Assembly: GCF_000022565.1 (NCBI RefSeq)
Contig: NC_012483.1
Span: 4,030,001 to 4,094,000, forward strand
Direction of reading: 5' to 3'
Origin: Acidobacterium capsulatum ATCC 51196
Lineage (GTDB): Bacteria > Acidobacteriota > Terriglobia > Terriglobales > Acidobacteriaceae
Length of the DNA: 64,000 bases
The number at the start of each line of letters is the position of its first letter. Within the stretch, counting starts at the first letter, position 1. This document shows positions 1 to 64,000 of the stretch, one piece after another. The notes below the pieces were generated by a model that saw only the letters and a program-made list of their open reading frames with translations, ran no database searches and was not told where the DNA came from. Made by a program: the position numbers and the translations under genes.

Positions 1-50
1 GCCAGACTCAGGGTCAGCACCAGACCCAGCACGCAAGACTTACGAAACAT
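1..50 (-). CDS. N-terminus of a secreted protein (partial)
   Basis: The reverse strand opens with an ATG whose complement is at 48-50. It reads MFRKSCVLGLVLTLSL before leaving the window. A basic n-region followed by a hydrophobic stretch is typical of a Sec signal peptide. Only 16 codons are visible, so the function cannot be given. It lies 154 bp downstream of the TonB-like gene on the same strand and could share its transcript. Confidence 0.5.
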   Translation of the reverse strand, partial: MFRKSCVLGLVLTLSL

Positions 51-204
51 TGATGGCTCCTGACTGCATTTTTATCGTCCCGGCATCCCGCCGGCCCGTT
101 GTTCAATCTCTCTGTTCCGGCCCCGGCCGGAGTCTCCTGTGAATCCATGATTACCACGCCACGGGATATCACCCGCCGCATCCCTCAAAAACTCCCCAAG
201 GCCG

Positions 205-1278
205 CTAGGTCATTTGGAATGAGATGCGAATGAGGCTCACCTGGTCCACCGGATGCCCATCCCGGGTCGCCGGCTTGAAGCGAATCTTCTCGGCTGCGGC
301 AATGGCCTGCTGGTCCAGCCCCGCGCCCAGTCCACGCACCACGCCCAGCACCTGTACCTGTCCCTGCGCCGTGAACCGCACCCGCAGCGTCACATCGCCC
401 TGAATATGCTCGGCCCGCGCCTGGGCAGTGTACTGCGGTAGCGGCTTCCACAACACCACAATCGGAGTCGTCTGCGCCTGCTGCACCTGCCCATGCGCCC
501 CGCCGTTGCCATACATATTGCCGCCAAACGAAGGCTGGGCCACGCGTCCATGTCCGCCCGGACGCCCCGTGCCGCCCACCACGCCGCTGCCAAAGCCGGT
601 GGAGGCTACCGTGCCGCGGCTCCGACCGCCGGGAACGCCTGACGACACCCCGGAGCCAAAGTTCACGCCATGCACCGCGCCGCGCCGGGCCGCACCCGCG
701 CCCTGGCTCGCGCCCGGAGCTGAGTGAAAGGCTCCCACCGCTGCCACCGTGGGCCGCTGGTTGGCGTTCGGATTCGGATGCACACCCTCGGGATCGCCAA
801 AGCCGCCCGTGTGCATCGTGGGCCGCTGCCGGTTGTTCGCCACTGCCGTCGGCCGCGCGCTTTGAAACAGACCCACCTTCGGCTTCGGAGGCGGAGCCAC
901 CCGCACCGGCGGCGCTGGCCGGAACTTCGGCAGCACCGGCTCCGGCGTCTTGATATGCACCGGCTTCGGCGGCGGAGGCGGCGTCTTCACCGGCGCCGGA
1001 GGAATAATCTTCGAGGGCTGCGTCTCCGTAATCTTCGGCGGAGGCGGCAGATGCACCGGCGGCGGGGGAATATAAGGCTTCGGCTGGGGAATGGGGAAGA
1101 TCAGCTCTGTAGACTGCATCTGATGGATGCGCTGATGCACCTGCGAGACGGTCAGCAGAATAGCCAGCGCCGCAATCAGCACATTCACAACCAGGCTGAC
1201 ACCAAACGACCCGAAGCGCTTTTCTTCTTCCGGCAGCAGTCCGAAATTATCGTGCTTCGAACGGTCTGTCGTTGCCAT
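205..1278 (-). CDS. TonB-family energy transducer
   Basis: This 357-residue protein has TonB architecture. A short cytoplasmic N-terminus is followed by one transmembrane helix at about residues 25-45 (VSLVVNVLIAALAILLTV). A long proline-rich spacer (about 60-140) with PPPP and KPxP runs comes next, then a Gly-rich linker, then a C-terminal TonB domain (about 275-357). That domain has the family signature of a Y..AR...QG.V.L...... stretch and a final FKPA..DG.PV segment. TonB proteins pass proton-motive force from ExbB/ExbD in the inner membrane to outer-membrane receptors. No exbB or exbD is seen nearby; the TonB-dependent receptors at 38.5-42.0 and 62.9-64 kb are possible clients. The Gly/Ala-rich linker (about 180-265) is unusually long. 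Confidence 0.88.
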   Translation of the reverse strand: MATTDRSKHDNFGLLPEEEKRFGSFGVSLVVNVLIAALAILLTVSQVHQRIHQMQSTELIFPIPQPKPYIPPPPVHLPPPPKITETQPSKIIPPAPVKTPPPPPKPVHIKTPEPVLPKFRPAPPVRVAPPPKPKVGLFQSARPTAVANNRQRPTMHTGGFGDPEGVHPNPNANQRPTVAAVGAFHSAPGASQGAGAARRGAVHGVNFGSGVSSGVPGGRSRGTVASTGFGSGVVGGTGRPGGHGRVAQPSFGGNMYGNGGAHGQVQQAQTTPIVVLWKPLPQYTAQARAEHIQGDVTLRVRFTAQGQVQVLGVVRGLGAGLDQQAIAAAEKIRFKPATRDGHPVDQVSLIRISFQMT

Positions 1279-1824
1279 AAACAGCGATTACTCCCAAGGG
1301 GTTAAGGCGGGCGTACCCGCCGTCATCATCGTTCTCGAGCGCTTCCTCGAAGACCTCGTCCGAGACTCTGCCATCTGTTTGCATGCATCTCGATGGCCAT
1401 TCTCGTGGCCGTTCTCTTCTGGAGAGAGCCGGAACTGTGTTGTGAGCCATTTACAGCCCGCAAGCCTGAAAGAAAGGGTTGGAAATTGCGATTCGGGACC
1501 GGCGAACGCGCGCAACTGCCCGGTCTCTCTGCTGCGAGCATAACCCGTTCGTCACCAATTTGCTCTCCCACAAAAGCAGGAGGTCACTCGCTTCGGTAAC
1601 CATGCCCCTCCCGGCGCCGCATTCACGCATCGCCTTACCAATACGAGATGCGCACCCACACGCATTCGCTCGCGGGCCGGAGAGAAAATTTTGTCTGTAT
1701 TCCAAAAACGGAACCGTGGACGCAATGGGAACATACACTGAGACAGGCAGTATCCTACGGCGTCCATGTGGCCGTCTTATGAACAAAATCTCAGGCTTCG
1801 CGCCTCTCGTTTCATCAGAAAGGA
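1279..1824. other. Intergenic region between divergent tonB-like gene and galE
   Basis: This 546-bp gap separates two divergent genes. Open frames occur on both strands, but none has a clear ribosome-binding site or a recognisable protein family. It presumably holds the promoters of both genes. I see no strong palindrome or RNA gene in it. Confidence 0.5.
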
Positions 1825-2808
1825 ATGACTCGCTTGCGCATTCTCGTAACTGGCGGTGCAGGATACATTGGCGGGACCGTGGCAGGGCTGCTCGTCTCCC
1901 AGGGCCACGACGTCGTGGTGCTCGACAACCTCGGGCACAGCAAACGCTCCATGATTCCGGCTGGAACCACCTTTGTCGAGGCCGATCTGGCCGACCGCGC
2001 CACCGTCGAGAGCACCCTGCGCGACGGCATCGAGGCCGTGCTGCACTTTGCCGCGCTGATTGAGGCCGGCGAAAGCATGCAGGTGCCCGAGCGCTACTTC
2101 CGCAACAATACCGCCTCGACGCTCACGCTCTTTGAGGCCATGCTGGCTGCCGGAGTGAACAAGCTGGTCTTCTCCTCGACCGCCGCCGTCTACGGCGAGC
2201 CCGAGTCCACGCCCATCCGCGAAGACGCAAAGCTGCAGCCCACCAACGCCTATGGCGAATCCAAGCTCCTCGTCGAGCAGATGCTCGCCTGGCTGCACCG
2301 CTGCCACGGCCTGCGCTACGCCAGCCTGCGCTATTTCAACGTGGCCGGAGCCATGCCCGGGCGCGGCGAGGCCCACGAGCCCGAATCGCACCTGATCCCG
2401 CTCATCCTCGACGCCGCCATAGGCCGCCGCGCCGCCATCAAGGTCTACGGCAGCGACTACCCCACGCCTGACGGCACCTGCATCCGCGACTACATCCATG
2501 TGCGCGACCTGGCCAAGGCGCACCTGCTCGCGCTCGATGCCCTCAACGACGAGTCCCGCCCCGGCCGCCTCATCTATAACCTCGGCAATGGCCAGGGCTT
2601 CTCCGTCCGCGAAGTCATCGAGACCGCACGCCGCGTCACCGGCCGCGAGATTCCCGTTATCGAAGAAACTCGCCGCCCGGGCGACCCCGCCGTGCTGGTC
2701 GCCAGCTCTGAAAAAATTCGTCAGGATCTCGGCTGGACGCCCGAACTTGCCTCGATCGAACAGATTCTCACCAGCGCCTGGGAGTGGCACCAGCAGCGCT
2801 ACGAGTAA
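1825..2808 (+). CDS. galE: UDP-glucose 4-epimerase
   Basis: This 327-residue short-chain dehydrogenase of the extended type interconverts UDP-glucose and UDP-galactose in the cytoplasm. Evidence is the N-terminal NAD-binding loop GGAGYIG (about residues 9-15), the catalytic Ser in FSSTAAVYG (about 117-125) and the YxxxK pair in NAYGESK. GalE-type motifs such as RYFNVAGA, DGTCIRDYIHV and the C-terminal DLGW also appear. Length is close to the usual 330-340. The start is supported by AGAAAGGA just upstream. It supplies galactosyl donors for polysaccharide or LPS. Because these motifs are shared with other UDP-hexose epimerases, specificity for glucose versus GlcNAc is not certain. Confidence 0.93.
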   Translation: MTRLRILVTGGAGYIGGTVAGLLVSQGHDVVVLDNLGHSKRSMIPAGTTFVEADLADRATVESTLRDGIEAVLHFAALIEAGESMQVPERYFRNNTASTLTLFEAMLAAGVNKLVFSSTAAVYGEPESTPIREDAKLQPTNAYGESKLLVEQMLAWLHRCHGLRYASLRYFNVAGAMPGRGEAHEPESHLIPLILDAAIGRRAAIKVYGSDYPTPDGTCIRDYIHVRDLAKAHLLALDALNDESRPGRLIYNLGNGQGFSVREVIETARRVTGREIPVIEETRRPGDPAVLVASSEKIRQDLGWTPELASIEQILTSAWEWHQQRYE

Positions 2809-2981
2809 GAATTACCGCCCGGAGGGAAATCCCTACACACCGGAACCCTCCGGGCATCCCGCCCATCGGGCGTGTAAAAATAAGGTCACGGATGTTTCGC
2901 GTCGCGCTCCAGCACAACGTCTTGCTTCGCTCCGCTCCTTCGCCGCAGCGCCGCGGCCCGGGGAGATGGCAAAGGGCGCGC

Positions 2982-5390
2982 ATGCTCCTCACCCTCATCC
3001 CATGCCTATTCGCAGGAGTCCTCGCCGCCAGCGCCTGCACACCCTCTTCTTTGCCCTCCGCAGGCAATCGCTTGCCCGCAAAGTTCCAGCCGGCTGGCGG
3101 ATGCTGCGGCATCACGCTCGTCGTGCCTCCGGCGCAAAACCTCATTCCGCATCTCGCCATCGCGCCCAAACTCGGCGACTTCCTGCTGCTGCCCAACCAC
3201 TCCGCAGTGGCCGCGCAGATGCTCCGAGTGCCGCACTTCATTGAGCGCTACCCTGACGATGGCGGCCGGCCAGACGATGCCACCACGGCTTATCTCGGCT
3301 ACACGCACAACGCTTTCTACGCGGCCTTTGTCTGCAAAGACCCTGACCCCAAAGACGTGCGCGCGCACATGGTCGCCCGCGACTCGCTCGGCAATGACGA
3401 CAAGGTCACGCTCTTTCTCGACACCTTCGGCGATCATCGCCGCGCCTTCGTCTTTCAGAGCAATGCTGACGGCATTCAGGCCGATGCGCTCTACAGCGAG
3501 CAGAACGGCTACGACTACTCCTTCGATACGGTCTGGGACACATGGGGCCGCCGCACGCCCTACGGCTTCGTCGTGCTCATGCGCATCCCCTTCGTGAGCC
3601 TCTATTTCTCCAAGGCACGCCCCGATCAGCTCCGCCGCTGGGGCATCATCCTTGAGCGCGACGTCGCCAGCAACGGCGAGTCGGACTTCTGGCCCCGCAG
3701 CCGTCATGACGTCGCAGGCAGGCTCACCCAGGAGCGCATCGTCGAAGGCTTCCAGGACATTGGCCACGGCCAGAACGTGCAGTTGGAGCCCTACGCGCTC
3801 GCCCGCAATCTGCGCCAGCTCAATAGCGTCAATCCCGTCAATCCTTACTTTGAAGACAAGCACCTGCAGGGCTACGCCGGGCTCGACGCCAAATTCATCC
3901 TGCACAACAGCCTCGTGCTCGACACCACGCTCAACCCTGACTTCAGCCAGGTCGGCGTGGACAATCCCGCCGCGCCCAACCAACGCTTCCCGGCTTATTT
4001 TCCTGAGGTGCGTCCGTTCTTCATTGAGAACAGCAGCTACTTCCAGACGCCCATCAACCTCTACTACACCGACAACATTGTGCGGCCGCAGTTTGGCGCG
4101 CGCCTCACAGGCAAGGCCGGCCCGTGGGCGCTCGGCCTGCTCGGCGTCGATGATCGCGGACCCGGCGAAGCCGTGCCGCCCGGCAACCCTCAGGCCAACA
4201 CCCGCGCGCTCGATTATCTGGCCCGCGTGGACCGCGACCTCGGCAAGCTCTCTGACGTGGGCGTCATCTACGCCGATCGCGAATACCTCGGCTCCTTCAA
4301 CCGCGACGGCGGCGTGGACTACCGTGCCCGTTTCCGCAACCGCTGGACCGTCACCGGACAGGCGATGACCTCCGAGACGAGCAATCTCAGCAACTCCACT
4401 GACGGCGAGCAGGAGTGCGAAAGCACCAGCCTCGACTGCAGCGGCCAGGCCTACATGCAGGGCATCAGCTATTCGGCGCTCCACAACAGTTGGTGGATCA
4501 ATTACGACGACACCGCGGCCGGCTTCGTCACCGATACCGGATTCTTCCGCCGGCCCGACGTGCGCCAGGCAAAAGGCTCCTACAACTACACCTTTCGCCC
4601 TGCCAGCGGCCCGGTGCTCTCTGACGACATTGACTTCTACACCGAGCGCATCTGGGACCACCACGGCACGCCGCTCGACTTCTACTTCAATCCGTCTTAC
4701 AACATCAACTTCAAGCGCCAAACGTACTTCGGCCTATGGGCCAACTTCGGCCAGGACCGCCTGCGCCCCATCGATTACTCGCAGCTCACCGGCGACGTCG
4801 AATATCACAGCCACGTCGCCGGAGCCAGCTTCTCGACCTCGCCCGTGCCCTATCTCGGCTTCAGCGCCTCCTACTCCGGAGGAACGGTCATCAACTATTC
4901 GCCGCCCTCGAACGATGCGCCGGCTCCCGTCGACGAATCGCAGCCCAGCATCAGCGTCGAGATCAAGGCCCTGCGCGCCATCGACCTGCAGAACAGTTAT
5001 TCGTTCACGCGCTTCTCCACGCTCAACAGCGGCCAGACCGTTTATGACAACCACCAGATCGTCAGCCGCTGGAACTACCAGATGACCAAGGCCGCTTCGC
5101 TCAACCTCATCGGCCAGTACATCTCCACTCTGCCCAACGAGCAGTACACCGACGCCAGCAACTCCCAGTCGCTCTTTGCCGACGCTCTCTTCACTTACAT
5201 GCCCCACCCCGGCACGGCGTTTTACTTCGGCTACATCGGCAACTTTGACAATTACGACCGCTCGCTCTGCACCCGCCTGCCCGACGGCCTCTGCAATTCC
5301 AGCGATCCCATCCTGCCCACCAACAGCCCCACCCTCATGAACGATGGCAAGACGATCTACGTGAAGATGACCTACCTGCTGCGCTTCTAG
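2982..5390 (+). CDS. DUF5916 outer-membrane protein with CBM9-like domain
   Basis: This 802-residue protein combines an N-terminal carbohydrate-binding family 9-like beta-sandwich (about residues 80-260) with a large C-terminal region predicted to form a beta-barrel (DUF5916). A family-typical stretch is LNPDFSQVGVDNPAAP, followed by FPEVRPFFIENSSYF. The C-terminus ends in aromatic YLLRF, as expected for an outer-membrane barrel. I chose ATG 2982 because it starts directly at a signal peptide (MLLTLIPCLFAGVLAASA). ATG 2892, 30 codons upstream, is an alternative that gives a long basic n-region. The biological role is unknown; a surface glycan-binding or membrane-complex role is inference. It follows galE by 173 bp. 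Confidence 0.82.
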   Translation: MLLTLIPCLFAGVLAASACTPSSLPSAGNRLPAKFQPAGGCCGITLVVPPAQNLIPHLAIAPKLGDFLLLPNHSAVAAQMLRVPHFIERYPDDGGRPDDATTAYLGYTHNAFYAAFVCKDPDPKDVRAHMVARDSLGNDDKVTLFLDTFGDHRRAFVFQSNADGIQADALYSEQNGYDYSFDTVWDTWGRRTPYGFVVLMRIPFVSLYFSKARPDQLRRWGIILERDVASNGESDFWPRSRHDVAGRLTQERIVEGFQDIGHGQNVQLEPYALARNLRQLNSVNPVNPYFEDKHLQGYAGLDAKFILHNSLVLDTTLNPDFSQVGVDNPAAPNQRFPAYFPEVRPFFIENSSYFQTPINLYYTDNIVRPQFGARLTGKAGPWALGLLGVDDRGPGEAVPPGNPQANTRALDYLARVDRDLGKLSDVGVIYADREYLGSFNRDGGVDYRARFRNRWTVTGQAMTSETSNLSNSTDGEQECESTSLDCSGQAYMQGISYSALHNSWWINYDDTAAGFVTDTGFFRRPDVRQAKGSYNYTFRPASGPVLSDDIDFYTERIWDHHGTPLDFYFNPSYNINFKRQTYFGLWANFGQDRLRPIDYSQLTGDVEYHSHVAGASFSTSPVPYLGFSASYSGGTVINYSPPSNDAPAPVDESQPSISVEIKALRAIDLQNSYSFTRFSTLNSGQTVYDNHQIVSRWNYQMTKAASLNLIGQYISTLPNEQYTDASNSQSLFADALFTYMPHPGTAFYFGYIGNFDNYDRSLCTRLPDGLCNSSDPILPTNSPTLMNDGKTIYVKMTYLLRF

Positions 5391-5442
5391 CCGAATCGTC
5401 CTGCCCCTGCGTCCGCGCCGCCGCGCGTGCAACAATACTCGC

Positions 5443-7281
5443 GTGACCCCCGCCAGCCCTCTGCCGCGCTATCAGCAAGCTCTCGCCGCAGCCACCCGGA
5501 ACAGCACCCGCTTCCAGCGACTGGACCGCCGTTGGGTTGCCGCCAAAATCATCCTTTTTCTCATCTTCGCTGTGGCCAGCCTCGCGGTCATTCACTACGC
5601 ACCGCAATACTCCTTTGCCCTCGCGCTCTTAATCGTCGCCATCATCGTTACATTTGTTCTGCACGAGCGCACTCTTGCCCGCCTGCGCCGCTCTCAGCGC
5701 CTCATGCGCTTCTGTGAGCAGGCCATGGCCCGGCTGGAAGACCGCTGGCCCGGCACCGGCGCGAGCGGAGAGCGCTTTCTTGACAACGCCCACCTCTACG
5801 CCCGCGACCTCGATCTCTTCGGCTCCGGCTCGCTCTTTGAGCTGCTCTCCATCTGCCGCACCCGCTCTGGAGAAGAGACGCTCGCCCACTGGCTGCTCAC
5901 GCCCGCGCTGGTCGAGGTCATCGGGCAGCGTCAGTCTGCCGTGCAGGATCTCGCGCCCCGCTTCGACTTTCGTGAAGCCATGGCGCTCGCCGGCGAAGAG
6001 ATGCAGGTCGGCGTCCATCCTGAAAAGTTCATCGCGTGGTGCGAGGCCCCGTCACCTCTCGCGAGATTCTTTAGCCGCTTCATCGCTCCGCTGCTGGCGC
6101 TGCTTTGGGTCGCCACCCTCGTCCTCTGGTTCATCGAGTACGCCCGCACCGGCGTCGCAGGCTCTCCGCTCTGGATCATCGCCATCTCGGTACTCAACTA
6201 CGGCGTGCGCTTCCTCTTCGGCAAGGGGGCCGAATCCGCCGCTGACGCCGTCGAAGAAGCAGTCACCGCGCATGACCTGGCGCTGCTTTCCGCCGTCTTC
6301 GAGCTGATGGAACACGAGGCCTTCCAGTCGGAAAAACTGCTGGCCCTGCAGTCTGTCGTTGGCCGTCAGCCGGAGTGCGCTTCCCGTGCATTACGCAGCC
6401 TGAACCGCCGCCTGCAGTGGTTGGAATCGCGCCACAACATGGCCCTGCGCCTCTTCGCGCCATTTCTCTTTACCACTACGCTCTTGGTCTCTCCCGTTGA
6501 GGCGTGGCGTCAGCAACACGGCCGCCACCTGCAAGCATGGCTCACCGCCGCCGGCGAAATCGAAGCCCTGCTCTCGCTCTCCTGCTACGCCGCGGAGCAT
6601 CCGCAGGCAGTCTTCCCGGCCTTCACCGCCGAGACTCCCACCTTCCACGCCACCGCGCTCACGCACCCGCTGCTGCCCGCCAGCCGCGCCGTGCCCAACG
6701 ATGTGCGCCTGGACGCCAGCCTGCAGCTCATCGTGCTCAGCGGACCCAACATGGCCGGCAAGAGCACTCTGCTGCGCGCCATTGGCCTCAACGCCGTGCT
6801 CGCACAGGCCGGAGCGCCCGTCTGCGCCGCGCAACTCACGCTCTCGCCGCTTGCCGTTGCGGCCTCCATCTGCGTGCTCGATTCGCTGCAGGGTGGCCTC
6901 TCGCGTTTCTATGCCGAGATTCAGCGCCTGAAGCAGATGCAGGACCGCGCCCTCGCCACGCCCGGCGTGCTCTTTCTGCTGGACGAACTCTTCTCCGGCA
7001 CCAACTCCAACGACCGCCGCACTGGCACTGAAGCCATCGTGCGCACCCTGCTGCGTCACGCGGCCATCGGCATCGTCACCACGCACGATCTCGCGCTCAC
7101 GCAGATTGTTGATCGGCTCGGGGACCGTCCCGGGGATCAGCTCGGGGGCCACGCGGCCAACTACCACTTCGGCGACCGCTTTCATTCCGGCGAGCTTCAC
7201 TTCGACTACCGCATGACGCCCGGCATCGTGGAATCCACCAACGCACTCCAGCTCATGCGCGCCGTCGGTCTCGACGTGTAA
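5443..7281 (+). CDS. Membrane-anchored MutS-like ATPase
   Basis: This 612-residue protein ends in a MutS domain V ATPase. Walker A is GPNMAGKST at residues 434-442, and Walker B is LLDE with D514/E515 followed by the family signature FSGTNSNDRRTG. The mismatch-recognition and connector domains of true MutS are missing. The N-terminus instead has two predicted membrane helices (about 36-52 and 56-74), and another hydrophobic pair lies around 210-250. It belongs to a membrane-associated branch of MutS-related proteins of unknown function and should not be read as mismatch repair MutS. The start is GTG at 5443, with no strong Shine-Dalgarno. It is followed 20 bp later by a PfkB kinase, so probably shares an operon with it. 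Confidence 0.82.
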   Translation: MTPASPLPRYQQALAAATRNSTRFQRLDRRWVAAKIILFLIFAVASLAVIHYAPQYSFALALLIVAIIVTFVLHERTLARLRRSQRLMRFCEQAMARLEDRWPGTGASGERFLDNAHLYARDLDLFGSGSLFELLSICRTRSGEETLAHWLLTPALVEVIGQRQSAVQDLAPRFDFREAMALAGEEMQVGVHPEKFIAWCEAPSPLARFFSRFIAPLLALLWVATLVLWFIEYARTGVAGSPLWIIAISVLNYGVRFLFGKGAESAADAVEEAVTAHDLALLSAVFELMEHEAFQSEKLLALQSVVGRQPECASRALRSLNRRLQWLESRHNMALRLFAPFLFTTTLLVSPVEAWRQQHGRHLQAWLTAAGEIEALLSLSCYAAEHPQAVFPAFTAETPTFHATALTHPLLPASRAVPNDVRLDASLQLIVLSGPNMAGKSTLLRAIGLNAVLAQAGAPVCAAQLTLSPLAVAASICVLDSLQGGLSRFYAEIQRLKQMQDRALATPGVLFLLDELFSGTNSNDRRTGTEAIVRTLLRHAAIGIVTTHDLALTQIVDRLGDRPGDQLGGHAANYHFGDRFHSGELHFDYRMTPGIVESTNALQLMRAVGLDV

Positions 7282-7301
7282 AGTCGTATCCATTACTCCT
7301 C

Positions 7302-8240
7302 ATGCCTGAACAGCGCAAACCTATTCTCGTCATGGGCATCTTCGCCCTAGATCTCGCCTTCCGCACGCACAAGCTGCCCGCCTGGGGAGAAACCGTCGTC
7401 GGCTCCTCGCTCGCCACCGCCCCCGGCGGCAAAGGGACCAACCAGGCCATCGCCGCCGCGCGCCTCGGTGCGGAGACATACTTCCTCAGCAAAATCGGCA
7501 TGGATGCCTTTGGCCACATCGCCGAAGCCGCTTATCGTGAGGCCGGCGTGCGCACCGATTTTCTCCGCCGCGACCCCCACGCCGCCACCGGTGCGGCCGC
7601 CATCCTGCTCGATGACGCAAGCGGCGAAAACGCCATCGTCGTCTCGCCCGGCTCCGCCAGCGCGCTCACCACTGCTGAAATTGATGCCGCCCACGAAGCC
7701 ATCGCCCGCTCGGCCTGTTTCCTCACGCAGTGCGAGCTTCCGCTGCCGCTCGTCCGGCACGCGCTCGGCCTCGCGCGCTCGCTCGGCGTGCCCACTGTTC
7801 TCAATCCCGCGCCCGCCGTCGCCGGGGCAGAGAGCCTGCTGCCGCTCTGCGATTTCGTCACGCCCAACGAGCATGAGGCGCAGGCGCTCACCGGCCTGCC
7901 TGTCTCCACGCTGGCCGAGGCAGAGGCTGCGGCCGATGTGCTGCTCGCACGCGGCGCACGCCATGCCATCCTCACGCTGGGCGCGCGAGGAGCTTACGTC
8001 AAAAGCGCTACACTGAAGCAGCACATTCCCGCCTTCGACGCCGGGCCTGTGGTTGATACCACCGGCGCGGGCGACGCCTTCAACGCGGGCTTCGCCGCCG
8101 CTCTGGCCGAGGGCATGGGTGTGATTAGAGCCGCGCGTTTTGGATGCGCCGTGGCGGGCATCGCAGTCACGCGGCCCGGCACCTCGCCCTCCATGCCGCG
8201 CCGCCACGAAGTTGAAGCTCTGCTCGCGCGCCACGCCTGA
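7302..8240 (+). CDS. rbsK: PfkB-family sugar kinase (ribokinase or deoxyribokinase)
   Basis: This 312-residue cytoplasmic kinase of the ribokinase/PfkB family phosphorylates a pentose at O5 using ATP. Visible signatures are the N-terminal GGKGTNQAIAAARLG sugar-binding segment and the C-terminal DTTGAGDAFNAG, in which D258 is the catalytic base. The substrate cannot be fixed from motifs. The next gene is deoC, 41 bp downstream, and an aldehyde dehydrogenase follows, so 2-deoxyribose (giving deoxyribose-5-phosphate for DeoC) is as likely as ribose. The symbol rbsK is a family label only. Confidence 0.87.
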   Translation: MPEQRKPILVMGIFALDLAFRTHKLPAWGETVVGSSLATAPGGKGTNQAIAAARLGAETYFLSKIGMDAFGHIAEAAYREAGVRTDFLRRDPHAATGAAAILLDDASGENAIVVSPGSASALTTAEIDAAHEAIARSACFLTQCELPLPLVRHALGLARSLGVPTVLNPAPAVAGAESLLPLCDFVTPNEHEAQALTGLPVSTLAEAEAAADVLLARGARHAILTLGARGAYVKSATLKQHIPAFDAGPVVDTTGAGDAFNAGFAAALAEGMGVIRAARFGCAVAGIAVTRPGTSPSMPRRHEVEALLARHA

Positions 8241-8281
8241 TTGCGCATCGCACGCGCAGGCCGCCATAAGGATTCGTTCTC

Positions 8282-9289
8282 ATGAGCCACGCCAGCACCG
8301 CATCGCATTCCTCTTCAGCGTCCGCCCCCTTGCATCTGCCTGTGGGCAACCCCGGCTTGCCGCTCGATCTGGACTGGGTCGCCTCGGTCACCGCCAACAG
8401 CAGCGCCATCGAGCGCCGCGTGCAGACGCTCACCGCGCGCCGCACCGTCAAAAAAGACTGGCAGGCCGCGTGGCTGCTCAAGGCCATCACCTGCATTGAC
8501 CTCACCACGCTCTCGGGCGATGACACCGCCGAGCGCGTGCGCCGCCTCTGCGCCAAGGCGCGCCAGCCGCTCAAGCCGGAGTTGGTGCAGGCTCTCGGCA
8601 TCACGCCGCTGCGTCTCACCGTGGGCGCGGTCTGTGTGTATCACACCTTCGTCGAGACCGCCGTGCAGGCGCTCGCGGGCTCCGGCATTCCTGTCGCTGC
8701 GGTCTCCACCGGCTTTCCTGCCGGTCTTTCACCGCTCGCCGAGCGCGTGTCTGAGATTCGCCGCTCTGTCGAAGCCGGTGCGCGCGAAATCGACATCGTC
8801 ATCCAGCGCGGACAGGTGCTCACCGGCCAGTGGCAAGCGCTCTACGATGAGGTCGCCACCTTCAAACAGGCCTGCGGCCCCGGCGTGCATCTCAAGGCGA
8901 TTCTCGGCACCGGCGACCTCATGACGCTGCGCAACGTGGGCCGCGCCAGCGTGGTGGCCATGATGGCCGGAGCGGACTTCATCAAGACCTCCACCGGCAA
9001 GGAAGCCGTCAACGCCACGCTGCCCGTTTCGCTCGTCATGGCGCGCGCCATTCGCCAGTACTTCGAGCGCACCGGCATCGCCGTCGGCTTCAAGCCCGCC
9101 GGTGGCCTGCGCACTGCGAAACAGGCGCTCGAATGGATGTTCCTCATGCGCGAAGAACTCGGCCGCGCCTGGCTTGAGCCGCATCTGTTCCGCTTCGGCG
9201 CGAGCGGCATGCTCACCGACATCGAGCGCCAGTTGGAGCACCACGTCACCGGCCGCTACTCCGCCGCTTACCGCCAGCCGATGGCCTGA
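8282..9289 (+). CDS. deoC: Deoxyribose-phosphate aldolase
   Basis: This 335-residue class I aldolase cleaves 2-deoxyribose-5-phosphate to acetaldehyde and glyceraldehyde-3-phosphate. The Schiff-base lysine is in FIKTSTGK (K235), and the second conserved lysine is in GFKPAGGLRT (K271). The early motif LKAITCIDLTTL also fits. It is longer than E. coli DeoC (about 260) because of a roughly 60-residue N-terminal extension, which is seen in many DeoC homologues, including animal ones. It sits between a PfkB kinase and an aldehyde dehydrogenase, which suggests kinase, aldolase, then acetaldehyde oxidation for deoxynucleoside or deoxyribose use. Confidence 0.94.
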   Translation: MSHASTASHSSSASAPLHLPVGNPGLPLDLDWVASVTANSSAIERRVQTLTARRTVKKDWQAAWLLKAITCIDLTTLSGDDTAERVRRLCAKARQPLKPELVQALGITPLRLTVGAVCVYHTFVETAVQALAGSGIPVAAVSTGFPAGLSPLAERVSEIRRSVEAGAREIDIVIQRGQVLTGQWQALYDEVATFKQACGPGVHLKAILGTGDLMTLRNVGRASVVAMMAGADFIKTSTGKEAVNATLPVSLVMARAIRQYFERTGIAVGFKPAGGLRTAKQALEWMFLMREELGRAWLEPHLFRFGASGMLTDIERQLEHHVTGRYSAAYRQPMA

Positions 9290-9352
9290 CGCCGCTGAGA
9301 TCATGACCAATAAGCGTCCATCGCAACTCCAGGCAGAGACGGAAAGTATCAG

Positions 9353-9489
9353 GGCATGGCTTTAGCCATGCCACAAGCACTGAGCAAAATCCGAGGGCTT
9401 TAGCCCCTGAAAACCGTGAAGGGTGCGGGCCTTGGCCCGCGCATCCACCGATCCAACCAACCCATGGGCTCTCGCCCTTGAGGGAATCA
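9353..9489. repeat. Cluster of short palindromes, GGGCTTTAGCCC family
   Basis: Four small hairpin-forming palindromes sit in the deoC-ALDH gap. They are GGCATGGCTTTAGCCATGCC (9353-9372), GGGCTTTAGCCC (9395-9406), GCGGGCCTTGGCCCGC (9425-9440) and an imperfect GGGCTCTCGCCC near 9470. All share a CTTTAG-like or CTT-like loop with variable stems, so structure is kept while stem sequence changes. They are not followed by T-runs, so they are not typical terminators. A sister cluster lies just after the ALDH gene. Confidence 0.7.
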
Positions 9490-9497
9490 AGACTCCG

Positions 9498-11867
9498 ATG
9501 AGCATTCTCGAAAAAATGGAAACCCTCGAATACGGTCCCTCGCTCGAAGACAGCAAAGAAGCTCTGGCCTGGCTCGACCGTCACGCGCGCCGCTTCGGTC
9601 ACTTCATCGCGGGCCGGTGGCACGAGTCCGGCGAAGTTTTTGAGACCACCGACCCCTCCACCGGCGAAACCCTCGCCGCCATCGCGCAGGGCTCCGCTGA
9701 GGATGTCGATGCCGCCGTCCGCGCCGCCCGCGCCGCGCTCGCCCCGTGGCAGGCGCTCACGCCGCATGCCCGCGCGCGCTATCTCTACGCCATGGCGCGG
9801 CAGGTGCAGAAGCATGCCCGCCGCCTCGCCGTGCTCGAAACCCTCGACAACGGCAAGCCCATCCGCGAGTCGCGCGACATTGACATTCCGCTCGTCGCCC
9901 GCCACTTCTACCACCATGCCGGATGGGCGCAACTGCTGCCGCGCGAGCTTCCCGGTTACGCGCCCGTGGGGGTCGCCGGCCAGATCATTCCCTGGCACTT
10001 CCCCCTGCTCATGCTCGCCTGGAAGATCGCCCCCGCGCTCGCCTGCGGCAACACCGCCGTGCTCAAGCCCGCCGAATTCACGCCGCTCACCGCGCTCGCC
10101 TTCGCCGAAATCTGCCAGGAGATCGCCCTGCCGCCCGGCGTCGTCAACATCGTCACCGGCGATGGACGCACCGGCGAAGCGCTCACCGCGCACCCCGGCA
10201 TCGACAAGCTCGCCTTCACCGGCTCAACCGAAGTGGGCCGCGCCATTCGCAACGCCACCACCAAAAAGCTCTCGCTGGAACTCGGCGGCAAATCGCCCTT
10301 CATCGTTTTTGACGACGCCGATCTTGACAGCGCCGTCGAAGGCGTCGTCGATGGCATCTGGTTCAACCAGGGCCAGGTCTGCTGCGCGGGTTCGCGCCTG
10401 CTCGTGCAGGAATCCATTCTCGAAACTCTCACCGCCAAACTGCGCGCGCGCATGCAGACACTCCGCCTCGGCGCGCCGCTCGACAAGGCCATTGACATGG
10501 GCGCCATCGTCGCTCCGGTGCAGTTGGAGCGCATCCAGCGCCTCGTTGCCCAGGGCGTCGAAGAGGGCGCGACCTGCTGGCAGCCCACGAATCCGCTGCC
10601 CGCGCGCGGCCTCTACTACCCGCCCACGCTGCTCACCGGCGTGCATCCGGCGTCCACCGTCGCGCAGCAGGAAATCTTCGGTCCCGTGCTCTCGGTCCTC
10701 AGCTTCCGCACGCTGCATGAGGCCGTCGAGCTGGCCAACAACACCGTGTACGGCCTCGCTGCCAGCGTCTGGAGCGAGAACATCAATGTCGCCCTCGATG
10801 TCGCCTCGCGCGTCAAAGCCGGCGTGGTCTGGATCAACGGCACCAACTTCTTCGACGCAGTCTGCGGATTCGGCGGCTACCGCGAGAGCGGCTATGGCCG
10901 CGAAGGCGGCCGCGAGGGCCTCTATGAGTATCTGCAACCGTCATGGTTGCAAAACGCTCCGGCACTCCCATCCGGCGCCAGCCCTCATTCCGGCGCGGCT
11001 TTTCCAGGGCCGGAGCAGGGAACTCCCGCCATCGACTCCACCATCAAGCAATACATCGGCGGCAAGCAGGCCCGTCCGGATTCCGGCTACAGCTTCCCCG
11101 TCTACGCCGCCGATGGAAGCCTCCTCGGCGAAGCCCCGCTCGGCAGCCGCAAAGACATTCGCAACGCCGTCGAGGCCGCGCACAAGGCCGCCGGGTGGGC
11201 TAGGACTTCGGCCCACAACCGCGCACAGGTGCTCTATTACCTTGCCGAAAACATGACCCATCGCGAGGCGGAGATCGCCGCTGCGCTGGCCCCCGTGGTG
11301 GGCGAAGCCCAGGCCGCCCGCGAAGTCGCGCTGAGCATCGAGCGCATCTTCGCCTACGCCGCATGGGCTGACAAATTCGATGGCGCGGTGCATCAGCCGC
11401 CCATGCGCAACGTCACGCTGGCCATGCATGAGCCGCTGGGCGTGCTCGGCATCGTCTGCCCCAGCGAAGCGCCGCTGCTCGGCCTGCTCTCGCTTGTACT
11501 GCCCGCCATCGCCATGGGCAATCGCGTGGTGGCCGTGCCTTCGCAGAGCTATCCGCTCATCATGGGCGTGCTCTATCCGCTCTTTGACACCAGTGACCTA
11601 CCTGCCGGAGTCATCAACCTCGTCGCCGGTCCTCCGCGCGACCTCGGCAAAACCCTCGCCGGGCACGACGACGTCAGCGCCATCTGGTACTTTGCCGATC
11701 CTGCGGAATGCGAGACCATCCGCCGTGCCTCCACCGGCAACCTCAAACAGGTTTTCACTCACGACGGCCACGCCATCGACTGGTTCCACGCCCAACAGGG
11801 TGAGGGCGAGTGGTACCTGCGCCACGCCACCCAGATCAAAAACATCTGGGTCCCCTACGGCGAATAA
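9498..11867 (+). CDS. Two-domain aldehyde dehydrogenase (ALDH16-like)
   Basis: This 789-residue protein carries a complete ALDH domain (about residues 1-480) fused to a second ALDH-like domain (about 515-789). The first has the Glu motif LELGGKSP and the nucleophile in FNQGQVCCAGSR (C295). The second keeps the Rossmann-like segment (EPLGVLGIVCPSEAPLLGL) but I see no catalytic Cys motif, and it ends without a normal oligomerisation tail, so it is probably a pseudo-domain. This matches bacterial ALDH16-type enzymes. Next to deoC, the likely substrate is acetaldehyde or a related aldehyde. ATG 9498 was chosen because upstream codons fall in the repeat cluster. It is 208 bp after deoC. Confidence 0.85.
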   Translation: MSILEKMETLEYGPSLEDSKEALAWLDRHARRFGHFIAGRWHESGEVFETTDPSTGETLAAIAQGSAEDVDAAVRAARAALAPWQALTPHARARYLYAMARQVQKHARRLAVLETLDNGKPIRESRDIDIPLVARHFYHHAGWAQLLPRELPGYAPVGVAGQIIPWHFPLLMLAWKIAPALACGNTAVLKPAEFTPLTALAFAEICQEIALPPGVVNIVTGDGRTGEALTAHPGIDKLAFTGSTEVGRAIRNATTKKLSLELGGKSPFIVFDDADLDSAVEGVVDGIWFNQGQVCCAGSRLLVQESILETLTAKLRARMQTLRLGAPLDKAIDMGAIVAPVQLERIQRLVAQGVEEGATCWQPTNPLPARGLYYPPTLLTGVHPASTVAQQEIFGPVLSVLSFRTLHEAVELANNTVYGLAASVWSENINVALDVASRVKAGVVWINGTNFFDAVCGFGGYRESGYGREGGREGLYEYLQPSWLQNAPALPSGASPHSGAAFPGPEQGTPAIDSTIKQYIGGKQARPDSGYSFPVYAADGSLLGEAPLGSRKDIRNAVEAAHKAAGWARTSAHNRAQVLYYLAENMTHREAEIAAALAPVVGEAQAAREVALSIERIFAYAAWADKFDGAVHQPPMRNVTLAMHEPLGVLGIVCPSEAPLLGLLSLVLPAIAMGNRVVAVPSQSYPLIMGVLYPLFDTSDLPAGVINLVAGPPRDLGKTLAGHDDVSAIWYFADPAECETIRRASTGNLKQVFTHDGHAIDWFHAQQGEGEWYLRHATQIKNIWVPYGE

Positions 11868-11900
11868 ATGCAGTAAGGTTTGCAGGCACGCGCGTATCAG

Positions 11901-11957
11901 GGCACGGCTTCAGCCGTGCCGTTAGCGCCACCAGAGCAAGTGGGCTTTAGCCACTGC
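11901..11957. repeat. Short palindromes downstream of ALDH gene
   Basis: A perfect palindrome GGCACGGCTTCAGCCGTGCC (11901-11920) and a second, weaker unit with GGGCTTTAGCC near 11942-11953 are of the same kind as the 9353-9489 cluster. The ALDH gene is therefore bracketed by copies of one repeat family. Confidence 0.6.
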
Positions 11958-11978
11958 GGGCAATCGAGGATATAGGTG

Positions 11979-12011
11979 CCCCAGTCAAGCCTGAAGTTGG
12001 CTTGACTGGGG
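11979..12011. repeat. 13-bp inverted repeat upstream of dnaE
   Basis: CCCCAGTCAAGCC (11979-11991) pairs perfectly with GGCTTGACTGGGG (11999-12011) across a 7-nt loop. No T-run follows, so it is more likely a mobile palindromic repeat than a terminator. A degenerate relative lies downstream of dnaE at 15691-15723. Confidence 0.7.
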
Positions 12012-12136
12012 TTGTTCCCTCACGGGCGCCCCGGGTCCGTGTGTTCGGACCCGTGCCCCACCCAGTTCCGTCCCCCGTTTTCCTCACCCCTCCCAAAACC
12101 TCGCACCACCCCGGCACTAAAATACTGTGCAGAGTC

Positions 12137-15100
12137 ATGGCTGAATTTACCCATCTGCACCTGCACACCGACTACTCCCTCCTCGACGGCGCCTGCGATG
12201 TTGAAAAGCTTGTCGGCCACGTCGCCAGTATCGGGCAAACCTCCGTCGCCATCACCGATCACGGCAACATCTACGGGGCGGTGCATTTCTTTGAAGCGGC
12301 TAAAAAGAAGGGCATCAAGCCCATCCTCGGCTGTGAGCTTTACATCTGCCAGAAAGAGGATCACCGCGCCGATCCGCAGGGCGATGACTACAACCACCTG
12401 CTGGTGCTCGCCGAGAGCGAAGAGGGCTACCGCAATCTCGTCCGCATCACCTCTGAGGCCTCGCTGCACGGCTTTTATCGCAAGCCGCGCATCAGCAAAA
12501 AATATCTTGCCGAGCACGCCGCGGGCCTCATCGGCTTCTCCGGCTGCCTCGCCGGTGAATTCTGCCAGAACCTCATGGCCGACAACTATCAGGCCGCCCG
12601 CGCCACCGCCGCGCAATATCAGGACATCTTCGGACGCGGCAACTTCTTCCTTGAAATTCAGGATCAGGGCCTCGAACTCGAAAAGAAGATCCACGCCGAC
12701 ATGTTCCGGCTCGAGAAGGATCTCGACATTCCGCTCGTCGCCACCAATGACAGCCACTATCTCTGCGAAGACGACCACCACGCGCATGACGTGCTGCTGT
12801 GCGTGCAGACGGCCGGGTCCATTCATGATCCCAAGCGCTTCAAGTTTGACTCTGACCAGTTCTACGTCAAGTCCGCTGCTGAAATGGAGCGCCTCTTTCC
12901 GCACGCGCCCGAGGTCGTCAGCCGCACCATGCAGTTTGCCGAGCGCTGCAACCTCAAGCTCAACAAGGTCGATAATCCCTTCCCGGAATTCGCCGTTCCG
13001 CCCGGCCACACCATTGACAGCTACTTTGAGCATGTCTGCCGCGAAGGCTTCAAAAAGCGTCTCGACACCGCCATTCGTCATCTTCAGGACCGCGGCATTC
13101 TCCGCAGCCCCATCAGCGATTACGAGGCCCGCTTAGAGCGCGAAATCGGCATCATCAAGCAGATGAAGTTCTCCGGCTACTTCCTCATCGTCTGGGACTT
13201 CATCCGCTACGCCAAGGACCACGACATTCCCGTCGGGCCGGGCCGTGGCTCCGCCGCCGGCTCGCTGGTCGGCTACGTCATGGAGATCACCGACATTGAC
13301 CCGCTGCAGAACGTGCTCCTCTTTGAGCGCTTTCTCAATCCCGAGCGCGTCTCCATGCCTGATATCGACATCGACTTCTGCATGAACCGCCGCGGCGAGG
13401 TCATTGAATACGTGACCCGCAAGTATGGCCGCGAGCAGGTCGCGCAGATCATCACTTTCAACACCATGGCCGCCAAGGCCGCCATCAAAGACGTGGGCCG
13501 CGCCCTCGACATGCCCTACGGCGATGTGGACCGCATCGCCAAGATGATTCCGGCGACCATCGGCGTCACCATCGATCAGGCGCTCACTGATTCGCCGCAA
13601 CTGCAGGAGGCCTACGAGGGCAACACGCAGATTCGCGAGCTGATCGACACCGCCAAGCGCCTCGAAGGCCTGGTGCGCGGCGCGGGCGTACACGCCGCCG
13701 GAGTGGTCATCGCGCCGCGCCCGCTCACCGATCTGGTGCCGCTCAGCCGCAGCAAAAACGACGAAATCGTCACCGCCTATGACATGAAGGCCGTCGAAAA
13801 GATGGGCCTGCTCAAAATGGACTTCCTCGGGCTCACGACGCTCACCGTCATTGATGACTGCCTGAAGATGATCCGCAAAAATCGCGGCGAGACGGTCGAT
13901 ATGGCCAAGGTGCCGCTCGACGATCAGGAGACCTACGAGCGCGTCTTCCATCGCGCGCTCACCTCGGGCGTCTTCCAGTTTGAGTCCGGCGGCATGCGCG
14001 ACGTGCTGCGCCGCTACAAGCCCACCTGCGTCGAAGACCTCACCGCGCTCAACGCGCTCTACCGCCCCGGCCCGATCCAGGGCGGCATGATCGACGACTT
14101 CATCGAGCGCAAGTGGGGCCGCCGCAAGGTGGAGTATGAACTGCCGCCGCTTGAAACCATCCTCAAGGAGACGCTTGGCGTCATTGTCTACCAGGAGCAG
14201 GTGATGCAGATCGCCAACGTGCTCGCCGGCTACTCGCTCGGCGAGGCCGATCTGCTGCGCCGCGCCATGGGTAAGAAAAATCCCGAGGAGATGGCCAAGC
14301 AGCGCGACCGCTTCGTATCCGGTGCGCTCGAGCGCGAATTTCCCAAGGACAAGATCGTCAAGATCTTTGACCTCATGGAGCAGTTCGCCGGTTACGGCTT
14401 CAACAAGTCGCACTCGGCCGCCTACGCGCTGCTGGCCTATCACACGGCCTGGCTCAAGACACACTACCCGGTCGAGTTCATGGCGGCGCTGCTCACCTCT
14501 GAAATCTCGAAGCCTGAAAACGTGGTCAAGTACATTCAGGAATGCCGCGAAATCGAGATTCCCGTCGAGCCCCCCGACGTGCTCTTCAGCGATGCGGACT
14601 TCACGCCGCATGGCAAGTCCATTCGCTTTGGCCTCACGGCCATCAAGAACGTGGGCCGCAACGCGATTGACTCCATTCTCGATGCGCGCGGCAAACTCGC
14701 CGCCGAGGGCAAGTCTTTCCAGAACTTCTGGGAGTTCTGCGAAAAAGTCGATCTGCGCCTGATGAACAAGCGCGTCATCGAGTCGCTCATCAAGGCCGGG
14801 GCGCTCGACTCCTTTGGCCGCCGCGCGCAACTGATGGCCTCGGTGGACAAGGCCATTGAGCGCGCGCAAAAGGCGCAGCGCGATGAGGCCGCCGGCCAGA
14901 GCGGACTCTTCGGCCTCTTTGACGCCGATGCGCCGGCCTCCGCCTCGCCCGCTGACGACCTGCCCAACGTGCCCGACTGGGAAGAGGCGCTGCGCCTGCA
15001 ATCGGAGAAGGAAGTGCTCGGCTTCTTCGTCTCCGGCCATCCGCTCGACCGCTATGCCGAGAAGCTGCGCAACCTGCCCGGCATCATCGACACGGCCACG

Positions 15101-15658
15101 GCGCTCGAGATGAAGCCCGCGCCCCCGACCGGCCGCCGCGGCCAGTCCAATGAAAACGAGATCGCCATCGCCGGCATGATCGTCGGCCTCAAGGTGGCCA
15201 AGTCGAAGCGCTCGGGCGACCTCTATGCACAGGCCTCGCTCGAAGATGCGACGGGCAAGATCGACCTCATCTGCTTCCCGCGCGATTATGAGCGCCTCGC
15301 GGACTCGCTCAAGATGGAAGCGCCCGTGGTGGTGCGCGGCGCGTTGCGTGCCGAGGAAGAGGCCGCGCCCAAGCTGGCTATCTCCTCCATTCAGGCGCTC
15401 GATGACGTCAAGGTCAAGCTGCCGTCCAACGTGCGCATTCGCGTGCAACTGGACCGTATCAGCGAGTCCACGCTGGAGGAGCTGCACCAGCTCATCTCCG
15501 CCGTGCCGGGGCCGGGCAAGATGATGCTCAACCTTGAGAAGAAGGGCGAATACTGTGTCGTGATGGAGCCGGAGGGCTTCACCGTCGCCGCTGACCGCGC
15601 CTTTATTGATCAGGCCGAACTGCTGCTGGGCCGAGGCAGCGTGCAGGCGCTGGACTAA
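12137..15658 (+). CDS. dnaE: DNA polymerase III subunit alpha
   Basis: This 1173-residue C-family replicative polymerase catalyses chromosomal DNA synthesis. The order is a PHP domain (HLHLHTDYSLLDG at about residues 6-18), then the palm with catalytic acidic residues in PDIDIDF (D409, D411). The finger region contains PVGPGRGSAAGSLV, a helix-hairpin-helix segment follows (about 830-900), then an OB-fold near 1000 and a C-terminal domain. Length matches DnaE1. The start at ATG 12137 gives the canonical MAEFTHLHLH; upstream codons are in repeat DNA. No clamp or other replisome genes are nearby. Confidence 0.97.
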   Translation: MAEFTHLHLHTDYSLLDGACDVEKLVGHVASIGQTSVAITDHGNIYGAVHFFEAAKKKGIKPILGCELYICQKEDHRADPQGDDYNHLLVLAESEEGYRNLVRITSEASLHGFYRKPRISKKYLAEHAAGLIGFSGCLAGEFCQNLMADNYQAARATAAQYQDIFGRGNFFLEIQDQGLELEKKIHADMFRLEKDLDIPLVATNDSHYLCEDDHHAHDVLLCVQTAGSIHDPKRFKFDSDQFYVKSAAEMERLFPHAPEVVSRTMQFAERCNLKLNKVDNPFPEFAVPPGHTIDSYFEHVCREGFKKRLDTAIRHLQDRGILRSPISDYEARLEREIGIIKQMKFSGYFLIVWDFIRYAKDHDIPVGPGRGSAAGSLVGYVMEITDIDPLQNVLLFERFLNPERVSMPDIDIDFCMNRRGEVIEYVTRKYGREQVAQIITFNTMAAKAAIKDVGRALDMPYGDVDRIAKMIPATIGVTIDQALTDSPQLQEAYEGNTQIRELIDTAKRLEGLVRGAGVHAAGVVIAPRPLTDLVPLSRSKNDEIVTAYDMKAVEKMGLLKMDFLGLTTLTVIDDCLKMIRKNRGETVDMAKVPLDDQETYERVFHRALTSGVFQFESGGMRDVLRRYKPTCVEDLTALNALYRPGPIQGGMIDDFIERKWGRRKVEYELPPLETILKETLGVIVYQEQVMQIANVLAGYSLGEADLLRRAMGKKNPEEMAKQRDRFVSGALEREFPKDKIVKIFDLMEQFAGYGFNKSHSAAYALLAYHTAWLKTHYPVEFMAALLTSEISKPENVVKYIQECREIEIPVEPPDVLFSDADFTPHGKSIRFGLTAIKNVGRNAIDSILDARGKLAAEGKSFQNFWEFCEKVDLRLMNKRVIESLIKAGALDSFGRRAQLMASVDKAIERAQKAQRDEAAGQSGLFGLFDADAPASASPADDLPNVPDWEEALRLQSEKEVLGFFVSGHPLDRYAEKLRNLPGIIDTATALEMKPAPPTGRRGQSNENEIAIAGMIVGLKVAKSKRSGDLYAQASLEDATGKIDLICFPRDYERLADSLKMEAPVVVRGALRAEEEAAPKLAISSIQALDDVKVKLPSNVRIRVQLDRISESTLEELHQLISAVPGPGKMMLNLEKKGEYCVVMEPEGFTVAADRAFIDQAELLLGRGSVQALD

Positions 15659-15690
15659 GCCATTCAAAACGGGGCAATTCAAAACGGGTG

Positions 15691-15723
15691 CCCCATGCAA
15701 GCCAGGTGTCGGCCTGAGTGGGG
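15691..15723. repeat. Degenerate inverted repeat downstream of dnaE
   Basis: The arms CCCCATGCAAGCC and GGCCTGAGTGGGG face each other around a 7-nt loop. Arm length and end bases match the perfect copy at 11979-12011, but there are mismatches. It is preceded by a short direct duplication of ATTCAAAACGGG (about 15663-15688). It is probably a decayed member of the same repeat family. Confidence 0.5.
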
Positions 15724-15921
15724 TCGTGACCTTGCGGCCCGAACCCCCGCGCGCCCCGAAATGCCGTTCCTCGTGTAAACTACTGAAAGCGAGACCGACG
15801 TTCTTCTGCAGCGTACCCTGCTACTTCAGGCGATTCCCACAGAAGCCCGGCCGTTCTGTGCCTGACCGTGAACCGGCAGGCCAATTCAGTTCGTCTAGTT
15901 TCCGTTGAGGAGAAATGTGTT

Positions 15922-16101
15922 ATGGCTAAGATCGCCAAAACCGCAGATCGTAAGAAGGTGATGGACACCACCAAGAGCACCGATTGTCCCAAGTGCTCCA
16001 AGCCCACGCGCATCGTCAAGCGCGTCAAGGACCGCGAGCGCGGCATTCCCGGTGGCGTCTACATCTCCTGCTCGGCCTGCGACTTTTTCGAGAAGCTCTA
16101 A
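15922..16101 (+). CDS. 59-residue zinc-ribbon-like protein
   Basis: This small basic protein has two CxxC pairs, CPKC in the first half and CSAC near the C-terminus. They are separated by a Lys/Arg-rich strand region with an RERGIPGG turn, as in a zinc ribbon. A strong Shine-Dalgarno GAGGAG precedes ATG 15922. Function is unknown; zinc binding and possibly nucleic-acid contact are inferred from the motif and charge. A clear rho-independent terminator follows 32 bp after the stop, so it is probably monocistronic. Confidence 0.75.
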   Translation: MAKIAKTADRKKVMDTTKSTDCPKCSKPTRIVKRVKDRERGIPGGVYISCSACDFFEKL

Positions 16102-16133
16102 TTCCTTCCGCGCGGCGCGGAAGCACCCAAAAG

Positions 16134-16164
16134 AAATGCCCGGCAATCGCCGGGCATTTTTCTT
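16134..16164. terminator. Bidirectional rho-independent terminator
   Basis: An 11-bp perfect stem (AAATGCCCGGC at 16134-16144, GCCGGGCATTT at 16149-16159) with a 4-nt loop is followed by TTCTT on the plus strand. It is preceded by an A-rich run that gives a U-tract on the minus strand. It lies between the convergent zinc-ribbon gene and the YceI gene and can serve both. Confidence 0.9.
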
Positions 16165-16177
16165 GGGAGCGGGAGCC

Positions 16178-16774
16178 TTACTTCGCGGCGGCTTCCACAT
16201 CGAGCGTGATCTTCACGTTGTCGCCGATCATCGCGTCGCCATTGGGCAGCAGGCCGTTCCACTTGAGGCCAAAGTCCTTGCGGTCGATGCTGGTCGTCGC
16301 CTGAAAACCGCGATGCATCTGGCCGTGCATGTTGATGGCCGGCCCGAGCGCGTCCATCTGCAGGGTCACCGGCTTGGTCACGCCGTGCAGGGTGAGGTTG
16401 CCCACCACCTTGTAGCCGTCGCTGTCGGGCGTCACGCTGGTGCTCTGAAAGGTCATGGTGGGGAACTTGGCGGCATCAAAGAATTCGGTGCCCTTGAGAT
16501 CCTTGTCGCGCATGGAGACGCCGGTGTCCACGGTGTCGATGGGAATGGTCGCCTGCACTGAGGACTTGCTCATGTCCTTGGCGTCAAGCACGATGGTGCC
16601 GGTGATGTGGCTGAACTGCCCGTGGACGTGCGAGAGGTCCATGTGCAGAATGCTGAAGTCGGCCTCAGAATGCATGGGGTCGATGTTGTAGGTCGTGGTC
16701 TGGGCATAGGCGGCGACCGCGCCGCCCATCAGCAGGGCCATCGTGGCCACGCTCAGATTGCGATAAAACTTCAT
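16178..16774 (-). CDS. Secreted YceI-family lipid-binding protein
   Basis: This 198-residue protein has a clear signal peptide (about residues 1-24, ending AAYAQ) and a YceI domain. Family features are YNIDPMHSEADFSILHM near the mature start, the repeated beta-strand pattern, GNLTLHGVTKPV, and DFGLKWN near the end. YceI proteins are periplasmic lipocalin-like barrels that bind isoprenoid-type lipids; their precise role is often unclear. The Shine-Dalgarno AAGGAGA precedes the ATG. It faces the zinc-ribbon gene and shares its terminator. Confidence 0.92.
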   Translation of the reverse strand: MKFYRNLSVATMALLMGGAVAAYAQTTTYNIDPMHSEADFSILHMDLSHVHGQFSHITGTIVLDAKDMSKSSVQATIPIDTVDTGVSMRDKDLKGTEFFDAAKFPTMTFQSTSVTPDSDGYKVVGNLTLHGVTKPVTLQMDALGPAINMHGQMHRGFQATTSIDRKDFGLKWNGLLPNGDAMIGDNVKITLDVEAAAK

Positions 16775-16877
16775 TGCGTCTCTCCTTGGTTACAAAAAAA
16801 GCAGTCAACCTTGCGGCCCTGATAATAGCCGGTTCCGCGCGATGCCAGTCTACATCGCAACCGCCCGGCGCTGAAGA

Positions 16878-18872
16878 TCACGAGCCGGCCCCCGGCAGCT
16901 TATAAGGCACCTGAATGTCATGCCGCGCCTCATTCATGGCGCCGGAGGTGTTGTCATGCGTCTCGAGCGCCTGCCGGTATTCGTTCACCGCGCGGTCGCG
17001 CTGGCCGGTGATGTCAAAGATCTTGCCGATCTCGATGTGACTCCATGCCTCGGTCCATTTGGGCTGGTTGTCGCCGCTCAGTGCGTCGCGGTAGGCATTC
17101 ACCGCGGCCTGATAATCGTGTTGCGCAAAGAGCAGCTCGCCCATGCGAAAGCTCGCGAGCGAGCTTTGCGGATTCACCTTGAGCGCGGCCTGATACTCCG
17201 CCAGAGCTCCGGCCACGTCGCCCTGCGCGGCCTTCTGCTGTCCGCGCAGAATGTCCACGCGCACCTGCATATCGGGCGTGTCTTTCAGCACGTGCCAGTC
17301 AGGATCGATGCTGATTCTGCTCGGCTCACCAAAGGTCTCAATGTCAAACGGAGTGCTGTTGCCCACCACCTGTACTACGTGATTCACTGTCTTGCCCTGC
17401 GTCTCAATGCGCACATCCACCGGCATGTTCAACAGGTCAAGCTGCTGCTCAATCGCGCCCACGGTGCGAAAACCCTTGCCGTTGCCGAGGCGGTAGACAT
17501 CCCACTTCGTTTTGAAATCGGGCGCGCCGGTGCCGTCGAGCCACTCGGCAAAAAAGGGAACCAGATTCTGCTGCGTATGCGCCTCGGCGGCTTTTTCAAA
17601 TTGCGCGGTGCTCACATCCTTGCCCGCATATTCGGTGAGCACGGCCTGCAACGCTTTGTTGAAGCTGTCATTGCCCATGACCCAGCGCAGCATGTGAAAG
17701 ACCATGGCGCCCTTCTCAAAGGTCATCGACTGAAACTGCGGTGAGAAGGCCCCGAGCCGTCCCGCGCTGGTGAGCGGCGTGGTGTCATAGGCCAGCGCTC
17801 CGGCGGCTACGTCCTGAATGGCGTTTGCGAGCGCGCCTTCGCCGTCCTGATACTCCAGATACAACAGCTCGGCATAGGTACACATGCCGTTGGTGATCCA
17901 GGCATCGTTGAGCGTGGCCGGACTCACCTCGGCGCTCCACCACTGGTGCGCGATGGTGTTGGCCAGCAGGCGAGCGTCATTGCCGCCGCCGATGTGCGCG
18001 CTGGCGATGGCCGCGATCCCGGGCGCCCAGTAGGCGGGCACTGTGCCGTTGGGCAGCTCCACAATATTGAGCGTGTTTGACGGCGGCTCGCCAAATGTAC
18101 TCGTGAAAAAGGCAAATTCATCGAGCGCCGAGGTGCCGTAGCTGCCCTCGGCAGCCTTCTGGTGCGCGGGCGAGACGTAAAGATGAATATTTGCCGCCTG
18201 CGGATCAGGCACATCGACCCACTTGCCCACGAGAATGGTGCCGGGAAAGCTGGGCTTCGTCCACGCGAAGTCGTACTCGCGCATGCCGCTGGCGTCTGTC
18301 TTGCTGATGGCAACGGCTCCGCTGCCCACCACGGTGTAGCCGCTGGGCACGGTGATGTGCAGGGTCGCGGTGAAGCGGTCGGTCAGGTAGCCGTCCATGG
18401 GGAACCACGCGCCGCCATAGAGCAGGTAGCTGGTGTCCGCGTCGATCTTCGCAAGCGTCAGCCCCGGCACCGGGCCTGAAGTTGCGCTGCCGTCGAGCTG
18501 GCCCGCGTAGGTGAAGGTCCACGTATAGCTCTGCCCCTTCACCAGCGGCGTAGCGGGCGTGAGCAGCAGCGTGTCATTGGGTCCGCGCTCGCCGGGAATG
18601 GCGTTGCCGCTGGCATCGGCCACCTTCTGCACGCGCAGCGCGTCATGCAGTACAAAGCTCGCGGTGGGCAGATCGGCCGTGGGCGTGAAGGTGACCTGCG
18701 CGGTGGCCGCGAGGGAGTGCCGGGCCGGCTGCACCGTTGCGTCGATGACGTAGCCGGTCACATCGACCAGCGGCGTGCCCGATTGCGCCGCGTATTGCGC
18801 GCGCGCCGACGTGGCGGCCAGCAGCATGCACGCCCCTGCCACGCAGTACCGGATTGCCCCTCGCACGCTCAT
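16878..18872 (-). CDS. M1 aminopeptidase-like protein with lost zinc site, TPR C-terminus
   Basis: This 664-residue secreted protein has a signal peptide at residues 1-25 (ending ARAQ). An M1-type N-terminal beta domain and a gluzincin-like domain follow. In active enzymes the motif is HExxH followed by 18 residues and Glu. Here the aligned segment is NTIAHQWW (305-312) and WITNG (325-329). The first His is N305, the catalytic Glu is T306, and the third zinc ligand is N328; only H309 remains. It should therefore be inactive as an M1 peptidase. The C-terminus (about 545-650) carries TPR-like helices. The gene starts 4 bp after the lpxB stop on the same strand, so the two are probably co-transcribed. 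A role as an envelope binding or scaffold protein is inference. Confidence 0.85.
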   Translation of the reverse strand: MSVRGAIRYCVAGACMLLAATSARAQYAAQSGTPLVDVTGYVIDATVQPARHSLAATAQVTFTPTADLPTASFVLHDALRVQKVADASGNAIPGERGPNDTLLLTPATPLVKGQSYTWTFTYAGQLDGSATSGPVPGLTLAKIDADTSYLLYGGAWFPMDGYLTDRFTATLHITVPSGYTVVGSGAVAISKTDASGMREYDFAWTKPSFPGTILVGKWVDVPDPQAANIHLYVSPAHQKAAEGSYGTSALDEFAFFTSTFGEPPSNTLNIVELPNGTVPAYWAPGIAAIASAHIGGGNDARLLANTIAHQWWSAEVSPATLNDAWITNGMCTYAELLYLEYQDGEGALANAIQDVAAGALAYDTTPLTSAGRLGAFSPQFQSMTFEKGAMVFHMLRWVMGNDSFNKALQAVLTEYAGKDVSTAQFEKAAEAHTQQNLVPFFAEWLDGTGAPDFKTKWDVYRLGNGKGFRTVGAIEQQLDLLNMPVDVRIETQGKTVNHVVQVVGNSTPFDIETFGEPSRISIDPDWHVLKDTPDMQVRVDILRGQQKAAQGDVAGALAEYQAALKVNPQSSLASFRMGELLFAQHDYQAAVNAYRDALSGDNQPKWTEAWSHIEIGKIFDITGQRDRAVNEYRQALETHDNTSGAMNEARHDIQVPYKLPGAGS

Positions 18873-18876
18873 GCCG

Positions 18877-20079
18877 TCATCTCACTCTACTCAATGCGGC
18901 GCGGCGTTGCAGCATCTCATGCGCTACTTTGGTCACGCGTGCGATGGCGCTGCTGCCGGGGGTGGAGAGCTTCGCACGAACCTCCGCGAGCCCGGTCATC
19001 ATCTGCTCGCGGGCGCGATCGCTGGCCACGAGCGGCTGCATCTCCCGCACGATGTTGGCGGCGGTGAAGTCATCCTGAATCAGTTCGGGCACCACGCGCC
19101 GGTCGGCAATCAGGTTGGCCATGGCCACATGCGGCACCGTAACCACGCGCCTGGCGATGGCATAGCTGAGCGGCGAGACGCGATAGACCACCACAAAGGG
19201 ATTTCCGATCAGCGCGGCCTCCACCGTAGCCGTGCCGCTGGCCACGATGCTCGCGCGCGCGTGATGCAGCGTGGCGCGGGCGTCCGCCACGACGGTGATG
19301 CGGGGGGCCTGGTCATGTGCGGCGTCATGGGCCGAAGCCGTGAGCGCGGCGAGCATCTGCCGCACATGGCCGCGCTGCGCCTCGGTGAGTGTGGGCGCGA
19401 GCGGCAGCACGTATTCGTGCTCATGGCCGAGCTGCTTTGCGGCGGCGATCATCTCGGGCAGGTTGAGGCGAATCTCTTTGCCGCGGCTGCCTGGCAGCAG
19501 GCCCACCCAGTGCTTCGCTGGGTCGAGATGGTGCGCGGCGGCAAACTCCGCGCGCGTGATGGTGGGCAGCGGCACCTCGGTGAGCGGATGCCCGACAAAG
19601 TCGGCCTGCACGCCGTGGCCCTGATAAAACGCCTCTTCAAACGGGAAGATGACCAGCATGCGATCCACATAGCGCTGCACCTTGCGGATGCGGTACTTCT
19701 TCCACGCCCAGAGCTGCGGCGAGACAAAGTAGAGCACCGGCGTGCCCTGCTCATGCAGCGTGCGCGCCAGCGACAGATTGACGTCAGGAAAGTCGATAAG
19801 AATGGCGAGATCGGGCTTGCGCTCGATGATGGAGCGCTTCAGCTTGAGGTATTCGCCATAGATGCGCGGCAGGTGGCGCACCACTTCGGTGATGCCCATG
19901 ACGGCGACATCTTCAGCGCGCACAATGCGCTCCATGCCGAGCGCCTGCATGCGCTGCCCGCCCAGGCCAAAGAAGCGCGCATCGGCATAAAGCGCGCGCA
20001 GCGCCGGAATGAGCGCGGCACCGTAGTGCTCGCCCGAGGCTTCGCCGGCCGAGAGAAAGATATTGGGAGCAGAGGACAT
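18877..20079 (-). CDS. lpxB: Lipid-A-disaccharide synthase
   Basis: This 400-residue GT19 glycosyltransferase joins UDP-2,3-diacylglucosamine and lipid X to form the lipid A disaccharide at the inner membrane. Evidence is the N-terminal SAGEASGEHYGAALI motif, the DFPDVNLSLAR segment, YFVSPQLWAWKKYR, LLPGSRGKEI, and ASGTATVEAALIGNPFVVVY near the donor site. Length is normal. It shows that the organism makes an LPS-type outer membrane. No other lpx genes are adjacent; the M1-like gene follows 4 bp downstream. Confidence 0.96.
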   Translation of the reverse strand: MSSAPNIFLSAGEASGEHYGAALIPALRALYADARFFGLGGQRMQALGMERIVRAEDVAVMGITEVVRHLPRIYGEYLKLKRSIIERKPDLAILIDFPDVNLSLARTLHEQGTPVLYFVSPQLWAWKKYRIRKVQRYVDRMLVIFPFEEAFYQGHGVQADFVGHPLTEVPLPTITRAEFAAAHHLDPAKHWVGLLPGSRGKEIRLNLPEMIAAAKQLGHEHEYVLPLAPTLTEAQRGHVRQMLAALTASAHDAAHDQAPRITVVADARATLHHARASIVASGTATVEAALIGNPFVVVYRVSPLSYAIARRVVTVPHVAMANLIADRRVVPELIQDDFTAANIVREMQPLVASDRAREQMMTGLAEVRAKLSTPGSSAIARVTKVAHEMLQRRAALSRVR

Positions 20080-20149
20080 CGGCTGCCCCTATTGTATTGG
20101 GACTCGCCGTCCGGGCATACGCGCCTTCGGCGCCAGGGCGTGCCGGGGT

Positions 20150-20515
20150 TGTGGTCAGTTGTTAGTCCCCAGTTGTCAGTCCACAGTTGTCAGTGATCGG
20201 TTGCCAGCTCTCAGCGCGCTGTCCAACGGTTTTCTTTCGTCAGCGCTCAACCTTTTCCTCGCGTCATTCTGAGGCCTGTTTTTGGCCGAAGAATCCCGGC
20301 GATTCCGCGCGTACCGATGCCATCTCAGGTTTCTCCCATCCTGCCGGCAAGTGCGTGGGAGAAACTTTGAGCCGTATTCGCTGCCGAAACATTGCCGGGA
20401 TTCTTCGCCTTCGGCTCAGAATGACGCATCGTTGAGAGGGACTGGTAACTGGGGACTGGCCACTGGGGACCGGTAACCGCCCGCTGACAACTGACAACCG
20501 GGGACTGACAACTGT
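20150..20515. repeat. Nested inverted-repeat element with CAGTTGTCAGT ends
   Basis: The left end (about 20153-20215) has several CAGTTGTCAGT-like units in direct tandem. The right end (about 20440-20515) has the complementary ACTGACAACTG-like units. Inside, GTCATTCTGAG (about 20263) mirrors CTCAGAATGAC (about 20415), and CGAAGAATCCCGGC mirrors GCCGGGATTCTTCG. The whole gap between lpxB and the GH16 gene thus folds as one long, imperfect palindrome. It has no convincing coding frame. Confidence 0.7.
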
Positions 20516-21385
20516 TCACTGCCCGTGCTGATACACCCGCACCCAGTCCACCAGCATGGTGGCGGGGAACTTCGTCGTGGCGTCAGGATTGCCCGGCCAG
20601 CCGCCGCCAACGGCGAGGTTGAGGATGAAGAAATATTTGCCGTCATCAAAGGGCCAGCGCGCGCCCGGCGGCAGGTCGGCCGGGGTTTCGGTGGCGTAGA
20701 TGTTCCTGGGGCTATCGACGTAGAACTCGACCTTCTTTGGCGACCAGATCATGCCGTAGACGTGGAACTTCTTATAGAAGTTCGCGTGGCTGGGCAGGGA
20801 ATAGCGGTGGGTGATAATGTGCCCGATGAAGCCGGGGCCGTGTACCGAGCCATAGACGGTCGCGGGCGTCTTGCCGATGTTCTCCATGATGTCGAACTCC
20901 CCGCACTTCGGCCAGCCAACCTGCTCGATGTTGTCGCCGAGCATCCAGAAGGCCGGCCACATGCCCTGCCCGCGCGGAATCTTGATGCGCGCCTCCATGC
21001 GCCCGTACGCGAAGCTCCTGAGGCCCTCGGTCTTGAGCCGCGCCGAGGTGTAGACGCCGGGCCGTGGCTCGCGCGCCGCGATGTGCAGCTTGCCGTGGCT
21101 CACCCACACGTTCGGCTGCCGCGCGTGGCAGGGGCCGCGGTTCGAGCCGTATCCGCAATAGGTTTCGAGCTCCCGGTTGCCGTCTTTGCGCGGGCCGGTG
21201 TCGTAGGTCCAGTTGGACGGGTTGGGCTGGCGGCTCGACTGGCGAAAGTTGTCGGCCCACACCAGATGCCACGCTGCGGTGGCGGATGTGCCGGGCGATG
21301 CGGGCGCGGCCAGCACGGCAGCGGGAGAGAGGGCGAGCAGCAGCAGGGGCAGCAGACGGAGCGGGCGCAGGAGTGTCATGTTCAT
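20516..21385 (-). CDS. Secreted glycoside hydrolase family 16 (beta-glucanase)
   Basis: This 289-residue protein has a signal peptide (about 1-27, ending VLAAP) and a GH16 jelly-roll domain. The catalytic motif is GEFDIMEN: E163 nucleophile, D165 assisting, E168 acid/base. W143-type aromatic cleft residues and the FYVDSP and LNLAVGGGWPG segments are typical of laminarinase-like (beta-1,3-glucanase) members. It probably hydrolyses beta-1,3 or mixed-linked glucans outside the cytoplasm. No good Shine-Dalgarno is visible, and the start lies inside the open frame of the upstream hypothetical gene, so translational coupling is possible. The 3' end abuts the repeat element. Confidence 0.93.
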   Translation of the reverse strand: MNMTLLRPLRLLPLLLLALSPAAVLAAPASPGTSATAAWHLVWADNFRQSSRQPNPSNWTYDTGPRKDGNRELETYCGYGSNRGPCHARQPNVWVSHGKLHIAAREPRPGVYTSARLKTEGLRSFAYGRMEARIKIPRGQGMWPAFWMLGDNIEQVGWPKCGEFDIMENIGKTPATVYGSVHGPGFIGHIITHRYSLPSHANFYKKFHVYGMIWSPKKVEFYVDSPRNIYATETPADLPPGARWPFDDGKYFFILNLAVGGGWPGNPDATTKFPATMLVDWVRVYQHGQ

Positions 21386-21995
21386 AGGCGGAAGAAACAG
21401 CCACTTGTTTATACCCTGCGGGAGGGTGCGTCTGGCAAGAGCGTGCTTCGATCTCGTTCATAAAACAAACCATTGTCTCTGCAGCCCGCTCGCACATGGC
21501 CTTGAGGTCAAAGCCGTCCTGGCCGTAGCCGGGGGTCTCCCATGGCCTGGAGGCCTGGGCGGCTTTGCGCTCGGCCTCCTTTTGCGGAATGAGGTCGCGG
21601 CGCAGCAGCGGCAGCAGAGCCTGTGAGAGCGTGGGGGCGCGGCGTTCTTCGGCTCGGCGCTGCTCTTCGGCGGACTCGCGCTCAAGCTCAACCATGAGTT
21701 TGATGAGCGAGACGCTGCCTTCGCAGAGCTTGTCCGCATAGGCATTGGCAATCTCTTTTTCGCGCTCGTGCACGGCGGCGAGCAGCGCCTGCGCGAAGCT
21801 GCGGCGCGACCAGACGGAGGCGAGAGCTTCGTCTGGCTCGCCGTTTTGGTCGTAGTCGCGCAGCGGATCGTAGGAGGGGTCGAAGACCGCGCCGGGAGCG
21901 GGGAAATGCGGCGCAGTGGACGCGGGCCGCGCCGTGTAGGGGCTGTCTTCGTGCGGCTCGCCGGCCATGCTGTCGGGGATCTCTTCGGGATTCAT
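20772..21995 (-). CDS. Hypothetical protein; frame runs into GH16 gene
   Basis: The frame starts at ATG 21995 behind a strong AAGGAG site spaced 6 nt, so its beginning is real. The first about 200 residues (to about 21385) are acidic then strongly helical and charged (REKEIANAYADKL, ELERESAEEQRRAEER) and look like one small soluble protein of unknown function. After that the frame continues for about 205 codons over the GH16 gene in a different phase, with Arg/Ala-rich, low-sense sequence. I believe only the N-terminal half is genuine, and that the natural stop has been lost or the frame shifted near 21385. No recognised domain. Confidence 0.45.
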   Translation of the reverse strand: MNPEEIPDSMAGEPHEDSPYTARPASTAPHFPAPGAVFDPSYDPLRDYDQNGEPDEALASVWSRRSFAQALLAAVHEREKEIANAYADKLCEGSVSLIKLMVELERESAEEQRRAEERRAPTLSQALLPLLRRDLIPQKEAERKAAQASRPWETPGYGQDGFDLKAMCERAAETMVCFMNEIEARSCQTHPPAGYKQVAVSSAYEHDTPAPAPSAAPAAARPLSRCRAGRARIARHIRHRSVASGVGRQLSPVEPPAQPVQLDLRHRPAQRRQPGARNLLRIRLEPRPLPRAAAERVGEPRQAAHRGARATARRLHLGAAQDRGPQELRVRAHGGAHQDSARAGHVAGLLDARRQHRAGWLAEVRGVRHHGEHRQDARDRLWLGTRPRLHRAHYHPPLFPAQPRELL

Positions 21996-22060
21996 GCCGT
22001 GCTCCTTGCTGCTGCCTGATGCTGCGATCTGGCGCTGCGACCTGGCTTGCTTCTTGCTGA

Positions 22061-22100
22061 AAAAGCGAACGGGACGCCGCGTGTGCAGGCGTCCCGTTCG
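22061..22100 (-). terminator. Strong hairpin with U-tract ahead of the hypothetical gene
   Basis: CGAACGGGACGCC (22066-22078) pairs with GGCGTCCCGTTCG (22088-22100), a 13-bp perfect stem with a 9-nt loop. On the minus strand it is followed by CTTTTT. It lies 66 bp upstream of the ATG at 21995 and about 760 bp past the ABC exporter stop. It therefore either ends the exporter transcript late or acts as a leader hairpin (attenuator) of the hypothetical gene. Confidence 0.75.
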
Positions 22101-22304
22101 GGGAGGAGAAGTCTCTATTTTTAGAGTAGCAAGTTTGGGGGAAATTACCGGCAGGGTAATGCTAGTCCCCAGTTTTCAGTTGTCAGTCCCCAGTTGTTAG
22201 TGGTCAGTTGCCAGTTGTCAGTCCTCAGTTTTCAGTGGTTAGCGGGGCGGGGATGAGTTGGTGGATGTGTGCAGGGGCTGAAGCCTTGCCCTGGGGGAGA
22301 CGAT

Positions 22305-22336
22305 CCCACGTCTCAGAAGCGAGACGTGGGGCACCC
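22305..22336. repeat. CCCACGTCTC hairpin repeat, copy 1
   Basis: A 10-bp perfect stem (CCCACGTCTC, GAGACGTGGG) with loop AGAAGC is followed by GCACCC. Copy 2 at 22719-22750 is identical over all 32 positions although the flanks differ, which points to recent copying or homogenisation. Confidence 0.85.
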
Positions 22337-22718
22337 GGCATGGTGGGAGAAACTTCGGCGGTGATGGTTGGCGGAGGGTTCCTCGGGATTCTTCGCCTTC
22401 GGCTCAGAATGACGCATCTGGGGCGCGGGCGGATGGTGCTTGCGTTTGGCCGGAGTGAAGGGGGGGGAATGTGAATGGCGATTCACATTCTGGTGTTTTT
22501 CTGGGATTTGGATGGAAGTGGCTGATTCTAAATGACGAAAAATGTGAATATGGATTCACATTGTGCGGGATCGGGTGGAATAGCGCGCGGAATCGATGCT
22601 CTGTTTCAAGGATAGCAAGGGGAGGGGGAATTACCGGCAGGGGGAAAGCCAGTCGTCAGTTGCCAGTCGTCAGTTGTCAGTCCCCAGTTGTCAGTGACCA
22701 GGGTTGGGTAGAGATGAC

Positions 22719-22750
22719 CCCACGTCTCAGAAGCGAGACGTGGGGCACCC
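22719..22750. repeat. CCCACGTCTC hairpin repeat, copy 2
   Basis: Identical to the hairpin at 22305-22336, including the AGAAGC loop and the GCACCC tail, and in the same orientation. Confidence 0.85.
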
Positions 22751-22858
22751 GAATTTTCCGGGCACTGAGCACCAACAACTGGCCATTGAGGGCTAACCAT
22801 CGAGGACTGACAACTGGGGACTGACAACTGACAACTGATAGCTAAAAGCTAGCAGCTC

Positions 22859-24871
22859 TCAGCTATTCGCGAGCGACGGCGACATGCCCAGCGTGGGCAT
22901 TTCCTGGTCTTTGTACTGGAGCTGGTAGAGCTTCCAGTAGAGGCCGTGCAGGGCGAGCAGTTCCTGGTGCGAGCCCATTTCGCGCAGGTGGCCGCGATGC
23001 ATCACCAGAATGACGTCAGCGCGCTGCACGGTCGAGAGGCGGTGCGCCACGATGACCGAGGTGCGGTCGCGCACCATGCGTTCGAGGGCGGTGCGCACGC
23101 GCAGCTCCGTGTCGGTATCGACCGAGGAGGTGGCCTCGTCAAGGATGAGGATGCGCGGGTTGTGGGCCAGCGCGCGGGCGAAGTTGATGAGCTGCTTCTG
23201 CCCGGTGGAGAGGCTGTTGCCGCGCTCGCGCAGCATCTCCTGATATTGCGCGGGCAGCGTCTGGATGAACTCATCCACATTGACCTGCTCGGCGGCGAGG
23301 CGCAGCTCGTCGTCGGTGATGTGGCCGCTGCCGAGGCGAATGTTGTCGGCGATGGTGCCGCTGAAGAGGAACGGGTCCTGCAGGACGACGCCGAAGTTTT
23401 GGCGCAGGCGCGTCAGGTCATGCTGGCGCACATCGATGCCGTTGACCAGCACGCTGCCGTGCTGAATGTCATAGAAGCGCATCATGAGGCCGGTGAGCGT
23501 GGTTTTGCCGGCTCCGGTATGGCCCACGATGGCGGCGGTCTGGCCGGGCTCGATGGTGAAGCTGACGCCGCGCAGAATCCACTCGATCTCGCTCATGGCC
23601 TCCAGTTCAGCGGGTGTGGCCGTGGCGATCTGCTGCTGCTGCTGAGGCGTGAGGCGCTGATAGGTGAACCAGACGTTGCGGAACTCGATGCGGCCGGCCT
23701 CTGAATTGGCCTCGGGGCCGGACGGCTGAGCAGCGGCGGGCTGCGCGGGCGAGACGATTTCAGGCTCGGTGTCGAGCAGCTTGAAGATGCGCTCGCTGGC
23801 GGCCATGGCGGCCTGCAGAATGTTGTACTTTTCGCTGAGGTCCTGAATGGGCCGGAAGAAGCGCTGCGCGTACTGCATGAAGGCGACGAGCACGCCGAGA
23901 TCGACCGCGCCGCGAATGACGCCATTGCCGCCCTGCCAGATGATGAGCGCGATGGCGATGGAGCTGAGGATTTCCACCGCCGGGTAGTAGAGCGCGTAGG
24001 CCATGATAGCGTCTTTGAAGGCGTCGAGGTAGCTCTTGTTGATGGACTCGAAGCTCTGGTAGGCGGGCTTTTCCCGGTTGAAGAGCTGCACGATCGACAT
24101 GCCGCTCACATGCTCCTGCGAGTAGGAGTTGATGCGGGCCAGCGCCGTGCGGATGCGCCGGTAGGAGTCGCGCACATATTTGCGGAAGATGCGCGTGACC
24201 AGCAGGATGAAGGGCAGCACGGCAAAGGCGACGAGCGCGAGCCACCAGCTCATGCTGAGCATGACGCCGACGATGCCGGCGAGCACGAAGATGTCTTCAA
24301 AGATGGCGAAGACGCCGGTGGTGAACATTTCGTTGAGCGCATCGACGTCGTTGGTGAGGCGGGTGACGAGGCGGCCGACGGGGTTGCGGTCATAGAAGCC
24401 GACGTCCATGCGCTGCAGGTGGCGAAAGATTTCACGGCGGAGATCGAACATGACCTTCTGGCCGGTCCACTGGACGATGTATGTCTGCAGCGCCTCTAAA
24501 ACATAACTAAAGACGAGCGCGCCGATGTAGATGAGCGCAAGCTGCGTGATGCCGTGCCAGGCGTTGCTGCTGAGGTATTTCGCCAGAAACGACTGCTTGG
24601 CCGCCGGAGCGTGCGTCATGTATTTATCGACGGCGACCTTGGTGAGGTAGGGCCCCAGCACGTCAGCGCCGGCCTTGAGAATGACGGCGACGGTGGCGAT
24701 GATGGCGGTCCATTTATAAGGGCCGAGATATTTGAGCAGACGGCCCATGAGCCGGCTGTCATAGGCTTTGCCGGCGACGTCGTCGTCCTGGTGCTGCGCG
24801 GGCTTTTTGGCGGCGGGCTCGGCCTGGGGGCTCTTCTGCCGGTTTTCGGGCTTGCTCTGCTGAGGGGGCAT
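22859..24871 (-). CDS. ABC exporter, fused permease-ATPase (MsbA/multidrug type)
   Basis: This 670-residue half-transporter is expected to act as a dimer in the inner membrane. A charged, Gln/Pro/Lys-rich N-terminal tail (about 1-40) precedes six transmembrane helices (about 50-345). The nucleotide-binding domain has Walker A GHTGAGKTT, Q-loop VLQDPFLFSG, signature LSTGQKQ, Walker B ILILDEATSSVD and an H-loop AHRLST. An unusual 30-40 residue insertion rich in Pro/Ala/Gln lies between the membrane and ATPase domains. The substrate cannot be told (lipid, drug or peptide). It is divergent from hemW with a 40-bp gap. Confidence 0.93.
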   Translation of the reverse strand: MPPQQSKPENRQKSPQAEPAAKKPAQHQDDDVAGKAYDSRLMGRLLKYLGPYKWTAIIATVAVILKAGADVLGPYLTKVAVDKYMTHAPAAKQSFLAKYLSSNAWHGITQLALIYIGALVFSYVLEALQTYIVQWTGQKVMFDLRREIFRHLQRMDVGFYDRNPVGRLVTRLTNDVDALNEMFTTGVFAIFEDIFVLAGIVGVMLSMSWWLALVAFAVLPFILLVTRIFRKYVRDSYRRIRTALARINSYSQEHVSGMSIVQLFNREKPAYQSFESINKSYLDAFKDAIMAYALYYPAVEILSSIAIALIIWQGGNGVIRGAVDLGVLVAFMQYAQRFFRPIQDLSEKYNILQAAMAASERIFKLLDTEPEIVSPAQPAAAQPSGPEANSEAGRIEFRNVWFTYQRLTPQQQQQIATATPAELEAMSEIEWILRGVSFTIEPGQTAAIVGHTGAGKTTLTGLMMRFYDIQHGSVLVNGIDVRQHDLTRLRQNFGVVLQDPFLFSGTIADNIRLGSGHITDDELRLAAEQVNVDEFIQTLPAQYQEMLRERGNSLSTGQKQLINFARALAHNPRILILDEATSSVDTDTELRVRTALERMVRDRTSVIVAHRLSTVQRADVILVMHRGHLREMGSHQELLALHGLYWKLYQLQYKDQEMPTLGMSPSLANS

Positions 24872-24911
24872 AGGCGGTCTTGTCTATTTTACGAGTGCGA
24901 CAATCTAAGGG

Positions 24912-26090
24912 ATGCTCGGGCTGTACCTCTCGATTCCGTTTTGCCGGTCAAAATGTACCTTCTGCAACTTTGCGTCGGGGGTTTTTCCGGCCAGCTACTT
25001 TGACCGCTACGTGGCGCGCCTGGTGGAAGACATGGCGGCGGCGCGGGCGCGCGCGGCCGAGTGGGGCGCGGCGCTGCCGCAGACGGTGGACACGATCTAC
25101 TTTGGCGGCGGCACGCCGTCGCTGCTGCCTCCGGAGCTGGTGCGGCGGCTGATGGCGGCGATTCGCGACGAGTTCAGCGTGCTGGCTGGCGCGGAGATTA
25201 CGTTTGAGGCGGCTCCGGCACAGTTGGCCGACGAGACGCTGGCGGCGATGGTGGAGACGGGCGCGAACCGGCTGAGCTTTGGCGTGCAGTCATTTGTGGA
25301 CGCCGAGGCACAGGCGACGGGGCGGCTGCATGGGCGGGCCGATGTGTTTCGCGATGTGGAGCGGGCGCGCGCGGCGGGCATCGAGGACGTGAGCCTCGAC
25401 TTGCTGGCCGGGCTGCCGGGGCAGACGCGGGCGACCTGGCGCGAGTCTCTGGATTGCCTGGCAGAGACGGGCGTGGGCCACGCGAGCGTCTACATGCTGG
25501 AGGTGGACGACGCCTCGAAGCTGGGCGCGGAGATGCTGGCGGGCGGCGTGCGGTATGGGGCCGGGCTGGTTCCAAACGAGGACGCGATTGTGGCCATGTA
25601 TGAGGAGGCGGTGGAGCGTCTGGCAGGCGCGGGATTGGCGCAGTATGAGATCTCGAACTTTGCGCGCGCGGGGCGCGAGTCGCGGCACAATCGCCGGTAC
25701 TGGGAGCGGCGGCCGTACCTGGGGCTGGGCGTGGATGCGCACTCGATGTTGAGAGAAGCCGGTGGCCGTGCGCTGCGCTTTGCCACGACGGATGAGTTGC
25801 CGCCTTATTTAGAGGGCGCGGGATGGGCGCGGCCTGAGCCGCTGTCCCGCGCGCAGGAGCTGGAGGAGGCGTGGTTTCTGGGGCTGCGGATGAATGAGGG
25901 CGTGAGCCTGGCCACGCTTCGGGCCGAGTTTGGCGCGGAAGCCGTGGGGGCGTTCGACGCGGTGCTGGGCGAGCTGGCGGCGGAGGGTCTGGTGACGCGC
26001 GGGGGAGATCGCATCCACCTGACCATGAATGGGCGTCTACTATCGAATGAAGTCTTTGAGAGGTTTTTGGCCGGCGAATCCGTAGATTAG
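24912..26090 (+). CDS. hemW: Radical SAM protein HemW
   Basis: This 392-residue radical SAM protein has the cluster motif C11-x3-C15-x2-C18 in PFCRSKCTFCNF. The family motifs are YFGGGTPSLL, NRLSFGVQSF, DLLAGLPGQT and a C-terminal HemW domain (about 315-390). HemW is now regarded as a heme chaperone rather than the oxygen-independent coproporphyrinogen oxidase HemN; the F after the second Cys pair and the CNF ending fit HemW. The start MLGLYLSIPF is the usual HemW N-terminus. Its codon use is richer in G on the coding strand than its neighbours. Confidence 0.92.
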   Translation: MLGLYLSIPFCRSKCTFCNFASGVFPASYFDRYVARLVEDMAAARARAAEWGAALPQTVDTIYFGGGTPSLLPPELVRRLMAAIRDEFSVLAGAEITFEAAPAQLADETLAAMVETGANRLSFGVQSFVDAEAQATGRLHGRADVFRDVERARAAGIEDVSLDLLAGLPGQTRATWRESLDCLAETGVGHASVYMLEVDDASKLGAEMLAGGVRYGAGLVPNEDAIVAMYEEAVERLAGAGLAQYEISNFARAGRESRHNRRYWERRPYLGLGVDAHSMLREAGGRALRFATTDELPPYLEGAGWARPEPLSRAQELEEAWFLGLRMNEGVSLATLRAEFGAEAVGAFDAVLGELAAEGLVTRGGDRIHLTMNGRLLSNEVFERFLAGESVD

Positions 26091-26094
26091 GCGG

Positions 26095-26358
26095 TCAATT
26101 CTGGATGAAGATTGGCGATGAGGAAATAGCGCATTCCTCGACGAGAGAGAGGCGCCCGTTCGTCTTATCGGCCTGGATGAAATTGCCCCAAAGCGCCATA
26201 GTGCGCTGTTGGCTCTCACCATCCTCGGGGAATTCAAAGCTGACAGGCTTGATCGATCTGCACTCAAAGAGGAGAGTATGGCTCTTGAGAGTCTCTCTTC
26301 TGCGAACGATCTGCACCAGCACCGTTTCGGAGCCAACCCGCTGTGCCTCCATCACCAA
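26095..26358 (-). CDS. Small hypothetical protein (possible remnant)
   Basis: This 87-residue frame is convergent with hemW, their stops being 5 bp apart. It is bounded upstream by an in-frame stop just before TTG 26358; ATG 26352 is the better start. The sequence alternates hydrophobic strand-like and polar segments and has two Cys. It reads like a small beta-rich domain, but I do not recognise it. No clear Shine-Dalgarno is visible. It may be the 3' remnant of a larger secreted protein gene. Confidence 0.35.
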   Translation of the reverse strand: MVMEAQRVGSETVLVQIVRRRETLKSHTLLFECRSIKPVSFEFPEDGESQQRTMALWGNFIQADKTNGRLSLVEECAISSSPIFIQN

Positions 26359-26471
26359 TGAAATTCAAGGTTATCTTCTCCCTGAATGCTCGCGTCTTTT
26401 GGTGGTCATTCCGCTAAATCAGGACTCAAAATACAATCCGATTCCCCAGCCTGTCTCGGCAGCGGCTAGCC

Positions 26472-26487
26472 TGTGACATCGGTCACT
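26472..26487. promoter_or_regulatory. Crp/Fnr-type site upstream of adhP
   Basis: TGTGACATCGGTCACT fits the Crp-type pattern TGTGA-N6-TCACA with one mismatch at the last base. It lies 121 bp before the adhP start. A perfect copy of the same pattern precedes the metal-efflux operon at 27799-27814. Confidence 0.55.
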
Positions 26488-26608
26488 GCTCCTCTACTTC
26501 ACGCGAGATCATTCTGAGTCGGATGGATGGTTCGGTTATCTTCCACCTGCAAGTCAGAAGAGGAAGCCCTTGCAGGCCTCCCCAACCTCATCCAGAAGGA
26601 GAAATACT

Positions 26609-27637
26609 GTGTCGAAAATGATGAAAGCTGCGGTAGTGCGCGAGTTTGGCAAGCCATTGACGATTGAAGAGAGGGCGATTCCCGAACCGGGTCCGGAAGA
26701 GATTCAAGTGAAGATCGAGGCCTGCGGCGTTTGCCACACCGACCTGCATGCAGCCCATGGCGACTGGCCTGTGAAGCCGAATCCACCTTTTGTTCCCGGC
26801 CACGAAGGCGTTGGATTTGTCTCTGGCGTGGGCAAGTCGGTCAAGCACATTAAAGAGGGAGACCGCGTGGGCATTCCCTGGCTCTACTCCGCCTGCGGCG
26901 TATGCGAGCACTGCCTTGCCGGATGGGAAACACTCTGCGAGAAGCAGCAGAACGGCGGCTATTCCGTCGATGGAGGCTTTGCGCAGTATGCTCTCGCTGA
27001 CCCCAATTACGTCGCTCACATTCCAGCCAATGTCGATTTCTATGAGATCGCGCCGGTGGTCTGCGCCGGGGTCACCGTCTACAAGGGACTCAAGATGACC
27101 GAAGCCCAGCCGGGCGAGTGGGTCGTCATTTCAGGCATCGGCGGCCTCGGGCATCTGGCCGTGCAATATGCCAAAGCGATGGGCATGCATGTGGCGGCGG
27201 TCGATGTGGCCCCGGACAAACTGGCTCTCGCCAAAAAGCTGGGCGCAACCCTCACGATAAATGCCAAAGAACAAGACCCCGTGGCCTACCTCAAAAAAGA
27301 AATCGGCGGCGCGCACGGTGTACTCGTCACCGCTGTTTCTCCCAAAGCCTTTGAGCAGGCTCTTGGAATGGTGCGACGGGGCGGAACTGTGGCATTGAAT
27401 GGATTGCCGCCGGGTTCGTTTCCTCTGCCCATCTTTGACATGGTGCTCAACGGCATCACTCTGCGCGGCTCTATCGTCGGCACACGTTTGGATATGAGCG
27501 AGGCGCTTTCCTTTGCAGCTGAAGGGCTCGTGCATGCCACCATCGCCAAAGCCAGGCTCGAAGAGATCAATGCCGTATTCGCAAAGATGGAAGCCGGCGG
27601 CATCGACGGACGAATTGTTCTTGACGTCAACACGTAG
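26609..27637 (+). CDS. adhP: Zinc-dependent alcohol dehydrogenase
   Basis: This 342-residue medium-chain dehydrogenase of the AdhP type interconverts primary alcohols such as ethanol and aldehydes with NAD. The catalytic zinc ligand C42 is in ACGVCHTD, and GHEGVG carries the second ligand region. The structural-zinc lobe has four Cys in [15 protein letters not shown], and the Rossmann loop is [18 protein letters not shown] chose GTG 26609 because AGAAGGAGA sits 6-8 nt before it; ATG 26618 or 26621 would leave about 15 nt or more. The upstream Crp/Fnr-like palindrome suggests control by carbon or oxygen/nitrogen-oxide status. Confidence 0.94.
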
Positions 27638-27790
27638 TCATCGCGATCTGCAGTGGCGGCAACGAACGGAACTTTCTGCCGCCTTGCAACTGGTCAGCGA
27701 CGAAATCCATGCTCCATGCATTGGCCGTGGCTGGAGGTGGGTGGCTATTGTTCAAAATGCCTTACCTGAAATGCCCTCGTTCGACGCTTC

Positions 27791-27822
27791 ACCATGCCTG
27801 TGACAACCGTCACAGGCATGGT
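27791..27822. promoter_or_regulatory. 14-bp perfect palindrome with Crp/Fnr-type core
   Basis: The arms ACCATGCCTGTGAC and GTCACAGGCATGGT surround a 4-nt spacer. The core TGTGACAACCGTCACA (27799-27814) matches TGTGA-N6-TCACA exactly. It lies between adhP and the Cys-rich protein gene, 58 bp before the latter's start and about 150 bp after the adhP stop. No T-run follows, so an operator is favoured over a terminator, though the long stem could also end adhP transcripts. Confidence 0.6.
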
Positions 27823-27872
27823 CAGACTTAGGCCTCATCATGAATTCTGGTATTCGACAGTAGGATGTTTTT

Positions 27873-28232
27873 ATGGGCAGAGCGCGCGGCTACATTCTGG
27901 TGCTTCTGGTAGCGATCTGGGCTACGATGCCCGCGCTTGCAAGTCTATGCCCCAGACAACTTCCTCCTTGCTGCCGCGGAATGCGAAATGCGTGCTGCGC
28001 GGGCGGTAACGGTTCGGCATTGGAACTCTGCTGCCATCTACAGATGCCTAAGGCCGCCGCCACTCCCGCGGCTGTGGTAAACACAACGGATCACGCCTGG
28101 CATGAAGTCTCGCTGGCGGTGCTGGCGAACACTCCGGCACTAGAATCACTCTCCTTCACGCATGAACCGATCAGGACTGAGGCGTCTCCTCCTCATCGGC
28201 TGTCTCTCGCTTCGTCCATCCTTCGCATTTAA
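27873..28232 (+). CDS. Small Cys-rich secreted protein, first gene of metal-efflux cluster
   Basis: This 119-residue protein starts with a hydrophobic signal segment (about 6-23) and then has seven Cys within about 35 residues: one single Cys and three CC pairs, with CCRGM and CCHLQM nearby. After that the chain is Ala/Val-rich with no further motif. Its position 88 bp before the efflux genes and its thiol content suggest periplasmic metal binding, but this is inference and I do not recognise a named family. Confidence 0.6.
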   Translation: MGRARGYILVLLVAIWATMPALASLCPRQLPPCCRGMRNACCAGGNGSALELCCHLQMPKAAATPAAVVNTTDHAWHEVSLAVLANTPALESLSFTHEPIRTEASPPHRLSLASSILRI

Positions 28233-28320
28233 CAACTCCATCCTTAGCGGACTGAGCCCTTCTGCGCCTTTGTTATGGCGCGTGGCCTGACGATGATCTG
28301 TCCCTTTCGGATGAGGAGTT

Positions 28321-29685
28321 ATGAAATCTCTTTTAGCAGTTCTCTGCTTGTGCGCCATCGGCCCGTTTGCATGCAGCCTGCAAGCGCAACAAACGGCAAA
28401 AACGAATAAGAATGTGTTTGCGTTGCTAAACGCAACGCTGGCGGACGCGCCTCAACTTCCCGACGCCAGCTCTGCGATGACTCTCGATCAGATCGAGGCC
28501 ATCGCATTGGAGAGAAATCCTGCAATCTCTGTCGCGGTGCGCCGCGTAGTGATGGCCGAAGCGCAGGTGCCTGCCGCCGGCGCACTCAATGATCCGACCT
28601 TTATGTATCGGGGCTGGGGCGTTCCGCTCAGTCAACCCTGGAACTACAACCAGGCGCAGAACATGTTCATGTTCAGCCAGTCGCTGCCGGGCCTCGGCAA
28701 GCGCAACCTGCGCGCCGGCATTGCTAGATCCGATGTAATGGAAGCAAAAGACGAGCTTGCTGCAACGCGGCTGCAGATGAGAGTGCAGGTTAGGAAGGCA
28801 TTTTTCAATCTGCTGTTGGCGCAGGATGAACTCCGCATTCACCAGCAGAATGTGGCCATAGCCAGGCAGGCCATTGCGGCCGCGCAAATTCGCTACACCG
28901 TCGGCCAGGTGCCTCAGCAGGATATTTTGAAAGCGCAGGTGGCCCTGACGGAGCTGGACGAAAACCTGATTCGCTTTGAACGCGATGCGGAAGTAGCTCG
29001 CGCGCGGCTGAATGCATTGATGAACCGGAGTTCTGGAACGGCTCTTCGGGTGACGGGCGGCTACCACGTCGCCGAGCGGTTGCCTTCGATCGAATCGCTG
29101 GAGAAGACGGCCCTTCAGAACCGCCCGGATTTGCTCGACGCCGAAACAGCCATCGATAAAAGCCGCAAGCAGGAGCAACTTGCCAAGAAGGCGTATGTCC
29201 CTGACGTTACGCTCTCCGGCGGCTACATGCTGATGAACCCTACCTCGTCGATGCGCAACACTTACATGGTCGAAGCGGGTGTCAATCTGCCGTGGCTGAA
29301 CCGGCGAAAAAACAATGCGGAGATCGCAACTGCTACCGCGCGCGTGACAGAACAAGAAGCAGAACTGAACGATCTCAGGAATGCGGCCTTTGATCAGATT
29401 CAGGAGTCGCTGGCGGAAACCCTCGCCGCACAACGGATGGCACGTGTTTACCGGACTTCTCTGCAGCCTCAGGCCGAGACAACTCTGCACGCGGCAGTCA
29501 TTGCTTACGAGAATAACCAATCCGACTTTCTCAACCTGCTCGACAGCCAGCAGGAAGTCATTCGGATTGATCTTGCATGGCTGCAGGCATTGCGCGAATT
29601 CAACTCTCGCCTGGCAGATCTTGAACTTGCCGTTGGCACTCCCATTCCACTCGAGAAGTCTTCCATGCCGGAGGTGAAGCCGTGA
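28321..29685 (+). CDS. cusC: TolC-like outer-membrane factor of heavy-metal efflux
   Basis: This 454-residue protein of the outer-membrane efflux family (two OEP repeats) has a signal peptide at about 1-24 ending LQAQQ. The body is long alpha-helical hairpins with Ala/Glu/Gln heptads and short beta segments such as GGYMLMNP. It would form the trimeric exit duct of the tripartite pump encoded by the next two genes. The Shine-Dalgarno GAGGAG precedes ATG 28321, and its stop overlaps the adaptor start by 4 bp. The symbol is a family-level assignment (CusC/CzcC). Confidence 0.88.
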   Translation: MKSLLAVLCLCAIGPFACSLQAQQTAKTNKNVFALLNATLADAPQLPDASSAMTLDQIEAIALERNPAISVAVRRVVMAEAQVPAAGALNDPTFMYRGWGVPLSQPWNYNQAQNMFMFSQSLPGLGKRNLRAGIARSDVMEAKDELAATRLQMRVQVRKAFFNLLLAQDELRIHQQNVAIARQAIAAAQIRYTVGQVPQQDILKAQVALTELDENLIRFERDAEVARARLNALMNRSSGTALRVTGGYHVAERLPSIESLEKTALQNRPDLLDAETAIDKSRKQEQLAKKAYVPDVTLSGGYMLMNPTSSMRNTYMVEAGVNLPWLNRRKNNAEIATATARVTEQEAELNDLRNAAFDQIQESLAETLAAQRMARVYRTSLQPQAETTLHAAVIAYENNQSDFLNLLDSQQEVIRIDLAWLQALREFNSRLADLELAVGTPIPLEKSSMPEVKP

Positions 29686-31256
29686 GCGAATCCACTTATA
29701 AGAGAGCGTTCTTTGTTGCTATTGCTGCCTGCATTGCATTGATTGCCGCGCTTGTATTTCTGCTGCATCGCGAGTTGCCGGCAAAAACTGGTCCCGCGCC
29801 TTACAATCCGGTGGTTGCCGAAGGCCCAGAGAGCACGAGCCAAAACGGTAGCACCTCTGTGTCCGCCCCGGGCAATAAACAGCCCTCACTCGCGCCGGTG
29901 CATTTGTCTCTGCGGCGTCAACAGGAAATCGGTCTGACGACGGCGTTGGTCGAGCGCAAAGAAATAAGCAATCATCTCCAGGTGCCCGGTAACGTCGCCA
30001 TTGACGAAGAGCGGCTCTCGTATGTGCAGACGCGCTTTCCGGGATGGATTCAAAAAGTATTTGCAAATGCAACCTGGCAGTACGTAAAGAAGGGCGAGCC
30101 ACTCTTCACCATTTACAGCCCCGACCTGGTGAGCACAGAGCAGGAGTACCTGCTCGCAAAGCAGAATCAGAAATCACTTCGGCCGGGTGGCAAGGGCACC
30201 GCCTCCCAGGAGGGCACATGGCTTCTGGACGCGGCTGAGCAGCGACTGCGGCAATTCGATGTACCGCAAAATGAAATTACTGAATTGATACAGAGCGGCA
30301 GGGTGCAGCGCGAGATTCCGGTGGATGCACCGGCTTCCGGCTACATCACCGATCGCAATGCTTTGCCCAACGCTTATGTGCAGCCAGACACAAAGCTCTA
30401 TACCATCGCGGATCTCTCCACGGTATGGGTTTACGCCAACGTATTTCAGACGGACGTTGGCGAGTTGCGGCCCGGAGATCCGGCTCAGGTAACGGTCGAT
30501 GCATATCCCGGCCGCACATTTTACGGACGCATCGATCAGATCCTCCCAGATGTCGATCCTGTCACCCGCACTGCGCGCGTACGGCTTGTGTTTCGCAATC
30601 CTGGAGTTGTGCTCAAGCCGGGCATGTACGTGAACGTGGATATCAAAGTCCCTCTCGGCGTGCAGCTTTTGATTCCGGCGTCGGGTGTGTTACAGACAGG
30701 CACGCAGAACATCGCCTTCGTCGACCAGGGGAACGGATACCTGAAACCGATTCCTGTGCAAGTCGGGCAGCAGGTAAACAACTCGTTCATCGTTCTGAAA
30801 GGGTTGAAAGCCGGTGAACATATCGTCAGCTCCGCGAACTTTTTGATTGATTCAGAAGCGCAATTGCAGGCGGCGGTGCAATCTTTCAACCCCTCGCAAC
30901 CGAATGCTGCGCAACAGAATAGTCGTGCTGCGCAAACAGCACAGATCGCTTTGTCGACAATCCCTTCCCCGCCACAAAAGGGCTCCGATGCTGTGCAGGT
31001 AACGCTGACGGGCGCAGATGGCAAGCCGGTATCAGGCGCGCACGTCTCGGCCACTTTCTACATGCCGGCCATGCCCGCCATGGGAATGGCGGCGATGCAT
31101 GTAGCCTCAACCCTCACAGATAAAGGACAGGGGATTTACGAGGGGTCGCTACGTCTCGGCTCCGGCGGCACATGGCAGGTCACCATCACTGCCAGCCGCG
31201 ATGGAAAAACCCTCGCCACCAGGCAACTCAGCGTGACCGCCGCAGGAGGGATGTAA
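29682..31256 (+). CDS. cusB: RND periplasmic adaptor (CusB-like) with extra C-terminal domain
   Basis: This 524-residue membrane-fusion protein has an N-terminal hydrophobic anchor (about 10-30). Then come the split barrel-sandwich and alpha-hairpin segments (LQVPGNVAIDEERLS, PASGYITDRNALPNAYV) and the beta-barrel YTIADLSTVWVYANV. After the membrane-proximal domain it carries an additional about 90-residue domain (about 430-520) with Met-rich PAMPAMGMAAMH, resembling FixH/YtkA-like Ig-type domains and possibly metal-binding. The start is GTG, overlapping the upstream stop. It links the CusA-like pump to the outer-membrane factor. Confidence 0.88.
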   Translation: MSESTYKRAFFVAIAACIALIAALVFLLHRELPAKTGPAPYNPVVAEGPESTSQNGSTSVSAPGNKQPSLAPVHLSLRRQQEIGLTTALVERKEISNHLQVPGNVAIDEERLSYVQTRFPGWIQKVFANATWQYVKKGEPLFTIYSPDLVSTEQEYLLAKQNQKSLRPGGKGTASQEGTWLLDAAEQRLRQFDVPQNEITELIQSGRVQREIPVDAPASGYITDRNALPNAYVQPDTKLYTIADLSTVWVYANVFQTDVGELRPGDPAQVTVDAYPGRTFYGRIDQILPDVDPVTRTARVRLVFRNPGVVLKPGMYVNVDIKVPLGVQLLIPASGVLQTGTQNIAFVDQGNGYLKPIPVQVGQQVNNSFIVLKGLKAGEHIVSSANFLIDSEAQLQAAVQSFNPSQPNAAQQNSRAAQTAQIALSTIPSPPQKGSDAVQVTLTGADGKPVSGAHVSATFYMPAMPAMGMAAMHVASTLTDKGQGIYEGSLRLGSGGTWQVTITASRDGKTLATRQLSVTAAGGM

Positions 31257-34200
31257 TGATCAAGCGAACGATCGACTGGTGCGCGCGCAATCCCTTCCTT
31301 GTAATCGCGGTGACGGTTTTACTGGCGGCGGCTGGAATATGGTCCATGCGTCAAGTGCCTTTGGACGCCCTGCCCGACATAAGCGATGTACAGGTCATCA
31401 TCCACACGCAATGGCCTGGGGAGCCGCCGAACGTCATTGAAGATCAGGTCACCTATCCAATTGTTTCCGCGTTGCTGGCCGCGCCCCATGTGAAGGCTGT
31501 TCGCGCCCAAACTATGTTTGGTGACTCCTACGTGTTTGTGGTGTTCAAGGATGGAACCAATCTCTATTGGGCGCGCTCGCGTGTCATTGAGTACCTTCAG
31601 CAGATTGCCGACAGCCTCCCTTCGAACGTGCACCCCACGATTGGGCCGGATGCCACCGGCGCAGGCTGGGTCTATGAATATGCCATCGTCGACAAGAGCC
31701 ACAACCAAAGCCTCGCCAGCCTGCGCTCGCTTCAAGACTGGTACTTGCGCTATCAGTTAGAGACCGTGCCAGGCGTGGCGGAAGTCGCCAGTATTGGCGG
31801 CTTCGTGCGCCAGTATCAGGTGAATCTTGATCCTCAAAAACTCTTCTCTTACGGAATTTCGGCTTCTACCGTTATCCAGCGCATCCGGCAGAGCACCAAT
31901 GAAGTGGGCGGGGATGTACTCGATCTGAACGGCGCCGAGTATATGGTGCGTGGCCTCGGCTACTTCAAGACGCTTGCCGATCTTGAAAATATTCCCGTTG
32001 CCACAAAAGACGGTACGCCGATCCTGGTACGCAATTTAGGCACGGTCAGCTTTGGGCCCGCTCCGCGCCGTGGTGCCGCCGATTGGGATGGCAAAGGTGA
32101 GGTCGTCGGGGGCATCGTCATCATGCGGTATGGAGGCAATGCGCTCAAGGTGATCGACGGTATTAAGGCCAAACTCCACGCCATCGCACCATCGTTGCCT
32201 CCGGGCGTGAAGATCGTCACAACTTATGACCGCTCCTGGCTCATTCATAAGTCGATCCATACGCTCGTGCGCGATCTCATCCTCGAAGCCATCATCGTGA
32301 GCTTCGTTAGCATCGCCTTCCTTTTTCACTTTCGCTCCGCTCTCATTCCCATTCTCACCTTGCCAATTGCGCTGCTGGCCGCATTCATCCCTATGTATTT
32401 CCTCCACATCAGCTCCAACATTATGTCTCTCGGAGGACTGGCTCTGGCCGTAGGTGTGCTCGTCGATGCTGCCATTGTGATGGTCGAGAACGGATATCGC
32501 CACCTCGCGGAACGTACAGACCCCGAGCAACTGAATGATGCGGCCCGCAAGAAGATGCTGGTGGGCGCGGCCCAACAGGTGGGTCCAGCGCTCTTCTATT
32601 CACTGCTGATCATCGTCGTCTCTTTCCTGCCCGTCTTTCTGCTCAGTTCGCAGGAGGGGCGCATGTTTCGGCCCCTTGCCTGGACCAAGACACTCGCGCT
32701 CGTCTTTTCATCCGTGCTTTCCATCACCCTGGTGCCGGCGCTCATGCCATTCTTCCTTCGCGGCAGGCTGCGATCCGAGTCCGAGAATCCGCTGGCCAGA
32801 ATGACGCAGGCCTTGTATCTTCCCGTATTGCGCTGGTCTCTGCGGCGCTGGAAGCTGGTCTTGATTTTCAGCCTCGCCTTCCTGGCTGCGACTGTGCCGC
32901 TCTACTTCCGGCTGGGCAGCCAGTTCATGCCGGCGCTCTATGAGGGGTCGGCGCTCTATATGCCGAGTTCTCTTCCGGGGATTTCGCTGCCTCAGGCGAT
33001 CGATCTCATGCAGACGCAGGACCGAATCATTCGATCCTTTCCCGAAGTCAATTCTGTCTTCGGTACTGTGGGCAGGTCAGATAGCGCCACTGACAACGCA
33101 CCTCTGGATATGTTTGACACCACCATCATGCTCAAGCCGCGCTCGCAGTGGCCCAGAGGAATGACTTATGACAAACTAATTGCCGCAATGGATGCCAGGT
33201 TACAGTTTCCTGGCGTGACCAATACCTGGACGATGCCCGTAAGAAACCGGCTCGACATGGAGTTGACGGGAATCAGAACCCCGATCGGCATCAAAATTCA
33301 GGGGCCGGATCTCAACACAATTCAGCAGATCGGAGAAAACATGCAGGCCATCCTCTCAGGGATGCGGCAAACCTCCTCGGTCTACGCGGAGCGGGTTTCT
33401 CAAGGGTTCTACCTGAATGTTGCCGTCAACCGTTTGCAGGCCGCACGCTATGGTCTCACCGTCGGGGATGTCCAACAGGTGATCACCTCTGAAATTGGAG
33501 GATCTGAAATTACGCAGAATGTTCAGGGACGAGAGCGCTTCGCCGTGACCGTTCGCTATCAGCAAAGTTTTCGCAATGATCCCGCGGCGATCATGAGAAT
33601 GCTCATTTCTACGCCGATGGGAGCTCAGATTCCCATTGGCGAGGTGGCTCGCGTCTATTACTCGCGCGGTCCATCGATGATTCGCGATGAAGACGGTTCA
33701 CTCACTGGCTATCTTTATCTCACGCTGAATAACAGCGACTACGGGAACTATGTCACACAAGTTGACAGGCTATTGAAGAACAAGCTTCACCTTCCGGCTG
33801 GCTACACCTGGCGCTGGGCAGGCGAATACGAGTTCGAGGTCCGGGCCAAGCATCGCCTCGAGATTATTCTGCCTATCGTCTTCTTCGTCATCTTCCTCCT
33901 GCTCTATCTTGTCTTCCGCTCCGTCGTGGAAGCAGCCGTGTTAATCTTCCCCACGCTCTATGCCTTGTCGGGTGGGCTGCTTCTGCAATGGCTTCTGGGG
34001 TTCAACTTCAGCGTGGCCGTGTGGGTGGGCTATATTGCGCTTTTTGGTATCGCGGTAGAAACCGGGGTTGTCATGGTGATCTATCTGCAGGAAGCCTATG
34101 ACAAATACATGGCGCAAGAGACCGCGATGACCGATGAGAGCCTGCACGCCGCGGTTATCGAAGGCGCCGTGCAACGGCTTCGCCCAAAACTGATGACCGT

Positions 34201-34402
34201 CACCGCAGTCATTCTCAGTCTCGCCCCCATACTGTGGGAAAGCGGCATTGGCTCTGACGTGATGAAGCCAATCGCCGCCCCCATAGTCGGCGGCATGATC
34301 ACCTCGACCATCCACGTCCTGATTCTGGTTCCTGTGTTCTTTCTGCTGATAAAACGCCGCGAGATTCGACTGCAACGCAAAAGCGCATCAAGGAAATCGT
34401 GA
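31256..34402 (+). CDS. cusA: Heavy-metal RND efflux pump, CusA type
   Basis: This 1048-residue inner-membrane proton antiporter has twelve predicted membrane helices in the 1+5+1+5 RND order with two large periplasmic loops. TM4 carries VGVLVDAAIVMVEN (D404 to N414). The DAA form is the signature of monovalent-metal (Cu+/Ag+) pumps; divalent pumps have DGA. N-terminal family motifs are QVPLDALPDISDVQV and TQWPGEPPNVIEDQVTYPI. ATG 31256 overlaps the adaptor stop (TAATG), indicating tight coupling. Expected function is export of Cu(I) or Ag(I) from the periplasm or cytoplasm. No sensor kinase/regulator pair is adjacent. Confidence 0.93.
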   Translation: MIKRTIDWCARNPFLVIAVTVLLAAAGIWSMRQVPLDALPDISDVQVIIHTQWPGEPPNVIEDQVTYPIVSALLAAPHVKAVRAQTMFGDSYVFVVFKDGTNLYWARSRVIEYLQQIADSLPSNVHPTIGPDATGAGWVYEYAIVDKSHNQSLASLRSLQDWYLRYQLETVPGVAEVASIGGFVRQYQVNLDPQKLFSYGISASTVIQRIRQSTNEVGGDVLDLNGAEYMVRGLGYFKTLADLENIPVATKDGTPILVRNLGTVSFGPAPRRGAADWDGKGEVVGGIVIMRYGGNALKVIDGIKAKLHAIAPSLPPGVKIVTTYDRSWLIHKSIHTLVRDLILEAIIVSFVSIAFLFHFRSALIPILTLPIALLAAFIPMYFLHISSNIMSLGGLALAVGVLVDAAIVMVENGYRHLAERTDPEQLNDAARKKMLVGAAQQVGPALFYSLLIIVVSFLPVFLLSSQEGRMFRPLAWTKTLALVFSSVLSITLVPALMPFFLRGRLRSESENPLARMTQALYLPVLRWSLRRWKLVLIFSLAFLAATVPLYFRLGSQFMPALYEGSALYMPSSLPGISLPQAIDLMQTQDRIIRSFPEVNSVFGTVGRSDSATDNAPLDMFDTTIMLKPRSQWPRGMTYDKLIAAMDARLQFPGVTNTWTMPVRNRLDMELTGIRTPIGIKIQGPDLNTIQQIGENMQAILSGMRQTSSVYAERVSQGFYLNVAVNRLQAARYGLTVGDVQQVITSEIGGSEITQNVQGRERFAVTVRYQQSFRNDPAAIMRMLISTPMGAQIPIGEVARVYYSRGPSMIRDEDGSLTGYLYLTLNNSDYGNYVTQVDRLLKNKLHLPAGYTWRWAGEYEFEVRAKHRLEIILPIVFFVIFLLLYLVFRSVVEAAVLIFPTLYALSGGLLLQWLLGFNFSVAVWVGYIALFGIAVETGVVMVIYLQEAYDKYMAQETAMTDESLHAAVIEGAVQRLRPKLMTVTAVILSLAPILWESGIGSDVMKPIAAPIVGGMITSTIHVLILVPVFFLLIKRREIRLQRKSASRKS

Positions 34403-34408
34403 AGATGC

Positions 34409-34770
34409 TTGAGGACGTTGGGAGTGCGGTCCGCGATCTATGGGAGCCGCGAGGGTGTGGAGCAGGGGCTCACTATTCTGACTGAGCGGCCACTGCCCAG
34501 AGAGTTGCGAGAAGAGGTGATCGAAGACACTCTGAATGGATCTTCGGAGGCCGTAAGAGCGTGGCTCGATCACGGCATGCAGATGGATATTTCGAATCGC
34601 ATGAAGTCCGTCCAGGTTCCCGCCATCGTCATCGTGGGCGATGCTGACAAGGTAGAGAACGAGACTACCTTACGACGGGAACTCGGCAAGTGCATCCCGG
34701 AGGCGCGGTTTGAGGTTCCCGGTGTGCTTCGCAGGAGTCACCCCGGCAGCACAGATGGCACTCGCGTTGC
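34409..34770 (+). pseudogene. Remnant of an alpha/beta-hydrolase gene
   Basis: The frame reads as the C-terminal third of an alpha/beta-hydrolase: a helical cap segment, then VPAIVIVGDADKVENETTLRREL, which matches the beta-strand and acidic residue of the catalytic triad, then PEARFEVPGV. Just where the catalytic His loop (usually GVSHL) should follow, the frame is disturbed (VLRRSHPG). The nucleophile-elbow half is absent upstream, where cusA ends. It is therefore truncated at the 5' end and probably frameshifted at the 3' end. The rest of the gap to 34943 shows no supported gene. Confidence 0.6.
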
Positions 34771-34943
34771 TTCACACGATCGTCGCGGCTTCTGCCGTAA
34801 CAGTTCTGACCAGAGGTACGCATTTATCCTGGTAGCGGCGGGGTGGACAGCATACTTACTGAAACGACAATCACGTTTCTCGGGAATTACTTGTATTCCG
34901 AAGTGTCGATGTTCTTATGGCCTAAGAGGATGAGAGCCGTGTT

Positions 34944-36080
34944 TCAGATGCGGAGGAAGATACGCTTCCGGTACATAAGCGCGATCGGAATCAAGCAGAC
35001 AAAGACAAATGCAACGGAGTACAGGAGCGATGCCCACGCAGGCCAGGGAAGAACAACGAGAATGCGCAGATAGAGCCAGCGTTGCATCGTAAGATGATGA
35101 TTCAGATAAATTGCGCTCAAGGTAGACTGCAGAAGTTCCGCAAACATATATGCGGTAATGGGGTTCATTCCAAAAGCAAGCCAGAGATATAAGCCATTCC
35201 GATGCTTCCGGACCTCGGTCATCCAGAAGCAGAGCGCAAAGGCGAGAAGAGACCATCCGCCTGCATACAAGACATACGAACTGGTCCAGACCCTCTTGTT
35301 GATCGGGAACTCAAGCCCCCACAACGCGCCGGCCGTCAGAGCAATACCCGCTGCCGCCAGGAGCAGCATCAATTTCCTCCGTGGAGCTGCGGCGCTTCGC
35401 AACCATCCAGCCGTCATCATGCCGAGCAGCAGGGTGCCCATCGCCGGGATCGTACTCAACAACCCTTCAGGATCACGCGTGCCGGCATAGAGCCTACCCG
35501 GCAGCAGAAGACGATCCAGCCAGGCAACCAGATTGGCATTCGGGTCAAGAAAGGGTATATCTCTGCCGGGCAGGCCGTAGCCCGGTACGGGAACCCAGCG
35601 CATCAGCGCCCAATACCCAACCAGCGCCGTCGTAAAGAGCAAGGCCTGCAGCCAAACACGCCGCGAGAGCAGATACAAGAGGCTGCCGAAGAGATAGCAA
35701 ATCGCAATTCTTTGCAGCACGCCATAGATGCGCAAAGTGCCGAAGTGAAAATAAGGAAAACCGTTCACGACAAGCCCAAGTAGAAAAAGAATCACACTCC
35801 GCCGCAGGGCGTGAGCGGCGATCAAGAGTCGCGATTGCCCGCGGCGCAGCCGTGCTTCGGTGGAAAAGACCAATGAGATTCCAACCACAAAAATAAAGGT
35901 GGGGAAAACCAGATCGGTAGGCGTGAAGCCATTCCATTGTGCATGCTTGAGCGCCCAGAATGCGTGCGCCTCATCTCCATTGTTGTTCACGAGGATCATG
36001 AAAGCGATGGTGATCCCACGCAGCAAATCGATCGACACCATGCGTTTCGCATTCACTACCGTATCTTGATGCTGCTTCAT
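34944..36080 (-). CDS. HGSNAT-like membrane acetyltransferase (DUF5009 family)
   Basis: This 378-residue polytopic membrane protein has about ten predicted helices. The N-terminus SIDLLRGITIAFMILVNN, then GFTPTDLVFPTFIFVVGISL, is the conserved core of the heparan-alpha-glucosaminide N-acetyltransferase / DUF5009 family. In animals this protein moves an acetyl group from cytosolic acetyl-CoA across the membrane onto terminal non-reducing alpha-glucosamine. ATG 36080 was chosen because GAGAGG precedes it; a longer frame exists but overlaps the GH89 gene. It begins 12 bp after the GH89 stop on the same strand, so the two form an operon. Acetylation of a glycan amine in the periplasm is the likely role; the substrate is inferred. 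Confidence 0.85.
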   Translation of the reverse strand: MKQHQDTVVNAKRMVSIDLLRGITIAFMILVNNNGDEAHAFWALKHAQWNGFTPTDLVFPTFIFVVGISLVFSTEARLRRGQSRLLIAAHALRRSVILFLLGLVVNGFPYFHFGTLRIYGVLQRIAICYLFGSLLYLLSRRVWLQALLFTTALVGYWALMRWVPVPGYGLPGRDIPFLDPNANLVAWLDRLLLPGRLYAGTRDPEGLLSTIPAMGTLLLGMMTAGWLRSAAAPRRKLMLLLAAAGIALTAGALWGLEFPINKRVWTSSYVLYAGGWSLLAFALCFWMTEVRKHRNGLYLWLAFGMNPITAYMFAELLQSTLSAIYLNHHLTMQRWLYLRILVVLPWPAWASLLYSVAFVFVCLIPIALMYRKRIFLRI

Positions 36081-36091
36081 CGCTTCGCCTC

Positions 36092-38389
36092 TCAATGCTC
36101 CGTGTCGCCGGAGCGGCGATCTTCGCGCGCCATGGGACTGTCTTGATGCGTTCGCTGCCAGCTCTGTTTCCGCATTGCCGATGGAGCAATCCCCAGTGCC
36201 GTCGCTACCTGCATGGCGACGGACCATGAATCACCGCGCGCCTGGGTTGCGTAATGGGTCTGAGCACGGTTCCACTTCTCGCCGAATGCAAACCAGTCGA
36301 TGGGGTGAGGGGGCGTTCCGGTCTTCAAGGAGCGATCCAGATCATTGAAATAGATTTGCCAGCGCCGATAGTAATAGTCGCGGGTCAACCCAGCCCAGTC
36401 CTTGTTTCCATAATCCCGCAGTCCGGCCTCGCTGGCCGTGCGATTTCCCCAGGTGGTGAGAATCGATCGTGCATCGTAGTCAAGACGCCGCTGTTCCGTT
36501 GCAGTGGCGGCCCAGGGAGAGACAGCATTGAGCCACGGGCCAACCATAAAGGATGTGTTCGTAGCGAGCAGCTTGTCCTGAAGCATCATCATGCACAGCC
36601 ATTGCTTTTCAAGCGTTTCAAACCGGGCCTCATGACGGTGATCATAAGCGTCTTTGATTTCCGGCAGTGTCTTCCGGCTCCAGTTTGCGAGTGTTTGCCG
36701 TGCAACATCGACGAGATCATATTGATAGGTGGGCATTTCACGCATTCCAGGCGGCGCCTGCAGTAGTTCGGTGAGTGCGGCTTCAAACTTTTTCGGGTCA
36801 TAGCGGAGACGGTCAGGAGACCACGAAGATGCGGATACCGCATCGAGGCTTGGTTGCGCATCAAACAGGGACTCAGGGGGAGCATCGCGCTCGCCATGAT
36901 TTGAGACTCCATCGGCACGCGTTCCGTAGGCAGTTTCCATGAGGATTCTCCATGCGCGCCGGGTGTGAGGATCATCCATGCCATAGCGGCGGCGTGCATA
37001 TTCGCGGGACCAGGTGCGCAGATCTACAGGGGATGTTCGCCACGCCATTTCGGTGAAGAGGTCAAAAGCGGCAGGATTGTTGTCGAGCCCCTCGGAGAAC
37101 AGTGCTGTACCCTTCATGGTGCTGCCGGCGCGCAATCCCATGCGCGGCAGGCGCACGGCGTAGTCGTAAAGATTGGCTCCAAGGGTGGTGCGGCCGCCAA
37201 AGTCCCAGAGTCCGCCAAAGAGATATGCAGCTCCCATGAAATCCCGTTCGCGATTTTCGTGGGGAGTCCGTCCCTGATCGATATCGACGACAAGAAGATG
37301 AGAACGATCTACCGCTGATAGCAGAGCGCGTGACGGGTTGTTCTGCCACGCGAGCGTCATCCACATGGCTTGAGGGTGCGCGCGCAGAAGAGCTTTTTGA
37401 ATTGCTTTGGCTGCAGAGCTGACCGGCACATCTGCCGCCGAGCCTCCTTCCTGAAATAGCTCAATGTCATAGATCGAACTATCTCCAAATAGTTCTTGCT
37501 GGTGCTTGTAAAACGATGCGGCGACGGCGGCAAAGAGCGGGTCCCGAGGGTCCAGCCAAGCGGGCCGGCGGAAGCCATTCCAGTTGCCTTGCGGAATCAC
37601 ATGCGCGCCTGGGTGCCGCCGGGCAAAGTCCTCCGGCACCATTCCGAAGTATCCAGGAAAGACCGGCGTAATCCCGAGTTCGCGCAGCCGGCGAATTATT
37701 TGTTGGGCAGAGCGAATGCGCCGGTCAAGCAATGAGCGCGAGATGGGCTCATCAAAGCAACACAGATTGCCCATGAGTTGCCAGTTCTGGTGCGCGGGCT
37801 GTGTGATCCATGCTCGCATTTCCGCATCGGAATAGCCGAAGTCGCGAAAGGTTTCATAGAGTACGGCCTCCATCCCACGCTCCACCAGCATGGCGTTGAT
37901 GCCGCTGGCGGCAAATATGTCAATCTCGCGCTGCCACCGGGGCCAGCTCCAATAAGGCGTGGAGTAGCCATCGGTATTCTCATTCAGCGCGTAGCGATAA
38001 GGATACGGTGTCCTTCCTTCTATGACATGACGTGGTGCGGGCAGTGGTCCGCGCAAGGTGAGCTGATCGCCATTGGTCGATATCTGCAGGTGCGCCGTGT
38101 ACTTGAGATACCAGTTCACCGCAAACAAAGCCGCAACATTGCTGGTGGCTGCTACCACAATGTGTCCTCGCGTGCCGCAGATGCGAAATCGCTCACCGCC
38201 GCCTTTCCGCTGCAGCGGCAACAGGGTGATCTGCTGCTGCAGTGAGGGAATCAAACGGCGCAGCGCGGCCCGGGCTGGCTGGAGTGGAATCGCATCCTTA
38301 GCGGGCACGGCAATCGCAGGAGAAACGGCAAACGGAGAAAATGCAAGGGCAGCCAGCATGAACGCTGGCAGGAGCCGGAGAGGCGGCAT
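36092..38389 (-). CDS. Alpha-N-acetylglucosaminidase, GH89 (NAGLU-like)
   Basis: This 765-residue secreted enzyme has a signal peptide (MPPLRLLPAFMLAALAFSPF, ending around SPAIA), a short alpha/beta N-domain, and a TIM barrel with family motifs WSWPRWQREIDIFAASGIN and LVERGMEAVLYETF. The two catalytic Glu regions correspond to human NAGLU E316 (IYDIELFQEGG here) and E446 (LFSEGLDNNP here). A long helical C-terminal domain follows. It removes terminal alpha-linked GlcNAc. ATG 38389 was picked because it opens directly on the signal peptide. Operon with the acetyltransferase downstream; a TonB receptor gene lies 150 bp upstream. Confidence 0.93.
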   Translation of the reverse strand: MPPLRLLPAFMLAALAFSPFAVSPAIAVPAKDAIPLQPARAALRRLIPSLQQQITLLPLQRKGGGERFRICGTRGHIVVAATSNVAALFAVNWYLKYTAHLQISTNGDQLTLRGPLPAPRHVIEGRTPYPYRYALNENTDGYSTPYWSWPRWQREIDIFAASGINAMLVERGMEAVLYETFRDFGYSDAEMRAWITQPAHQNWQLMGNLCCFDEPISRSLLDRRIRSAQQIIRRLRELGITPVFPGYFGMVPEDFARRHPGAHVIPQGNWNGFRRPAWLDPRDPLFAAVAASFYKHQQELFGDSSIYDIELFQEGGSAADVPVSSAAKAIQKALLRAHPQAMWMTLAWQNNPSRALLSAVDRSHLLVVDIDQGRTPHENRERDFMGAAYLFGGLWDFGGRTTLGANLYDYAVRLPRMGLRAGSTMKGTALFSEGLDNNPAAFDLFTEMAWRTSPVDLRTWSREYARRRYGMDDPHTRRAWRILMETAYGTRADGVSNHGERDAPPESLFDAQPSLDAVSASSWSPDRLRYDPKKFEAALTELLQAPPGMREMPTYQYDLVDVARQTLANWSRKTLPEIKDAYDHRHEARFETLEKQWLCMMMLQDKLLATNTSFMVGPWLNAVSPWAATATEQRRLDYDARSILTTWGNRTASEAGLRDYGNKDWAGLTRDYYYRRWQIYFNDLDRSLKTGTPPHPIDWFAFGEKWNRAQTHYATQARGDSWSVAMQVATALGIAPSAMRKQSWQRTHQDSPMAREDRRSGDTEH

Positions 38390-38539
38390 CGTCAAAAATG
38401 TCCTGTGCTCGTGAGCAGGTTGGGCGGCAAAAGAAATGAGATTGCCGGGCGGAACGGAAATGTTCCCGGTTAAAGACAACTCTGCAGGTGTCATCCACTC
38501 TACTTTGTAGGTGGATGACACCCGCAGGTTGGGCATTCC

Positions 38540-41500
38540 TTAGAAGACGAAGCGGCCTGCAAGCTGCACAATTCGTCCGCCACGGTCTGCCGTCAGGTCG
38601 CCGAAGTTGGAGTCCCCAAGAGAGAATCCCGAAGGGGTTGTCGACTCGCTGGCCGCCATGAAGTTGGTTGTGTTCGTCATGTTGTAGGCTTCCAGCCGGA
38701 TATGAAAGGCTCTCTTTCCGCCGAGCGAAAATATCTTGGAAAGAGAAGCGTCATAGTTACGATATCCGGGTCCGAGCACAGTGTTGCGGCGAAGATTACC
38801 CACCGTGCCATTGGCTGCCTGCGTGAAGGCATTCACATTGAACCAATGGACAGCGCTGTTGTTCGGGTCCACCTTGCGCGGACCATTGTTGGCGTTCTGC
38901 CCGGCGACTGCGTCAGGGCGCTGACGGCAATTGCCACAGATGAAGCCGTTGTGGGCGCTATCGTAGTTCTGGTTCACGGTGTACCACGGCCCGCTTTCCA
39001 GAGTCAGAATGCCTCCGGTCTGCCATCCGCCCAGCAAGGCGTCAGCCACCCGGTTGAGGTGATTCCCAAATCGTTGACCGCGGCCGAATGGAAGTTGGTA
39101 AACAAACCCGGTCACCCAGCGATCCGCAATATCCCAGTCGGAGTTTCCGCGCTGCAAGGTGAGCTGCTGATAAGGATAGCTCGCCCGGCCATTGTTACCC
39201 ACGCTCAGTCCGGCGTTCGTGATGTCGTCGATGTCGTGGCTCCAGGTGAAGGCGCTGATCATCGTCAGTCCATTCCTGAAGTGGCTGCGAAACTTTACAC
39301 CCAGTGCATTGTAGGTGCCCATGCCCTGGTTCGATGGGCCTTGGATAGCGCTTCCGGCAATCAGATTTCCATTGCTGTCCACGCTCGGGAAGGGTTGCCG
39401 CTGCGCGTAGGGAACGGAGCCATCCACTGAGGGGGACGGGATGTTCCAGTCCTGATTCGTATACATGGAAGTGGTCTTCGATCCGATGTAAGAGATGTCC
39501 AGCGCGCTTTGGCCACCCAACTGCTGCTGAACGGTGACATTCCACTGCTGAAAGTAGGGTGTCTTGAGCGGTAGTTCCATCGCATAGAGCGTGGGGTCGC
39601 CCGGATTGGTGAGGGCATAGCTCGGAAAGCCGGTGGACATGGTCACCGTATTCACGGTTGCGGGATTGGAATTGGGAACCTGAAAACTGTCCTGCAAGAG
39701 GAACGGTGTGGAAAAGCCGGGGCTGGGCTCACCATAAAATCCCAGTTGCTCGGGACCATAGTAGAGACCGTAACCGGCACGAAAGACCGTGCTGGGAGTC
39801 ACGAGATAGCTGAATCCAAGGCGAGGGCCGAAGTCATGGTGGTCCGGCTGCACGCCAAAGTACCGGTTGGAGTGCGTGTCGAGCGTAATGATGCCCTTTG
39901 CAACTTGTGCCTGAGTGGCTGAGGGAAAAGACCCCGTATAGCCCGGAATGTGCAGCACATGAGTGATGGGGTCAAGCACAGAGCCGTGATTGTTTGCTTC
40001 CCACACCGGCGTCACATAATCCCAGCGCAGGCCCGCATCAATCGTCAGTTTGGTCGTCACCTGCCAGGAGTCTTCTGCAAACAGTGAATATGCGCGGCGC
40101 TGATAGTTGTTGGTATGAATGGCGGAGATGCGAGCCATCTCCGGCCGGTCAAGCAGGAAGTCGGCAAACGGGTTACCGGTTCCCGAGTCGGCGGTTCCGC
40201 TGGTGTAGTGAGCTGTGTAGTGACCATCAAAATCAAACTCGCCGTTGGGCGCAAACGAGCTGGCCGAGCTCTTGAAAAATACCCAGCGGTACATGCCGCC
40301 CAGCTTGATGGTGTGATGCCCCGTGGTCCAGGTGAAGGTGTCGGCGCCCTGATAGGTGCCGTTCAAATCCTGTTCGGAGTAGGCTCCGCCAAATCCGCTG
40401 AGATCGCTGTTCACAAAGCTGATCGTGGCCAGCCCCCCGGCCAGGCCGCCCTGCAGCGGAACGCCCGAGATGCCCACCTGCTGATTGACATTCTGGCTGC
40501 CGTTGGCCGGTGCGGTAATCCAGTTCAGACGCGTCCAGCCAAACCGCGCGTCGTTGATCATGCGCATGTTCAGCACGTGCGTCCAGCCCGCAACCACTCC
40601 CTGCGCATCCGCCATATTGCTGATATCACCGGTCAGCAGCGTGCCAGAGAAAAGTCCGACCTGCGGCAGACTCTGGTGCTGGTACTGATAGCGGCCAAAG
40701 ACCCTGTCATTAGCGCTGAACTGCTGATCGATGCGCACCGCAACGCGATTGTCGTCGTCATTGACGGGACTGTTGTGAAAGTAATTGGCCGAGCCGGATT
40801 GGGGAAGATTCGGAGCCGGGATAGCCGCGGCAATCTTCTGTGCAATGGGATTGATCAGATTTGCCGGAATGGTATTGTTCGCGAAGGGTTGATTTGTGGC
40901 CGGATTATAAATCGGGGCGTCGCCTTTGAAATCGCCCGAGGCTTCTGCCTGAGTCGGAATGAAACCACGTACCGGAGATCCCGGCGAGCGGTAGGGCTGC
41001 CGTTCAAAATCCACGAAAAAGAAGGTCCGGTCGTGTCCGTTATAAAGCTTCGGCAGCCATACCGGGCCCCCCAGTGAGGCGCCAAAGATGTTCTTCGTGT
41101 AGTCGGTTTTGCTGATGCCCTGTGCTTTGTTAAAAAAGTCGTTCGTATTGAAGTCGCTGGTCTGAAAGTACTCGTATCCTGAACCGTGAAAGTGATTGCT
41201 CCCTGATTTGGTGATGACGTTGATCACCGCGCCACCGTCCCGGCCAAACTCTGCAGAATAGGCATTCGTCTCGACCTTGAATTCCGCAATCGCATCCAGC
41301 GAGGGTTCAATGGCAAAGGTTCGTCCCTCGTTCACATTCTGGTCGTAGCTGTTGTTGTCGGTTCCGTCCAAGACATAATCGTTCTGATATTGAGAGATGC
41401 CGTTCGCCGAGAACCCACCGCTTGCCGTGTCGCGAGGGCCTGAAGGTGTCGTGTAATTCACACCGACCGTCAGCACCGCCAACCGGTTGAAGTCACGGTC

Positions 41501-41959
41501 GCTCACCGGCAAATCATTTTTGAGCACTCCGTGAATCGTTTGCCCGATCGACACATTTTCGGTATCGAGCAAAGGGGCATGAGCGGTGACAACCACATTT
41601 TGCTGCAGATTGCCGACCGAAAGCGTCACATCCACGCGGCTGTTCTGCTGAAGCTGAACCGTTACATGCTGAACGATCGTTGTCTGAAACCCCTTGCCGC
41701 TGACCGTCACCCGGTAATCGCCGGGCGCCAGAGGCGTCGCCAGCCACGTTCCAATGTTGTTGGTCCTGCCATGAAGTTGCGATTGTGTGCCGGTGTTGGT
41801 CACCACGACGGAGGCTGCCTTGAGGGCGGCTCCCGACGTATCCTTCGCGACCACGAGAATGCCGCCGGTGTCCTGTTGGGCAAATGCGCCGCAGACGGCC
41901 AATAAGAGGATGCACAGAAGAGAGCCATATCGCGTAAATCTTGTGCCTTGAGCTGACAA
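38540..41959 (-). CDS. Oar-like TonB-dependent receptor with carboxypeptidase-regulatory domain
   Basis: This 1139-residue outer-membrane protein has a signal peptide (about 1-28, ending AFAQ). A carboxypeptidase-regulatory-like Ig fold (about 32-115) contains TPLAPGDYRVTVSGKGFQ. A plug domain follows (about 120-290) with DNNSYDQNV and GRDGGAVINVITKSG, then a large beta-barrel ending in GRIVQLAGRFVF with a terminal Phe. It is expected to take up a large ligand, probably an oligosaccharide, using TonB. It is co-directional with the GH89 and acetyltransferase genes and divergent from the membrane regulator at 42365, which suggests a glycan-use locus. No SusD-like lipoprotein is present. Confidence 0.92.
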   Translation of the reverse strand: MSAQGTRFTRYGSLLCILLLAVCGAFAQQDTGGILVVAKDTSGAALKAASVVVTNTGTQSQLHGRTNNIGTWLATPLAPGDYRVTVSGKGFQTTIVQHVTVQLQQNSRVDVTLSVGNLQQNVVVTAHAPLLDTENVSIGQTIHGVLKNDLPVSDRDFNRLAVLTVGVNYTTPSGPRDTASGGFSANGISQYQNDYVLDGTDNNSYDQNVNEGRTFAIEPSLDAIAEFKVETNAYSAEFGRDGGAVINVITKSGSNHFHGSGYEYFQTSDFNTNDFFNKAQGISKTDYTKNIFGASLGGPVWLPKLYNGHDRTFFFVDFERQPYRSPGSPVRGFIPTQAEASGDFKGDAPIYNPATNQPFANNTIPANLINPIAQKIAAAIPAPNLPQSGSANYFHNSPVNDDDNRVAVRIDQQFSANDRVFGRYQYQHQSLPQVGLFSGTLLTGDISNMADAQGVVAGWTHVLNMRMINDARFGWTRLNWITAPANGSQNVNQQVGISGVPLQGGLAGGLATISFVNSDLSGFGGAYSEQDLNGTYQGADTFTWTTGHHTIKLGGMYRWVFFKSSASSFAPNGEFDFDGHYTAHYTSGTADSGTGNPFADFLLDRPEMARISAIHTNNYQRRAYSLFAEDSWQVTTKLTIDAGLRWDYVTPVWEANNHGSVLDPITHVLHIPGYTGSFPSATQAQVAKGIITLDTHSNRYFGVQPDHHDFGPRLGFSYLVTPSTVFRAGYGLYYGPEQLGFYGEPSPGFSTPFLLQDSFQVPNSNPATVNTVTMSTGFPSYALTNPGDPTLYAMELPLKTPYFQQWNVTVQQQLGGQSALDISYIGSKTTSMYTNQDWNIPSPSVDGSVPYAQRQPFPSVDSNGNLIAGSAIQGPSNQGMGTYNALGVKFRSHFRNGLTMISAFTWSHDIDDITNAGLSVGNNGRASYPYQQLTLQRGNSDWDIADRWVTGFVYQLPFGRGQRFGNHLNRVADALLGGWQTGGILTLESGPWYTVNQNYDSAHNGFICGNCRQRPDAVAGQNANNGPRKVDPNNSAVHWFNVNAFTQAANGTVGNLRRNTVLGPGYRNYDASLSKIFSLGGKRAFHIRLEAYNMTNTTNFMAASESTTPSGFSLGDSNFGDLTADRGGRIVQLAGRFVF

Positions 41960-42364
41960 GTCGTTCTCCTTGATGCGTACTGGTTCGGTGAGTCAGTTGG
42001 GGAAATTTGCGATCACTGGATGCCTGCGGAGAAAGCCGTTCCAATCCACTCCCTGGAGCGCGCGCTTCCACTGCGGTGCGGGCACTCAAGATGACGGCAA
42101 ATCTCTGCGGGACAGGCACATCATCAAACCACGCCCCGATAGCCGTAAGGTGTTTTCACCGTGGAGCCCTGCGGAGAGGAGTGTGAATAAAGAAGGGAAG
42201 TGCATCCAGAGGGTGCCAGTTGAGGATTGCCGGTAAGAATCAGGGGCTGCGAAACGGCAGTTTTAACGGTGTTTAAACCTGTACACCTGCATAATGAGAG
42301 TGTTCCTGCCGAGCAGGAACAGGAAACCACTGCGTGCCGTTGACCTGGCGGCCGCAGGCGATGG
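41960..42364. promoter_or_regulatory. Divergent promoter region of TonB receptor and membrane regulator
   Basis: This 405-bp region between divergent starts has no coding frame that I trust. It contains the 9-bp inverted repeat TGTTCCTGC-CGA-GCAGGAACA at 42301-42321. It also has an AT-rich block with GTTTAAAC (about 42269) and CATAAT (42292-42297), which could hold a promoter for the regulator gene. The inverted repeat lies 44 bp before that gene. Confidence 0.5.
42301..42321. promoter_or_regulatory. Candidate operator, TGTTCCTGC inverted repeat
   Basis: A perfect 9-bp inverted repeat with a 3-nt centre lies in the divergent region immediately upstream of the membrane-regulator gene. Its symmetry and position fit a dimeric regulator binding site; binding itself is not shown. 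Confidence 0.4.
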
Positions 42365-43705
42365 ATGAAAATGGCGTCAAATTCGCTGGAGATGCTGCCT
42401 TCGGCTGGCAACGGAAGCATCCTGCTTTCCGGCGATCCTCGCTGGCTGCTCGCGCAGCGCATTGCAGCGAGCGACATCTTCTCGAAGTCGGAATTCCTGC
42501 AGAAGTTTCTCCTTCACATCTGTGAGCTGCATCTGCAGGACAGGGACGAAGAAATCCGCGAGCAGAATATTGGTGTGCGCGTTTTCGGGCGAGCGCCCAG
42601 CTACAATCCCGGCGACGACAATATCGTCCGCAATTATGCTGTCCAGCTCCGCAAGCGCCTGAACCTCTATTTTGAGCGAGAGGGAAGCCAGGAGAGCTTC
42701 CGTCTTGAAATTCCCAGGGGAGCCTACATCCCCGTCTTCCATGCCCGGCCCTCGCTCGCCGGTCCCCAGCCCGCTCTGGCCGCGAGTGCCGAAGAAACTA
42801 CGCCGATTTCGCCAGCGCCCGGATCCCATCCACAAGTGCCCCCCGCCAGAAAAGACTGGCGGATGTTTTTAATCGGTCTCCTCTTTGCATCACTTCTCTG
42901 GGGCACATGCTGGCTCGCCTATACCTCTGCTTCTTCTCCGCCGGCTCCAAAAGTGGCCTCTCGCCCTTTGTGGGCAACCTTGTTTTCGAGAGGACACGAT
43001 ACGTTAATCGTCCCGGCCGACGCCGGTGTGGGCATTCTGCAAAATCTTTCCCAGCAGCCCGCTAGCCTCACCAGCTATTCCAACGGAGAATATCTCTCCA
43101 GTGTCAGGGTGAAGAATGCGGACCAGGGAAGCATCGACGACCTGCGCACTCAGCGATACACCAGCATGGTCGATCTGGACATAACAACCCGTCTCTCTCA
43201 TCTGCCCGAAGTTATTCCGGATCATCTGATCATCCGTTACGCCCGCGATCTTAGGATTGACGATCTGAGAGGCAACAATGTCATCCTTCTGGGAGCCATT
43301 CATACCGATCCGTGGATCAACCTTCTGCAGGCCAATCTTAATTTCAAATTTGTCTGCGACCGCCGCGTCAATGATTGCTATATCCTCAACACTCATCCGG
43401 CTCCCGGCGAACGGCCGCTCTATCGCAGCAATCTCAAGAGCCCCTATCGCGAAACCTATTCGGTTGTCGCATTGCTTCCCAACCTTGACCACACAGGCTG
43501 GATCCTTCTGATCGAAGGGCTCGACATGGCCGGAACCGAGGCCGCCGCCAATATCCTCATGAACGATTCAGCCATGCGACCCGTAATTCAGAAAGCCTTC
43601 ACCCGGAATGGAAAGCCCCGCGCCTTCGAGCTTCTGATCCAAACCGGCAGCCTCGAAGCCGAGGCTCTCCCCGCTGGGATCGTCGCCGAGCGATTCAGTC
43701 AATAG
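42365..43705 (+). CDS. Membrane-tethered winged-helix-like regulator (ToxR/CadC-like layout)
   Basis: This 446-residue protein has three parts. The cytoplasmic part (about 25-125) includes SEFLQKFLLHICELHL and EQNIGVRVFGR, then VRNYAVQLRKRLNLYF and LEIPRGAYIPVF. The last two resemble the recognition helix and wing of OmpR-type winged-helix domains. A Pro/Ala linker and one transmembrane helix follow (about 160-180, FLIGLLFASLLWGTCWLAY). A periplasmic domain of about 260 residues has C..(6)..C in VCDRRVNDC. I read it as a one-component signal transducer sensing a periplasmic ligand and acting on the divergent receptor-GH89-acetyltransferase genes. The DNA-binding call is structural inference from motif pattern, not a known-family match. 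Confidence 0.7.
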   Translation: MKMASNSLEMLPSAGNGSILLSGDPRWLLAQRIAASDIFSKSEFLQKFLLHICELHLQDRDEEIREQNIGVRVFGRAPSYNPGDDNIVRNYAVQLRKRLNLYFEREGSQESFRLEIPRGAYIPVFHARPSLAGPQPALAASAEETTPISPAPGSHPQVPPARKDWRMFLIGLLFASLLWGTCWLAYTSASSPPAPKVASRPLWATLFSRGHDTLIVPADAGVGILQNLSQQPASLTSYSNGEYLSSVRVKNADQGSIDDLRTQRYTSMVDLDITTRLSHLPEVIPDHLIIRYARDLRIDDLRGNNVILLGAIHTDPWINLLQANLNFKFVCDRRVNDCYILNTHPAPGERPLYRSNLKSPYRETYSVVALLPNLDHTGWILLIEGLDMAGTEAAANILMNDSAMRPVIQKAFTRNGKPRAFELLIQTGSLEAEALPAGIVAERFSQ

Positions 43706-43913
43706 CGCGCACGTACTCCCGTCGCTTCGGGCAGAGTTCCCCAGTTACTCGGGAGGTCACTCCTCTCCGCTCAGACTCCGGCCTGCTTCGACGGGCAGGC
43801 TTTCCCCGTGTGCAGATATCCACGATGGTCCGCGAACGAAACCGCCTTCCATCGCAGAGCCGGTCAGAGACGAAGTCCATGGCCCGGACTTGATTCGGCC
43901 GCCGCTGTCCGCC

Positions 43914-44225
43914 CTAGGCGGCTTTTTTCTTGCGGTTGCTTTTGTCTCGATGAATGCGCTCTGAGAGCAGCTCCTTGGCTCGTTCCAGCGAGCGCCGCCG
44001 GGAGGCACTGAGTCCCTTGCCGCCGCGATTGATGAAATAGGTGAGCATGCGCAATCCGGAAACCGGCCCCTTCGGCGAAACCCTTTTCGAGGCCAGCTCG
44101 CGCGCGATCACTTCCGGCGACTCCGTAAACAGGCCTTCCCGTGGATGCGTGGAGTCGCTGGTGACGTTTTTTACCCAGCGGTGATTCTCCGTTTTCCTGT
44201 GCGATTTGTGATGGTCAGAAGCCAT
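43914..44225 (-). CDS. DUF3175 protein
   Basis: This 103-residue basic protein has the DUF3175 pattern: WVKNVTSDS, then LFTESPEVIARELAS, then SGLRMLTYFINRGGKGLSASRR, then ERAKELL. ATG 44225 has GAGGAA upstream. The C-terminus is a Lys/Arg tail (SNRKKKAA). Function is unknown. Its position beside a 49-residue basic protein and divergent from ku and ligD fits a link to end-joining or DNA metabolism, by association only. Confidence 0.85.
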   Translation of the reverse strand: MASDHHKSHRKTENHRWVKNVTSDSTHPREGLFTESPEVIARELASKRVSPKGPVSGLRMLTYFINRGGKGLSASRRRSLERAKELLSERIHRDKSNRKKKAA

Positions 44226-44294
44226 GATGTTCCTCGTCGTCTGCATGCTGCCGTGCGCTTGGTGATCTTGAGTGAGGCTTTCACCGCAGGCATC

Positions 44295-44444
44295 TCAGTG
44301 TCTTTTGAAGTATTGAATTTCCCGCTCATGCTGCTGAGCCGCTTCACGAGTGTCGAAGGTTCCCAGGTTGCGGCGCTTTCCGGTGTCAGGATTTTTCTTG
44401 CGCGAGTAGATGCGGTATTTTCCTGATTTCAGTTTGCGAATCAT
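44295..44444 (-). CDS. 49-residue basic protein beside ku-ligD
   Basis: ATG at 44444 is preceded by GGAAGGACTGCA, giving a good ribosome-binding site. The product begins MIRKLKSGKYRIYSRKKNP, then GKRRNLGTFDTREAAQQHER, and ends QYFKRH. It has the look of a compact AP2-like or integrase-arm-like three-strand plus helix DNA-binding fold: basic strands, GTFDTREAA turn, amphipathic helix. The function is unknown. It is 70 bp upstream of the DUF3175 gene on the same strand and divergent from ku. Confidence 0.7.
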   Translation of the reverse strand: MIRKLKSGKYRIYSRKKNPDTGKRRNLGTFDTREAAQQHEREIQYFKRH

Positions 44445-44661
44445 TGCAGTCCTTCCTTCTTCAGAATCGGGCGGGCCCGGCGTGGCTACGTAAGCCTACG
44501 CTTCATGCGAGCCTCTTTGCAGTAAGGTGGCCCTACGGCGCAATCGGTTGCACGGCTCTCTGGCGGCGGCCATGCTGCGAGTCGTGATCAGCGTAGAGAT
44601 AAGGGCCGGGAAGCAACGTCTTATTTGTACATCGAATCTGACGCAGCAAGGATTGGTCATA

Positions 44662-45570
44662 ATGGCGCGCCCCTATTGGTCAGGTCAACTCAGAATTTCT
44701 CTGGTGTCGTTCGGCATCTCCCTGATTCCGGCGACGGAATCCAAGAGCGAGATTCACTTCCACGAGATTGATCGCGAAACCGGCCAGCGTGTGCGGCACC
44801 AGAAGGTGTTGCCAGAGAGCGGCGAAGCGGTTGAGAATCGCGAGATCGTCAAAGGCTATGAATACAGCAAGGGAAAATACATTCCGGTTGAGCCGGAAGA
44901 TATTCAGAACCTGCGCGTGGCCTCGAGCAAGACGATTGATCTGGAGCAATTTGTAACCGTTGATGAGATTGATCCTGCCTGTTATGAGAAGCCCTATTTT
45001 GTGCTGCCCGAGAACGCCTCGCAGGCCGAGGCATTTGCCGTGGTCAGAAAGGCGCTCGAAGAAACCGGCAAAGCCGGCATTGGCAAAATCGCGCTCGCAG
45101 GCCGGGAGCACCTCGTCGCTATTTGCGCGCCCGGCAACCCGAGGCTGCTGGGGCTGATGGCCTACACCTTGCGCTTTGCTGAAGAGATGCGGAGCGCGGA
45201 GCAGTACTTCGCCGGGATCGAAGCCGGCAAAGTGGACCCTGAGCAGTTGTCACTCGCCCGCGAGCTGATCCAGAGAAAATCGTCTTCCTTTGATCTGAAG
45301 AAGTTCAAGGACGAATACGAAACCGCTCTTAGAGAACTGGTCGATGCACGCCTCAAGCATGTCGCGTTGCCAAGGCAGGAGGTGGCGACGGCGCGCGGCA
45401 AAGTCATCGATCTCATGGATGCCTTGCGCCGCAGCGTCGGCGAGGAGAACGGGCGCAAAAAGTCTGTCTCCGGCGCGCAGCACCGCTCGCGCCGTAAGTC
45501 CAAGGGCGAACAGAAGCTCAAAGTCGTTCGTTCTGGCTCGTCGAGTGACAAGCGGCGCAAGTCTGCCTGA
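44662..45570 (+). CDS. ku: Non-homologous end-joining protein Ku
   Basis: This 302-residue bacterial Ku binds DNA double-strand ends as a homodimeric ring and recruits LigD. The N-terminus MARPYWSGQLRISLVSFGI, the ...IHFHEIDRETGQRVRHQKV segment and the YEKPYFVLPENAS stretch are typical of the Ku core (about 1-250). A Lys/Arg/Ser-rich C-terminal tail (about 265-302), as found in many bacterial Ku proteins, probably contacts DNA. ATG 44662 has AAGGA upstream; the frame extends further back without family sequence. The ligD start follows 8 bp after the stop. Confidence 0.96.
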   Translation: MARPYWSGQLRISLVSFGISLIPATESKSEIHFHEIDRETGQRVRHQKVLPESGEAVENREIVKGYEYSKGKYIPVEPEDIQNLRVASSKTIDLEQFVTVDEIDPACYEKPYFVLPENASQAEAFAVVRKALEETGKAGIGKIALAGREHLVAICAPGNPRLLGLMAYTLRFAEEMRSAEQYFAGIEAGKVDPEQLSLARELIQRKSSSFDLKKFKDEYETALRELVDARLKHVALPRQEVATARGKVIDLMDALRRSVGEENGRKKSVSGAQHRSRRKSKGEQKLKVVRSGSSSDKRRKSA

Positions 45571-45578
45571 GAACCCGC

Positions 45579-48284
45579 ATGAAAAAGCAAAGCCGCAGGC
45601 CGCCGAAGCGCAAATCTATAAATCACGCGGTTCACACTGCGGCTCGAGCCGCAACTCGTTCCAAGAACAAGCCTCTCGCGCAATACCAGTCAATGAGAGA
45701 TTTTGGCGTGACGCCCGAGCCAAAGGGCGCGGCGGGGAAGCGTTTGAACGCGGGCGCGTTGAGCTTTGTGGTGCAAAAGCATGCGGCCAGTCATCTGCAT
45801 TACGACTTCCGCCTGGAGTGGCAGGGAGTGCTCAAGAGCTGGGCGGTTGCGAAGGGGCCAAGTTATTATCCCGGCGACAAGCGGCTCGCCGTCGAGGTCG
45901 AAGACCATCCGTTAGCCTATGGTGGATTCGAGGGCATCATTCCTCAGGGCCAGTACGGCGGCGGCACCGTGATGCTGTGGGATCGCGGCACCTGGGAGCC
46001 ACTGGGTGATGCGGCCCGCCAGTTGCGCGATGGCAATCTGAAGTTTCGATTGCATGGCGAGAAGCTGAAAGGCTGCTGGGCGCTGGTGCGCATGAAAGGG
46101 AAGTTTGCGGGGCGATCGAAGCCGTCATGGTTGCTGATCAAGGAGCACGACGAATCCGAACGCGGCGACGATGCGCCGGCCATTGTGGACGAAGCTCCGC
46201 TCAGCGTAGTGAGTGGCCGGGACATGCAGCAGATCGCCGAGGCTCAGGATGCCGTGTGGAATGCGAAGGGCGCGCAGGCGCAAAGCTCCGCCGCTGCGCA
46301 TCGTGCCAATGCCCCGAAGCAATCCATGCCCGCCGCACTCCTTCCGCGCGAAATAGCGGCTACTCTCAAGCGCTTGCCCAGCGAGGCGTTGCCGCGGTTT
46401 GTGCCTCCACAACTTGCGACGCTCGTGAGCGAGCCGGGGGCTGGTGAGAATCGCGTCTACGAAATCAAGCTCGATGGCTATCGCATCGAGGCGCGCGTGG
46501 ACAAGAAGGCCGATCCGCCGGTGCAGCTTCTCACGCGCACGGGCCTTGACTGGACGAGCCGGATGCGGCCGTTGGCCGATGCTCTGCTGCGGCTGCCGGT
46601 GCAGACCGCCTTGCTCGACGGCGAACTGGTGGTGCTCGAAGAGAAGGGAACGACCAGCTTCGCCAAATTACAGGCAGTACTGAAGGATGACTCCCGGCAT
46701 TCACTCACATACTTTGCCTTTGACCTGCTGCATCTGGATGGGCATAATCTGCGCGGCGAACCATTGCTCATTCGTAAGAAGATACTCAGCGCACTGTTGA
46801 CTGATTTGCCCGCAAGCAGCGCGGTGCGCTTCAGCGAGCACGTGAAAGGCAATGGCGAGGAGATATTTCAAAAGGCCTGCAAACTCGGCGCGGAAGGGGT
46901 CATTTCAAAGCTCGCGCAGGGCTTTTACCACTCCGGCCGGAGCCGCGACTGGTGGAAGCTCAAGTGCTATCTCGAACAGGAACTGGTCATCGGCGGATAC
47001 ACGCTCCCTTCCAACGGCACCTATGGGGTGGGCGCATTGCTGCTGGGCTATTACGACGCCGGCAAGCTGATCTACGCGGGCCGCACGGGAACAGGTTTCA
47101 CGCGCGCCACGCATCGCCGCATGCGAGAGCAGTTGGAGGCCATTCGCCGGGGAACTGCGCCATTTGCAAAGGTGGAGCAGGATGCGCGGCGCGGGGCCAT
47201 CTGGGTGCAGCCGCAGCTCGTGGCCCAGGTTTCATTCGCAAGCTGGACGACCGATGGTCTCGTCCGGCAGGCTGCCTTCAAGGGGTTGCGTGAAGACAAG
47301 CCGGCAAAGACTGTGCGGCGCGAAGGGGGACAGATGCCAGAATCGGAAGGAAAGGCGGCGAAGAAACCTCGCGCGAACAGCACCACGGTGCGGTCAGAGC
47401 TTCGGCTCACCCATCGCGACAAAGTGCTCGACAAGGATTCGGGCCTGACCAAAGAGGCGCTCGCGGACTATTACGCCAGGATCGCGCCCTTCATGCTGCC
47501 GCACATTCAAGGGCGTGCGGTGTCGATTGTGCGCTGTCCTGCGGGCAGTGACCTGAGTTGCTTCTTTCAGAAGCACAACAACCACACGCTGCCCGGCGAG
47601 ATCGAAAGCATTGAGATTGCGAGCCGCAAAACCGGCAAGGTTGAGCCCTTCCTCACCATCTCAAGCGCAAACGATTTGCTGGTACTCGCGCAAGCCAGCG
47701 TGCTTGAGATTCATGCCTGGGGTTCGACGCGCGACTCTCTGGAAAAGCCGGACCGTCTGACGATCGACCTTGACCCTGACGATGCCATCGACTGGAAGAC
47801 GCTGGCCGGCGCGGCTGTGGAGGTGCGCAAGCGGCTCGCACGCGCGGGGGTGAAATCATTCCTCAAGAGCACCGGCGGCAAGGGCCTTCATGTCGTGGCC
47901 CCCATCGAGCCCGAACATGAGTGGCCCGAGGTCAAAGAGTTTGCCCATCGCATGGTGCTGGAGATGGAGAAGGAAAATCCTGACCTCTATCTCACGCGAA
48001 TGACCAAGGCCGCCCGCAAAGGCAAAATCTACCTGGATTATCTCCGCAACGAACGGGGCGCGACGGCCATCGCGCCGTTCTCTCCGCGAGCGCGCCCGGG
48101 AGCGCCCGTAGCGCTGCCGCTGCGCTGGTCTGAGCTCAAGTCGGCGGAGCGGCCCATCTTTCGCGTGACGGAATTTGACGGCTGGCGTAAGAGGCTCAAG
48201 GCTGATCCATGGCGCGGCTTTCTGCAGCTGCATCAGAGTTTGCGTCTGCCTGAGGCCGCCCGGGTGAGTCCAGGAGGAAGATAG
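45579..48284 (+). CDS. ligD: Multifunctional DNA ligase LigD
   Basis: This 901-residue NHEJ enzyme has its domains in the order phosphoesterase-ligase-polymerase. The 3'-phosphoesterase domain (about 35-185) has HLHYDFRLEW and PQGQYGGGTV. The ATP-dependent ligase (about 265-565) has the KxDG active site in YEIKLDGYR (about K297) and ALLDGELVVL. The primase-polymerase domain (about 615-885) has LTIDLDPDD for the metal-binding Asp pair and FLKSTGGKGLHVV. It processes and seals breaks held by Ku. This order matches the PE-LIG-POL arrangement of Pseudomonas LigD. An operon with ku is indicated by the 8-bp gap. Confidence 0.96.
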   Translation: MKKQSRRPPKRKSINHAVHTAARAATRSKNKPLAQYQSMRDFGVTPEPKGAAGKRLNAGALSFVVQKHAASHLHYDFRLEWQGVLKSWAVAKGPSYYPGDKRLAVEVEDHPLAYGGFEGIIPQGQYGGGTVMLWDRGTWEPLGDAARQLRDGNLKFRLHGEKLKGCWALVRMKGKFAGRSKPSWLLIKEHDESERGDDAPAIVDEAPLSVVSGRDMQQIAEAQDAVWNAKGAQAQSSAAAHRANAPKQSMPAALLPREIAATLKRLPSEALPRFVPPQLATLVSEPGAGENRVYEIKLDGYRIEARVDKKADPPVQLLTRTGLDWTSRMRPLADALLRLPVQTALLDGELVVLEEKGTTSFAKLQAVLKDDSRHSLTYFAFDLLHLDGHNLRGEPLLIRKKILSALLTDLPASSAVRFSEHVKGNGEEIFQKACKLGAEGVISKLAQGFYHSGRSRDWWKLKCYLEQELVIGGYTLPSNGTYGVGALLLGYYDAGKLIYAGRTGTGFTRATHRRMREQLEAIRRGTAPFAKVEQDARRGAIWVQPQLVAQVSFASWTTDGLVRQAAFKGLREDKPAKTVRREGGQMPESEGKAAKKPRANSTTVRSELRLTHRDKVLDKDSGLTKEALADYYARIAPFMLPHIQGRAVSIVRCPAGSDLSCFFQKHNNHTLPGEIESIEIASRKTGKVEPFLTISSANDLLVLAQASVLEIHAWGSTRDSLEKPDRLTIDLDPDDAIDWKTLAGAAVEVRKRLARAGVKSFLKSTGGKGLHVVAPIEPEHEWPEVKEFAHRMVLEMEKENPDLYLTRMTKAARKGKIYLDYLRNERGATAIAPFSPRARPGAPVALPLRWSELKSAERPIFRVTEFDGWRKRLKADPWRGFLQLHQSLRLPEAARVSPGGR

Positions 48285-48286
48285 CG

Positions 48287-48450
48287 CTAACAGCAATTGT
48301 GTCTGGAGCGGGTAGTGTCACTGCCGCTGCGGGCCAGCGCCAGAGTCTCGATCCATTGGGGATTGACCAGCAAGAACAGCCCGTCACGGTCGTACACATT
48401 GAAAGGCTTCTCGTTTGCACCTCCGCCGACTTGAGCGAGTCCGCATGGCG
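48287..48450 (-). pseudogene. Frameshifted remnant of a phage-type integrase N-terminus
   Basis: On the reverse strand one frame reads KPFNVYDRDGLFLLVNP. The continuation NGSRLWRW is found one frame over. Joined, they match the start of the arm-type DNA-binding domain (DUF4102) of P4-like tyrosine integrases, which has a DGxGLxLLVxPxGxKLWR pattern. The shift occurs at a CCCC run near 48358-48361, as if one C was inserted. Nothing of the catalytic domain remains. It suggests a past integration event between ligD and the higA-like gene. Confidence 0.6.
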
Positions 48451-48603
48451 CAAAACCTAAAGTCCTCGAGGGGCTTCGAGTCCAATAACTTTTGAGGCAA
48501 CATCTATTCGGCTATGGAATAGATGGCCTCGAACTGGAACGCTAATGTGGTCGTAAACGAAAGCAGGGGCGACCGAAGTCACCCTATCAGTGGAAGAGTT
48601 GGA

Positions 48604-49104
48604 CTACACATTCACTGCCACTCTCTTCTTCATCTTGGCCTCGCTAGTCGAAGGCTTCGTCTTGCTTGAATTTCGTCGGAGAATGGAGCCTGCCTTTGAC
48701 GTTTTGCGGACCGGAAGTGGGGCAATCAATAAATCTGCTGAGATGCCCAATCCTCCTCGCACACGACGGACCATCTCCAAAGTCAATGCACGCTTTCCAG
48801 TCAAGATCTCCGACACCCGCGCTCGGCTTCCAATCATAGGCTCAAGATCTTTCCGGCTCAGTTGACATTGCTCCATTTGGAATCGAATGGCAGCAACGGG
48901 AGAAGGCGCATCAATGACATGATGCTTCGCCTCGTAGGCATCAGCTAGAGTTGCCAATACGTCCAGTTCGTCACCTTCGGGAGTATTGGGCGAAGCGCTC
49001 ATGAGAGTCTCAATGCGCGCGACTGCACCACGGTGATCCTCTTCAGTTCGGATTGGATGCCGGACCACAACTTTGTCATATGCGCTGGGAGGAGTTTCCT
49101 CCAT
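48604..49104 (-). CDS. Orphan HigA-like antitoxin
   Basis: This protein of about 166 residues has the HigA pattern: HPIRTEEDHRGAVARIETLM, then TPEGDELDVLATLADAYEAKH, then an XRE-type helix-turn-helix (RKDLEPMIGSRARVSEILTGKRALT). HigA antitoxins bind their own promoter and neutralise HigB ribonucleases. No HigB-like gene is found upstream, where a partner would lie; the 5' end instead overlaps a membrane-protein gene by 29 bp. The C-terminus carries an odd basic Ser/Lys extension of about 30 residues after the usual end. The start is uncertain (49104 or 49128). Probably a solitary relic of a toxin-antitoxin pair. Confidence 0.75.
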   Translation of the reverse strand: MEETPPSAYDKVVVRHPIRTEEDHRGAVARIETLMSASPNTPEGDELDVLATLADAYEAKHHVIDAPSPVAAIRFQMEQCQLSRKDLEPMIGSRARVSEILTGKRALTLEMVRRVRGGLGISADLLIAPLPVRKTSKAGSILRRNSSKTKPSTSEAKMKKRVAVNV

Positions 49105-49405
49105 GGAACTGGCCGAAGTGGCGCGCACTGAACATGCTGATGAGCAGGGCGCCGAGCCCGAGCGGAACTACATGAAGCCACGAGCGGAAATGAAAGTCGC
49201 CGACATGGGCAATCAGCAGGTAGGCAATTCCCGCGTTCAAGAACCCCCACAGCACATTGATAGTGGATGAGGAGAGCCCTTCGCCCGGCGGCTTTGCAAA
49301 TGGACTCTGGAAGGCGCGCCCCATGACGCCGGAAACAAGGTGAGGGACGGCGTTTGCCGCGAATGCGCCGCCAAAGAAGTAAGACACGAGCCAAAGCCAG
49401 TTCAT
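49076..49405 (-). CDS. Small four-helix membrane protein
   Basis: This 109-residue protein has a strong AAGGAG site before ATG 49405. Predicted membrane segments are at about 3-20, 45-68 and 75-95, with HLVSGVMGRAFQSPFAKPPG between the first two. I do not recognise a functional family. It lies 166 bp downstream of the MarR gene on the same strand and may be its regulated target. Its last codons overlap the higA-like start. Confidence 0.75.
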   Translation of the reverse strand: MNWLWLVSYFFGGAFAANAVPHLVSGVMGRAFQSPFAKPPGEGLSSSTINVLWGFLNAGIAYLLIAHVGDFHFRSWLHVVPLGLGALLISMFSARHFGQFHGGNSSQRI

Positions 49406-49571
49406 GCTGTAAGACTCCTTTTCGTAAGCAGAGAGATAAGTTCCTGTGTCGTTCCCGTCTCCTCATGGCGAGGAAAGATATGTCCGGTGCTGTGTGGGAT
49501 CAAGAGCAGTAAGGGGTATGGCGGTTTCTCCTGGGCGTGAAGGCTCGTCATGAGAAAGAAAGGGAAGCGAA

Positions 49572-50024
49572 TCAATCCTCGGTCAGCTTTGTCAGCAGCC
49601 TCAGAGCTGCACGAAGTGTTTCCTGCTCGCGAGCAGAAAGCTTTTCCGAGATTTTCCGCGCGAGCCAATCCTGCCTCGCGGCGCGCCCCTGTTTAAGCCA
49701 CTTGAGGCATTTAGGCGTGAGAGACATCAGAGTCTGCCGGCCATCCGTCGGGTCGGGTGTACCACCCACCAGACCTGCCTGCTGGAGCGGCGTGATCACG
49801 GCGCTCATAGACTGCGGACGCATGCCTTCGGCCCGTGCCAGGCTGGAAACCGTGGCCGGGCCGCCTTCTTCCAGACGGAGTACAACGGATATCTGCGAAG
49901 GCGTCAGATCGCCGTGTTTTCCTTGCCCGCGAAGATGCAGCTTCACCTTGCGGAATACAGTACGGATCTCAAGGGCGATAGCGGATGCGGGTTCGTTGTC
50001 AGCAGCCGGGCCAGAGCGGGTCAT
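49572..50024 (-). CDS. MarR-family transcriptional regulator
   Basis: This 150-residue winged-helix regulator has LTPSQISVVLRLEEGGPATVSSLARAEGMRPQSMSAVITPLQQAGLV as helix-turn-helix (quoted here as a span, residues about 45-92). The wing is PTDGRQTLMSLTPK. MarR proteins bind palindromes as dimers and release on small aromatic or oxidant ligands. ATG 50024 gives the normal MarR length; ATG 50042 is inside the palindrome at 50034-50081. The palindrome directly upstream is the obvious autoregulatory operator. Confidence 0.9.
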   Translation of the reverse strand: MTRSGPAADNEPASAIALEIRTVFRKVKLHLRGQGKHGDLTPSQISVVLRLEEGGPATVSSLARAEGMRPQSMSAVITPLQQAGLVGGTPDPTDGRQTLMSLTPKCLKWLKQGRAARQDWLARKISEKLSAREQETLRAALRLLTKLTED

Positions 50025-50033
50025 GAAACGAGT

Positions 50034-50081
50034 ATGGCACATATACAGTCTACCTGTAAAGGTAGACTGTATATGTGCCAT
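50034..50081. promoter_or_regulatory. 22-bp perfect palindrome upstream of marR-like gene (operator)
   Basis: The 22-nt arm at 50034-50055 (beginning ATGGCACATATACAG) is exactly repeated in reverse complement at 50060-50081, with a 4-nt centre GTAA. The inner part CAGTCTACCT-GTAA-AGGTAGACTG is typical in form of a MarR operator. The palindrome ends 10 bp before the chosen marR start, so binding would block transcription. It is longer than one MarR dimer needs and may bind two. From 50082 to 50467 I see no further gene. Confidence 0.75.
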
Positions 50082-50467
50082 GCTGAAAGCCCGTCCGCGC
50101 ATTTCCGCAGGACCGGGCATCGCGGAGGCCGCTACGGTTCCCATTGCCGTCGAGACAGCGGCTTGCAGCATGCTTCGACGCTGAAATAGGAGGCGGGAGA
50201 CGGATGGGGGGATTCGCTCTCCGAATGACTCTGGCCTTCACGCAGAGGAAATGTCGATTCGTGGCTGATCCATGACTCGACGAACGGGCTCGACGAACGA
50301 ACGCGCGATTTGCTCCAGGTCAATGAACGATACCAGGGGACGGGCCCTTATCTGTTCCGTTCGCGGTCGCGGCAAAAAAAAATGAGACGCACTGAATCTA
50401 TTTCTCTTGAGGTTCGCATCTCTCCTCCGAACTGAAAGCCTTGTGCTTTTGAGGAGGAAGTTGCGTC

Positions 50468-51976
50468 GTGCCCTTATCCCGCCGTTTCGTTCGTTCCATC
50501 GTTTGCCAGCCCTTGCTGGTGGCCGTCTCCCTGTTTGCTATCGTCTTCTGTTCGACGGTGTCTGCATCCACTACCCTGCCGGATACGCCCGTAGGCAGAC
50601 TTGGCAAGGAACTCATTCATCATCTCAATACAGATAGCTCTGCACAGATGGCGCTATGGCTTCCGAGCATCCTGTCTTCGGGCATTCCGAGTGACGACCG
50701 CACTGATTTCATCGATCAGATGGCGCTCGCCGCACGAGACAGCTGAGGGCTCGATATCCTCGATGTTCAAGTGGATTTCGGCAATCAACCGGGTCTTCTG
50801 GTCATCCCGGTTCGGGGGCGTAAAAGCGGCCGGTGCGCGATGTTTGGTCTGACCGCCGATAGAAGAGACCCCGGCAAATTGATTCAGGCGCAGGTCATTC
50901 CATCAGACCCGCCCGGTCTTTATGCCGGCTGGCCCGATCATGCGGTCACGCACAAGGAGATGGCGCGCCTGATCCATGAGAAGCTGGACACGCTGGTCCG
51001 CGCCGATGATTTCTCCGGCTGCCTCACTGTAGCAAGCCGTGGAGTCACGCTTTTCCACGAGTGCCGCGGCCTTGCCGAGCGCAACTTTCGCGTGCCCGTC
51101 AGCTCCTCCACAAAGTTCCGCGTCGGGTCGATCGACAAGATGTTCACCGCCGTCGCCATCGCGCAACTCGTCGAAGCAGGCAAGCTCTCCTGGAACTCCA
51201 CGCTTGCGCAGCTAATGCCTGAGTATCCTGATCGTCAGGCTGCCGCACAAATTACGGTGTGGCAGCTCCTGCATCACACCTCGGGGCTCGGCGATATCTT
51301 TGTTCCCGAGTACTTTGAGCATCGCGAAAAATACCTAACACCGGCGGACTATCTCGGCCTCATCGCCCGCCAACCCAAAGTCGGCAAGCCCGGCCAGCAG
51401 TGGTCTTACAGCAACGCCGGCTTCATACTGCTTGGCCGCATCGTCGAAGATGTTTCAGGCGAAAGCTACGTGCACTACGTCGGGCAGCACATCTTTGCGC
51501 CTGCCGGGATGACCTCCACCGGCTTCAGCAGTATCGCCGACGTAACGCCGGAGCTGGCAACCGGCTATTACCACGAAGGACTCTTCTCAACCGCCTGGAA
51601 GGCCGCCTGGCTGGACGACATCTTCATGGGAGGCCCGGCCGGCGGCGGATACTCCACCACGACAGATCTCATCCGCTTCTCCGAGGCTCTTCGCTCCGGC
51701 AAGCTGGTGAAGCCCGTCACGCTCGGCAAGATGTTTTCCAACGAGGTGCCAGCCGGCCCCGGAGCAGAAGCCGCCGGCTTCGGTGACCGCGTCTCGCACG
51801 GCTGCCACATTCGCGGCCACGCCGGCGGCATCGAAGGCACCTCTGCCGATCTCGCTATCGTTTGGGAGGCGGGCGCAACTGTCGCCGTCACCAGCAACGA
51901 AGGCGAATTTCGCACGCCTATCATGCTGGCCGAGCAGATCGCCGATCTTCTCGCGATGGAAGCGAAGAAGCCGTAA
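50468..51976 (+). pseudogene. Serine hydrolase (class C beta-lactamase-like) broken by an in-frame TGA
   Basis: The gene starts at GTG 50468 behind GAGGAGGAAG and encodes a signal peptide (about 1-33, ending VSASTTL). The frame meets one TGA at 50744-50746 (codon 93) and then continues in the same phase to 51976. The downstream part has all penicillin-binding/class C motifs: SIDK (SxxK nucleophile) in FRVGSIDKMFTAVAIAQLVE, YSN, and a late GHAGG in place of KTG. Such proteins are secreted esterases or peptidases. Without read-through the catalytic part would lack a signal peptide; GTG 50771 could serve as a restart but has no good ribosome site. A point nonsense mutation, or a sequencing error, is the simplest reading. 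Confidence 0.8.
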
Positions 51977-52042
51977 GCGTCTCGTGGAACTTACGGCCCA
52001 TAGAAATGGTACATATCATCAACACGACTGATTGGAGCAATC

Positions 52043-52426
52043 ATGGATCCCGCATCACCCGCATCTGTCTTCGTCCCGCTCTTCGTACTTTTTCCTCCGG
52101 TTCTGATCGTCCTCTGCGTTCTGTACTATCGCTACCGGCGCACGCAGGAGCGCTACAAACTCCTTGTGCAACTGGCGGACAAAGGGGTCGAGCTTCCACA
52201 GCAACTACTCGTCGAACCGCACGTCGAGTACTCCGAACGGCGCAGGGCTCTTGTGCTGATCAGCGCCGGCCTGGGCCTTATGGCGATGTTTGCCGCGTTG
52301 CCCTTCCGGTTCGACAGCGGCACCAGCGTCCAGGGATTCTGGCCTCTGGGCCTGCTTCCGCTGATGACGGGTCTGGGCTATTTGGCCAGTTGGTGGCTGA
52401 ATACTCGAGAGAGTCCGCGTGCCTGA
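52043..52426 (+). CDS. DUF6249-type small membrane protein
   Basis: This 127-residue protein has an N-terminal membrane helix (about 10-28), a cytoplasmic amphipathic segment with RRTQERYKLLVQLADKGVELP, and two further helices (about 68-85 and 98-116). This layout, with the LADKGxxLP motif, is typical of DUF6249 proteins found next to ECF sigma factors. TGGAG precedes ATG 52043. Its stop overlaps the sigma-factor start by 8 bp, so the two were co-translated. Probably involved in modulating that sigma factor, by association. Confidence 0.8.
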   Translation: MDPASPASVFVPLFVLFPPVLIVLCVLYYRYRRTQERYKLLVQLADKGVELPQQLLVEPHVEYSERRRALVLISAGLGLMAMFAALPFRFDSGTSVQGFWPLGLLPLMTGLGYLASWWLNTRESPRA

Positions 52427-52966
52427 CCTCGATGCGGAGGCGCGCATCGATCAAGCGCTGATCGCTCGAGTTCTCGCCAACAACGATGAAAACGCGTTTG
52501 CAGAGCTCGTACGGCGTCACCAGGGAATGGTGCGCGCTCAGTTGCGCAGTTTATTGCCGCGCGATCACGCTGGCGCGGACGATATTGCGCAGGAGACCTT
52601 TTTGTTGCATGGAGAAAGTTGCATCAGTTTCGCGGGGATGCCCGGTTCTCTACCTGGCTCTACCGCATCGCATACTCCTGCTTTCTTCAGTCCCTGCGCA
52701 GGTGGGGCTCCGCATGCGAGCGCCAGGCAGAGGAAGCCGTCGAGCCAGGTCCCGCGTCTCCACCTGCCATGGAGCTTAAAATCGATATCGACCGCGCCGT
52801 GGGGCAACTCTCTGAGGGTGAGCAGCGAGTGATCTTACATTGCGTGCAGCTTGGCTTGAGCCACGAGGAAGCAGCCTACGTTTTGGCCATGCCGCTTGGC
52901 ACGGTGAAGACGCATGCGGCGCGCGGCAAGGCGAAGCTTCGAGCGCATCTGACAAACTGGCGGCCA
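52419..52966 (+). pseudogene. ECF sigma factor with a single-base frameshift
   Basis: Starting at GTG 52419, the first 64 codons read as sigma region 2 (NDENAFAELVRRHQGMVRAQL, then DDIAQETFLLH). From about 52610 the protein continues in the frame one base back: WRKLHQFRGDARFSTWLYRIAYSCFLQSLRR, followed by region 4 (EGEQRVILHCVQLGLSHEEAAYVLAMPLGTVKTHAARGKAKL, span about 52815-52945). One T appears to be missing at CAT(T)GG near 52610. Both halves are well conserved, so the break is recent or a sequencing error. The second frame has no stop near the expected C-terminus and runs on antisense to the ADOP gene. Confidence 0.82.
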
Positions 52967-53133
52967 GGCGTTCATTCCCGATCCAGAATGCTGATAGCTC
53001 GACTGGCACCATCGGGCCAAGACGCTCATGCAGCGATAGAGCCATCGTTGGATCTGTCGATTTATTCTTGGCGATATGCCACTGGCGGATACCGGCTGCC
53101 GGGCTCTCCACTTCATCAGAAGAAGCCAGCGAA

Positions 53134-55815
53134 TCACTCGGAGCGGAGCGTGATCGACGGATCGACCCGTGCGGCTCGCCATGCGGGCACACAGCAAGCG
53201 ATGGCCGCGACAATCATCAGCAGTGCCGTTGTGCCAGCCCACGCGAGGGGATCGAAAGGCGAGGTCCCGAAGAGCAGCGAATTCATTACTCGTGCGGAGG
53301 CTGCGGTTCCACATAGCCCTATGGCCACGCCGAACGCCGTGAGCTGCATTCCGTCACGAACAATCAAGCCCAGGATATCTCTGTGGCTGGCGCCGAGCGC
53401 CGCCCTGATCCCAATCTCGCGGGTACGCTCGGTAACACTGCCGGAAAGCACGCCATAGAGCCCGACGGCTGCCAGTATCAACGCCGCGACGCCGAAGGCC
53501 TCGAAAATAATCAGAATAAAGCGCCGCTCGGCTTCGGCGGTCGTCATCATGCGATCCATGGTCATGATGCGCACGATGGGTTGATTCTTGTTCACCGACC
53601 AGATGGCAGCCTTGACGGCAGGGATAAGTGCCGCCGGATTTCCGCGGGCGCGAATTACGAACGATAACGTATCGTCCGCGTACCAGGTCTGTTCCTCCGG
53701 AATGTAGACAGCATCTTCCTGGTCAATCGCAAGAGACGTCTGTTTTACGTCGCCCACGACGCCCACAACGCTGTACCAGGGCCGGTTTCGCGGCCCTACA
53801 TGAAGGCGGCTGCCGAGCGGGTTGCGACTACCGAAATGCCGCCGGGCGAGGGATGCGCTGATCAATACTGCCTGAGGAGCATTCGCAGTATCGTGCTCGT
53901 CGAGCAGGCGGCCCTGAAGCAGAGGAATGCCCATCGCCAGACAATAGCCGGGGCTGACTGCATAGCGAAATACGTTGTAGCCGCTTTGAGATCCCTGATC
54001 CTCAAATTGAGCTCCGTAGGTTCCTATCGCGGTCGGGTCGTCACTGAGGGGCAGAAAACTTGTGAAGGCCGCCTTTTGCACGCCGGGCACACGCCGCACC
54101 GCATCGAGCGCCTGCTCAAAAAAGCGGCGGCGAGCGCGATCTCCAGCTTCCGGCGCCGAGGGCAAATTGTCGAATTCATGACCTGAAGTCGCAACCTGCA
54201 TGGTGAGCAGATGCGAGGATTGGAAGCCCGGATTGACGCGCAACAACTGCTCCATGCTGCGCAGGAGCAATCCGGCACTGACGAGCAATACAAGCGCCAG
54301 AGCAACCTCCGTTACGACCAGCAGACGCCGTGTCCAGAGGTGCGAGCCGGCGATGCGGCTCGAGGATTGCCGGAGTCCAGTGTGCATATCGTTCCGCGAA
54401 ATATGCAGCGTCGGAACAACTCCCGCGACGAGGCCGATCATCGTCGTGATGGCAAAAGCGAAGAGATAAGCTGGGAGGTCGAGATGGATAGCATCGAGGC
54501 GGGGCAAGTCGGCCGGGCTCAGCGCGACTATGATGCGCACGCCCCCAAATGCGGCTGCGATTCCGAGCACACCTCCGAGGACTGACAGGAGCATGCTCTC
54601 GGTCACGAGTTGGCGAAGGATGCGGCGCTTCGATGCGCCCAATGCACCCCGCAAGGCAAACTCCCCGAAGCGCTGGCCGCTGCGTGCTAAGAGCAGATTG
54701 ACGACGTTGACGCACGCGATGACCAGCAGAAGGATCACTGCGCCCAGCACTGCCAGAAGCGCCGGCCTCACTGTGTGCGCGACGTCCTTCTGTAAGGAAT
54801 CGATAATCAAACCATGATCGAGCGAAGCCCAGCGAGGACGAGGAAATTGCGGCAACGGCGTATGCGCAATCTGATCCAACTCGCTAATGGCCCGGGCACG
54901 AGCAACGCCCGGCTTGAGGCGGCCCACCATGCGCAGATGATTGCCCCATTCCCAGGAGTTGAAATCGCGAGTGATCTGCTGCTGATCGTATTGAGTAGGC
55001 GTCCAGAGCTCGGCCGAGGGTGAGAGAACATCCTCGAATCCACGTGGCATCACGCCGATCACGGTGTAGTTATCGCCATCGAGCTTGATCTGGCGGCCGA
55101 GGATCGCGGAATCGCCGTGGAAGAGATTCTGCCAGAGCCGATTGCTCAGGATAACGACTTTGGAGCCGTTCGGGCCTTCTTCTGAGGCGCGGAAATCGCG
55201 CCCGAGCGCGGGAGCCACTCCCAGAACGTGAAAGAAGCCGGCACTCACGCTTTGTCCGTCGAGCCGTTCCGGCTCAGTGCCGCCCGTGAGCGCAGGCTGC
55301 CATGGCTCAAAGATTGCCATCGTCTCGAAGGAATGGCTGCGCTGTTGTAACTCGCGGAAAATGCCAAAGGCGATGTCCGAACGCGCGCCCTCATACTCAT
55401 TCCAGATGGTTAGAATGCGACCGGGATGAGGATAGGGAAGCGGCTTGAAGAGAATCGGATTCACGGCGCTGAAGATGGCGGTACTGGCGCCGATACCAAG
55501 TGCAAGCGTAATCGCACTAATGACCGCGAATCCCGGATTTCTGCACAACTGGCGGGCGGCAAAGCGAAGATCGGAGAGGAAGGTTCTGACGCCATTCTCC
55601 CATCCATAGGACTGCACTTGCTCTGCGGCAACGACTGGATTTCCGCATTCGAGGCGCGCCGCCCGCCGCGCTTCTTCTTCGCTGAGACCGCGCGCCCTCC
55701 AATCGGCGGCTGCCTCCTCAAAATACTGCCCAATCTCCTCGGTGATTTCCTGATTCCGCATTCTCCGGCGAAGGAGTCCGCCGAGTCCCCGAGCAGCATG
55801 GCGCCAGATCGACAT
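53134..55815 (-). CDS. Acidobacterial duplicated orphan permease (ADOP), MacB/FtsX type
   Basis: This 893-residue protein has a short N-terminal helical domain unique to ADOP members (about 1-75; EITEEIGQYFEEAAADWRARGLSEEEARRAARLECGN as span). Then come TM1 (LGIGASTAIFSAVN), a MacB-type periplasmic domain (about 115-330), an FtsX permease block of three helices (about 345-480), a second periplasmic domain and a second FtsX block near the C-terminus. No ATPase gene is adjacent, as usual for these orphan permeases. The role is unknown; by analogy with MacB/LolE it may drive mechanical transport at the inner membrane. The PadR gene ends 3 bp before its start. Confidence 0.93.
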   Translation of the reverse strand: MSIWRHAARGLGGLLRRRMRNQEITEEIGQYFEEAAADWRARGLSEEEARRAARLECGNPVVAAEQVQSYGWENGVRTFLSDLRFAARQLCRNPGFAVISAITLALGIGASTAIFSAVNPILFKPLPYPHPGRILTIWNEYEGARSDIAFGIFRELQQRSHSFETMAIFEPWQPALTGGTEPERLDGQSVSAGFFHVLGVAPALGRDFRASEEGPNGSKVVILSNRLWQNLFHGDSAILGRQIKLDGDNYTVIGVMPRGFEDVLSPSAELWTPTQYDQQQITRDFNSWEWGNHLRMVGRLKPGVARARAISELDQIAHTPLPQFPRPRWASLDHGLIIDSLQKDVAHTVRPALLAVLGAVILLLVIACVNVVNLLLARSGQRFGEFALRGALGASKRRILRQLVTESMLLSVLGGVLGIAAAFGGVRIIVALSPADLPRLDAIHLDLPAYLFAFAITTMIGLVAGVVPTLHISRNDMHTGLRQSSSRIAGSHLWTRRLLVVTEVALALVLLVSAGLLLRSMEQLLRVNPGFQSSHLLTMQVATSGHEFDNLPSAPEAGDRARRRFFEQALDAVRRVPGVQKAAFTSFLPLSDDPTAIGTYGAQFEDQGSQSGYNVFRYAVSPGYCLAMGIPLLQGRLLDEHDTANAPQAVLISASLARRHFGSRNPLGSRLHVGPRNRPWYSVVGVVGDVKQTSLAIDQEDAVYIPEEQTWYADDTLSFVIRARGNPAALIPAVKAAIWSVNKNQPIVRIMTMDRMMTTAEAERRFILIIFEAFGVAALILAAVGLYGVLSGSVTERTREIGIRAALGASHRDILGLIVRDGMQLTAFGVAIGLCGTAASARVMNSLLFGTSPFDPLAWAGTTALLMIVAAIACCVPAWRAARVDPSITLRSE

Positions 55816-55818
55816 GCG

Positions 55819-56154
55819 TTACGCTCCTTCCCGCAGCAAACGTGCGATTGCCGACGAGCGGCGCGTCCAATCAGCAGTCTCAATCTCCAACTGCTTCTTG
55901 CCGGCGCGGGTGAGTCTGTAGAACTTCGCACGGCGCGAATTTTCAGTTTGGCGCCACTCTGATTCCAGCCAGCCCGAACGCTCCAGCCTCTGGAGTGCAG
56001 TGAGCAACGAGCCGGGATTCACCTTGAAAACCCCTTGCGTCACCTGCTCCACCCGGCGCGCGATTCCGAAGCCATGCAGGGGCTGCAAGCTCAGGGTTTT
56101 CAGGATCAGCATGTCGAGAGTGCCTTGGATGACATCGGTGTTCTGGTCGCTCAT
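55819..56154 (-). CDS. PadR-family transcriptional regulator
   Basis: This 111-residue winged-helix repressor has the PadR core: VIQGTLDMLILKTLSLQPLHG at the start, PGSLLTALQRLERSGWLESEW as recognition region, then FYRLTRAGKKQL as wing end. ATG 56154 gives the standard short PadR N-terminus; an in-frame start 16 codons upstream is in AT-rich promoter-like DNA with two TTGACA motifs. It is co-transcribed with the ADOP gene, which it presumably represses. PadR-ADOP pairing is a recurrent arrangement. Confidence 0.92.
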   Translation of the reverse strand: MSDQNTDVIQGTLDMLILKTLSLQPLHGFGIARRVEQVTQGVFKVNPGSLLTALQRLERSGWLESEWRQTENSRRAKFYRLTRAGKKQLEIETADWTRRSSAIARLLREGA

Positions 56155-56725
56155 AGAAACTGACCTTAGCGCCTGTTCATTATGATTGTCAAGATGTGTC
56201 AATCAAAGGTAGACGGCGATTCAAGCTCCGGCTTCGGCCTCGATTCGACGCGTGTTCTCACACCGGCGCAGTCGTCTCTTCTTTGGCGATTTCAGCCCGA
56301 TGTGTTCTTCCAGGAAAATTCCTGGCGCCCGTTCGTTCAAATTGGCGAATGGGAGTTTGCATCGATGAATTGGTGAGAGGCTACGTGCCATTCGACTTCA
56401 GTGGAAACTCAGCTTGCGCGATGTAGAAGAGCTGGAGTGCCCGGCAAATTCTGTACCAGATGAGATGAGACAAACTGGGACAGTCGGCTGACTGCATGGA
56501 AACCTCGATAGTGGATCGCAGTTCGATCTTTTCATGGCAAATCACCGCAAGCCAGGCAAGTGAAGAGCAAGCCCCCGGCCATACTTAAACTGGACCCACC
56601 GCCAACTTTGCGTCTGGCTCTTTACGGGGGCCAGACGCGACCGTAGGCTTGGGCCTCTGAGAACCCATCAACCCCAGCCGCCGTGTCCTCAGTGGAAAGG
56701 TGTGGGGCACGGAGGAGGGAATCGC
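56155..56725. other. Intergenic region between PadR and prolyl oligopeptidase genes
   Basis: This 571-bp divergent gap has no supported coding frame. The PadR-proximal end is AT-rich with TTGACA twice on the minus strand (about 56180-56200), which probably contains the padR promoter. Near the other end is a 9-bp inverted repeat, GCGTCTGGC / GCCAGACGC at 56610-56638, with an 11-nt loop, 87 bp before the peptidase start. Confidence 0.45.
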
Positions 56726-58837
56726 ATGCACGGCAGTCATCCTCGAATCCTAATCACATTGTTCCTCGCATTCCTGGCCCACGGTGCCGTCGTCGGGCAT
56801 CCCCCCGGCGTTCCTTCTCCGCCGCCAACGCCCGTGAAATCCACAACGCAGGTGCTGCATGGCGTTTCGATCACCGACCCGTATGGCTGGCTCGAAGACC
56901 GGCACTCGCCTGCCGCTCAAAGATGGATTGCCGCCCAGCAGCATTACACCGCGCAGATGCTTTCAGATCGCCACGGCGTGGCCGCGCTTCGTCAACAGAC
57001 TCAGAAGCTCATTGACCAGGAGCAGCCGCACCAGGTTCTCATCCGCAACGGGATCGTTTTCATCGACCGCAAGCCCGCCGACAGCCCGCTCTCCGCCATC
57101 TACATGCGTCACGGAGACGCTGGCCCGGAGTGCCTCCTCGTCCGCTCCACGGCGGAACGCAGCGTCGAGCTGCTCAACGTCTCCGTCAACGGAAAAATCC
57201 TCGCCTACGGACTACGCCGCGGCGGACGCGACCAGCTCAGCATCCGCTTCCTCGATACCCGCACCGGCCACGAGCTCACCGCCGATACCCTCCCAGAGGC
57301 GCGCTATCTCTACTGGTCGATGCCCATCACATCCTCCGGCTCCGCCGTCTACTACCTCAAGTTCACAGCCAAGGGCCCGCGGATGTATCGCCATGTCTTT
57401 GGCCAGCCACTCACGGCCGATGCGCTCATGTTCGGTCCAGGAAAGGGTATCTCCGCGCTCGGACCATCCGATATCCTGTCTGCTTCGCTCTCGCCAGACA
57501 ATCAGTGGCTTCTCGTCACCGTGCTGCACGGCGCATCCGGATCCACTGATCTTTATCTCAGGCACCTCCATTCCTCCCAGGGGTTTGTTCCCATCGTCAC
57601 TGGCAGGAATGCCATCTTTAACGGAGTCCTCACCAACCGCACTCTCTATATCGAGACCGACTGGCACGCGGGCCGGGGCGAGGTTTTCACCGCGACGATG
57701 CCTCGGGTGAGCTTCTCTCACTGGAAGCTGCTCATTCCGCAACTGACCGATACTACCATCCAAAGTCTCTCGCTCACCTCGCACAATCTGGTGCTCAACG
57801 TAATTCATAACGCGCATTCCGAGCTGCGCAGCTACACACTTACGGGCAAGCCCGCTGGCAAGATTCCTCTTCCTGGCCGAGGCTCCGTTGCGGGTGTAAA
57901 CGCGAGTCCTGCTGACCCGGAACTCTCTTTCTCTTTCACATCTTTTCGCATACCCACGGGCTTCTATCGCTGGACCCCCTCCGGAGTGCGCCCCATCGAC
58001 GTCCCTCCGTCCCCGCCTGGCCTGCATCATCTTCAGGTCCGGCAGGTCTGGTACAGGTCCTCCGGCGGCGTTCGCGTTCCCATGTGGATTGCCAGCCGCG
58101 CTGGCCTCCGGCCAGACGGCGATCTCCCCGTTCTGCTCCATGCGTATGGTGGATTCAACTGGGCGCAATTGCCCGAGTTCACTCCGGAAGAGGCTCTCTG
58201 GATCGAGCAGGGCGGCGTATTTGCGCTGGCAAATATTCGCGGGGGCAACGAATTTGGCCAGGCCTGGCACAGTTGCGGAGACCTGGCGCACAAGCAGAAC
58301 TCCTTCGATGACTTCGTCAACGCCGCGCGTTGGCTTATCCGGAATCACTACACGCGCCCCGCGCGTCTGGCCATCCAGGGCATGAGCAATGGGGGCCTGC
58401 TCGTCATGGCCTCTATCACGCAGCACCCTGAGCTGTTTGGCGCAGCCATCGGCCGCTACCCTCTCATCGATATGCTGGGATTTGAAAGCTTCGGCATCGG
58501 CAAGTGGTGGACCAGCGAATACGGTTCCATTCACAATGCTGCACAGTTCCGGACGATCTATGCCTACTCGCCCTATCAACATGTCGTAAAAGGGACTCGT
58601 TATCCGGCGGTTCTGCTCATCACCGGCGATGGAGATACCCGCGTCGATCCCGCCAACTCGCTCAAGATGACCGCGAAGCTGCAGGCTGCCACCGCATCCG
58701 GCAAACCGGTCCTGCTGCTCTACGACTCCGCATCAGGCCACTCCGGTGTCGCTGCCCCGTCGGTGGAGATCCCCCAGATCGTCAACGAGCTTGAGTTCCT
58801 TGACTGGCAACTCCACGTACCCGTCAAAACCCGGTAG
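56726..58837 (+). CDS. Secreted prolyl oligopeptidase family serine peptidase (S9A)
   Basis: This 703-residue enzyme cleaves peptide bonds after proline in short peptides. A signal peptide (about 1-24) suggests periplasmic or outside action. A seven-bladed propeller (about 75-430) precedes the alpha/beta-hydrolase domain. The nucleophile is S554 in GMSNGGLLV, the Asp is in GDGDTRVDP and the His in SGHSG. The N-terminal DPYGWLED motif is typical of S9A. ATG 56726 has GGAGGAGGGA 5 nt upstream. Gene length is normal. Neighbours do not point to a specific substrate. Confidence 0.94.
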   Translation: MHGSHPRILITLFLAFLAHGAVVGHPPGVPSPPPTPVKSTTQVLHGVSITDPYGWLEDRHSPAAQRWIAAQQHYTAQMLSDRHGVAALRQQTQKLIDQEQPHQVLIRNGIVFIDRKPADSPLSAIYMRHGDAGPECLLVRSTAERSVELLNVSVNGKILAYGLRRGGRDQLSIRFLDTRTGHELTADTLPEARYLYWSMPITSSGSAVYYLKFTAKGPRMYRHVFGQPLTADALMFGPGKGISALGPSDILSASLSPDNQWLLVTVLHGASGSTDLYLRHLHSSQGFVPIVTGRNAIFNGVLTNRTLYIETDWHAGRGEVFTATMPRVSFSHWKLLIPQLTDTTIQSLSLTSHNLVLNVIHNAHSELRSYTLTGKPAGKIPLPGRGSVAGVNASPADPELSFSFTSFRIPTGFYRWTPSGVRPIDVPPSPPGLHHLQVRQVWYRSSGGVRVPMWIASRAGLRPDGDLPVLLHAYGGFNWAQLPEFTPEEALWIEQGGVFALANIRGGNEFGQAWHSCGDLAHKQNSFDDFVNAARWLIRNHYTRPARLAIQGMSNGGLLVMASITQHPELFGAAIGRYPLIDMLGFESFGIGKWWTSEYGSIHNAAQFRTIYAYSPYQHVVKGTRYPAVLLITGDGDTRVDPANSLKMTAKLQAATASGKPVLLLYDSASGHSGVAAPSVEIPQIVNELEFLDWQLHVPVKTR

Positions 58838-59017
58838 CTCTTGTAATGCAGCGCGGCCCGTAGGTTACTCGCCGCTTTGCGCGGCCTGGAGGATCGCCCC
58901 GCAACATGCCGGAGCGCCATCCGTCCGCACCTTCCGCCGATTCGTTTGTCTCTGGCAAGCCACCCTGCAAGTGATAACAATACGCCAGAAAGCAGTAAGC
59001 TGATCCTCAAGGCAGCA

Positions 59018-60445
59018 ATGAAAACACTTAGCGGAATCTGGCTCGATCGGGACAGCAATATCACACTGCAGGATCAGGTCGTGCAGCAAGTCAAGGCGCT
59101 CATCCGCCGGGGCGCTTTGCACCCGCAAGAGATGCTGCCCTCAAGCCGTGAGCTGGCCACGCAGCTACGCATCAGCCGCAACACGGTGGTCTACGCCTAC
59201 GACCGTCTCGTGAGCGAAGGGTATGTGGAGGCGCGCTTTCGTTCTGGCGTCTTTGTCAGCGAAGTGGTGCCGCAGCAGCGGCGCGTGCGCGACTCGCAGG
59301 CCGCGCGCCACCGTAAAGTGCTCGAACGGGAGGTCGCCGCGCCTTCCGGTAGCTTGCGCGCCCCGTTGCCGTTTCGCCCCTGCCAGCCGGATGTTTCGCT
59401 TTTTCCGTTGCCGATGTGGAACCGCCTGCGCGGCCGCGCGCTGCGCGAGCACGGCAAGAGCCTGCTGCACTACCAGGAGAGCTGCGTCAGCGGACTGCCG
59501 GCGCTGCGGCAGAACATTGCCCAATACCTGCAGGCGAGCCGCGGCGTGCAGTGTGACTGGCGGCAGATTGTCATCACCTCGGGCTCGCAGCAGGCGCTGT
59601 GCCTGCTGGCCAGACTGCTGGTGCCGGCCTTCGGCAGCCGCGTGTACATGGAAGATCCGGGATACCTGGGAGCACGGCTGGCGTGGCAGAGTGTGGACGC
59701 CCGCATTGTGCCGGGCGCGCTCGACGAGAACGGCCTGCAGCTGCCGACCAGCGAACTGCGTGACCTCGCGCTGATCTACACGACTCCTTCGCGGCAGTTT
59801 CCCACCGGCGTTTCGCTCTCGTTGCCGCGGCGGCTCGCCATCCTGGACTACGCGCGGCGGCATAAGACCTGGGTAATTGAGGACGACTACGACGCGGAGT
59901 TTCGCTACAAGGCTGCGCCGCTGCCGAGCCTGCAGAGCCTGGATGAGGATAACCGTGTGATCTACGTGGGCACCTTCAGCAAAGCCCTGTTCCCGGCGCT
60001 GCGCCTGGGTTATGTGGTGGTTCCGGCCGAGCTGTTTGACCGTTTCCGCGCGGCCAAGCACCTGATGGACGATCATGGCCCGCTGGTCGACCAAGCAACT
60101 CTGGCAATGTTTCTGGAGAGCGGCGCCTTTCATTCGCATATCCGCCGCTGCCGCAAGGCGTATGCCGAGCGTCAGGAGTGCTTCCTGGAACTGTTCAGTC
60201 AATCGGATCTGCCGCTGGAATTCCGGTACACCGATGGGGGCATGAATCTGCTGGGGTGGCTTCCGGAAGGCAGCGACGACCGGCGTCTGTCAAAGCGTTT
60301 GCGAGAGGATGGTCTGGATATTCCGGCGCTGACCTCTTATTCGCTGAAGGCGCGCGCCCCGGGGCTGGTCTTTGGCTTCACGGCGTTCGATCCGGCGACG
60401 ATTCGCAGAGGCTTTGCAAGGGTGCGGGAGCATTTCGTACTTTGA
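59018..60445 (+). CDS. MocR/GntR-type regulator with aminotransferase domain
   Basis: This 475-residue protein fuses a GntR winged helix (about 10-80; LHPQEMLPSSRELATQLRISRNTVV as span) to a fold-type I aminotransferase domain (about 115-470). The PLP lysine is K322 in TFSKALFPALRLGY, and EDDYDAEFRY holds the cofactor Asp/Tyr. MocR regulators use PLP or amino-acid aldimines as signals; known members control vitamin B6, GABA or taurine genes. ATG 59018 is preceded by AAGG. It is convergent with the APC transporter and close to a PaiB-type FMN protein, a neighbourhood that fits amino-acid or B6 metabolism. Confidence 0.93.
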   Translation: MKTLSGIWLDRDSNITLQDQVVQQVKALIRRGALHPQEMLPSSRELATQLRISRNTVVYAYDRLVSEGYVEARFRSGVFVSEVVPQQRRVRDSQAARHRKVLEREVAAPSGSLRAPLPFRPCQPDVSLFPLPMWNRLRGRALREHGKSLLHYQESCVSGLPALRQNIAQYLQASRGVQCDWRQIVITSGSQQALCLLARLLVPAFGSRVYMEDPGYLGARLAWQSVDARIVPGALDENGLQLPTSELRDLALIYTTPSRQFPTGVSLSLPRRLAILDYARRHKTWVIEDDYDAEFRYKAAPLPSLQSLDEDNRVIYVGTFSKALFPALRLGYVVVPAELFDRFRAAKHLMDDHGPLVDQATLAMFLESGAFHSHIRRCRKAYAERQECFLELFSQSDLPLEFRYTDGGMNLLGWLPEGSDDRRLSKRLREDGLDIPALTSYSLKARAPGLVFGFTAFDPATIRRGFARVREHFVL

Positions 60446-60448
60446 CGA

Positions 60449-61720
60449 TCAGGCGGGTCGGCGGTTGCGTTCCATGTACCGGAAGAGGAAATACAGCGGC
60501 AGACCGAGGAGAATCAGGCCGACTCCCAGCAGGGCCTGGCGAAAATTGACCACAAAATTGGTGACTACGACGCCGCATGCGGCCAGTAGAAAAAACGCCG
60601 GGGTGATGGGGTAGAGCGGGCAGCGATACGGGCGTTCAAGTGCAGGCCGCCGGTAGCGCAGCAGAATCACCGCCGCGACACAAAGGCCGTAGAAGATCCA
60701 GGAAGTAAAGACGTATGACGTGAAGAGTTCCCGGAAGGACCCCAGCGTTGTGAAGAGCATGGCAAAGGCACCCTGCGCCACGGTGGCCAGCACCGGGGCA
60801 TGGGATTTGCGGCTGACGCGCGCAAAAGGGCGAAAGAAGAGCCCGTCTCGCGCCATGGCCAGATTAACGCGGGGCGCGCCCATCATGACCCCGTTGATCG
60901 CGCCGAGAATAGACACGATGATGAGGATGCTGATGAGCAGGCCGCCCTTGGCGCCGAGCGCATGCTGCACGGCAAGGGCGGCGACGCGGTCGGTTCCGCG
61001 GATCGCGCCCGGACTCAGCACGGCATAGTAGGCGACATTGGCCAGCAGATAGATGATGGTGGTGAGCACCACGCCGAGCAGAAGGGCGCGGGGCAGCGTG
61101 CGGGCCGGGTTGCGAATCTCCCCGGCGGTGAACGAGACAATGTGCCAGCCGTCATATGCCCAGAGCACGGCAACGAGAGCGACGCCGATGGCCGTGAGGC
61201 TGAAACCCGCGTGGGCTGGCCCGAAGAAGTTCCTGCCGAAGTGCGCGGCGCTCCCCTTTACGTACAGCACGACCATCATCGCAGCGAGGCCGCCGATCTT
61301 GAGCGCCGTCAGAGTATTCTGCACGCGCTTGCCAGTGGAAACGCCGAGGCTGTTGACCGCCGTGAAGAAGACGATGCAGAGCACCTGCAGCCCCTTCTGC
61401 CAGCCTGCGCCGAGGCCCAGCAGCGGAGCGGCGTAGAAGCCGATGGCTGCCGCCATGGCCGCCACACTGTTGGAGTAGATGAGGACAATCGCGCTCCAGC
61501 CATAGAGGAAGCCAACCGCGGAACCGTAGGCCTCTTCCAGGTACACGTACAGGCCGCCAGCTGAGGGAAAGGCCGCCCCGAGTTCGCTGATAGAAAGCGC
61601 TCCGGCAAGACTCATGAGACCGCCGAGCGTCCATACGGCGATGACCATCGCGATCGAATGCAGCTGGCGCGCAATGCTGCCGGCCATCAGAAAGATGCCC
61701 GACCCGATCATGATGCCCAT
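60449..61720 (-). CDS. APC-family amino-acid permease (start unclear)
   Basis: This transporter of at least 423 residues has twelve predicted membrane helices. MGIMIGSGIFLMAG is the TM1 unwound motif and LGGLMSLAGALSISELGAAF is TM2, as in LAT-like APC proteins. It probably exchanges or imports amino acids with H+. ATG 61720 lies inside TM1. In the same frame the sequence upstream (about 61721-61801) reads IEEIQQTRQPEGALIRQLGL, then GDSISII, which is the normal APC N-terminus. However, no ATG, GTG or TTG exists in that frame back to the stop. An ATC at 61799-61801, with GGGAGA about 7 nt before it, is a candidate non-standard start. It sits directly after the PaiB-like gene. Confidence 0.85.
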   Translation of the reverse strand: MGIMIGSGIFLMAGSIARQLHSIAMVIAVWTLGGLMSLAGALSISELGAAFPSAGGLYVYLEEAYGSAVGFLYGWSAIVLIYSNSVAAMAAAIGFYAAPLLGLGAGWQKGLQVLCIVFFTAVNSLGVSTGKRVQNTLTALKIGGLAAMMVVLYVKGSAAHFGRNFFGPAHAGFSLTAIGVALVAVLWAYDGWHIVSFTAGEIRNPARTLPRALLLGVVLTTIIYLLANVAYYAVLSPGAIRGTDRVAALAVQHALGAKGGLLISILIIVSILGAINGVMMGAPRVNLAMARDGLFFRPFARVSRKSHAPVLATVAQGAFAMLFTTLGSFRELFTSYVFTSWIFYGLCVAAVILLRYRRPALERPYRCPLYPITPAFFLLAACGVVVTNFVVNFRQALLGVGLILLGLPLYFLFRYMERNRRPA

Positions 61721-61823
61721 GATGATCGAGATGGAGTCGCCGAGGCCGAGCTGGCGAATCAGCGCGCCTTCGGGCTGCCGCGTCTGCTGTATCTCTTCGA
61801 TTCCGGTTCTCCCGCTGGGGCTC

Positions 61824-62456
61824 TCAGATGGACGTGCGTCCCCGGTTATAGCGAATGACCAACTCAGACAGGTGCAGCATGGCTGGATCAGAGGATTCGG
61901 CCAGCTTATTGCCTACGGCCAGGGCGTCTTTGACCGGCTCGTCCTGCCCCAGCTTGAACTTGCCTTCGGCGCGATCCACTTCCAGTTCGAAGCCCATGAT
62001 AGCGGGCAGGCGGCGGGTGATGTCCTGAGGAGGAATCTCGGAAGTCTTCCAGCCGGCGGGGTATTTCGATTCCATGCCGCGGGTCAGTTCCTCCAGGGAT
62101 GCACGAAGATCCGGCTGGTCCTGGATGCGCACACGGCCATAGCAGTGGACCGCAGTGTAGTAGTAGGTCGAGGGCATGTCGCGCTGGGGATACCAGGAGG
62201 CCGTCACGTAGCTGACGGGCCCGTGAAAGATGGCAAGCGTAGGCGTCGCGGCCTCGCGGAGTGCCTGCGCATGCTCGTTGGCGCGCGCAATATGACTGAC
62301 CAGCACGGGCTTTTCGCGGGTACGGTCCAGAATCAGTGGCAGATTGGTCGCAAACGGTCCCTCGGGGCCATTGTTGACGAGCAGTGCCCATGGGTTGGCT
62401 TCCACCAGCTTCCAAAGATCTTCTTCGGTGGGTTTCCAGCAACTGCGAACGAACAT
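61824..62456 (-). CDS. PaiB-type FMN-binding split-barrel protein
   Basis: This 210-residue protein of the PaiB / FMN-binding negative regulator family begins MFVRSCWKPTEEDLWKLV and has ATNLPLILDR and SHIARANEHAQ. It then has GPVSYVTASWYPQRDMPSTYYY and the C-terminal MGFELEVDRAEGKFKLGQ. Members form FMN-binding split barrels; PaiB of Bacillus affects protease and sporulation genes, but most are uncharacterised. AGGAGA precedes ATG 62456 by 7 nt, which decides the start against a longer frame. It is upstream of, and probably co-transcribed with, the APC permease. Confidence 0.92.
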   Translation of the reverse strand: MFVRSCWKPTEEDLWKLVEANPWALLVNNGPEGPFATNLPLILDRTREKPVLVSHIARANEHAQALREAATPTLAIFHGPVSYVTASWYPQRDMPSTYYYTAVHCYGRVRIQDQPDLRASLEELTRGMESKYPAGWKTSEIPPQDITRRLPAIMGFELEVDRAEGKFKLGQDEPVKDALAVGNKLAESSDPAMLHLSELVIRYNRGRTSI

Positions 62457-62852
62457 CCGGGGGTCTCCTGGCGAGGTTCGAAACGTCGCGGTTCCGGTTC
62501 GCCTGAGCCGAGCATCGCCGGAAGTCTGGCTCCGGTAAAGGTCCAGAAAATGCATAGGGTGTGGTGCCAGGGCGCCGCACGGGAACAGGACCTTATTGGC
62601 GGACAACGAGGAGAGTCAAGAACGCCGACCAAAAAGGTCCGGCTTATGGTAATCTGCGACTTGTTTAGTCCTATTTCAAGGTGAGGCTTCGGTTTTATGC
62701 ATTCACGCGAAATGTCTGGCTCTATTGACTGTTCAGAATCTGGACCTTTACTGGAACCAATAGAGATTCCAATATACCCACATTCACAGCCCATTCACAC
62801 GGTGGCGCATTTGACGGCACCGGGTACCAGACAAATTCGACCGGGAGAGTTG
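62457..62852. promoter_or_regulatory. Divergent intergenic region between PaiB-like and TonB-receptor genes
   Basis: A 396-bp gap between divergent genes. The central part is AT-richer than the surroundings, consistent with promoters for both sides. A CTATTG/CAATAG pair flanks about 31 bp near 62724-62766. I do not see a convincing Fur box, RNA gene or coding frame. Confidence 0.4.
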
Positions 62853-64000
62853 ATGATGCAAACGGTACGGCGATCGGTATCTTCTTTCTGGAAGGCAAGT
62901 TTCAGGCCTGTTTCCTGCTCTGCAATGCACGAGAACAAGAGACTCAAGCTGTATGCGGCCACCCTGGGCTGCGGCGTATTGCTGGCCTTGGGCGCGCCGG
63001 CGCGCGCAGCGCAGACCGCATGCAAGGTGGATCGCCATGCGCCGGCGGTCCGGCTGAGCGGCACGGTAACCGACCAGTCGAACGGGGTGGTGATTGGCGC
63101 CAATGTGACGCTGGTGTGCGGCGATTACCATGAGCAGACGCAGACCACGGCAGACGGCTCGTACTCGATCTCGGCACCACAGGGCAGCTATACGCTGGAG
63201 GTGAAGTCGCCAGGCTACCAGGCCATTCATGAGCCGGTGAGGCTGAGCGAGGCCGGAGCGCAGCTGAAGAATCTGAAACTGCAGGTGGGCACGGCGGTGA
63301 GCATTGTCTCGGTGACGGCGCCAACGGGGTATGTCGCCACCTCGTCCACGACGGCGACCAAGACCGGGCTGCCGCTGATTGAGACTCCGCAGACGATCTC
63401 AGTGATTACGGGCGACCAGTTGGTGCAGCGCGATGTGCAGTCCATGAACCAGGCGCTCAACTACACGGCGGGTGTGGGAACGGCGACGTATGGCGCGGAC
63501 CCGCGTTTTGATTGGTTTAACATTCGCGGCTTCGACGAGTCGACCTATGGCATGTACCGCGATAATCTGCGCTGGCAGAGCGGCCAGGTGGAGGGCGAGA
63601 TTGAGCCGTACGATCTCCAGGAGATCGACGTGATCAAGGGCCCCAGTTCTGTGCTGTACGGTCAGAATACGCCGGGCGGCCTGGTGAACCTGGTGACGAA
63701 GCGGCCCGAGGCGTATCCCTCAAATGAGTTGATCGCGCAGTTCGGCAGCTTTGACCGCAAGCAGGTGCAGGGCGACTTCGGCGGTCCGCTCGATGCAAAT
63801 GCGCATCTGCGCTACCGGATCGTCGGCCTTTATCGCAACAGCGGCACGCAGGTGAACTATGTGCCGGACGACCGCGACTTCATCGCGCCCTCGTTTACCT
63901 GGGCGCCATCGAGCCGGACGACGTTGACTATCCTGACCGACTACCAGCATGACAACACGGGATGGAGCCAGTTTCTGCCGGCGCAGGGCACACTCTACGC
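62853..64000 (+). CDS. TonB-dependent siderophore-type receptor (5' part)
   Basis: This outer-membrane receptor is cut by the window end; 382 codons are visible. ATG 62853 (or 62856) follows GGGAGAG and gives an extended signal peptide; ATG 62925 is an internal alternative without a ribosome site. The mature protein begins with a carboxypeptidase-regulatory-like domain (VRLSGTVTDQSNGVVIGANV). The TonB-dependent plug follows, with ETPQTISVITGDQL, LNYTAGV, FNIRGFD, IDVIKGPSSVLYG and GGLVNLVTKRP, which is the FhuA/siderophore-receptor pattern. It probably imports ferric siderophores or a similar iron chelate. Confidence 0.93.
   Translation, partial: MMQTVRRSVSSFWKASFRPVSCSAMHENKRLKLYAATLGCGVLLALGAPARAAQTACKVDRHAPAVRLSGTVTDQSNGVVIGANVTLVCGDYHEQTQTTADGSYSISAPQGSYTLEVKSPGYQAIHEPVRLSEAGAQLKNLKLQVGTAVSIVSVTAPTGYVATSSTTATKTGLPLIETPQTISVITGDQLVQRDVQSMNQALNYTAGVGTATYGADPRFDWFNIRGFDESTYGMYRDNLRWQSGQVEGEIEPYDLQEIDVIKGPSSVLYGQNTPGGLVNLVTKRPEAYPSNELIAQFGSFDRKQVQGDFGGPLDANAHLRYRIVGLYRNSGTQVNYVPDDRDFIAPSFTWAPSSRTTLTILTDYQHDNTGWSQFLPAQGTLY

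Follow-up and report, generated by a model that had tools for sequence, protein, structure and literature searches.

The genes for a GH89 α-N-acetylglucosaminidase and an HGSNAT-like transmembrane acetyltransferase are adjacent in Acidobacterium capsulatum ATCC 51196, in a 64,000-nucleotide stretch of DNA that we refer to as the window, and the same pairing is conserved in relatives of this bacterium. In our estimate, there is about an even chance that the pair operates as a periplasmic acetylate-then-hydrolyse system for α-linked glucosamine that is used on inositol-linked glycans. That acetylation is functionally coupled to GH89 cleavage appears quite likely, and, granted such coupling, an inositol-linked substrate is reasonably likely as well; judging from gene neighbourhoods, what the pair probably salvages are α-GlcN-inositol glycans, be they GPI anchors or fungal or plant GIPCs. 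To our knowledge, none of these proteins has been the subject of an enzyme assay.

In the human lysosome, HGSNAT and then NAGLU degrade heparan sulfate, the two enzymes corresponding to Sanfilippo types C and B, respectively. The bacterial pair shares with the human one both enzyme families and their catalytic residues, with acetyl-CoA on the cytosolic side of the membrane and the glycan on the far side. It differs in that the bacterial genes are adjacent and accompanied by a TonB receptor, and in that relatives show linkage to inositol genes, not to sulfatases.

The four genes and their products

All four open reading frames have the placement and order first proposed for them, and profile searches confirm the families of three, which lie on the minus strand: the HGSNAT/NagX-type transmembrane N-acetyltransferase (378 aa; positions 34944..36080), the GH89 enzyme (765 aa; 36092..38389) and an Oar-type TonB-dependent outer-membrane receptor (1139 aa; 38540..41959). 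A divergent intergenic region of 405 bp (41960..42364) separates the receptor from the gene for a putative one-TM regulator of 446 aa on the plus strand (42365..43705). The first-pass annotation was right that the GH89 and HGSNAT genes adjoin, the gap being 11 bp and not the 12 bp that it gave; each gene is present in single copy in the A. capsulatum genome.

The assignment of the first of these products as an HGSNAT-like acetyltransferase, also made at first pass, is borne out both by the fold of a predicted model and by the catalytic His/Asn residues. The product scores 45.8 bits against HGSNAT_cat (PF07786; gathering cut-off 22), and phmmer alignment places His46 (codon 35943..35945, minus strand) and Asn32 (codon 35985..35987, minus strand) opposite H297 and N286 of human HGSNAT (H269 and N258 in the 635-aa numbering). 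In the human enzyme this histidine is catalytic and the asparagine hydrogen-bonds acetyl-CoA; both residues are invariant across 17 aligned HGSNAT homologues. The predicted model superposes on human HGSNAT (8vkj) with Z 33.4 and 2.7 Å over 319 residues, Foldseek matches it to the HGSNAT fold with E 6e-12, and GWT1 is its second-best structural match. The fold is thus that of the TmAT superfamily (AT3/OafB, HGSNAT, DUF5009, GWT1; PMC12423673), whose members differ from the window's protein in acceptor and pathway. Unlike human HGSNAT, the bacterial protein has no luminal N-terminal domain, its alignment beginning at human residue ~265.

The GH89 product carries all three NAGLU domains above cut-off (NAGLU_N, NAGLU and NAGLU_C at 67, 353 and 258 bits), behind a hydrophobic, signal-like stretch at its N-terminus, and matches CpGH89 (2vc9) at 378 bits and human NAGLU (4xwh) at 283. 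Its Glu314 (codon 37448..37450) and Glu433 (codon 37091..37093, both on the minus strand) align to E483 and E601, the catalytic glutamates of CpGH89 (PMC8225759). The fold and the glutamate pair are common to CpGH89, BfAgnB and Bt3590 as well, although those enzymes cleave GlcNAc-α1,4-Gal mucin caps or heparosan, and in the literature searched no acetyltransferase partner is described for any of them.

Conservation of the GH89–HGSNAT pairing

Of the 65 GH89 loci in the order that could be tested, 42, spread over 8 of 16 genera, directly adjoin a co-directional HGSNAT gene, as compared with ~0.03 adjacencies expected by chance, a figure of our own that assumes a few HGSNAT copies placed randomly among ~4500 genes. 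The pairs fall in two deep GH89 clades, and the linked HGSNATs do not make one clade with that of the window (p-AU 5e-57). Because the pairing is conserved in relatives, the objection that the two genes co-occur in this genome alone fails, and the joint logic put forward in the first-pass annotation, that of acetylating and then hydrolysing, is well supported.

Every linked case found belongs to one bacterial family and many are close relatives; a single scan of genome contigs returned close GH89s only. At ~30 gammaproteobacterial GH89 loci, no HGSNAT lies within 8 kb. In favour of a functional link, a close HGSNAT occurs in 45 of 46 genomes with GH89 versus 43 of 60 without it (p 0.0004). HGSNAT is nevertheless widespread in genomes devoid of GH89 and so has other partners. 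Among the neighbours of unlinked HGSNATs there is no common glycosidase partner; one sees instead a recurring receptor and two recurring proteins, for which a sequence search of the PDB gave no match.

The abundance of HGSNAT without GH89, together with its being the sole HGSNAT in A. capsulatum, would suit an enzyme of the NagX kind. NagX (Shewanella, Caulobacter and others) is a relative of HGSNAT required for glucosamine use in five bacteria; it resembles the window's protein in PF07786 family, size, catalytic histidine and proposed periplasmic amino-sugar acetylation, but acts on free glucosamine and is often encoded in chitin-utilisation operons (PMC9007349). By analogy, the window's HGSNAT would acetylate free periplasmic glucosamine while GH89 cuts glycans that are already acetylated, the two being neighbours only through shared GlcNAc catabolism. 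We regard this as unlikely, if by no means far-fetched. The window's protein does score 158 bits to the NagX model, yet this falls well below the equivalog cut-off (NF046061, 480 bits), as do the 178–186 bits of its relatives, and its partner is a GH89. Moreover, GH20 genes, taken as a chitin-type control, are unlinked (0 of 110 near GH89; 2 of 110 near HGSNAT, with 1.9 expected), which argues against a chitin/NagX context, whereas linkage to GH89 and to inositol genes is specific.

Inositol genes and the candidate substrate

The recurrent neighbours of the pair, or of one of its members, in relatives are myo-inositol genes, phosphoinositide phospholipase C (PI-PLC), a phosphoesterase and α-mannosidase. 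A distance of no more than 20 kb separates a RhaT-like transporter from myo-inositol oxygenase (MIOX) in 26 of 34 cases, from HGSNAT in 16 of 41, and from GH89 in 12 of 38 (0.34 expected), many of the last coming from one genus (g4) and hence not being independent. MIOX itself is found near GH89 in 6 of 34 cases (0.31 expected; p 1e-6 in a Poisson test that presumes random placement and a 5-Mb genome). Gene strings make the association concrete: GH89-HGSNAT-RhaT-LacI-MIOX, all co-directional, at locus L135; MIOX-LacI-RhaT divergent from GH89-HGSNAT-PfkB at L124; receptor-phosphoesterase-PI-PLC-HGSNAT at L245; and GH89-receptor-phosphoesterase-PI-PLC at L119, whose GH89 is the closest relative of the window's (67%). 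Direct linkage to PI-PLC, with one case for GH89 alone and three for HGSNAT, is not significant by itself. The A. capsulatum genome gave no match to MIOX or to the RhaT-like transporter.

The myo-inositol linkage in relatives suggests glucosamine-inositol glycans over heparan sulfate. GPI anchors and GIPCs occur throughout eukaryotic membranes and walls, and their glucosamine is largely unacetylated. Natural unacetylated examples on inositol include barley HexN-HexA-IPC and fungal GlcN-α1,2-IPC, and in plant membranes GIPCs predominate among the glycosphingolipids (PMC12201980). Candidate substrates with α-GlcN on inositol would then be GPI-anchor remnants (GlcN-α1,6-Ins), fungal GIPCs (GlcN-α1,2-Ins) and plant GIPCs (GlcN-GlcA-Ins). 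In the mechanism that we propose, phospholipase C would free the glycan from its lipid and the Oar receptor would import it, the receptor itself being under the putative control of the one-TM protein. HGSNAT would pass an acetyl group from cytosolic acetyl-CoA across the membrane onto the exposed terminal GlcN, whereupon GH89, predicted to require GlcNAc, would release GlcNAc and an inositol-bearing remainder. In relatives, the RhaT-like transporter would import the inositol, which MIOX would oxidise to glucuronate.

Taken further, such steps would amount to a bacterial pathway for dismantling fungal or plant GPI anchors, GIPCs or both, by way of phospholipase C, phosphatase, α-mannosidase, a capping acetyltransferase, GH89 and inositol oxidation, with a second role for the HGSNAT–NAGLU duo; this we advance tentatively, at somewhat less than an even chance. 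The literature searched describes no bacterial route for cleaving the unacetylated glucosamine-inositol link of GPI or GIPC. If the proposal is true, soil Acidobacteriota salvage this link by the very two-step chemistry that is defective in Sanfilippo disease. HGSNAT and NAGLU could then be modelled by small bacterial counterparts present in single copy, and the two enzymes would be likely tools for trimming the glycans of GPI anchors and GIPCs. What the widespread bacterial HGSNAT/DUF5009 proteins do would also become testable.

Substrates may, on the other hand, differ by locus. Loci of the second clade combine GH89-HGSNAT with their own receptor and a GH2 that is closest to a β-galactosidase (512 bits to 5euv), and known bacterial GH89s cleave GlcNAc-α1,4-Gal (PMC8225759); these loci could degrade galactose-containing glycans (GlcN/GlcNAc-α-Gal or Gal-GlcN-GlcA-inositol), leaving the inositol link to the first clade only. 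We judge this rather improbable, in that two second-clade loci still have MIOX and the transporter at a distance of ~16 kb, and plant GIPC head groups of the type Hex-HexN-HexA-inositol would likewise need a hexosidase first.

The leading example at first pass, breakdown of heparan sulfate or heparosan along the lines of the human lysosome, has both human enzymes of that step in its favour, as well as the cleavage of heparosan oligosaccharides by the GH89 Bt3590 of B. thetaiotaomicron. It is not upheld by the recurrent neighbours, which are the inositol genes, PI-PLC, phosphoesterase and α-mannosidase listed above, with no uronate lyase, sulfatase or glucuronidase among those annotated, and we now consider it quite improbable. 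Inherited hitch-hiking within one bacterial family, with no functional coupling, would account for the restriction of linked cases to that family and for their close relatedness, but is very improbable given that linked HGSNATs and GH89s fall in more than one clade and that pair order and other neighbours differ.

The receptor and the putative regulator

The four genes had been presented as one system, and this does not hold for the receptor and regulator as fixed members. The window's regulator-receptor-GH89 block is most closely related to that of locus L040, where the neighbour of GH89 is a phosphoesterase and not an HGSNAT; the regulator and receptor families also accompany PI-PLC and other enzymes. 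The receptor (OMP_b-brl_4, PF25183, 752 bits, with a CarboxypepD_reg domain) is 66% identical to that of L040, the next best BLAST match being 31%. The putative regulator is 52% identical to its L040 counterpart and 42–43% to regulators beside PI-PLC. An orthologous module with the larger loci L081–L096 of relatives (REG-GH89-HGSNAT-GH2-receptor) was considered and rejected: in direct BLAST, both the receptor and the regulator of the window find their best counterparts at L040 and show only distant similarity to those of L081–L096.

The winged-helix-like character given to the putative regulator at first pass was not confirmed: Pfam and NCBIfam searches gave no family for the protein, hhalign against one Trans_reg_C protein gave 11% and no match, and single-sequence fold prediction reached a pLDDT of 36. 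Hydropathy places one TM-like segment at residues 167–185 (42863..42919, plus strand), behind a presumably cytosolic N-terminal portion, a layout shared with transmembrane regulators of the ToxR/CadC type. The A. capsulatum genome holds about ten relatives of this protein, several of them adjoining Oar receptors, and its PI-PLC adjoins a paralogous regulator-receptor pair.

The GH89–HGSNAT pair

The four genes that a first-pass annotation had read as an acetylate-then-hydrolyse glycan system, with the human heparan sulfate pathway as its model, are all found in place by open reading frames and domain matches: the HGSNAT-like transmembrane acetyltransferase (34944–36080, minus strand; HGSNAT_cat match, 45.8 bits), the NAGLU-like glycosidase GH89 (36092–38389, minus strand; three of three NAGLU domains matched), an Oar-type TonB receptor (38540–41959, minus strand; OMP_b-brl_4 at 752 bits), and a divergent putative regulator (42365–43705, plus strand), which has one transmembrane-like segment and no family match in domain searches. 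In genome-wide searches of the single contig (4,127,356 bases, the window being 4,030,001–4,094,000), GH89 and HGSNAT each occur once, with a gap of 11 bp between them. In the alignments, GH89 retains both catalytic glutamates, and His46 and Asn32 of HGSNAT, invariant across 17 homologues, align with the catalytic His and acetyl-CoA-binding Asn described for the human enzyme (PMC11357348). An AlphaFold2 model of the window's HGSNAT (mean pLDDT 79) predicts a fold whose best structural match is human HGSNAT (Z 33.4, 319 residues), followed by GWT1 (Z 19.7), while unrelated folds score Z ≤5.8.

The families of the parts (PF07786, GH89, Oar receptor) are ordinary. The acetyltransferase falls under the NagX equivalog cut-off (158 vs. 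480 bits) and, unlike human HGSNAT, has no luminal domain, and so cut-off and domain tests place it outside both the NagX equivalogs and the human-type HGSNATs. It very probably works like both the human enzyme and NagX, for which acetylation of free periplasmic glucosamine has been proposed (PMC9007349). A bacterial HGSNAT–GH89 operon, or its inositol link, is undescribed in the literature searched, most subscription journals lying outside it.

Conservation and history of the pair

Among 397 genomes of the window's order, 62 have GH89 and 338 have HGSNAT_cat. When open reading frames of GH89 neighborhoods were searched with profiles seeded from the window proteins, the adjacency expected from the first-pass annotation was borne out: at 42 of the 65 GH89 loci whose downstream sequence was long enough, HGSNAT follows directly in the same orientation, often only a few bases away, and these loci span 8 of 16 genera. 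The gene pair is real and conserved, as is its logic. A close HGSNAT is carried by 45 of 46 genomes with GH89 vs. 43 of 60 without (p 0.0004), a difference that is small within the best-sampled genus; HGSNAT is therefore close to obligatory where GH89 occurs, yet clearly has further roles. The neighbors of unlinked HGSNATs are mixed. At about 30 gammaproteobacterial loci (Dyella, Rhodanobacter, Rudaea) bearing the nearest GH89s outside the family (57–61% identity), no HGSNAT lies within 8 kb. One contig labelled Candidatus Eremiobacteraeota (L127) has a GH89 neighborhood resembling that of Dyella, and its GH89 groups among Dyella sequences, a probable case of mis-binning or transfer.

Most of the linked HGSNATs belong to one of two clades (A and B), and that of the window lies outside both. 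Placing the window's HGSNAT with both clades as one group is rejected (p-AU 5e-57); placing it with clade B is not (p 0.09). The GH89 tree has the same two deep clades and groups the window's enzyme with that of locus L104, whose genome has HGSNAT at another locus. These topologies therefore leave two histories for the pair: assembly on more than one occasion, or an ancestral pairing that was repeatedly broken up.

A proposed glucosaminyl-inositol substrate

NAGLU-type enzymes release GlcNAc and not GlcN, as is established for heparan sulfate, and it is because GlcN is not removed that human cells need HGSNAT first. HGSNAT adjoining a secreted GH89 implies a substrate carrying bare α-GlcN. The heparan reading has given way to a glucosaminyl-inositol one, which is drawn from gene neighborhoods. 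In soil, residues of this bare kind are carried by inositol. GPI anchors contain GlcN-α1,6-Ins. GIPCs glycosylated at inositol O2 should resist a PI-PLC whose mechanism passes through a cyclic phosphate at that position, and GPI therefore suits an enzyme of that chemistry better. Fungal GIPCs feature GlcN-α1,2-Ins, including Aspergillus Man-Man-GlcN-IPC (PMC5954224), and barley has HexN-HexA-IPC and Hex-HexN-HexA-IPC (PMC12201980); in a fungus, phospholipase C is reported to free inositol phosphate glycans from GIPCs (PMC11496612). The bacterial route would then run from uptake through inositol oxidation.

It was the PI-PLC cassette of locus L217/L245 (receptor, phosphoesterase, PI-PLC, HGSNAT; PI-PLC matching PF16670 at 463 bits) that pointed to inositol. 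L119/L104 reads GH89, receptor, phosphoesterase, PI-PLC, its GH89 being the closest relative of the window's (67%). PI-PLC cassettes include myo-inositol oxygenase (MIOX; PF05153, 356 bits) adjoining a LacI regulator, and the RhaT-like transporter next to that MIOX is 79–80% identical to the one beside GH89–HGSNAT at many type A loci.

Positions of GH89, HGSNAT, transporter, MIOX, PI-PLC and GH20 were compared within the same genomes, proximity meaning within 20 kb. The transporter lies near MIOX in 26 of 34 cases, near GH89 in 12 of 38 (expected 0.34) and near HGSNAT in 16 of 41 (expected 0.63); MIOX lies near GH89 in 6 of 34 (expected 0.31, p 1e-6; three genera), linkage p-values here overstating independence, as many transporter cases come from close relatives. 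Of 110 cases of the chitin-type hexosaminidase GH20, none lies near GH89 and 2 lie near HGSNAT (expected 1.9), and the proximity of PI-PLC alone to GH89 or HGSNAT is not significant. By genome, MIOX occurs in 36 of 62 with GH89 vs. 100 of 335 others (p 3e-5). Despite the close relatedness of many cases, gene layouts vary: in Granulicella sp. S190 (L124), GH89-HGSNAT-PfkB diverges from MIOX-LacI-transporter, and at L135 GH89-HGSNAT-transporter-LacI-MIOX all run in one direction. The transporter is broken, or its match crosses in-frame stops, in several genomes (G155, G030, G076, G018, G054); G155 has only fragments beside GH89 (C4:249250–249764) and another copy elsewhere. Upstream of the GH89 in a gammaproteobacterial MAG lies a transporter that shares 74% identity with its acidobacterial counterpart (L133:4055–5386), by either transfer or mis-binning.

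Receptor, regulator and other neighbors

For both the receptor and the regulator of the window, the closest relatives are at L040 (66% and 52%, respectively), a locus that reads regulator, receptor, phosphoesterase, GH89. The next-closest regulators adjoin PI-PLC, one of them in the window's own genome, where a paralogous regulator, Oar receptor and PI-PLC are consecutive (L242; C1:1523890–1530173), an arrangement sister to the window's. Genome-wide searches find neither MIOX nor the RhaT-like transporter in this genome, so that, if the substrate is inositol-linked, it would use inositol otherwise or not at all.

GH92 α-mannosidases lie close to HGSNAT in some relatives. At L246:7957–19361 a GH18 EndoS-like enzyme, an HGSNAT relative, a regulator, a PI-PLC, a receptor and a GH92 follow one another, apparently a locus that acts on GPI-anchored glycoproteins. 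A protein of ~820 aa recurs beside HGSNAT, Oar receptor and regulator (L189:2207–4687, L192:7364–9811, L195:3772–6213, L208:3448–6063); with no Pfam or PDB match and a weak DUF608/GH116 hint (E 0.02), it is possibly a new glycosidase family. Another, of ~520 aa, recurs beside HGSNAT and Oar receptor (L194:4666–6231, L196:7300–8970, L199:4557–6116, L226:12181–13785, L227:12667–14001), and Pfam and PDB searches gave no match to it. Elsewhere in the window (44527–48284), Ku adjoins LigD, with phosphoesterase, ligase and primase domains, the standard bacterial end-joining pair.
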